35,836 nucleotides of DNA from Ruminococcus sp. (GTDB taxonomy: Bacteria > Bacillota > Clostridia > Oscillospirales > Ruminococcaceae): positions 1 through 35,836 of the forward strand of contig SVNN01000004.1 in NCBI GenBank assembly GCA_015066905.1, written 5' to 3'. A program made the translations under genes and the position numbers. Below are positions 1 to 35,836 of the stretch, one piece after another (positions within the stretch are counted from its first letter, which is position 1; every line of letters begins with the position of its first letter). Under the pieces are notes generated by a model. It searched no databases and was not told the origin of the DNA. It worked only from the letters and a program-made list of their open reading frames with translations.

Positions 1-2
1 TG

Positions 3-50
3 CAGTTACTCGCTAAGATGATCAATCAGTCCGAACTGGGCAAGGCTTAA
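3..50 (+). CDS. C-terminal fragment of an upstream CDS (…QLLAKMINQSELGKA*), possibly the end of a dockerin
   Basis: Open frame from the window edge to TAA at 48-50; 'LLAKMI' resembles the last helix of dockerins; lies directly upstream of the scaffoldin. Confidence 0.4.
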   Translation, partial: QLLAKMINQSELGKA

Positions 51-93
51 GTCTTAACGACTGACGTACGCACACAATTGAATTAATGTTACT

Positions 94-121
94 TTGACGC
101 GGTCTGAAAAGGCCGCGTCAA
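94..121 (+). promoter_or_regulatory. 5'UTR/intergenic hairpin directly upstream of the scaffoldin RBS
   Basis: TTGACGCGGTC-TGAAAA-GGCCGCGTCAA: 11-bp stem with one G·U; not followed by a U-tract but by agaaaggaaac and the start codon. Confidence 0.65.
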
Positions 122-134
122 GAAAGGAAACGTG

Positions 135-3100
135 ATGAAGAAAAGAATTCTCTCGGCTCTTACATCACTTGCACTGACTGCAACCTGTTTTGCACAAGCG
201 GCAGCAGCTCCGATGCTGATTGCTTCCGCTGCTGATACTTCTTATGAAGTTGGCAAGGTTGCGGCAAATGCGGGTGAAACCGTTTCCGTTCCTGTATATG
301 TAAGCGGCGATACCGGTACATCCGGTATCGTAGTCAGTCTTGAGGCGGATGACAGATTGTCCTACGCCGGCCAGGCTGACGGCAATGCATACACCGGTGA
401 TGTAGTTTGGAATTCTGAGGATCTCTACTGGGTATTCTCTACCGGCGAGGGCGAGGAGCAGACTGCTGCTGACGGCGCAGTGATGTTCACCGTTGACTTC
501 AAGGTTCCTGAGAATGCACAGGCAGGCGACGAATTCCCGATCTCTCTGAATGTGGACGAGGTAGTTGATACCAACGGCACACTCCTTGAGGTTGATACCG
601 TTGCAGGTATGATTTACATTCCTGATGGCGATGGCTCCGTAACCTACACGGTTGATACCGTTGAGGGCGAGGCTGGCCAGGATGTAACCGTTCCGGTTTA
701 TGTTACCGGTGATACCGGTACTGCCGGAATCATTGTCGGTCTGACTGCTCACGAAGGACTTACCCTTGCTGGCGAGTCTGACGGCAACGCATATACCGGC
801 GATACTGTATGGAACGAAGACGATCTCTACTGGGTATTCGCTACCGAAGACGGTGCAAACCAGAAGGCTGCAGATGACGCTGTAATGTTCAACGTCACCT
901 TCACCGTTCCGGATGACGCACAGCCCGGCGACGAGTTCCCGATCGAGTTTGCAGTAGCAGAGGCAGTTGATACCATCGGTACTCCGCTGAATGTTACTAC
1001 TGTAAACGGCAAGATTGTGATCCCTGATGCAATCGTAACTGATCCTGCTGGTTCTGTAACCTACACGGTTGATACCGTTGAGGGTGAGGCTGGTCAGGAT
1101 GTAACTGTTCCGGTTTATGTAACCGGCGACACCGGTACTTCCGGCATCATCATCGGCCTGACTGCTGACTCCAGACTGACTCTCAAGGGTGAGTCCGACG
1201 GCGCAGCATACACCGGCGATGTTGTATGGAACGAAGACGATCTCTACTGGGTATTCGCTACCGAAGACGGCGCTAACCAGAAGGCTGATGATGACGCTGT
1301 AATGTTCAACGTTACCTTCACCGTTCCGGATGACGCACAGCCCGGCGACGAGTTCCCGATCGAGTTTGCAGTAGCAGAGGCTGTTGATACCTTCGGTACT
1401 GACTTGACCGTTACTACTGTAAACGGCAAGATTGTGATCCCTGATGCAATCGTAACTGATCCCGCTGGTTCTGTAACCTACACAGTTGATACTGTTGAGG
1501 GCGCAGCTGGCGCTGATGTAACCGTTCCGGTTTATGTAACCGGCGACACCGGCACTTCCGGCATCATCATCGGTCTGACTGCTGACTCCAGACTGACTCT
1601 CAAGGGTGAGTCCGACGGCGCAGCATACACCGGCGATGTTGTATGGAATGAAAACGATCTCTACTGGGTATTCGCTACCGAAGACGGCGCTAACCAGAAG
1701 GCTGATGATGACGCTGTAATGTTCAACGTCACCTTCACCGTTCCGGATGACGCACAGCCCGGCGACGAGTTCCCGATCGAATTCGCAGTAGCAGAGGCAG
1801 TTGATACCTTCGGTACCGACCTGACCGTTACTACTGTAAATGGTATGATCTACATCCCTGATGAGACCACTACCACCACTGAGGAAACTACTACTACCAC
1901 TACTGAGGAAACCACCACCACTACCACTGAGGAAACCACTACTGAGCCTGAAGAGACCACCACTACCACAACCCTTCTGCCCGGATCCATTATCTTCGAG
2001 GTAGATACTGTTGCAGGTGCTGCAGGTGCGACTGTTGAGGTTCCGGTTTATGTAATCGGTGAGGCTGGCGTTTCCGGCATCGTAATTGGTCTGACTGCTG
2101 ATAACAGACTGACTTATGCAGATGCAAACAACAACGGCGGTGCATACACCGGCGATGTTGTATGGAACGAAAAGGATCTCTACTGGGTATTCGCTACTAC
2201 TGATGGCAGCGACCAGACTGCTGCAAGTGAATCTGTAATGTTTACAATTTCCTTCACAGTACCTGAGGATGCTACCGTTGGCGATGAGTTCCCGATCGAT
2301 TTCCTGATCGCTGAGGCAGTGGACACCCTTGGTCAGGATCTGACTGTTGTTACTAACAACGGTATGATCTACATCACTGAGGAAACCACCACTACCACAG
2401 AGGGTACAACCACCACAACAACCACCACTACTACTACCACTACTGAGACTGAGCCCACCACGACCACCACTACAACTACAATCGTTGTAGAGCCCGGCAA
2501 CGTTGTATACAGAGTTGATACTGTTGCAGGCGCTGCAGGTGCGACTGTTCCGGTTCCGGTTTATGTACTGGGTACTGCTGATACTGCAGGTATCGTAATC
2601 GGCCTGACCGCTGATTCCAGACTGACCTATGCAGATCAGGCAAACGGCGACGCTTATACCGGCGAAGTTGTTTGGAATGCTGATGATCTCTACTGGGTAT
2701 TCGCTACTGAAGACGGCGGCAACCAGGCTGCAGCAAACGGTGCAACTATGTTCACTGTTTCCTTCACAGTTCCGGAAGACGCAACAGTTGGCGACGAGTA
2801 TCCGATCACATTTGTTGTAGCTGAGGCAATCGATACAAATGGCACTCCTGTTGGCGTGACCACCATCGATGGTATGATCTATATCACCGCGGAGACTACT
2901 ACTACTCCGGCTGAGACGACCACTACCGAGTCTGAGACTACTACAACTGAGACTGAGACCACAACTACTGAGTCTGAGACTACTACAACTGAGTCTGAGA
3001 CTACTACCACTGAGTCTGAGACCACAACCACTGAGTCTGAGACTACCACTACTGAGTCTGAGACCACCACTACTGAGTCTGAGACTACCACCACTGAGTC

Positions 3101-4310
3101 TGAGACTACCACCACTGAGTCTGAGACCACAACCACTACTACCACCACTGAGTCTGAGACTACCACTACTGAGTCTGAGACCACAACCACTACCACGATC
3201 GTTGTAGAGCCTGGTACTGTTGTCTACAAGATTGACACTGTACGCGGCAACGCAGGCGAAACCGTTCAGGTTCCTGTTCACGTTCTGGGCGATGCAGGTA
3301 CTGCTGGTATCGTAATCGGCATGACTGCTGACGAAAGAGTAGCTTATGCAGGTCAGACCAACGGCGACGCTTACACCGGCGATATGGTTTGGAACGAAGA
3401 AGATTTCTACTGGACATTCTCCACTGCTGACGGCGAGAACCAGATTGCTGCGAATGATGCAGTCATGTTTACTGTATCCTTCACCATTCCGGAAGACGCT
3501 GTTACCGGTGATGTATATCCGGTTAACTTCTCTGAGGTTGAGGCAACCGACACCAACGGTAACCCGCTGACTGTTGTAACCATCGACGGTAGCATCATCG
3601 TTGTTGGCGAGACTACAACTACTCCGGCTGAGACAACTACTACTGAGCCGGGTGAGACTACCACCACTGTTGTAACCAGCGTATCTGTATCCTATGCAGA
3701 GCCGCAGAAGCAGTGCTACTGGTCTCACGACCCGAACGAGTACGTAGTTGACGGTATGGAAGTAATCCTTTATGTTTACTCTGCTACCATCACTGACGGC
3801 GAAGAGGCTGACTTTACTGCTGTAGAGCCGACCGTAATCGACCTCACTGACAAGTGCGTACTTGAGCATTACACTCCTAAGGATACCTACGTTCCGGGCA
3901 CACACAAGTACTACATCAACGTATATCTTGATGAAGAAACCTGTGCAACCTATGAGGCGCTTGATCCGGCACAGTCTGTTGGTACATTCTACGTTTATAT
4001 CGGTCTGAAGGGCGACACCAACCTCAACGAAGTTGTTGACGCAGACGACGCGGTACTGAACCTGAAGTACTATGCAGAGAGCCTGCTCGGCAGAGAGTAC
4101 CAGCTCAACGAGGATCCTGAGCTCGACGGTAAGGATGGCCTTGCATTCTACGTCGGTGATGTTGACTCCAACGACAGCCTCGATGCTGACGATGCAGTTT
4201 ACATCCTGAAGTACTACGCAATCGTGCTCATCGGTCAGGAGCCTTCTTGGCTCGACATCATCGGATTTGAAATCTTCCCGTATGATGAGGCACACCAGGA
4301 GCTGAACTAA
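135..4310 (+). CDS. Scaffoldin: signal peptide, 7 cohesin-like modules, Thr-rich linkers, probable X-module and C-terminal dockerin
   Basis: N-terminal MKKRILSALTSLALTATCFAQAAAA signal peptide; seven repeats of V(D/E)TVxGxAGxxVxVPVYVxGDTGTxGIxIGLTA…DLYWVFAT…; C-terminal duplicated Ca-loop motif (GDTNLNEVVDADDAV / GDVDSNDSLDADDAV). ATG at 135 (GTG at 132 possible). Confidence 0.9.
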   Translation: MKKRILSALTSLALTATCFAQAAAAPMLIASAADTSYEVGKVAANAGETVSVPVYVSGDTGTSGIVVSLEADDRLSYAGQADGNAYTGDVVWNSEDLYWVFSTGEGEEQTAADGAVMFTVDFKVPENAQAGDEFPISLNVDEVVDTNGTLLEVDTVAGMIYIPDGDGSVTYTVDTVEGEAGQDVTVPVYVTGDTGTAGIIVGLTAHEGLTLAGESDGNAYTGDTVWNEDDLYWVFATEDGANQKAADDAVMFNVTFTVPDDAQPGDEFPIEFAVAEAVDTIGTPLNVTTVNGKIVIPDAIVTDPAGSVTYTVDTVEGEAGQDVTVPVYVTGDTGTSGIIIGLTADSRLTLKGESDGAAYTGDVVWNEDDLYWVFATEDGANQKADDDAVMFNVTFTVPDDAQPGDEFPIEFAVAEAVDTFGTDLTVTTVNGKIVIPDAIVTDPAGSVTYTVDTVEGAAGADVTVPVYVTGDTGTSGIIIGLTADSRLTLKGESDGAAYTGDVVWNENDLYWVFATEDGANQKADDDAVMFNVTFTVPDDAQPGDEFPIEFAVAEAVDTFGTDLTVTTVNGMIYIPDETTTTTEETTTTTTEETTTTTTEETTTEPEETTTTTTLLPGSIIFEVDTVAGAAGATVEVPVYVIGEAGVSGIVIGLTADNRLTYADANNNGGAYTGDVVWNEKDLYWVFATTDGSDQTAASESVMFTISFTVPEDATVGDEFPIDFLIAEAVDTLGQDLTVVTNNGMIYITEETTTTTEGTTTTTTTTTTTTTETEPTTTTTTTTIVVEPGNVVYRVDTVAGAAGATVPVPVYVLGTADTAGIVIGLTADSRLTYADQANGDAYTGEVVWNADDLYWVFATEDGGNQAAANGATMFTVSFTVPEDATVGDEYPITFVVAEAIDTNGTPVGVTTIDGMIYITAETTTTPAETTTTESETTTTETETTTTESETTTTESETTTTESETTTTESETTTTESETTTTESETTTTESETTTTESETTTTTTTTESETTTTESETTTTTTIVVEPGTVVYKIDTVRGNAGETVQVPVHVLGDAGTAGIVIGMTADERVAYAGQTNGDAYTGDMVWNEEDFYWTFSTADGENQIAANDAVMFTVSFTIPEDAVTGDVYPVNFSEVEATDTNGNPLTVVTIDGSIIVVGETTTTPAETTTTEPGETTTTVVTSVSVSYAEPQKQCYWSHDPNEYVVDGMEVILYVYSATITDGEEADFTAVEPTVIDLTDKCVLEHYTPKDTYVPGTHKYYINVYLDEETCATYEALDPAQSVGTFYVYIGLKGDTNLNEVVDADDAVLNLKYYAESLLGREYQLNEDPELDGKDGLAFYVGDVDSNDSLDADDAVYILKYYAIVLIGQEPSWLDIIGFEIFPYDEAHQELN
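633..1883 (+). repeat. Three tandem 417-bp cohesin repeats (modules 2-4)
   Basis: GSVTYTVDTVEG starts at 633, 1050 and 1467, an exact 417-bp period; modules 3 and 4 are nearly identical in protein and DNA. Confidence 0.9.
2920..3196 (+). repeat. 21-bp minisatellite encoding the TTTTESE Thr-rich linker
   Basis: Repeated gagtctgagactaccaccact-type units encoding ESETTTT between cohesins 6 and 7. Confidence 0.9.
4011..4250 (+). other. Dockerin module of the scaffoldin
   Basis: Two Ca-binding-loop/helix repeats DTNLNEVVDADDAVLNLKYY and DVDSNDSLDADDAVYILKYY, separated by an extended insert. Confidence 0.85.
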
Positions 4311-4321
4311 CTCAAATTAAG

Positions 4322-4346
4322 AAAGGACACTTCGGTGTCCTTTCTT
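4322..4346 (+). terminator. Rho-independent terminator of the scaffoldin gene
   Basis: AAAGGACAC-TTCG-GTGTCCTTT followed by a T-rich tract. Confidence 0.8.
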
Positions 4347-4357
4347 TCTTCGTGCAC

Positions 4358-4392
4358 AAAAAAGCGCTGTATCATTAGATACAGCGCTTTTT
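4358..4392. terminator. Bidirectional terminator between convergent scaffoldin and vanY-like genes
   Basis: AAAAAAGCGCTGTATC-ATTA-GATACAGCGCTTTTTT-type inverted repeat. Confidence 0.8.
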
Positions 4393-4393
4393 C

Positions 4394-5539
4394 TTATTCT
4401 TCGTTTTCAGTTTCTTCATCCGTTGTGGTTTCTTCAGGTTCCGTAGTCGTTGTTTCCGTAGATCCCGTTGTTGTTTCAGCCGGAAGCGTCGTGGTTGTTG
4501 GGGATGTGCCGATTGCAACTGTTACAATATAACGGTCGATGTTGTTGCCATGGATGGTATATCCCTGATCCGCAGGAACAGGAACCGTTGTGGTATCAGA
4601 AAGAATGTCCGCCGGGAAGGTGTAGATCTCATATTTCTGTCCATCCAGTCCGGTAATCTCAAGATGCTCCCCATCGTAGGTGTAGGCGCTGAGCAGCTCG
4701 ATATATTCTTCCAGACAAAGTCCGCGGCTTGTCATTTCTGATGCGTGCGGTTCACCGACATAACGGAAATGCCAGGGCTCATAGGCAATCTCGGTTGTTT
4801 CAATCTTGTCCTCAGGATAGCGGAGAATAAAGCCGAATTCTGCACAGTTTTCTGCGAACCAAGTGTAATCCCCTGTTCCGTCGAAATCATCCGAATAATC
4901 ACCGAAGAACAGATTGAAGTCGCAGGCCAGTCCGGTCTGATGTTCACTGTGACCGGGCTTTGCAACAGTCTTTGATCCTTCTTCGCCTTCATCCGCCTTA
5001 TATAGTTCCTGCTGATGCTCCTTCGTGCGATATCCGCTGACAATCTGAACATTTTTCAGACCAGTTTCGTCATGGAAGGCAGCCATCATTTCATTCATCG
5101 CCTCAACAGCGTCCTTGCGCATGAGCAGATCGATCGAACTGACGTAGTAAAACTCGTTTTTATTCTCATATACGCTGACGAGGTCTTCTTCAAACTCCTC
5201 GTATCCATAAGCGTTGTTGACGAGGATCATAGAACCACGCCGCAGCAGGGTGTTCTGAATTGTTTCGGTGATGTAGATATCGTCAGGCTCAGAAGTTGGT
5301 TCCGGCTCAGAAATCAGCGGGACAACCGTGCTTTCGGCAGCGGAAAACTCACTTTCAATCGGGGTGAAATCCTTGACAACACGTGCGGTAAATCCGGCAG
5401 CGCCAAGCAACAGTAAAACGGCCAGCGTACCGGCGATGATGCCCTTGGGGGATTTTCGCAATTCATCGGGCTGTGTTCCGGTATAGAAATCCATATAAAA
5501 TACCTGCTCCTTTCCAGATTCTGTGTTTCTATCAGGCAT
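4394..5539 (-). CDS. M15/VanY-family D-Ala-D-Ala carboxypeptidase, membrane-anchored, with Thr/Glu-rich C-terminal tail
   Basis: N-terminal TM helix; SGYRTKEHQQELY, GHSEHQTGLACDFN and EPWHFRYVG motifs typical of VanY; C-terminal TTTTLPAETTTGSTETTTTEPEETTT. Confidence 0.9.
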   Translation of the reverse strand: MPDRNTESGKEQVFYMDFYTGTQPDELRKSPKGIIAGTLAVLLLLGAAGFTARVVKDFTPIESEFSAAESTVVPLISEPEPTSEPDDIYITETIQNTLLRRGSMILVNNAYGYEEFEEDLVSVYENKNEFYYVSSIDLLMRKDAVEAMNEMMAAFHDETGLKNVQIVSGYRTKEHQQELYKADEGEEGSKTVAKPGHSEHQTGLACDFNLFFGDYSDDFDGTGDYTWFAENCAEFGFILRYPEDKIETTEIAYEPWHFRYVGEPHASEMTSRGLCLEEYIELLSAYTYDGEHLEITGLDGQKYEIYTFPADILSDTTTVPVPADQGYTIHGNNIDRYIVTVAIGTSPTTTTLPAETTTGSTETTTTEPEETTTDEETENEE

Positions 5540-5659
5540 TATTATTCTCTATTATACCACAAATCCGAAGAAAATGGCAGTGCTATTTGATAATTTGTGC
5601 AATGTGTGCAATTTTTTCAATAACAATATAGAATTACTGATAAAATTGTTTGAAATCTA

Positions 5660-5688
5660 TTGCATTCCCTGTATATATGTGGTATAGT
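5660..5688 (+). promoter_or_regulatory. Sigma-A type promoter
   Basis: TTGCAT - 17 bp - TATAGT upstream of the zinc-ribbon CDS. Confidence 0.6.
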
Positions 5689-5725
5689 TAATACAAGGTT
5701 ATTCATGAGAAAGGAGGCGTGTGGG

Positions 5726-6370
5726 ATGAAATGTCCGATTTGCGGCGAAACATATCTGCAAAAACGTAATTTCTGCGTGCTGTGCGGCGCGGATCTGAAA
5801 TCCGCGGCAGAAACTGAACAGGCTGTATCTGCACCCGTGACGGAGGCGCTCCCCGCGCCCTCCCCGATCAAGAAGCCTGTTACTGCCGAGGATTTCTTCG
5901 GTCCGTCGCGGCCCATACGCAGGACCGCGAAGATGAACGACCTCTCTGTGTCGGACGTTGATCTTGGCGATCTTGCCGATGCAAATCTGCAAAAGCCCCT
6001 GCACCAGCGTTATATGAAATCCGCCGCCGAATTCGGGGTGGATATGACCAATACAGTGCAGAACCGCCGCGCCGCAACAGTCGGTATGTATGAAGCCGCG
6101 CCGGATCCTGCACGCACACAAGCTGCACACGTTCCGGTGAAGTCTGCAATCGGCATGGCGGAAGCGGTCGGCTGCGACCAGTCTAATGTCAGCAGCGGGA
6201 AAACCGCTCCTGCGGTCACGATGTCCGACGACATCCGTCCGGTTGAAGCGCTCCCAAAGGCACAGCCGAAGCAGCTGGATGAGATTGATTCTCTTCCGGT
6301 TCCTGACTGCTTTCGCAGACGACGCTCCGCACCTGTTTCGTTAGAAATACCAAATCTGGAATGTTGTTGA
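5726..6370 (+). CDS. Zinc-ribbon domain protein of unknown function
   Basis: MKCPICGETYLQKRNFCVLCGADL double CxxC ribbon; AAGGAGG at 5711; the longer ORF start is not supported by an RBS. Confidence 0.75.
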   Translation: MKCPICGETYLQKRNFCVLCGADLKSAAETEQAVSAPVTEALPAPSPIKKPVTAEDFFGPSRPIRRTAKMNDLSVSDVDLGDLADANLQKPLHQRYMKSAAEFGVDMTNTVQNRRAATVGMYEAAPDPARTQAAHVPVKSAIGMAEAVGCDQSNVSSGKTAPAVTMSDDIRPVEALPKAQPKQLDEIDSLPVPDCFRRRRSAPVSLEIPNLECC

Positions 6371-6410
6371 AAAGAAACATTGTCAAAGTTTTTTGGTGCA
6401 TTTTGTCGGA

Positions 6411-6439
6411 TTCTGTGCTATACTTAGTATAACACAGAA
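6411..6439. promoter_or_regulatory. 29-bp near-perfect inverted repeat overlapping the extended -10 of mscL
   Basis: TTCTGTGCTATACTTAGTATAACACAGAA; 13 of 14 positions pair about one central base; contains TGCTATACT. Confidence 0.6.
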
Positions 6440-6460
6440 TTTGAAGGAGGACTACCAAAA

Positions 6461-6940
6461 ATGGCAGATCAGACAACCCAGGCTCCTGTTCAGCAGCCTG
6501 CACCTGCTCCTCAGCCGGCACCTGCTCCGCAGCCCGCAAAGGAGAATCCCGCAAAATCTCTTGCAGATGAATTCAAGACTTTCATCGCGCGCGGCAACGT
6601 GCTCGATATGGCAGTCGGTGTGATCGTCGGCGGCGCATTCACCTCCATTGTAAACGCGCTTGTTGATGACATTCTCATGCCGATCATCGGCACTCTGATG
6701 ATTGGTCTGAACTTCCACACCCTCGGCATCACCATTCCGTGGGGCGATCATCCCTTCATTGCTATCGGTTCCTTTATCCAGGCAATCATCGTATTCCTGC
6801 TCACTGCACTGTGCGTATTTGCAATCGTAAAGGTTGTAAACATCTTTGTAAAGAAGAAGCCTGTTGCAGCTAAGCCCACCAAGCAGGAAGAGCTCCTGAT
6901 GGAGATCCGCGATCTGCTCAAGGAACAGCAGCAGAAATAA
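6461..6940 (+). CDS. mscL: Large-conductance mechanosensitive channel MscL with Pro/Ala/Gln-rich N-terminal extension
   Basis: FKTFIARGNVLDMAVGVIVGGAFTSIVNALVDDILMPIIG is the MscL TM1 signature; GAAGGAGG RBS. Confidence 0.95.
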   Translation: MADQTTQAPVQQPAPAPQPAPAPQPAKENPAKSLADEFKTFIARGNVLDMAVGVIVGGAFTSIVNALVDDILMPIIGTLMIGLNFHTLGITIPWGDHPFIAIGSFIQAIIVFLLTALCVFAIVKVVNIFVKKKPVAAKPTKQEELLMEIRDLLKEQQQK

Positions 6941-6954
6941 ATCTGCATAAACTC

Positions 6955-6991
6955 AAAGCCGCCTTGCGTGTTTCGCAAAGCGGCTTTTCTT
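6955..6991. terminator. Convergent terminator between mscL and sigG
   Basis: AAAGCCGCCTTGCG…CGCAAAGCGGCTTTT inverted repeat. Confidence 0.8.
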
Positions 6992-6993
6992 AA

Positions 6994-7767
6994 TTATAAA
7001 TCACCCTTGATGCGCTGCAGCGCACCTTTTTCCAGACGGGAAACCTGCGCCTGAGAGATTCCGATCTCCTTCGCGACCTCAACCTGTGTCTTTCCACGGA
7101 AAAACCGGAGGTAGAGAATGCTCTTTTCGCGCTCGCCCAGCGATTTCATCGCGTCGCGCAGTACAAGCTCATCCAGCCAGTCGTCGATGCCGTTTTTGTC
7201 TTTGACCTGATCCAGCACATAGAGCGTGTCGCCCGACTCAGAATAGACCGGCTCGTAGAGCGAAACGGGATCAGATACACTCTCCAGCGCGAGTACAACG
7301 TCGCTTCGCTTCGCGTCGATCTCTTTTGCGATCTCGTCGATGGTCGGATCCCGCTGCAGATCGGCAGTCAGACGTTCCTTTGCCTGCATCGCGCGGTAGG
7401 CGAGATCGCGGAGCGTGCGGCTGACCTTGATATGGTTGTAGTCGCGCAGAAATCTCCGCAGTTCGCCGCTGATCATCGGTACGCAGTAGGTCGAAAAGCG
7501 CACCTCTTTTGTCAGATCAAAGTTGTTGATCGCCTTGATCAGACCGATGACGCCGATCTGAAACAGGTCGTCCACATCCTCCCCGCGTCCGGTGAAGCGC
7601 TGGATCACGCTCAGCACCAGCCGCAGATTGCCGTTGATCAGGCGGTCACGCGCTTCCTTGCTCCCCGTTTCCTGAATCTCACGGAGCAGCGCCATTTTTT
7701 CCTCTTCGCGGAGCACCTCCAGCTTGGAGGTGTCAATCCCTGAAATCACTACCTTCTGATATGCCAT
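6994..7767 (-). CDS. sigG: RNA polymerase sporulation sigma factor SigG
   Basis: YQKVVISGIDTSKLEVL…GRGEDVDDLFQIGVIGLIKAINNFD…FSTYCVPMISGELRRFLRD; C-terminal sigma4 EVAKEIGISQAQVSRLEKGAL. Start chosen at MAYQKV. Confidence 0.92.
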   Translation of the reverse strand: MAYQKVVISGIDTSKLEVLREEEKMALLREIQETGSKEARDRLINGNLRLVLSVIQRFTGRGEDVDDLFQIGVIGLIKAINNFDLTKEVRFSTYCVPMISGELRRFLRDYNHIKVSRTLRDLAYRAMQAKERLTADLQRDPTIDEIAKEIDAKRSDVVLALESVSDPVSLYEPVYSESGDTLYVLDQVKDKNGIDDWLDELVLRDAMKSLGEREKSILYLRFFRGKTQVEVAKEIGISQAQVSRLEKGALQRIKGDL

Positions 7768-7799
7768 TCGTTTTATCCGCCCTTTCTTCTTCCTGATTC

Positions 7800-7806
7800 T
7801 AGTATG
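7800..7806 (-). promoter_or_regulatory. Possible SigF/SigG-type -10 element upstream of sigG
   Basis: Minus strand CATACTA matches the CATnnTA forespore -10 consensus; -35 is poor. Confidence 0.25.
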
Positions 7807-7946
7807 AAGCAAAGCGGCGTGCTGTAATCAAAAACAGTCGGCGGAAACTTCTGGCTGGACGCTGAAATTTTTCACCGTCCTCTTCCATTTTGCGAAAAAA
7901 TGTGCTATACTGAAAATGATTACAATTTCGAGGAGGGGAAAAACGG

Positions 7947-9218
7947 ATGAAAATCCGCTTCAACACGAAGTACAATACCATATCCGCATATGTGCTGATT
8001 GTTTTTACACTGGCATTGCTGATTTCAACGCTTTTGCTCAAAAGCAGTGTGTACTGGGCGCACATCGAAAAGATCTTCAGTGTGCTGGCACCTGTCATCT
8101 GGGGCATGGTGATTGCCTATCTGCTCTGTCCGCTCCTGTCTTTCTTTGAGAAGCATTTTTCCAAGCTGACCGGACGAAAAAAACCGCATCCGCGTCTGGA
8201 TCGCGTGGTAGGCATTTTTGTCTGCGTCAGTCTGATGCTTGTTGTGATTGTCGGTATCATCTACGCGGTCATTCCGGAGATTATGGGAAGTATCAAGAAC
8301 ATTTTCTTCTATCTTCCTGACTATTTTTCCAATCTCCAGACCTATCTGACGGATACGTTCACAGGATATATCGAGAAGAATCCCGAAGCGGGCGATATGC
8401 TTTCGTCAGCCTTTGCGTCGATCGAAGAATCGGTGCTGAGTGCGGCGGAGGAGTTCCGTCCCAAGGTAGACAGTCTGCTGGATAAAGACGGATTGCTCGC
8501 CAACGTCACCAGCAGTGCGCTGGCATTCATCATCGGCCTGAAGGATTTCTGTCTGGGTATCATCGTTTCGGTTTATCTGCTTTACAGCAAGGAGAAATTT
8601 CTGGCACAGGCAAAGAAGCTGTTTCATGCGATCCTGGCGCGCAAGCGGTGCGAACAGCTGTTCCGTGTGGCGAACAAGGCAAACAGCACCTTTATGCAGT
8701 TTCTGTCCGGCAAGGCGCTGGATTCCCTGATTATCGGTATGCTCTGCTTCATTGGTCTGACGATTATGAAAGCGCCCTATGTCGTACTGATTTCCGTAAT
8801 CGTCGGCATCACCAACATGATCCCGTTCTTCGGTCCGTTCATCGGTGCAATTCCGAGCGGACTGCTGATCCTTCTTTCCCAGCCTGAAAAGACGATTCCC
8901 TTTGCAATCTTCATTCTCGCGCTCCAGCAGTTTGACGGCAACATTCTCGGACCGAAGATCCTCGGCGATACCCTCGGACTTTCCCCGTTCTGGATTATGT
9001 TCTCCGTATTCCTCGGCGGCGGTCTGTTCGGATTTATCGGCATGGTCGTATTCGTTCCGCTGTTTGCGCTTGTATACACCATGATCAAGGAGAGCGTAGA
9101 GGAAACGCTGGAAAAAAAGAAGCTCCCGATCGGGAGCGAAAGCTATCTCCCGCCGGGAACGCGATATCCCGACGACGGGGATCTGATTGAGGTCGAACTG
9201 GATACAACCAAATCATAA
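7947..9218 (+). CDS. AI-2E family (PerM-like) transporter
   Basis: Multi-TM; NMIPFFGPFIGAIPSGLL and GNILGPKILGDTLGLSPFWIMFSVFLGGGLFGFIGMVVFVP motifs. Confidence 0.9.
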   Translation: MKIRFNTKYNTISAYVLIVFTLALLISTLLLKSSVYWAHIEKIFSVLAPVIWGMVIAYLLCPLLSFFEKHFSKLTGRKKPHPRLDRVVGIFVCVSLMLVVIVGIIYAVIPEIMGSIKNIFFYLPDYFSNLQTYLTDTFTGYIEKNPEAGDMLSSAFASIEESVLSAAEEFRPKVDSLLDKDGLLANVTSSALAFIIGLKDFCLGIIVSVYLLYSKEKFLAQAKKLFHAILARKRCEQLFRVANKANSTFMQFLSGKALDSLIIGMLCFIGLTIMKAPYVVLISVIVGITNMIPFFGPFIGAIPSGLLILLSQPEKTIPFAIFILALQQFDGNILGPKILGDTLGLSPFWIMFSVFLGGGLFGFIGMVVFVPLFALVYTMIKESVEETLEKKKLPIGSESYLPPGTRYPDDGDLIEVELDTTKS

Positions 9219-9238
9219 CAAGAAAGAAGTGCTGAAAT

Positions 9239-10162
9239 ATGCAGACATATGAATTGCAGCAGAAGATCCTCGCGCTGAAGCAGCAGACGGGACTGAAAAT
9301 TCTCGCGCACAGCTATCAGGCGCATGAGATCATCGAGATTGCCGACGCGGTGGGTGACAGCTTTCAGCTGAGCAAGACCGCACGCGACTGCGAGGGCGAC
9401 AAGATCCTGCTTTGCGGCGTTCGGTTTATGGCGGAAACCGCGAAGCTCTTAGCACCTGAGAAACAGGTATATCTCTCTGCGGAGGAAGCGACCTGCCCGA
9501 TGGCGGAGCAGTTCACGCCCGAAGAGATCCTCCGCGAAAAGGCGAAGCACCCGGGCTGTGCTGTCGTCGCGTATATCAATACCACCGCCGCACTCAAGGC
9601 GGTCTGCGACGTCTGCGTGACCTCCTCGTCCGCCGACAGAATCGTCCGTGCGCTGGATGCAGAGGAGATTCTCTTCATTCCCGACCGCAATCTCGGCGAC
9701 TATGTCCGCCGCCTTGTGCCGGAGAAGAAGATTCATCTGCTGCAGGGCGGATGTCCTGTTCATGCGGCAGTCACAGGTGAGGAGCTGGCGCACGCAAAAC
9801 AGCTGCATCCGCAGGCGGAGGTACTGGTGCATCCCGAATGCAGACCCGAGGTCACACAGAATGCTGATTTTGTCGGCGCGACCTCTGCGATTCTGGAATA
9901 TGCGAGAAAGTCGGAAAAGACCGAATTTATCATCGGCACCGAGCAGAATATCGTGACGGCACTGCAGTATGACTGTCCCGACAAACGGTTCTATCTGCTT
10001 TCCAAGAAGCTGTTCTGCGCGGATATGCGTCTGACCACCCTTGCTGATGTCTACAATATGGCACAGGCAATTGCAGACGGCACCGCGGAGGAGATCACCC
10101 TTCGTGCTCAGGAGCAGGGCGCGCGTCATGCAATCGACGAGATGCTCCGACTCGGCGGCTAA
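9239..10162 (+). CDS. nadA: Quinolinate synthase
   Basis: LAHSYQAHEIIEIADAVGDSFQLSK, GVRFMAETAK, YINTTAALKA, CVTSSSA, VHPECRPEV and C-terminal CADMRLTTL motifs. Confidence 0.93.
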   Translation: MQTYELQQKILALKQQTGLKILAHSYQAHEIIEIADAVGDSFQLSKTARDCEGDKILLCGVRFMAETAKLLAPEKQVYLSAEEATCPMAEQFTPEEILREKAKHPGCAVVAYINTTAALKAVCDVCVTSSSADRIVRALDAEEILFIPDRNLGDYVRRLVPEKKIHLLQGGCPVHAAVTGEELAHAKQLHPQAEVLVHPECRPEVTQNADFVGATSAILEYARKSEKTEFIIGTEQNIVTALQYDCPDKRFYLLSKKLFCADMRLTTLADVYNMAQAIADGTAEEITLRAQEQGARHAIDEMLRLGG

Positions 10163-11223
10163 GCCTTGCTGCGTGCTTTGATCCGTGCAAGAATCTGCTC
10201 AGCCGCATGATCTGCGCCTGCGAAATCCAGCGCGTCAATATAATACGCTTCCAGATCATCATGCACACTGAGTGCAGATCGGATAGATTCAGCCGCTTCC
10301 TCCAGCAGGGAGCGGCTTGCTTTTTGTCCGAACGCAGTCCGCTGTCTGCGCTTTGCAAGCTCCGCCTTGTCGTAGAATCTGCGGAAGTTCAGCACCTGTG
10401 CAAATTCGCCTGCAGGCGTGGTGCAGGTGCTTTCGGTCAGCAGAGCGATCTTGCACTCGGGCAGGATCAGGTGCTCATACTGCGGCTCGCCGAACAGATA
10501 ATTCTCGCTGACCAAGCAGTTCAGACCACGCATGACCGCGCCCTGTGCGAACAGATGCAGCAGATGGTCGCTTCCTGCAAAGTATGGATCCTTCAGCAGG
10601 ACGATATGATAATCACCGGGGAGCGCGTGGGTGATATATCCATCAGCTGTCAGCGCGGAAAGCTGGTGGAAGGAAAGCGTTCCCGCCTTCCCGTTTGCAC
10701 GCGGCAGAAGCCGGCGGAGCATTCTTCCGCTGAATGCAGTCAGCTTTTCACACAGCAGGGCATTCTGTGCCGCTGTGCGGATGTCATCGTGCAGCGAGGT
10801 GACAGCCTGTGCATATTGTCTTGCACGCTTGTGCAGGCGCGCGTTTTCTGCAAAAAGTGCAGCGATCTCGCTTTGATTGCCGCGCAGCTGTTCACCGTTG
10901 AGCAGGGCGCCGAGGTTGACGATCTCGCCCGTGAGCATCGGCTGTGCGACTTCCATCACGTGCGGTGCAGTGCCGTCAGCCACGAGAATGTGCCGATCCT
11001 CCAGCACAACAGCGTCGAGCGAGGAGGCGTCTGATGCACAGTGATAGAGCGAAACCGTTTCGTCCCCGAATGCTTCAGCGATCCGCCGCATCAGGGTGGA
11101 TTTTCCTGTGCCGGGTCCGCCTTTGAGGATGAATGAATACATACCGGGTTCGGACAAGCGGTCGAAAAAGCGCGAACGGAATCCGTCGGCGGTGGTACCG
11201 CCCAGAAAATAAGCCTGCCGCAT
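10159..11223 (-). CDS. P-loop ATPase/nucleotide-kinase-like protein of unknown function
   Basis: FILKGGPGTGKSTLMRRIAEAF Walker A; resembles the uncharacterised Firmicute PRK06851-type ATPases. RBS GGGAGGTT supports the internal ATG at 11223. Confidence 0.75.
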   Translation of the reverse strand: MRQAYFLGGTTADGFRSRFFDRLSEPGMYSFILKGGPGTGKSTLMRRIAEAFGDETVSLYHCASDASSLDAVVLEDRHILVADGTAPHVMEVAQPMLTGEIVNLGALLNGEQLRGNQSEIAALFAENARLHKRARQYAQAVTSLHDDIRTAAQNALLCEKLTAFSGRMLRRLLPRANGKAGTLSFHQLSALTADGYITHALPGDYHIVLLKDPYFAGSDHLLHLFAQGAVMRGLNCLVSENYLFGEPQYEHLILPECKIALLTESTCTTPAGEFAQVLNFRRFYDKAELAKRRQRTAFGQKASRSLLEEAAESIRSALSVHDDLEAYYIDALDFAGADHAAEQILARIKARSKA

Positions 11224-11282
11224 AAAAATAGGAACCTCCCTCATTGTTTTGTGGTTTATCTTATGCGGAACGGGGAAAAATG

Positions 11283-11690
11283 CTACTGTGCCGCAAAATA
11301 TGAATCCACCAGAAACATCGGACGCTGATCCGGTTCATACCGCAGCCCGCATTTTTCATAAAACGCGGTTTTGTCCTCGTTGCACACGAGGATCTTGCGG
11401 TAAACGTCCCCATATTTCTGCAGCATCCGCGCCACCATCTCTTTGCCCACGCCCTTGCCCTGTGAATCGGGATGTACGGCGAGATAGGGAAAGAACACGT
11501 TCATCGCGCCGTCGGATACGGCAGTCATCAGACCGCACAGGCGATTATCCTCCCAGGCGGTCAGCACGGTCTCCGAGCAGGATACCGCCTTAGAGAGCGA
11601 CTGCGGATAGTTGGCGGATTCCCAGCCGACTGCCCGGAACAGGCGGAGCAGTTCTTCCCGTGCGGGATAAATTGAGAATGAATAGGTCAT
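11283..11690 (-). CDS. GNAT family N-acetyltransferase
   Basis: YLAVHPDSQGKGVGKEMVARML…NEDKTAFYEKCGLR acetyl-CoA-binding motifs. Confidence 0.9.
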   Translation of the reverse strand: MTYSFSIYPAREELLRLFRAVGWESANYPQSLSKAVSCSETVLTAWEDNRLCGLMTAVSDGAMNVFFPYLAVHPDSQGKGVGKEMVARMLQKYGDVYRKILVCNEDKTAFYEKCGLRYEPDQRPMFLVDSYFAAQ

Positions 11691-11782
11691 TTGTCTGACT
11701 CCTTTCGTTAGAAAAATCGTTTCTTCTATCATATCCGTTTTTGTGTCCGCTTATGCTTTTTAGAAAACGAACGAAAAAATGC

Positions 11783-11811
11783 TTGACCTTTTGGAAAAAA
11801 CGTAGTAAAAT
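11783..11811 (+). promoter_or_regulatory. Sigma-A type promoter for pduL
   Basis: TTGACC - 17 bp - TAAAAT upstream of pduL. Confidence 0.65.
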
Positions 11812-11848
11812 AGAAGAAACTAATTACTGTTACAGGAGGACAAAAATC

Positions 11849-12427
11849 ATGTCTCAGAAATTTATTGTTGAAACTTCCGCACGTCACGTACACGTTTCCC
11901 AGGAGGCGCTTGAGGTCCTGTTCGGCGCAGGCGCGACCCTGACCCATAAAAAGGATCTCTCCCAGCCGGGACAGTACGCTTGTGAAGAACGCGTAACCAT
12001 CGTCGGCCCGAAGAAGGAGCTCCCGAACGTTTCCATCCTCGGTCCGGTTCGTCCGGCAACCCAGGTTGAGCTTTCTGCAACCGACGCACGTTCGATCGGC
12101 ATCGACGCGCCGATCCGTGAGTCCGGTGACGTTGCTGCTTCCGGTGCCTGCAAAATCGTTGGCCCGAAGGGCGAGGTTGAGATCAGCGAGGGCGTAATCG
12201 TTGCAAAGCGTCACATCCACCTCACTCCTGCAGATGCGGAGGAGCTGAACGTCAAGGATAAGGACATTGTCTGGGTAAAGGTTCAGACACCGGAGCGCAG
12301 CGCGATCCTCGGTGATGTTGTTGTCCGTGTATCCGACAAGTTTGCAAGAGCAATGCACATTGATACTGATGAATCGAATGCGATCGGCGCACCCCGTAAT
12401 CTGGAGGGCGAAATCGTAACTCTTTGA
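11849..12427 (+). CDS. pduL: PduL-type phosphate acyltransferase
   Basis: VETSARHVHVSQEALEVLFG…SILGPVRPATQVELSATDA…AKRHIHLTPADAEELNVKDKD; AGGAGG RBS. Confidence 0.93.
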   Translation: MSQKFIVETSARHVHVSQEALEVLFGAGATLTHKKDLSQPGQYACEERVTIVGPKKELPNVSILGPVRPATQVELSATDARSIGIDAPIRESGDVAASGACKIVGPKGEVEISEGVIVAKRHIHLTPADAEELNVKDKDIVWVKVQTPERSAILGDVVVRVSDKFARAMHIDTDESNAIGAPRNLEGEIVTL

Positions 12428-12454
12428 TCCTTTTCCGGATTTTCCGGGATTGCC

Positions 12455-12495
12455 GGACAAGGCGGCAGGCGAAATGTCTGCCGCCTTGTCCTTTT
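12455..12495 (+). terminator. Strong rho-independent terminator between pduL and pncB
   Basis: GGACAAGGCGGCAG-N9-CTGCCGCCTTGTCC then TTTT. Confidence 0.85.
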
Positions 12496-12531
12496 CGTGA
12501 AATCTGTTGATTTTGAGAGGAGTACAAGCTT

Positions 12532-13974
12532 ATGCTGCAGGAACGTAATCTGACGATGCTGATGGACTTCTATGAGCTGACAATGGCGAATGGCTATCTT
12601 GAATCAGGACACGGCAGAGATATCGTCTACTTCGACCTGTTTTTCCGCAGACCGCCCGACGGTGGCGGATATGCCATCCTGGCAGGACTGGAACAGGCGA
12701 TCGACTATCTGAAAAACCTGCATTTTTCCGAGGAGGATCTTGCATATCTCCGCTCGAAGGGGATCTTCTCGGAGGCGTTTCTCGATTATCTGCGCGATTT
12801 TCAGTTTACCTGTGACGTCTGGGCGATTCCTGAGGGAACGCCTGTGTTCGGGCACGAGCCGCTGATGACTGTCCGCGGTGAGGCAATTCAGGCACAGCTG
12901 ATTGAAACGATGCTCCTGCTCTCTCTGAATCACCAGAGTCTGATTGCGACCAAGGCGGCAAGAATCGTCCGTGCAGCAGACGGCAGAGCGGTGATGGAAT
13001 TCGGCTCCCGCCGCGCACAGGGCTATGACGGCGCGATCTACGGCGCGCGCGCCGCATATATCGGCGGCTGTGCGGGAACTGCCTGCGCGATTGCCGACCG
13101 TGAATTCGGCGTGCCTGCGCTGGGAACAATGGCGCACAGCTGGGTACAGCTCTTCCCGAACGAGATTGACGCGTTCCGCGCGTACGCAAAGCTTTATCCC
13201 GACTCCTGCACGCTGCTGGTGGACACCTACAATGTGCTGAAATCGGGTGTGCCGAATGCAATTACTGTGTTCCGTGAGCTGGCGGAACAGGGATATCGCC
13301 CCAAGGGCATCCGCATTGACAGCGGCGATATTGCCTATCTCTCGAAAAAGGCGAGAAAGATGCTCGACGACGCAGGATTTCCTGACTGCGGCATTGTCGC
13401 GAGCAACTCGCTCGACGAATATATCATCCGCGACCTCGCGGTTCAGGGCGCACAGCTGACCAGCTACGGCGTAGGTGAACGGCTGATCACCTCCCGCGCG
13501 GAGCCTGTGTTCGGCGGTGTCTACAAGCTCGTTGCAATTGAGCAGGAAGGCGAAATTCTGCCGAAGATCAAGCTTTCGGAGAATGTCGAGAAGGTGACAA
13601 ATCCCGGATATAAGACCGTATGGCGGCTCTTTGACCGTGAGAGCGGTATGGCGATCGCCGATGTTCTGACGCTTGCGGATGAAGTCATCGACGACACCAA
13701 GCCGTATACGATCTTCGACCAGTCCTACACCTACAAGCGCAAGACGCTGACCAACTTTATCGCGAAAAAGCTCCAGGTGCCTGTGTTTGAACAGGGACGC
13801 TGTGTCTATCAGTCCCCCACCCCGACCGAGATCCGCGACTACTGCGCGCAGGAGCTGGGGAAGATCTGGGACGAGGTCAAGCGATTTGAAAACCCGCACA
13901 CCTACTATGTAGACTTATCCGAGCCGCTGTGGAATCTCAAGCACGACCTGCTGAACCGCCATTTCGGCGGCTGA
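12532..13974 (+). CDS. pncB: Nicotinate phosphoribosyltransferase
   Basis: LTMLMDFYELTMANGYLESG, FGSRRAQGYDGA, DSGDIAYLSKKARKMLDDAG motifs. Confidence 0.93.
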   Translation: MLQERNLTMLMDFYELTMANGYLESGHGRDIVYFDLFFRRPPDGGGYAILAGLEQAIDYLKNLHFSEEDLAYLRSKGIFSEAFLDYLRDFQFTCDVWAIPEGTPVFGHEPLMTVRGEAIQAQLIETMLLLSLNHQSLIATKAARIVRAADGRAVMEFGSRRAQGYDGAIYGARAAYIGGCAGTACAIADREFGVPALGTMAHSWVQLFPNEIDAFRAYAKLYPDSCTLLVDTYNVLKSGVPNAITVFRELAEQGYRPKGIRIDSGDIAYLSKKARKMLDDAGFPDCGIVASNSLDEYIIRDLAVQGAQLTSYGVGERLITSRAEPVFGGVYKLVAIEQEGEILPKIKLSENVEKVTNPGYKTVWRLFDRESGMAIADVLTLADEVIDDTKPYTIFDQSYTYKRKTLTNFIAKKLQVPVFEQGRCVYQSPTPTEIRDYCAQELGKIWDEVKRFENPHTYYVDLSEPLWNLKHDLLNRHFGG

Positions 13975-14006
13975 TCTCAGCGCTGACAGAAAGGAATCAG
14001 AAATTC

Positions 14007-14684
14007 ATGAATACAATCGGAATCATCGGTGCGATGCCCTCTGAAATGGAGGACATCCGCCGCGTACTGAAGGATGCGGAGATCATCTCCGTCGGCGGCT
14101 ATGACTTTTACCGCAGCGAAACGGGCGGCAAGACCGTATATCACGTCTGCTGCGGCGTTGCAACCGTAAATGCGGCGATCTGCACCCAGATCCTGGTTGA
14201 TCGCTTTCAGGTAGACGGCGTGATCAGCGTCGGAATCGCAGGCGGTATGGGTGAAAAGGTCAAGGTCTGTGATATCGTCATCTCCGACGAGGTGCTGTAT
14301 CACGACGTGGACGCGCATTTTCTGGATAAATATCCGCCCTATTGCTCCGTGTACCGCGCGGACAAGGGAATGATCACCTGTGCAGCTGAAACCTGCGAGT
14401 CGCAGGAGGTTCCCTGCTTTGTCGGCCGTATCGTTTCGGGCGACGCGTTTATCTCCAGCAATGAGGTGAAGGCGGATATTGCAGAGCGCTGCAAGCCGAT
14501 GGCGGTGGATATGGAATCTGCGGCGATCGGGCACTGTGCGTTCCGCAACAAGCTTCCGTTTGTCAGCGTGCGCTGCATTTCTGATAATGCAGACGACGAC
14601 GGCGAGATGTCCTTTGAGACCTTTGAAAAGCTTGCGGCAAAGCGTGTCGCAGGACTGGTCCTCACGATGATTTCAAGACTGTAA
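14007..14684 (+). CDS. mtnN: 5'-methylthioadenosine/S-adenosylhomocysteine nucleosidase
   Basis: [45 protein letters not shown] motifs. Confidence 0.93.
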
Positions 14685-14737
14685 GGGTCATACCGCACCC
14701 GACAGATCTTCCAATAAACAGAAAGGCTGTGCGTGCC

Positions 14738-15535
14738 GTGGATAAAAAATTAACCCTGTACGGTTTTAATAATCTGACAAAAACGCTGAGCTTCAACATC
14801 TACGATGTATGCTACGCGAAGAGCGAGCGGGAGCAGCGTGACTATATCGCATACATTGACGAGCAGTACAATTCTGAGCGTCTGACCAATATTCTCTGTA
14901 ACGTCACCGAGATGATCGGTGCGCGTGTGCTGAATATCTCCAAGCAGGACTACGAGCCGCAGGGCGCGTCTGTGAATGTCCTGATTGCGGAAAAGGAGCT
15001 GGCGCCCGAGAGCATCGACGCCTCCTGCAACCGCGGGGAATGGAGTGGTCACAACAGTGTACACGCCCATCTCGACAAGAGTCATGTGACGGTACATACC
15101 TTTCCTGAATATCACCCCGACAACGCGATTTCCACCTTCCGCGTGGATATTGACGTTGCGACCTGCGGAACGATCTCGCCGCTGAATGCGCTGAATCTGC
15201 TGATTGCCAGCTTTGATTCGGACATCATCACAATCGATTACCGCATCAGAGGCTTTACGCGTGATGTTTCGGGCAAGAAGTTCTTCATCGACCACAACAT
15301 CACCTCGATTCAGGACTACATCGACGCGGCAACGCTCCAGCGTTATGACGCTGTGGATGTGAACGTATATCAGTCCAATATTTTTCATACCAAGATGCTC
15401 GTGAAGGAGATCGAGCTGCAGAATTATCTCTTCAACAAGGATGTCTATGAGCTTTCCCCCACGCAGCGGCTGGATATCACCGACCGTCTGCGGAAGGAAA
15501 TGATCGAAATCTTCAGCGGAATGAACATCTACTGA
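14738..15535 (+). CDS. speD: S-adenosylmethionine decarboxylase proenzyme, E. coli-type
   Basis: [50 protein letters not shown] (pyruvoyl Ser at 15080), [13 protein letters not shown]; closely resembles E. coli SpeD. GTG start at 14738 chosen from RBS spacing. Confidence 0.92.
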
Positions 15536-15551
15536 TTCTCTTGGAAAGAGG

Positions 15552-17006
15552 GTGAAACTGATTCGCCATTCTCAGGACTACGCCCCGATTTATGAGGCAA
15601 TGCGCCGCTATCGGAAAAACAATATCGTCCGTCTGGATGTCCCCGGGCACAAGGGCGGACGCGGAAATAAGGTTCTGCGCGACTTCCTCGGCGCCGATTG
15701 TCTGGCGCTGGACGTCAATTCAATGAAACCGCTTGATAACCTCTGTCACCCTGTTTCTGTCATCCGCGAGGCGGAGGAACTGGCGGCAGAGGCATTCGGC
15801 GCGTCACAGGCATTCTTCATCGTCAACGGCACAACTGCGTCCGTACAGGCGATGATTCTTTCTGTCTGCAAGGCGGGCGATAAGATCATCATGCCGCGCA
15901 ACGTCCACCGGAGTGCGATCAACGCACTGGTCGTCTGCGGCGCGATCCCGGTTTATGTCGATCCCGGCGTGAACAAGGAGCTGGGCATTCCGCTTGGCAT
16001 GTCTGTCGAGGATGTCCGCCGTGCGATCGCGAAGAACCCCGACGCAAAGGCGGTTCTGGTCAACAACCCGACCTATTACGGCATCTGTTCTGATATCAGA
16101 GGGATTGCCGAGCTGGCGCACAGCCACGGGATGATGGTGCTGGCGGATGAGGCACACGGCACGCACTTCTACTTCGGTGAGGGACTCCCCGTCAGTGCAA
16201 TGGCGGCAGGGGCGGATATGGCGGCAGTGAGCGTTCATAAAACAGGCGGATCGCTGACACAGAGTTCGTTTCTGCTCTGCGGAGAACGGGTCAGAAAGGA
16301 CTACGTCAGACAGGTGATCAACCTTACCCAGACCACGAGCGGCTCTTATCTTCTGATGGTTTCGCTCGACCTCGCCAGACAGAATCTTGCCCTTCACGGT
16401 AAGGAGATCTTCCGAAAAACCGTGGAATATGCAACCTATGCGCGGACGGAAATCAACCGCATCGGCGGCTACTACGCGTTTGGTGATGAACTCATCAACG
16501 GCGACACCGTCTTTGATTTTGACCGCACCAAGGTCAGCGTACATACCAGAGCGATCGGTCTTGCGGGTGTGGAGGTGTACGACATCCTCCGCGACGACTA
16601 CGATATCCAGATTGAATTCGGCGACATCGGCAACGTGCTTGCAATCGTTTCCGCAGGCGACCGCGCGTTGGAGATTGAGCGGTTTATCGCCGCGCTGTCG
16701 GAGATCAAACGGCTTTACGCCAAGGATCCGACCGGTATGTTTGATCACGAATATATCAATCCCCTTGTGATGCTTCCGCCCCAGCAGGCGTTTTACAGCG
16801 ACAAGGAATCCTTGCCCGTAGAGCAGTCCGAGGGAAGGATCTGCGGCGAATTTGTCATGTGCTATCCGCCCGGTATCCCGATTCTCGCGCCCGGCGAGCT
16901 GATCACGGACGAGATTATCAACTACATCGTTTACTCCAAGGAAAAGGGCTGTTTTATGACAGGTACCGAGGATATGACCCTGTCGCGCATCAATGTCGTA
17001 AAGTAA
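15552..17006 (+). CDS. speA: Orn/Lys/Arg decarboxylase (fold-III PLP enzyme), probable arginine decarboxylase
   Basis: DVPGHKGG, NGTTASVQAMIL, LADEAHGTH, SVHKTGGSLTQSS PLP-Lys motif; next to speB, speE and speD. Substrate inferred from context. Confidence 0.88.
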   Translation: MKLIRHSQDYAPIYEAMRRYRKNNIVRLDVPGHKGGRGNKVLRDFLGADCLALDVNSMKPLDNLCHPVSVIREAEELAAEAFGASQAFFIVNGTTASVQAMILSVCKAGDKIIMPRNVHRSAINALVVCGAIPVYVDPGVNKELGIPLGMSVEDVRRAIAKNPDAKAVLVNNPTYYGICSDIRGIAELAHSHGMMVLADEAHGTHFYFGEGLPVSAMAAGADMAAVSVHKTGGSLTQSSFLLCGERVRKDYVRQVINLTQTTSGSYLLMVSLDLARQNLALHGKEIFRKTVEYATYARTEINRIGGYYAFGDELINGDTVFDFDRTKVSVHTRAIGLAGVEVYDILRDDYDIQIEFGDIGNVLAIVSAGDRALEIERFIAALSEIKRLYAKDPTGMFDHEYINPLVMLPPQQAFYSDKESLPVEQSEGRICGEFVMCYPPGIPILAPGELITDEIINYIVYSKEKGCFMTGTEDMTLSRINVVK

Positions 17007-17018
17007 GGAGGAAGAAGA

Positions 17019-17870
17019 ATGTCTTTTTGGTTCACCGAACAGCACACCGACCGTGTGCGTTTTTCGATTGAAGTGAAGGAACAGCTTTACTCCGGAAAAA
17101 GCTATTTTCAGAAGATTGAGGTGTTCGACACCTTTGAATTCGGCAGAGTGCTTGTGCTGGACGATTACATCATGCTCACTGAAAAGGATGAGTACATCTA
17201 TCACGAGATGATGGTGCACGTTCCGATCGCGTGCCGTCCTGATACAATCAAAAAAGTGCTGGTCATCGGCGCGGGCGACGGCGGTACGGTGCGCGAGCTT
17301 TGCCGCTATGACAGCATCGAGCAGATTGACATGGTCGAGATTGACGAACAGGTCGTGGAGGTATGTAAAAAATATCTGCCGCAGACTGCCTGCCGGCTGG
17401 ACGATCCGCGCGTGCATCTTTATTTTGAGGACGGGCTGAAATTTGTCCGCCGCTATCAGAACACCTACGACCTCATCATTGTCGATTCGACTGACCCGTT
17501 CGGTCCGGGCGAGGGGCTTTTCACAAAGGAATTCTACGGCAACTGCTTTATGGCACTGACCGAGCACGGCATTCTGACGAATCAGCATGAGAGCACCTAT
17601 TACGACAGCTACACCGAGATGGTGAGCCGTACCCACCGCAGAATGCGGAGTGTGTTCCCCGTTTCAATGGTATATCAGGCGCACATTCCGACCTATCCGT
17701 CGGGACACTGGCTGTTCGGCTTTGCGTCGAAAACCACCCATCCGATCTACGACTTCCACCCTGCGCGGTGGGAAGAGCTGCAGCTGAAAACGCGCTATTA
17801 TAACACAGATCTGCACCGCGGCTGCTTTGCGCTGCCGAATTCAGTCAAGGAGGTGCTGGAGAATGCCTAG
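17019..17870 (+). CDS. speE: Spermidine synthase (polyamine aminopropyltransferase)
   Basis: WFTEQHTDRVRFSIEVKEQLYSGKSYFQKIEVFDT, VLVIGAGDGGTVREL, DLIIVDSTDPFGPGEGLFTKEFY motifs. Confidence 0.94.
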   Translation: MSFWFTEQHTDRVRFSIEVKEQLYSGKSYFQKIEVFDTFEFGRVLVLDDYIMLTEKDEYIYHEMMVHVPIACRPDTIKKVLVIGAGDGGTVRELCRYDSIEQIDMVEIDEQVVEVCKKYLPQTACRLDDPRVHLYFEDGLKFVRRYQNTYDLIIVDSTDPFGPGEGLFTKEFYGNCFMALTEHGILTNQHESTYYDSYTEMVSRTHRRMRSVFPVSMVYQAHIPTYPSGHWLFGFASKTTHPIYDFHPARWEELQLKTRYYNTDLHRGCFALPNSVKEVLENA

Positions 17871-18735
17871 AGAGCGCAATGTGCACACCTTTATCGGCTG
17901 TGACAGCACATATGAAGAAAGTCAGCTGGTCATCTACGGTGCGCCGTTCGATTCGACCACATCGTTCCGCCCCGGAACGCGGTTTGCGTCTGCAGCAATG
18001 CGGAATGAGAGCTTCGGCATTGAAACCTTTTCGCCGTATCAGGAGCTTGATCTGGAGGATTTCGCGGTATTTGACGCCGGCGACCTTGAGCTTCCGTTCG
18101 GCAGTCCTGCCCGTGCGCTGGAACAGCTGGAGCAGGAGGCGGAATCGATTTTATCCGACGGAAAAATCCCGCTGATGATCGGCGGTGAGCATCTGGTCAC
18201 CTTAGCACCTGTCCGTGCCGCGGCAAAGCGGTACAAGGACCTTTGCATCATCCACTTTGACGCGCACGCAGATTTAAGAGAAAATTATCTCGGTGAGGAA
18301 TTGTCGCACGCGAGTGTCATCCGCCGCTGTCATGATATTTTAGGCGACGGACGGATTTTCCAGTTCGGCATCCGCAGCGGTGAACGTGCAGAATTTGCGT
18401 TTGCTGCATCACACACGACAATGAACCGATTCAACTTGAACGGACTCGATGAAGCGATTCGCGTAATCGGCGACCGCCCTGTCTATTTCACTCTGGATCT
18501 GGACGTGCTGGATCCGTCGGAATTCCCCGGCACAGGCACGCCCGAGGCAGGCGGTGTGCGGTTTACAGAGCTGCTTGACGCAATCATCCGCGTGAGTCGC
18601 ACCAACATCATCGGGCTGGATATCAACGAGCTTTCTCCGCACTACGACCAGAGCGGCGCATCCACCGCGCTTGCCTGCAAGCTTCTGCGTGAGACGATCC
18701 TGGCGGTTTTAAATAACAGAAAGAAGGCGAACTGA
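17863..18735 (+). CDS. speB: Agmatinase
   Basis: YGAPFDSTTSFRPGTRFA, GGEHLVTL, HFDAHADLR, FTLDLDVLDPSEFPGTGTPEAGG Mn-binding motifs; overlaps the speE stop by 8 bp. Confidence 0.93.
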   Translation: MPRERNVHTFIGCDSTYEESQLVIYGAPFDSTTSFRPGTRFASAAMRNESFGIETFSPYQELDLEDFAVFDAGDLELPFGSPARALEQLEQEAESILSDGKIPLMIGGEHLVTLAPVRAAAKRYKDLCIIHFDAHADLRENYLGEELSHASVIRRCHDILGDGRIFQFGIRSGERAEFAFAASHTTMNRFNLNGLDEAIRVIGDRPVYFTLDLDVLDPSEFPGTGTPEAGGVRFTELLDAIIRVSRTNIIGLDINELSPHYDQSGASTALACKLLRETILAVLNNRKKAN

Positions 18736-18738
18736 AAA

Positions 18739-19941
18739 ATGGGAAGAGCATTGATTATCGGTGCCGGCGGCGTAGCCGGTGTAGTCATCCACAAGTGCTG
18801 TCAGAACAGCGAGGTATTTGAGGAAATCTGTATCGCGAGCCGCACGAAATCCAAGTGCGACGCGTTCCGCGACAAGCTGCAGGGCAAGACAAAGACCGTC
18901 ATCACGACCGCACAGGTGAATGCGGACAACGTGGACGAGCTGATCGCCCTGATCGAATCCTACAAGCCGCAGGTCGTCATCAATGTTGCCCTGCCGTATC
19001 AGGATCTGACGATCATGGACGCTTGTCTGGCAACCAAGACGAATTATATGGACACCGCGAACTATGAGCCGGAGGATACTGCAAAGTTCGAATATTCCTG
19101 GCAGTGGGCTTACCGCGAGCGCTTTGAAAAGGCAGGCATCACCGCTCTGCTCGGCAGCGGCTTTGACCCCGGTGTAACAGGTGTATTCTGCGCCTATGCA
19201 CAGAAGCATCACTTCGACGAGATTCACTATATCGACATCCTCGACTGCAACGGCGGCGATCACGGTTATCCGTTCGCGACCAACTTCAATCCCGAAATCA
19301 ACATCCGTGAGGTGTCCGCAAAGGGCAGCTTTATCGAAAACGGTCAGTGGGTGGAGACCGAGCCGATGGAAATCAAGCGCGAATATGATTTCAAGGGCGT
19401 CGGCAAGAAGGATATGTATCTCCTCCACCACGAGGAGCTGGAGTCGCTGGCGATCAACATCAAGGGCGTCAAGCGCATTCGTTTCTTCATGACCTTCGGG
19501 CAGAGCTATCTGACCCACCTCAAGTGTCTGGAAAATGTCGGCATGACCTCGATCGAGCCGATTGAATATGAGGGCAAGCAGATCGTTCCGCTCCAGTTCT
19601 TGAAGGCTGTCCTGCCGGATCCTGCATCTCTGGGCCCGAGAACCGTCGGTAAGACGAACATCGGCTGTATCTTCCAGGGCGTCAAGGACGGAAAGGAAAA
19701 AACCTATTATCTCTACAACATCTGCGACCATCAGGCGTGCTACAAGGAAGTCGGCTCTCAGGCGATCTCCTATACCACAGGTGTTCCGGCGATGATCGGC
19801 GCAATGATGCTGATGACAGGCACATGGAACAAGCCCGGTGTATATAACATTGAAGAATTCGATCCCGATCCGTTCATGGAGGCACTCAACAAATGGGGTC
19901 TGCCGTGGGAAGAGGATTTCAACCCCGTTCTGGTTCCGTAA
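18739..19941 (+). CDS. Carboxy(nor)spermidine dehydrogenase/synthase (saccharopine dehydrogenase-like)
   Basis: GRALIIGAGGVAGVV Rossmann motif, NVALPYQDLTIMDACL, GSGFDPGVTGVF; adjacent to nspC-like gene. Confidence 0.88.
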   Translation: MGRALIIGAGGVAGVVIHKCCQNSEVFEEICIASRTKSKCDAFRDKLQGKTKTVITTAQVNADNVDELIALIESYKPQVVINVALPYQDLTIMDACLATKTNYMDTANYEPEDTAKFEYSWQWAYRERFEKAGITALLGSGFDPGVTGVFCAYAQKHHFDEIHYIDILDCNGGDHGYPFATNFNPEINIREVSAKGSFIENGQWVETEPMEIKREYDFKGVGKKDMYLLHHEELESLAINIKGVKRIRFFMTFGQSYLTHLKCLENVGMTSIEPIEYEGKQIVPLQFLKAVLPDPASLGPRTVGKTNIGCIFQGVKDGKEKTYYLYNICDHQACYKEVGSQAISYTTGVPAMIGAMMLMTGTWNKPGVYNIEEFDPDPFMEALNKWGLPWEEDFNPVLVP

Positions 19942-21083
19942 TGATGCTGAATTTTGATATTTCCGCCGTACAGACACCGTGTTATGTGGTGGATGAACGG
20001 CTTTTGGAGGACAACTGCCGCATCCTGCGCGAGGTACAGGAGAAATCAGGCGCGAAGATTCTGCTTGCACAGAAGGCGTTTTCGATGTACAGTACCTATC
20101 CGCTGATCTCGCAGTATCTCTGCGGCACGACCGCGAGCGGTCTGTATGAGGCCAGGCTGGGGCGCGAGGAATTCGGCGGCGAGGTGCATATCTTTTCCCC
20201 TGCTTATTCCGAACGCGATTTCGGAGAAATCTTAGAAATCTGCGACCATATCGTATTCAACACGCCTGCCCAGTGGCGGAGATTCCGTCCGCTTGTGGAG
20301 GCGTCGCCGAGAAAGATCAGCTGCGGACTGCGGATCAATCCCGAATATGCCGAAACGGAAACGGAGATTTATAACCCCTGCGCGAAAGGTTCCCGACTGG
20401 GAACGATCGCTGCACAGCTTTGCGAGGAAGATCTTGACGGGCTGGAGGGACTCCATTTCCATACGATGTGCGAGCAGAATTCGGATGTTCTGGCACGCAC
20501 CCTTCCCTTCGTGGAGGAGAAGTTCGGGAAATATCTGAAACAGATGAAGTGGCTCAATTTCGGCGGCGGACATCACATCACGCGCGCGGATTATGACCGC
20601 GCGCTGCTGGTGAAATGCTGCCGCGGTATGGCGGAAAAATATGGGGTGCAGATCTATCTGGAACCGGGCGAGGCGGTTGCGCTGAACGCAGGCTTTCTGG
20701 TGAGTGAGGTGCTGGAGTTTGTTGAAAACGGCGGCATCACGAACGCGATTTTAGACACCTCTGCCGCCTGCCATATGCCCGACGTGCTGGAGATGCCATA
20801 CCGCCCGAATATCATCGGCGCAGGACAGCCCGGCGAAAAGCCGTACACCTACCGCTTCGGCGGCCCGACCTGTCTGGCGGGCGACATCATCGGCGATTAC
20901 AGCTTTGATGCGCCGCTTTCTGTCGGCGACCGGCTCGTGTTCTGCGATATGGCGATCTACTCTATGGTCAAGAACAATACCTTCAACGGTATGCCTTTGC
21001 CGTCAATTTTCCTCTGCCGTAAGGACGGGGGACTTGCAATTATCCGCAAATTCGGGTATACTGATTTTAAGAGCCGGCTCTGA
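19941..21083 (+). CDS. nspC: Carboxy(nor)spermidine decarboxylase
   Basis: TPCYVVDERLLEDNCRIL, LAQKAFSMYSTYP, LHFHTMCEQNSD, LEPGEAV, GGPTCLAGD; TAATG stop/start overlap with the preceding gene. Confidence 0.9.
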   Translation: MMLNFDISAVQTPCYVVDERLLEDNCRILREVQEKSGAKILLAQKAFSMYSTYPLISQYLCGTTASGLYEARLGREEFGGEVHIFSPAYSERDFGEILEICDHIVFNTPAQWRRFRPLVEASPRKISCGLRINPEYAETETEIYNPCAKGSRLGTIAAQLCEEDLDGLEGLHFHTMCEQNSDVLARTLPFVEEKFGKYLKQMKWLNFGGGHHITRADYDRALLVKCCRGMAEKYGVQIYLEPGEAVALNAGFLVSEVLEFVENGGITNAILDTSAACHMPDVLEMPYRPNIIGAGQPGEKPYTYRFGGPTCLAGDIIGDYSFDAPLSVGDRLVFCDMAIYSMVKNNTFNGMPLPSIFLCRKDGGLAIIRKFGYTDFKSRL

Positions 21084-21112
21084 GCCGACTGAATTCTGAG
21101 GAAAGGAGCGAT

Positions 21113-22075
21113 ATGGAAATGGCGATCATCCGCGCAAAAGGACTGACCAGAATCAATCCGCCGCCTGTCACGGGCTGGCGCAAAATGTTTCACCATTCGG
21201 AAGAAACTGTCGCTCCTGTATATGACCTCACCTTTTCGGTGGACAGCGATTATACCGTGGTTTACGGCTCCGACAAGGACGAGCTGACGACAATGTTCCG
21301 TCTGCTGCGCGGCACGCTTTCGCCGTCGGTGGGGACGGTTACCGTATTCGGACAAGCACCCGACAGCAAGCAGAAGCACCGCATCCCGTTCATCGGCGAG
21401 GTTTCTGAACGGCTTGCAAAGGAACTGGCAGACGACAAGCCTGAAGACTGCTTTGCCAGATGCAAGGCGGAGGGTGCGCTGCCCGCAACGGAATATCTCT
21501 CAAGGATCTCCTCGCTCTCGCTGCTGTTCGGAATTGAAACCTGTCTGGGACAGTCGTTTTATCGTCTGACGCGGAATGAGCAGGTGCGCTGTATGCTGAT
21601 TATGGCACTGCTGCGCGACTCGAAATTCCTGATGCTGGATTCTCCGACGGAGCATTCGGATCCTTCTGAGCGTACCGAGCTGCGCGAGTTTCTGAAGATC
21701 CATCACGCCCAGCAGGGGACAGGCATCTTTCTGACCAGCACACGGCTGGAGGATACGGAGAATGCGGAGCGCGTAATTGTTATGGACGGCGGCAGAATTG
21801 TGTTCAACGACTCCGGTGCGCTGTTCCGCAAGGCGGTCGGCAACAAGAAGATCGTCACACTGACGCTGAGTGAGCCGCCGCAGCTTTACGGTATGCCGCA
21901 CGCACGGCTGATCGCACAGCCTTCTCCGCTCCAGATGGTGCTGGAGGTGGATCTCTCCCGTCAGTCGCTCCGCGCATTTTTAGAGAAGCTTTCCAAGCGG
22001 CTTTCGATCACGGACATCCAGGCAGAGGAGCTTTCGTTCCGCCAGGTCGTGAAAAAACTGAATGAGCTTCGTTAA
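21113..22075 (+). CDS. ABC-transporter ATPase-like protein with degenerate catalytic motifs (pseudo-ATPase)
   Basis: ABC-like order of motifs but Walker A = YGSDKDELTT, signature = RLTRNEQ, Walker B = FLMLDSPTEHSD, H-loop region = FLTSTRLEDTENAERVIVMDGGRIV. Confidence 0.75.
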   Translation: MEMAIIRAKGLTRINPPPVTGWRKMFHHSEETVAPVYDLTFSVDSDYTVVYGSDKDELTTMFRLLRGTLSPSVGTVTVFGQAPDSKQKHRIPFIGEVSERLAKELADDKPEDCFARCKAEGALPATEYLSRISSLSLLFGIETCLGQSFYRLTRNEQVRCMLIMALLRDSKFLMLDSPTEHSDPSERTELREFLKIHHAQQGTGIFLTSTRLEDTENAERVIVMDGGRIVFNDSGALFRKAVGNKKIVTLTLSEPPQLYGMPHARLIAQPSPLQMVLEVDLSRQSLRAFLEKLSKRLSITDIQAEELSFRQVVKKLNELR

Positions 22076-22076
22076 A

Positions 22077-22099
22077 GGACGCTGAAAAGCGTCCTTTTT
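22077..22099 (+). terminator. Terminator at the end of the polyamine gene run
   Basis: GGACGCT-GAAA-AGCGTCC-TTTTT. Confidence 0.85.
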
Positions 22100-22251
22100 G
22101 CGTCTGAATGTGTTCGTTTTCTGAAAATTGAAAAAATTTTTCTCTGATATCTAGCTATTTCCGCGGTTATATGGTATACTAGAAAGGTATTGTGGATAAT
22201 TGCGGGAATACATCGGTACGATGTCCTGATAGATCGAAAGGAGTGACAGGA

Positions 22252-23547
22252 TTGACTGTTGCATATGAGAGAAAACAGCTTGCGGAGGGCATCTTCTCCA
22301 CAACTGTTGTAGACAAGAAGTTCAAATCCAACCAGATCCGCGTGCGTTTTCTGACGCCGCTTTCGCCGGAAACCGCCGCAGAACAGGCGCTTGCAGTGGG
22401 GATGCTCAGTATGTGCTGCAAGAAATATCCCACGCTGGCAGCACTGTCTGCACGCCGTGCGGAGCTTTACGGCACCGGAATCGGAAGTGATATTACCCGT
22501 TCGGGCGATCTGCAGGTGCTTTCGCTTTCCGTCAGCGCAATCGACTCGCGCTATGCGCTGGAGGGTGAGGATGTCAATGCACTTGCGCTGGAGCTTCTGC
22601 TCGGCTGTCTGTTCGAGCCGAATGCAGAAAACGGTGCGTTTGAAGAATCTATGTTCCGGATCCGTAAAAAGGATCTTCTGGATACGATCCTTGCGGAGAT
22701 CAACAACAAGCGCGGATACGCGATCTCGCAGGCGAGAAAGCTGATGTTCGAGGGTGAGAGTGCTGCATATGCCGCTTATGGCGAACTGAAGGAAGCGGAA
22801 ATGGTAACCGCAGAGTCCGCCTACCGCGCATACTGCCGTCTGCTGGAGGAGGCACAGATTGAGCTGTACTTCATCGGCGGGTCCGCCCAGCCTGAAGCAG
22901 AAGCAAAGCTGCTGGACGCATTCTCAAAGATCCGCAGAGCGCCAAGGTCTGTGGAATTCCTCACGCCCAGCCCGTGCAAAGCAGAAGTCAGATGCGCTGA
23001 GGAACAGCTGGATGTTGAACAGTCCAAGCTGGTGCTTGCATTGAAATATGATTACACCAATCCGCTGATGATGCGCCTGATGAATACCGTTCTGGGCGGC
23101 GGATCGACCGTGTCCAAGCTGTTTGTGAATGTCCGCGAGAAGATGAGTCTGTGCTACTACTGTGCAAGCTCTCTTGCGCCGACCAAGCGTACACTGCTGA
23201 TTGATTCGGGCATTGCGCTTGAAAAGAGGGAGATTGCACAGCAGGCGATTCTGGATCAGATCCGTGCGATCTGTGACGGAGATTTTTCCGAAGAGGATAT
23301 CGACAACGCCGCACGCACGATCTCGGATGATATCGGCGCGGTGGGTGATACCCCGTCGAGCTGGGTCGGCTGGTATTTCGACCGCCTGACGATGAACGAA
23401 TTCATCACCCCGCAGGAGATGCTGGATCGGCTTTCTGCCGCGCTGGCACCCGAAAACCGTGCAGAAACCAGAGCTGAGATCATCAAGGCGGCAAAGAGCC
23501 TGAAACTGGATACCGTATATCTGATGCAGCAGAGAGAGGAGGCGTAA
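22252..23547 (+). CDS. M16 family peptidase-like protein, YmfF-type (non-catalytic half)
   Basis: LSARRAELYGTGIG; no HxxEH motif; TTG start at 22252 with GAAAGGAG RBS, upstream ATG unsupported. Confidence 0.8.
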   Translation: MTVAYERKQLAEGIFSTTVVDKKFKSNQIRVRFLTPLSPETAAEQALAVGMLSMCCKKYPTLAALSARRAELYGTGIGSDITRSGDLQVLSLSVSAIDSRYALEGEDVNALALELLLGCLFEPNAENGAFEESMFRIRKKDLLDTILAEINNKRGYAISQARKLMFEGESAAYAAYGELKEAEMVTAESAYRAYCRLLEEAQIELYFIGGSAQPEAEAKLLDAFSKIRRAPRSVEFLTPSPCKAEVRCAEEQLDVEQSKLVLALKYDYTNPLMMRLMNTVLGGGSTVSKLFVNVREKMSLCYYCASSLAPTKRTLLIDSGIALEKREIAQQAILDQIRAICDGDFSEEDIDNAARTISDDIGAVGDTPSSWVGWYFDRLTMNEFITPQEMLDRLSAALAPENRAETRAEIIKAAKSLKLDTVYLMQQREEA

Positions 23548-23548
23548 G

Positions 23549-24850
23549 ATGGAACGAAAGACGATCCGCTGTACGCTGACAGGTGATACCTGTGAATATA
23601 TCAAGCATCCGTCGGGACTGGACATCTACGTTTGCGAGATGCCGGGATTTTCAACCGCAGAGGCGCAGTTTGCAACGCGTTACGGTTCGAACAACAATAC
23701 CTTCCGTACCGTGGACGGAGAATTCTGTTCCGTTCCGGAGGGAATCGCACATTTTCTGGAGCACAAGCTGTTTGAAAACGAAGACGGAGATACCTTTGCG
23801 CGTTACGCCAAGACAGGTGCCTGCGCGAATGCCTACACCTCGGTGGACCGCACGAACTATTATTTCAGCTGTTCGGCGAATTTCAACGACTCGCTGAAGA
23901 TCCTGCTGGAGTTTGTACAGGATCCTTATTTCACGAAGGAAAGCGTTGAAAAGGAGCTTGGCATCATCGGGCAGGAGATCCGTATGGTGAACGACAACCC
24001 CGGCTCCAGATGCTTCAACAATCTGATGAAGGCGCTTTACAAAAACCACCCGATCAAGATCGACGTCATCGGAACAGAGGAGAGCATCGCGAAGATCACG
24101 CCTGAGCTACTTTATCAGTGCTATCACGCATTCTACAACCTCGGCAACATGGTGCTGATCGCAGTCGGCAACGTCAAGACCGACGAGGTTCTGGAGATCT
24201 GTGATGCATATCTCAAGCCCTGCACCCCCGTTGTGCCGGAGCTTTGCTTCCCTGAAGAACCGACAGAGGTCGTTCAGAGTGAGATTTCGGCGGTTCTCCC
24301 CGTCGGACAGCCGATCTTTATGCTCGGCTTCAAGCTGACGCCCCGTACAGGTGCGGATGACCTGCGTGCATCCTTGCTCGCGAAGCTTGTGACAGATGTA
24401 CTGACGGATGAATCTTCTCCGCTTTATACTTCGCTTTTAGAGGACGGTCTGCTGAATGCGTCGTTCGGTACGGAGATCTTCAGCGGCGACGGCTTCTCCA
24501 CCCTGCTCATCAGCGGTGAGTCGAAGGATCCGCAGGCGGTTCGCGAACGGATTCAGGCGGAGATCGCGCGTGCGGCGAAGGAAGGACTCGACCGCGATCA
24601 CTTCAACCGCACCAAGAAGGTCAATTATGGCAGCTCGCTCCGTGCGCTCAACAACGTCGAGAGCGTCGGCGAAATGCTCTTCGGGGCATATATGGAGCGT
24701 GTTGCACCGTTTACAGACATTGATATGCTGGCTGAGCTGACGTATGAGGACGCGCAGAAGTTCCTGGAAACTTCCGTCGCACCTGCGCCCTCGGCACTCT
24801 CGGTCATTCTGCCGGGTGCAGCACAGACAGAACAGGAGGAGCAGGCATGA
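23549..24850 (+). CDS. M16 family zinc peptidase, YmfH-type
   Basis: GIAHFLEHKLFENEDGD (HxxEH), ANAYTSVDRTNYYFSC motifs. Confidence 0.88.
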   Translation: MERKTIRCTLTGDTCEYIKHPSGLDIYVCEMPGFSTAEAQFATRYGSNNNTFRTVDGEFCSVPEGIAHFLEHKLFENEDGDTFARYAKTGACANAYTSVDRTNYYFSCSANFNDSLKILLEFVQDPYFTKESVEKELGIIGQEIRMVNDNPGSRCFNNLMKALYKNHPIKIDVIGTEESIAKITPELLYQCYHAFYNLGNMVLIAVGNVKTDEVLEICDAYLKPCTPVVPELCFPEEPTEVVQSEISAVLPVGQPIFMLGFKLTPRTGADDLRASLLAKLVTDVLTDESSPLYTSLLEDGLLNASFGTEIFSGDGFSTLLISGESKDPQAVRERIQAEIARAAKEGLDRDHFNRTKKVNYGSSLRALNNVESVGEMLFGAYMERVAPFTDIDMLAELTYEDAQKFLETSVAPAPSALSVILPGAAQTEQEEQA

Positions 24851-25956
24851 CAGAGCTTGGAAATCTGGATTATTATGAGATCGTGTTCCCGAAACTGGGA
24901 CTGGAATTCACTGTCAAGAGCGAAGCGTTCACGATCTTTGGCATGACCGTGACATGGTACGGTCTGATCATCACCTTCGGACTGATTCTGGCGATGATCT
25001 ACGGCTTCCGTCAGATGCGCCGCGTCGGAATTGACTCCGACCGCGCCATCGACGCAGTCATTGCCGGTATCATCGGCGGTATCGTCGGCGCGCGTACTTA
25101 TTTTGTCATCTTCAACTGGGAAGACTACGCCGGTGACTGGAAGAGCATTCTGAACATCCGCGGCGGCGGACTTGCCATCTACGGCGGCATCATCGGTGCG
25201 GTGCTGGTCGGCGGAATCGTTGCGAAGCTCCGGAAGGTCAGACTGCTCCCGATGCTGGATGTTGCCTGCGTCAGCTTTCTGATCGGACAGGGCATCGGCC
25301 GTTGGGGCAACTTCACCAACCACGAGGCGTTCGGCGCGAATACCGACAGCCTCTTTGGTATGTCCAGCGGTAAGATCCAGCAGTGGATCGTGAACAACAC
25401 TGCGTATATGGAAAACACGCTGTACGCACAGGGCATTAACCTCTCGGAGGATTATCCCGTGCACCCGTGCTTTTTATATGAATCTGTCTGGTGTCTGCTG
25501 GGTTTTGTAATTCTTGCCTATATCTTCAAGAAGAAACGTTTGTTCGACGGACAGATGTGCCTGATGTACATCTGCTGGTATGGCACAGGCCGCTTCTTCA
25601 TCGAGGGACTCCGCACCGACAGCCTGTATATCGGCACGATCCGCGTATCGCAGGGACTTGCGCTCGTTTCGGCTGTTGCAAGTCTGATTCTGCTGATTGT
25701 GATCGGCGCAAAGGTCAAGCGTATGGGAAGTGACTATCACTTCTACTGCGAAACTGCAGAATCCAAGCAGCTGCTTGCAGAGGCAGATGCCAAGGCAGCG
25801 GCATATGAAAAAAAGCGCAAGGGCGATGTCGAACTGAGCGAATCCGACCGCATTCTTGACGCAGACCAGACACAGGATGACTCCGACGCACTCAAGGATG
25901 CGGAGGAATCTGAAACTGACACCGAATCTGAAGAAAACAAACAGGAGGACGAATAA
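24847..25956 (+). CDS. lgt: Prolipoprotein diacylglyceryl transferase with acidic C-terminal extension
   Basis: [48 protein letters not shown] motifs; ATGA overlap with preceding gene. Confidence 0.93.
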
Positions 25957-25958
25957 AT

Positions 25959-26813
25959 ATGGCACAGCTGATCAGCGGCAAGGAAGTATCCGCACAGGTA
26001 AAGGAGCGCGTTCGCGCACAGGCAGAGGAACTGAAGGCAAAGGGCATCGAGATCGGTCTCGCGGTGGTGATCGTGGGCGACAACCCTGCGTCCAGAGTAT
26101 ATGTCAACTCCAAGAAGAAGGCGTGTGAGGCAGTCGGCTTCAACTCCTATGAATATGCACTCCCCGAGGAAACCACCGAACAGGAACTGCTTGATCTTGT
26201 ACAGGTGCTCAACAACGATCCCAAGGTGAACGGTATTCTCGTTCAGCTTCCGCTCCCGAAGCAGATCAATGAAGAGGCGATTATCAACGCAATCTCCGCA
26301 GAGAAGGACGTTGACGCCTTCCACCCGATGAACGTCGGAAAAATCATGATCGGCTCTTATGCGTTTCTCCCCTGCACGCCTGCAGGCGCGATGGAACTGA
26401 TTGACAGCACAGGCGTGGATGTCAGCGGCAAGAACTGCGTCGTCATCGGACGCAGCAACATCGTCGGCAAGCCGATGGCAATGCTCCTGCTGCACAGAAG
26501 CGGTACAGTGACGATCTGCCATTCGCGCACCCAGAATTTAAAAGAAATCTGCCGCAACGCAGATATTCTGGTCGCGGCAGTGGGCAGAGCAAATTTTGTA
26601 ACGGCTGATATGGTCAAGCCGGGCGCTGTTGTCATCGATGTCGGCATCAACCGTATGGAAGACGGCAAGCTTTGCGGCGATGTGGATTTCGCAGCAGTCG
26701 AGCCGATCGCAGGCTATATCACCCCTGTTCCCGGCGGCGTAGGCCCGATGACGATCGCAATGCTGATGCAGAACACGCTGACAGCAGCAAAGCAGCAGAA
26801 CGGTCTCGGCTAA
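25959..26813 (+). CDS. folD: Bifunctional methylenetetrahydrofolate dehydrogenase/cyclohydrolase
   Basis: [64 protein letters not shown] motifs. Confidence 0.96.
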
Positions 26814-27562
26814 TCCAGCTTTTTCTTCTGGACTTCATAGGTCACAGCGGCGGCGATCGGCGCAGGTGTAAGCTTTGCGCCCAGCACCGCCAGCTTGATC
26901 ATCGTTTTCGGAATCTGGATCAGTTGTCCGCGCATCGTGCGGTCGATTGTATACCGTGCGATCTCTGTGACGTCGGCGGCAGGAACTGTGAAGCGTACAC
27001 CGGCGCGTCGGTTGAAATTGGTTGCAACCGGCCCCGGACAAAGCAGACAGATCTTCACCGCGCTTTTCTGACGGCGCAGCTCCTCGTGGATCGCGAGGCT
27101 GAGGCGGACAACGTAATTCTTCGACGCGTAGTAGGATGACATCAGCGGACCGCTCATGAAGCCGGCACTGGATGCTACATTCAGGATCGTGCCGAAGTTA
27201 CGGCGTTTGAAATCGTGTAAAAACAGCTTTGTGAGGATGTGTACAGCGCGGATGTTGACGTCGATCAGACGAAGCTCGTCGTCAAGCTCGGTTTCAGAGA
27301 ATTCGCCGAAGATGCCGAAACCTGCGTTGTTGATCAGCAGATCGACAGGCTTGTCCTTGCAGAATGCGTGAAGCGCAAACGGTGCGCTCCGCTGTGACAG
27401 ATCCAGCGCGATGATATGGGTTTCGGTGCGAAGTTCCTGTTTGAGTCTGGAAAGGGCTGCCTGATCCCGTCCGGTCAGAACCAGCTTCCAGCCGCGGCGG
27501 CTCAGCTCCCGTGCAAGCGCCTGTCCGATACCGGAAGTCGCTCCTGTGATGAGTGCGCGCAT
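26810..27562 (-). CDS. Short-chain dehydrogenase/reductase
   Basis: [38 protein letters not shown]. Confidence 0.92.
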
Positions 27563-27665
27563 AGTGATCGCCTCCTTGCAGTATTGTTACCTTTAGTATA
27601 GCACAGATTCTTCGGAAAATCCATGTTTTTCTAATTGTACAAACAAAAATATTTCTTGATTTCTA

Positions 27666-27694
27666 TGGACAAGAACAGAGAAATGTTGTATAAT
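27666..27694 (+). promoter_or_regulatory. Sigma-A type promoter for the parvulin-like lipoprotein gene
   Basis: TGGACA - 17 bp - TATAAT. Confidence 0.65.
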
Positions 27695-27738
27695 TAAAAA
27701 GTATGAATGATAGAGTAAATCCTTAGGAGGAATACGAA

Positions 27739-29241
27739 ATGAACCGACTCAAAAAAATTGCAGCGGCGTTTTTATCGCTCTGCTGTCTGCTTTCCTTTTC
27801 CGCCTGCGGCAAAGGAACTGCGGATGTGATGACGATCAACGGTCACACCATCCGTGCAGGCATATACATCTACTACTGCATCGACGCATATTACGACGCG
27901 ATTGCAGTGCTTTCTGATCAGGGTGTGGATTTTAATTCAGCAAAAACCAATGATGAAATCCGCGAGCTGGTGGAGGATGTACAGATCGACGCTGTTTCTT
28001 CGGAAGAGTGGATCCAGAACAAGGCGACCGAATACTGCCTGCAGTATGTTGCAGTGCTGGAGGAATTTGACCGCCTGAAGCTGGAGCTGACCGAGGATGA
28101 GCAGGCGGAGATTGAAACCTACCGCGATTCCAACTGGGCTACGCTGGGCGAGTTCTATACCGAATATGGTATCGGCGAGCAGAGCGTGGAAGATGTGCTG
28201 GAATTTGAACAGAAGAAGACCAAGGTATATCAGCACTACTACGGCAATGACGGTGAAAAGGGCGTTACCGAAGAGGAGCTGCGCGACTACTACATTGAGA
28301 ACAATGCCCGCGTGAAGTATGTCAAGATGTCTCTGACTGACGGCGCCGGCAACCTGCTCAAGGCAGACGGTAAGAAAAAGATGATGGATATGGCTGAGGA
28401 TTTCCTCGCACGCTTGGAGGCTGCTGAGGACGAAGCAGCTATGCTCGAAGAATTCGACTACGTCATCGAGGATTATAAAAACTACGCGACTTCTCTTTCT
28501 GCGGCAGCTGTTACCACAACCGACGCAGAGGGAAATACGGTAACTACCGCAACCACCACTACAACCGCGCGTACCAAGAAAAGCACGACCACCACGGCAG
28601 CAACGACCACAACAACTGCTGCTGCAACTTCGGACAGCGTTTCCGGTGACAGCTCTGCGGAAACCACCACGACCGAATCTGCAGCAAAGACAACAACCAC
28701 GACTACAACTACAACAACCACAACTACGGCGGCAGGCACCACCACAAGCGGTGCGTCTGAAACCGGTAAAAACAGCACCACAACATCTGCAACGACCACA
28801 AATCCGTATGCAAACGAGACGATCATCGCGAAGATGACCACCACCGAGGCAACGGAAAAGCCGGAGAATAATGCTGACGAGAGCGAAACGGCTGCAACGA
28901 CGACGACTGTCAGCTATACCCCGTCGGAAAAGACCTATAACTTCATCTTTAACGATGCTGAGCTCGGCAAGCCTGAGATTATCGAGGAGGACGAGAACTA
29001 CTACATCGTTGTTCGTCTGGATATTGAGGATCGTATGAATGAGGACGATCTCTGGACAGAGAGCAGGATGGAATCCGTTCGCAGCACGCTTTACAGCGAG
29101 GATTTTGAAGCGATGGTCGAGGACTGGGCGAAGAATTATTCGGAAGAACGCAATGAGCGCGCATACAAGCGTTATGATCCGTTTGAGCTGGATCTGATGG
29201 CATATACCGAGGCGCTTTACGGCAGCTACTACGGCTATTGA
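27739..29241 (+). CDS. Lipoprotein, parvulin/PrsA-SurA-like foldase candidate with large internal Thr-rich insert
   Basis: Lipobox FSAC after a hydrophobic signal; helical SurA/PrsA-like N-domain, then RVKYVKMSL…KKKMMDMAEDFLARLEA, ~140-residue Thr-rich stretch, then NFIFNDAELGKPEIIEEDENYYIVVRLDI. Confidence 0.65.
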   Translation: MNRLKKIAAAFLSLCCLLSFSACGKGTADVMTINGHTIRAGIYIYYCIDAYYDAIAVLSDQGVDFNSAKTNDEIRELVEDVQIDAVSSEEWIQNKATEYCLQYVAVLEEFDRLKLELTEDEQAEIETYRDSNWATLGEFYTEYGIGEQSVEDVLEFEQKKTKVYQHYYGNDGEKGVTEEELRDYYIENNARVKYVKMSLTDGAGNLLKADGKKKMMDMAEDFLARLEAAEDEAAMLEEFDYVIEDYKNYATSLSAAAVTTTDAEGNTVTTATTTTTARTKKSTTTTAATTTTTAAATSDSVSGDSSAETTTTESAAKTTTTTTTTTTTTTAAGTTTSGASETGKNSTTTSATTTNPYANETIIAKMTTTEATEKPENNADESETAATTTTVSYTPSEKTYNFIFNDAELGKPEIIEEDENYYIVVRLDIEDRMNEDDLWTESRMESVRSTLYSEDFEAMVEDWAKNYSEERNERAYKRYDPFELDLMAYTEALYGSYYGY

Positions 29242-29255
29242 TGCAGTGAATCCTG

Positions 29256-29303
29256 AAGCGGGGAGGGAAAAACGGAGAAATCCGCGTTCCTTTCCCGCTT
29301 TTG
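29256..29303 (+). terminator. Terminator after the lipoprotein gene
   Basis: AAGCGGGGAGGGAA…TTCCTTTCCCGCTTTT stem with G·U pairs and inner CGGA-GAAA-TCCG. Confidence 0.7.
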
Positions 29304-29324
29304 TATATCTTGAAAGGAGTATGA

Positions 29325-29990
29325 ATGATGTCTGTGAAGGAAATTACAAACAAGCAGATGCGCCGCGTGGGCGCGGCACTGGAGCGCAACCGCATTGCGG
29401 TGCATTATGCAGAAACCAAAGCAGAGGTTCCGAAGATCGTGGAGGGACTGCTTGCAGAGGGCATGAAGATTGCGTCGGGCGGTTCGATGAGCCTTGCGGA
29501 ATGCGGCGTGATGGATCTGCTCAAAAGCGGAAAATATCACTATCTGGATCGTTCTGCCTGTCCGCCGGATCAGGTCAAGGCACTTTACCGCGAGGCGTTT
29601 ACTGCGGACGCATATCTTTGCAGCGCAAACGCTGTGACTGAAAACGGCGAGATCTACAACGTGGACGGCAACAGCAACCGCGTTGCAGCGATCTGCTACG
29701 GCCCTGACCGCGTGATTCTGGTCGTTGGCTGCAACAAGCTGGTGCGGAATATGGATGAGGCGGTCGCACGCGTCCGTCAGATTGCTGCACCTGCAAACAC
29801 GGTACGTCTGGATCTGAACGCCGGCTGCCGCGAGAGCGGAAGATGCGTCGCACTTGCAAAGGACAACGCACAGATCGGCGCAGGCTGCTACTGCGAGAAC
29901 CGGATCTGTTGTAATTATGTTGTCACATCCTATCAGCGCTTTCCCGGACGGATCCAGGTGATTCTGGTCGGCGAGCCGCTTGGATATTAA
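29325..29990 (+). CDS. LUD domain protein (LutC/YkgG-like)
   Basis: GMKIASGGSMSLAECGVMDLL, YLCSANAVTENGEIYNVDGNSNRVAAICYGPDRVILVVGCNKLV. Confidence 0.9.
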   Translation: MMSVKEITNKQMRRVGAALERNRIAVHYAETKAEVPKIVEGLLAEGMKIASGGSMSLAECGVMDLLKSGKYHYLDRSACPPDQVKALYREAFTADAYLCSANAVTENGEIYNVDGNSNRVAAICYGPDRVILVVGCNKLVRNMDEAVARVRQIAAPANTVRLDLNAGCRESGRCVALAKDNAQIGAGCYCENRICCNYVVTSYQRFPGRIQVILVGEPLGY

Positions 29991-30024
29991 TCTGCATAAA
30001 TTTGGGGAAATATAAAAAAATAGC

Positions 30025-30053
30025 TTTACGAAAATAAAATAATATGGTATACT
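30025..30053 (+). promoter_or_regulatory. Sigma-A type promoter upstream of the lacI-family gene
   Basis: TTTACG - 17 bp - TATACT. Confidence 0.55.
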
Positions 30054-30138
30054 TTAAGTAACTGCCAAGAAAAACAGGATTTTAGCCAAAACGGCGGAAA
30101 TCAGACAGAAATGGTGGAGAAACGGGAGGGAACCTTCG

Positions 30139-31176
30139 ATGAAATATGGCGTAAAAATGGCTGACATTGCAAAGGAGTTCAATGTCAGCATTGTGACCGT
30201 ATCCAATGCGTTAAGCGGCCGCGGGGGTGTGAGTGCCGCACTGACGCAGGCGATCACAAAACGGGCGGCGGAGCTGGGATATCGTCCGTCTGTGCCGAGA
30301 AAACCGCGCAAGCGCGCGATGCAGGAAAAGAACGAAACACCGCGTTATGTGGTCGGCGTTCTGACCTCGGAGATCTTTGGGGGAGATAAAGGCACGTTTT
30401 ATTATGAGCTGATCCAGCGGCTTACACGGACACTGAAGTCTATGCCGATGCGCGTGGTGCATGAAACGATCTCGCTGCACGCAGAGAGCGAGGGACTGAT
30501 TCCTGCGTCGGTTTCGGAAAAATCTGTGGACGCAGTAATCATTGTCGGACAGGTGCGTCCGAACTACATCAAAATGCTGATTCGTCTGCCGATTCCTGTG
30601 GTGTTCCTGGACTTCTACGACGAGCACTGCGATATCGACAGTATCGTATCTGACAGCTACTACGGCGGCTATCTCCTCACCGATTATCTCATCGGACTGG
30701 GACACAAGGAGATCGGCTTTGTCGGCACAGTTATGGCGACGAGCAGTATTCACGACCGGTTTATGGGCTATGTCAAGGCACTTATGTCGCACGGACTGCA
30801 ATATGAGGAGAAGTGGACGATTCCCGACCGTGAGGGCACTGCGCTTCTGAAACTGCAGCTGGATCTGCCGGAGGAGCTTCCTACGGCATTCGTCTGCAAC
30901 TGTGATGAAACCGCGTCGCGCCTGATTGCAACGCTCAAGGCGATGGGCAAGCGCGTGCCGGAGGATATTTCGGTTGTGGGATATGACAACTATATGGTTT
31001 CGGATATGTGCGTACCGTCCATCACAACGGTCGAGGTGAATCTGGAACTGATGGCGACTGCGGCGGCGGATATTGTCCGCAAAAAGCTGGAAACACCGAA
31101 TTACAGCGAGGGCAAGCGTATGATCCCGGCAAAGCTGATTCAGAAAAATTCAGCAGCAGCGCCGAGAACCAAGTAA
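30139..31176 (+). CDS. LacI family transcriptional regulator
   Basis: MADIAKEFNVSIVTVSNALSGRGGVSAALTQAITKRAAELGYRPS HTH; periplasmic-binding-like effector domain. Confidence 0.94.
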   Translation: MKYGVKMADIAKEFNVSIVTVSNALSGRGGVSAALTQAITKRAAELGYRPSVPRKPRKRAMQEKNETPRYVVGVLTSEIFGGDKGTFYYELIQRLTRTLKSMPMRVVHETISLHAESEGLIPASVSEKSVDAVIIVGQVRPNYIKMLIRLPIPVVFLDFYDEHCDIDSIVSDSYYGGYLLTDYLIGLGHKEIGFVGTVMATSSIHDRFMGYVKALMSHGLQYEEKWTIPDREGTALLKLQLDLPEELPTAFVCNCDETASRLIATLKAMGKRVPEDISVVGYDNYMVSDMCVPSITTVEVNLELMATAAADIVRKKLETPNYSEGKRMIPAKLIQKNSAAAPRTK

Positions 31177-31195
31177 ATATACAGAGGGAAAACAA

Positions 31196-32572
31196 ATGAT
31201 GGAAACCTTGCGACGGGGCGCGCAGCGGATCCGCACAGCGGTGGAGAAGATGCCGCCGACCCGTATGATCCTTCTTAGCTTCGGGATTATTATTCTGATC
31301 GGAACCCTGCTTCTGATGCTGCCGGTCGCGACGCGCGACGGAAACGGTGCGCCGCTTGAAACGGCATTCTTCACCGCAACCTCGGCAACCTGTGTGACAG
31401 GACTTGTGATCGAAGACACCTACACCTACTGGACGCTGTTCGGACAGCTGGTTCTGCTTGTGATGATCCAGCTCGGCGGACTCGGATTCATGTCGGTGAT
31501 GATCTTTGCGCTGACGTTTACCAAGAAGAAGATCGGTCTTCGTCAGCGTGTGACGCTGCAGGAAGCAGTCGGCGCGCCGCAGGTCGGCGGAATCGTGCGT
31601 ATGGCGCGGTTTATTCTGATCGGTGCATTGGCGGTGGAGGCGGTTGGCGCAGTGGCACTGTCGTTTTTTTTCTGTCCGCGTGCCGGAATCGGGAGAGGTA
31701 TTTATTTCGCAGTTTTCCACAGTGTTTCCGCGTTTTGCAATGCGGGAATTGATCTGATGGGATATTTCTCGCCCGGTTCATCCCTGGCGACGGCGGGAAC
31801 CAATCCGTTGCTCAACTGGACGATGATTACGCTGATCCTGATCAGCGCACTCGGCTTTTTTGTCTGGGCAGATCTGATCGAAAACGGGCTGAAGTGGAAG
31901 AAATATCGACTGCACACAAAGCTTGTGCTTGTCACAACGCTCATTCTCTTTCTGGGCGGATCGCTGGGCGTTTTTCTGTTGGAGCTGGGCGGTACTGCGA
32001 TGCATGATGCGTCGCTGCCCGAAAAGCTCCAGTACGCAGTGTTCCAGTCTGTGACCTGTCGTACAGCAGGATTTGCAACGCTGGATCTGACTACACTGCG
32101 TGAATCGACGCAGGGACTGATGATCATTCTGATGCTGATCGGCGGTTCGTCCGGCTCGACTGCGGGCGGTATGAAAACAACGACGGTTGCTGTGCTGCTT
32201 CTGAGCGTACTCGCGGTATTCCGCAAGCGGAAATCGGTTGAGTGCTTTGGGCGGCGGATGGATGAGGATCTCATTCACAACGCCTGCTGTGTGCTGATGC
32301 TCTATCTGACGCTGATGACCACAGCGGCGATTGCAATTTCTGCAATTGACGCAATTCCGCTGGTGGATGCAATGTTTGAAGCAAGCTCAGCTGTTGCGAC
32401 GGTCGGACTTTCCCTGAACCGCACTGCGGAGCTGGGGACGATTTCACACCTGATCCTTGCAGCGCTGATGTTCATCGGACGCGTCGGCGGAATCACGATC
32501 CTGCTTTCGTTCAATGCGCGCGCAGGTGCGCCGAATTCACAGTATCCCGCAGAGCGGATCACAATCGGATAA
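31196..32572 (+). CDS. ktrB: TrkH/KtrB-family potassium uptake membrane subunit
   Basis: TSATCVTGL, SVSAFCNAGIDL, QSVTCRTAGFATLDL, GGSSGSTAGGMKTTT, ASSAVATVGLSL selectivity-filter repeats. Confidence 0.92.
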   Translation: MMETLRRGAQRIRTAVEKMPPTRMILLSFGIIILIGTLLLMLPVATRDGNGAPLETAFFTATSATCVTGLVIEDTYTYWTLFGQLVLLVMIQLGGLGFMSVMIFALTFTKKKIGLRQRVTLQEAVGAPQVGGIVRMARFILIGALAVEAVGAVALSFFFCPRAGIGRGIYFAVFHSVSAFCNAGIDLMGYFSPGSSLATAGTNPLLNWTMITLILISALGFFVWADLIENGLKWKKYRLHTKLVLVTTLILFLGGSLGVFLLELGGTAMHDASLPEKLQYAVFQSVTCRTAGFATLDLTTLRESTQGLMIILMLIGGSSGSTAGGMKTTTVAVLLLSVLAVFRKRKSVECFGRRMDEDLIHNACCVLMLYLTLMTTAAIAISAIDAIPLVDAMFEASSAVATVGLSLNRTAELGTISHLILAALMFIGRVGGITILLSFNARAGAPNSQYPAERITIG

Positions 32573-32591
32573 TAGAGAAGGAGAAACGGAT

Positions 32592-33236
32592 ATGCGTTCT
32601 TTTTTAATCATCGGCCTCGGACGCTTTGGCCGTATTATGGCTGCGAAGCTGGAGGAACAGGGCAACGAGGTGCTGGCGATTGATATCAACGAGGAGCGCG
32701 TGAACGACGCGCTGCAATATGTGTCGAACGCGCAGATCGGTGACACGACAAATCAGACTTTCATCGAATCGCTGGGCGTCGGAAACTTTGATGTCTGTGT
32801 GGTTGCAATCGGGGATGATTTCCAGGGCTCGCTTGAAACAACGGCATTGCTCAAGGAATATGGTGCGCCCTATGTGGTTGCACGCGCGACCAGAGATGTA
32901 CACAAGAAGTTTTTAGGTCTTGCAGGTGCGGATGAGGTGGTCTATTCCGAGCGCGAAACGGCGGAGCGGCTTGCGGTCTGCCACGGCTCTGACAAGGTGT
33001 TCGACTATATGCAGCTCAGCGACGGCTATGCGATTTTTGAGATTGCGATGCCGGATGCCTGGGAAGGAAAGACGATTATTGATCTGGCGGTGCGTCAGAA
33101 ATATGGCGTGTCGATTCTTGCGATCCGCGAGAACGGTCACCTGAACACGCTGCCGTCTCCGGATCATGTATTTGCTGAGAACGAAACACTGATGATTCTG
33201 GGGCATGAACAGGATGTAAAAAAGCTGATCCGATAA
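32592..33236 (+). CDS. ktrA: TrkA/KtrA-family potassium uptake regulatory subunit (RCK)
   Basis: FLIIGLGRFGRIMAAKLEEQGNEVLAID RCK-N Rossmann motif; C-terminal RCK-C. Confidence 0.92.
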   Translation: MRSFLIIGLGRFGRIMAAKLEEQGNEVLAIDINEERVNDALQYVSNAQIGDTTNQTFIESLGVGNFDVCVVAIGDDFQGSLETTALLKEYGAPYVVARATRDVHKKFLGLAGADEVVYSERETAERLAVCHGSDKVFDYMQLSDGYAIFEIAMPDAWEGKTIIDLAVRQKYGVSILAIRENGHLNTLPSPDHVFAENETLMILGHEQDVKKLIR

Positions 33237-33266
33237 ATTACGGAGGAAAGCAAAAGGGGGCAGGAT

Positions 33267-33713
33267 ATGGAGATGAATTATGACGCGCTCGAGGTCGAGT
33301 GGGTCACGGTGCTGGATCAGTTTACGAAGTTGACCGCCAAGCACAGGGTCTCTGCTATTCCGCGACCGGAATTCATGCTGCTTCACCTGATTGCAAAATC
33401 AAAGAGCGGCGCGGTGAAAATATCGGATCTTGCACTGGAGCTCGGTGTGACAGTGCCTGCTGTATCCAAGCTTCTGAAGCTGCTGGAGAGCAAGCGGGCA
33501 ATCGGACGCGTCAACGACCTGACCGACCGCAGAATCACCTATATCGCGCTGACAGGCGTTGGCAGACAGCTGTATGACAACGCACTGCAGGAGATGCGTA
33601 CCACGGGACTCAGCGTGATGGAACGGGTCGGAGAACAGGAATTCCGCCATTTCCTTGAGGAGGCACAGCGGATTTATGCCGCCTTTGAGGAAGTGCTGAG
33701 CGAAGAAGAATAA
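33267..33713 (+). CDS. MarR family transcriptional regulator
   Basis: Winged-helix ISDLALELGVTVPAVSKLLKLLESKRAIGRVNDLTDRRITYIALTGVG. Confidence 0.9.
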   Translation: MEMNYDALEVEWVTVLDQFTKLTAKHRVSAIPRPEFMLLHLIAKSKSGAVKISDLALELGVTVPAVSKLLKLLESKRAIGRVNDLTDRRITYIALTGVGRQLYDNALQEMRTTGLSVMERVGEQEFRHFLEEAQRIYAAFEEVLSEEE

Positions 33714-33743
33714 TACTATATGACACAAGGAGATTTTATCAAC

Positions 33744-34655
33744 ATGAACGGAACAAATGGATTTCAGAATGCGAACAGCAAACAGGCGAATAATGCAGAT
33801 CTCGGTCCGATGATCAAGAAGATGGTGATTGCCGCTGTGGTGATCGCTGCGGTTCTGATCGTCGCGCTGAACGCGTTTGTCATCGTCCCTGCCGGCAGTA
33901 CGGGCGTTGTGATCACCCTTGGTAAGGTGTCCGACAACGTATATCAGGAGGGTCTGCACTTCAAGGCGCCCTTTGTGCAGGATGTGGAGATCATGTCCAA
34001 CAAGATTCAGGTCTATGAGAGTGGCTCCAGCGCGGTTTCCAAGGACCTTCAGACCGTGAGCAGCACGATTGCGGTCAACTATCGCATCGGACTGGATTCC
34101 AGCGCGTCGATCTACAAGAATATCGGCAGAGAGTATGAGAGCATCGTTCTGATGCCGGCAGTGCAGGAGAGCGTGAAATCGGTTACCGCGCGCTATACCG
34201 CAGAACAGATGATCACCGAGCGCGGTCAGGTCGGTGAGGAGATCAAGGCGATGCTGGAAACCAAGGTAAGCGAGTACGGCATCTTCATCGAGAAATTCAA
34301 TATTGTCAACTTTGATTTTTCTGAGGAATTCAATGCGGCAATTGAGGCAAAGCAGGTTGCCGAGCAGAATCTGCTCAAGACCCAGACCGAACAGGAACAG
34401 GCGATCGTGATTGCAAAGGCTGAGGCAGAAAAGAAGGTCATTGCCGCTGAGGCAGAGGCGAACGCAATTCTCGCGAAGGCAGAAGCACAGGCGACTGCGA
34501 ACGAGGAGATTACCAAGTCGCTCTCTGAGCTGCTGCTGCAGTATCAGATGATTGAAAACTGGGATGGCGAGCTGCCGAAGGTGACGGACGGAAATCCGTT
34601 CATCAGCTTTGATCTGGAAGATCTGGAGGGATCTTCTGCGACAGCAGGCGAATGA
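33744..34655 (+). CDS. SPFH/prohibitin-family membrane protein
   Basis: N-terminal TM; NAFVIVPAGSTGVVITLGKVSDNVYQEGLHFKAPFVQDVEIM; Ala/Glu-rich coiled coil. Confidence 0.9.
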   Translation: MNGTNGFQNANSKQANNADLGPMIKKMVIAAVVIAAVLIVALNAFVIVPAGSTGVVITLGKVSDNVYQEGLHFKAPFVQDVEIMSNKIQVYESGSSAVSKDLQTVSSTIAVNYRIGLDSSASIYKNIGREYESIVLMPAVQESVKSVTARYTAEQMITERGQVGEEIKAMLETKVSEYGIFIEKFNIVNFDFSEEFNAAIEAKQVAEQNLLKTQTEQEQAIVIAKAEAEKKVIAAEAEANAILAKAEAQATANEEITKSLSELLLQYQMIENWDGELPKVTDGNPFISFDLEDLEGSSATAGE

Positions 34656-34679
34656 GAATATAATCAGATAGTTCATATG

Positions 34680-34717
34680 GCACCGGAACGGCAGATACGT
34701 CGTTCCGGTGCTTTTTT
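34680..34717 (+). terminator. Terminator after the SPFH gene
   Basis: GCACCGGAACG-N10-CGTTCCGGTGC-TTTTTT. Confidence 0.88.
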
Positions 34718-34722
34718 GTGCG

Positions 34723-34751
34723 GTATATCGGGCGAATTTGGCGCATATAGT
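34723..34751 (+). promoter_or_regulatory. Candidate SigE-type promoter for spoIIID
   Basis: GTATATC - 14 bp - CATATAGT, close to the SigE consensus KMATATT-N13/14-CATACAMT. Confidence 0.4.
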
Positions 34752-34788
34752 TAGATATCAGGCGAAACAGAATGGGAGTGAGGAAATT

Positions 34789-35049
34789 TTGAAAGGTCAG
34801 CCGAACGACAGAGCCATTCGCCTCGGCGAGTATATCCTGGAGCATAAAGCAACGGTGCGCGCCACCGCCAAGCAGTTCGGGATATCAAAATCTACCGTAC
34901 ATAAGGACGTGAGCGAGCGCCTCCCTTTGATCCAGCCGCAGCTGTATCCGCTTGTCAAGGCGGTGCTGGAGCAGAACAAGCAGGAGCGCCATATCCGCGG
35001 CGGACTGGCAACGCGGGAGAAATATGCACGGATGAATCATAAAAAATAA
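34789..35049 (+). CDS. spoIIID: Sporulation transcriptional regulator SpoIIID
   Basis: RAIRLGEYILEHKATVRATAKQFGISKSTVHKDVSERLPLIQPQL…RHIRGGLATREKY matches SpoIIID; TTG start with GGGAGTGAGG RBS; the ORF-track GTG at 34708 lies in the preceding terminator. Confidence 0.9.
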   Translation: MKGQPNDRAIRLGEYILEHKATVRATAKQFGISKSTVHKDVSERLPLIQPQLYPLVKAVLEQNKQERHIRGGLATREKYARMNHKK

Positions 35050-35093
35050 GGACGGGGCGGCACTCGACGCCGCCTGTATTGTGTGATATAATG

Positions 35094-35132
35094 AAACAGC
35101 CCGAGACGTTTTTTCGACGTTTCGGGCTGTTT
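35094..35132. terminator. Inverted-repeat terminator downstream of spoIIID
   Basis: AAACAGCCCGAGACGT…ACGTTTCGGGCTGTTT. Confidence 0.75.
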
Positions 35133-35207
35133 GGCATATAATTTTGCCTCTGATTTCAACGTTTTGATTCCCTCGGGCGTTTTATATACAGAAAGGGCGG
35201 TGAGAGC

Positions 35208-35711
35208 ATGGAGGAACAATATGATGCGGAATATGTGCGCGCGGTATATGAACGGCACGTGGATGATGTGTTCCGGATCTGCTTTTCCTATCTGCAGAAC
35301 GTGCATGACTGCGAGGATGCGGTTTCAGCGGTGTTTATCAAGCTGCTGAAATATCAGCCGCAGTTCTTTTCCGAGGAGCAGGAGCGCGCCTGGCTGATCG
35401 TGACGGCGTGCAATCACTGCAAGAGCCTGCTGCGGTTTTCTTTGCGGCATCCCAAGGTGGACATCAGTTCCCTGCCCGAGCAGGAATACTGGGAGGACAC
35501 GGAGCATTCCGATCTGCTGAAGCTGGTGCTGTCTTTGCCGGAAAAGCACAGAACCGTGGTGTATCTGCACTTTTTCATGGGCTATTCGCTCGCGGAGATT
35601 GCGAAGATGATGAAGGTGAATGAATCCACCGTGCGTTCCAGGCTGTTTCACGGGAAAAAGAAGCTTTTAAAGATGATGGGAGGAAACGAATATGAAAAAG
35701 CAGTACAATGA
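35208..35711 (+). CDS. RNA polymerase sigma-70 family (ECF-like) sigma factor
   Basis: Region 2 VFRICFSYLQNVHDCEDAVSAVFIKLL; region 4 LPEKHRTVVYLHFFMGYSLAEIAKMMKVNESTVRSRLFHGKKKL. Confidence 0.9.
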   Translation: MEEQYDAEYVRAVYERHVDDVFRICFSYLQNVHDCEDAVSAVFIKLLKYQPQFFSEEQERAWLIVTACNHCKSLLRFSLRHPKVDISSLPEQEYWEDTEHSDLLKLVLSLPEKHRTVVYLHFFMGYSLAEIAKMMKVNESTVRSRLFHGKKKLLKMMGGNEYEKAVQ

Positions 35712-35836
35712 ACTGATCCAGCACATCCACCCGACGCAGGAGCAGCGGGAGCGGATGCTTGACGCGGTACTGGATGAGCGGACAAGCACGGCAAAGCCGC
35801 GCAGACGGATTCTGCCGTATGGCATTGCGGCAGCGG
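35692..35836 (+). CDS. N-terminal fragment of a gene coupled to the sigma factor (candidate anti-sigma), truncated by window end
   Basis: ATG at 35692 overlaps the sigma gene; GGGAGGAAACG RBS; MKKQYNELIQHIHPTQEQRERMLDAVLDERTST…. Confidence 0.6.
   Translation, partial: MKKQYNELIQHIHPTQEQRERMLDAVLDERTSTAKPRRRILPYGIAAA

Follow-up and report, generated by a model that had tools for sequence, protein, structure and literature searches.

P0001, an open reading frame downstream of a run of polyamine genes in a Ruminococcus genome, was found to be related to the ATPases of ABC-2 exporters and to have lost the motifs for ATP handling, and its product is, on balance, considered to be a neofunctionalized pseudo-ATPase that is kept as a non-catalytic binding or scaffold protein after loss of the exporter. 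The domain-specific pattern of change, the absence of stop-free runs in simulations of neutral decay to 30-40% identity, and the normal codon usage make a functional pseudo-ATPase the most likely interpretation, rather than a decaying gene. The window (the whole stretch of 35,836 nucleotides that was analysed) belongs to a draft genome of a gut-type bacterium, consisting of 165 contigs, 84% complete and taken as a MAG, and all the evidence on P0001 comes from this one MAG.

Gene organization and coding status

The organization of P0001 and its surroundings is as follows.

14729..21083, + strand: upstream polyamine run, AdoMetDC, Orn/Lys/Arg-decarboxylase-like, speE, agmatinase, carboxy(nor)spermidine dehydrogenase and nspC, assigned by NCBIfam
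21099..21108, + strand: ribosome-binding site AGGAAAGGAG, read from the sequence, ahead of the P0001 ATG
21113..22075, + strand: P0001 coding sequence, pseudo-ABC ATPase, 320 amino acids plus stop, ATG start, intact
22074..22097, + strand: intrinsic terminator-like hairpin ending the transcription unit, -15.6 kcal/mol, z -5.3
22192-24850 of the window: two M16-type peptidase genes directly after P0001

The open reading frame is real, intact and coding, and the coordinates and motifs quoted for it in an earlier, sequence-only reading of this DNA were exact. In codon usage and codon-position base composition P0001 is the same as its neighbor genes (CAI, 0.71; GC3, 0.69), and the other reading frames of 21113-22075 score far below that of P0001, indicating that it is a resident coding gene. 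The ribosome-binding site described previously was confirmed, and the distance from the nspC stop at 21083 is 29 bp instead of the 30 bp given before. Likewise, the terminator claimed after P0001 was recovered as a strong hairpin at 22074-22097 (22077-22099 in the earlier reading), and a few T residues follow it on the 3' side. This hairpin was missing from the output of a consensus terminator scan, probably because the stem takes up part of the T run. Since P0001 is the last gene ahead of this terminator, its expression would follow that of the polyamine operon. Within the polyamine run, the carboxy(nor)spermidine dehydrogenase-like protein scores under the cut-off of its NCBIfam model; the first of the two M16 genes matches NCBIfam YfmF (EF-P 5-aminopentanol modification-associated) at a score just under the cut-off.

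Loss of ATP-handling motifs

The motifs of P0001 were compared with those of the 80 nearest GTDB relatives. The corresponding segments, together with the C-terminal domain, are located as follows.

21263..21292, + strand: former Walker A, aa 51-60, YGSDKDELTT (family, LGPNGAGKST)
21401..21421, + strand: former Q-loop, aa 97-103, VSERLAK (family, VFGQKSQ; relatives, VFGQK/R)
21566..21583, + strand: former ABC signature, aa 152-157, LTRNEQ (family, LSLGER)
21632..21661, + strand: former Walker B and D-loop, aa 174-183, MLDSPTEHSD (family, FLDEPTIGLD)
21731..21745, + strand: former H-loop, aa 207-211, LTSTR (family, LTTHD)
21833..22066, + strand: C-terminal domain, aa 241-318, evolving at the normal rate of the family

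Walker A, Q-loop, signature, catalytic Glu, D-loop and H-loop are all absent from P0001, and the sole survivor is the Walker B Asp (Asp176), the catalytic Glu next to it being replaced by Ser177. The same motifs are nearly invariant among the relatives: the signature LSLGER is present in all 80, FLDEPTIGLD in 79 and LTTHD in 79 (the His being absent from one), and Walker A is canonical in 78, with one change of Gly to Cys and one of Pro to Leu as the exceptions. Identity over the ATP loops is 28% between P0001 and the relatives, and 95% among the relatives themselves. Judged from this alignment, the loss of motifs in P0001 is far beyond chance. The degeneracy of Walker A, signature, Walker B and H-loop noted earlier thus holds against the 80 relatives, and the losses of the Q-loop and D-loop are to be added to it. 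From these losses, P0001 is predicted neither to bind nor to hydrolyze ATP. Since the signature is lost, it could also not serve to complete a partner's composite ATP site.

Descent from an exporter ATPase subfamily

P0001 still matches the Pfam profile ABC_tran (PF00005) with 26.1 bits, barely above the cut-off of 25, and this match, together with the fold predicted by AF2 in the presence of relatives, places it within the ABC ATPase superfamily. Searches of whole genomes gave relatives that align with P0001 in full length, over aa 21-318, at 28-33% identity, and these are intact ABC-2 exporter ATPases, sharing with P0001 an N-terminal K-x-[FL]-F-x-R segment, the nucleotide-binding domain (NBD) and the C-terminal domain. 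In the loci around eleven of the nearest relatives, two PF06182 permeases are mostly located directly upstream, often with a beta-lactamase-fold hydrolase, as identified by Pfam for one locus and by eye for the others. On the basis of the HMMs and full-length alignments, which cover both the NBD and the C-terminal domain, P0001 is a diverged full-length descendant of this PF06182-linked subfamily, which we take to be COG4586-like and of the YadG/viologen-exporter type. The statement that no described family fits P0001 must therefore be revised with respect to descent, the members of the subfamily being intact; P0001 itself differs from them in carrying neither an intact Walker A, signature, Walker B Glu and H-loop nor an adjoining pair of PF06182 permeases. 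Orthologues with intact Walker motifs had been named beforehand as a sign of recent decay, and the homologues of P0001 are indeed intact.

When 45 relatives were supplied, AF2 predicted a complete ABC NBD plus the C-terminal domain with a pLDDT of 89.8; prediction without relatives gave no usable fold (pLDDT, 36), indicating that the confident model leans on the intact homologues. The top matches of this model in Foldseek included ABCA4, ABCA7 and NosF, with alignments spanning both the NBD and the C-terminal domain. The part matched by the C-terminal domain is presumably the regulatory domain of NosF/ABCA-type proteins, as judged partly from PDB titles (NosDFYL R-domain).

Search for orthologues, permeases and paralogues

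No orthologue of P0001 was detected in roughly 1,100 genomes, composed of overlapping sets from the genus (three genomes), the family (about 400), the order (394) and the class (391), nor in an exact-peptide scan across GTDB r220 or a viral scan. These searches returned intact exporter ATPases, one partly degenerate member, or nothing. In agreement with the earlier remark that no permease is nearby, no PF06182 permease is encoded on the contig of P0001. Only one pair of PF06182 permeases was found in the genome; it lies on another contig, C116, beside an intact ATPase of its own. A further intact member of the P0001 subfamily was not found in this genome. Since the genome is 84% complete, a cognate permease pair of P0001 could be missing from the assembly.

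Besides P0001, the subfamily has another orphan, L235/L050 (G075:C88:8914-9903), observed in Ruminococcus sp. UBA1366, in a genome 75% complete in which no PF06182 permease was found. Its H-loop His is replaced by Gln and its Walker A Pro by Leu, and Walker B reads LDEPLVGLD; by eye, its neighbors are an ACT-like gene and genes for homoserine dehydrogenase and kinase. L235/L050 possibly shows a loss of this kind at an earlier stage. A sister relation between P0001 and L235/L050 was not recovered in the trees made.

Divergence of the two domains

The divergence of P0001 differs between domains. For the ATP loops, the mean patristic distance from P0001 to the relatives is 9.53, against 0.09 among the relatives, and for the rest of the NBD 5.87 against 1.19, these NBD tree distances being saturated and rough only. 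For the C-terminal domain the corresponding values are 2.95 and 2.34, and P0001 falls within the range of the family, the most divergent relative sampled being at 3.42. When C-terminal identity is divided by NBD identity, the quotient is 1.09 for P0001, the family median being 0.58 and the next highest value 0.66. With HMMs built without P0001, the C-terminal domain of P0001 scored 67 bits and fell inside the subfamily, against 23-34 bits for other COG4586-like subfamilies, and its NBD scored 98 bits and fell outside, below all of these other subfamilies (238-331). Such a split between domains is not as expected of a neutrally decaying gene. Relaxed selection, considered previously as an argument against a functional role, is thus apparent in the ATP-binding part and not in the C-terminal domain.

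Neutral decay was simulated starting from the genes of three relatives. At 30-40% identity, six to nine stops had accumulated on average and none of 1,200 runs was stop-free; at 50% identity, 1.5% of runs remained stop-free for one of the three starting genes. The hydrophobic core is also retained. Among 62 columns of the NBD core that are hydrophobic in the family, 46 are still hydrophobic in P0001 (33% expected from composition; p 6e-11), and the same is true for 17 of 19 such columns in the C-terminal domain. The proposal of a non-hydrolytic pseudo-ABC protein whose frame is under selection is therefore supported by motif loss, domain distances, HMM scores and decay simulation altogether.

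Linkage to polyamine genes

In other genomes of the bacterial family, 29 nspC loci were inspected, and a P0001-like gene within about 1.5 kb was seen at none. In the same-genus genome G002, the polyamine genes occur in unchanged order and the run stops with nspC, beyond which lie a terminator-like hairpin and unrelated genes, and a tblastn search for decayed remnants of P0001 after nspC in G002 and five other genomes gave none. The suggested conserved linkage to polyamine genes was thus not upheld, and the position of P0001 beside these genes appears particular to one genome. Past the nspC hairpin of G002 (L112:9406-11200), a prepilin-like gene and then a gene looking like HD-domain Cas3-type were noted by eye.

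The downstream side was treated in the same way. P0001 as a conserved neighbor of the YfmF-type M16 gene was rejected (0 of 29 loci), and in G002 the YfmF-like gene is located away from the polyamine run, suggesting that the junction between the M16 genes and the polyamine run may stem from rearrangement. One intact hydrolase-permease-permease-ATPase cassette, in G394 (L101/L188; G394:C159:492-5564), is convergent with nspC; apart from this and P0001, no member of the subfamily was found adjoining nspC. Being single and different in arrangement, the G394 case was taken as coincidence.

Discussion

With respect to function, the location of P0001 on the same strand just past nspC, with its own ribosome-binding site and a common terminator, would fit a regulator that senses polyamines or nucleotides and acts on the upstream pathway, but this role is unlikely: nspC does without such a neighbor in the other loci, the G002 operon is complete and terminates without it, the M16 junction may be a rearrangement, and sensing of nucleotides is hardly expected with the P-loop gone. 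A similarly low probability is given to P0001 as an inactive partner of an intact exporter ATPase, for instance the C116 paralogue, by which an asymmetric or silenced exporter would be formed. The retained C-terminal domain and the presence of an intact paralogue with permeases agree with such a partnership, and heteromeric ABC proteins with degenerate sites are well known (PMC7756269); with the signature lost, however, the site of the partner would remain incomplete and both ATP sites would be dead. In addition, the C116 ATPase is from another subfamily and only weakly similar in the C-terminal domain, and the family Q-loop, expected to touch the permease, is lost in P0001.

A decaying pseudogene whose frame is still open by luck would account for an orphan gene with its catalytic motifs gone and its cognate permeases not found; the intact frame that neutral simulation to 30-40% identity never preserves, the C-terminal domain free of decay, and the retained hydrophobic core and codon usage make this very unlikely. 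Still less credible, indeed highly improbable, is a working ATPase with unorthodox motifs: the protein has kept its fold and the Walker B Asp, but the P-loop Lys and glycines, catalytic Glu, signature and H-loop are all gone, and no intermediate pattern of compensation is seen among the relatives.

For the preferred pseudo-ATPase, the exporter permease pair would have been lost in this lineage, and P0001 would have been kept thereafter as a non-catalytic scaffold. The dead NBD may then be a passive structural module, and P0001 may act through the C-terminal domain by binding itself, another ABC ATPase or some other ligand. This domain would correspond to the regulatory domain that NosF/ABCA-type proteins carry, and by analogy we infer for it a role in dimerization or regulation. 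A more specific picture, in which a soluble, permease-free pseudo-ABC protein has discarded the ATPase engine and the C-terminal regulatory domain alone is selected, binding or regulating for its operon, is put forward tentatively, as one that may well not hold.

Among known systems, the PF06182-linked exporter ATPases are like P0001 in full-length homology, N-terminal segment and domain composition, but keep the ATP motifs and mostly lie beside two permeases, neither of which applies to P0001. NosF and ABCA-type NBDs match it structurally across the NBD and C-terminal regulatory domain; unlike P0001, they bind ATP and drive permeases. L235/L050 is likewise a permease-less orphan lacking the H-loop His, but keeps Walker A, signature and catalytic Glu, and sits by homoserine-pathway genes. 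Loss of catalytic residues is shared with the heteromeric exporters TM287/288, TmrAB, TAP and CFTR, in the last of which the Walker B Glu is also changed to Ser (PMC7756269). In these exporters one of two sites is altered within a working transporter, whereas the NBD of P0001 stands free, has lost all its motifs and has no permease attached to it.

In a limited literature search, neither a bacterial pseudoenzyme on the ABC ATPase fold nor a protein such as P0001 was found described, and bacterial pseudoenzymes of this fold appear to be little described. The confinement of loss to the ATP-binding half, with the C-terminal domain evolving normally, points to a separable function of the C-terminal domain. 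Resting on one MAG, P0001 offers a clean test of what the regulatory domains of exporters do alone.
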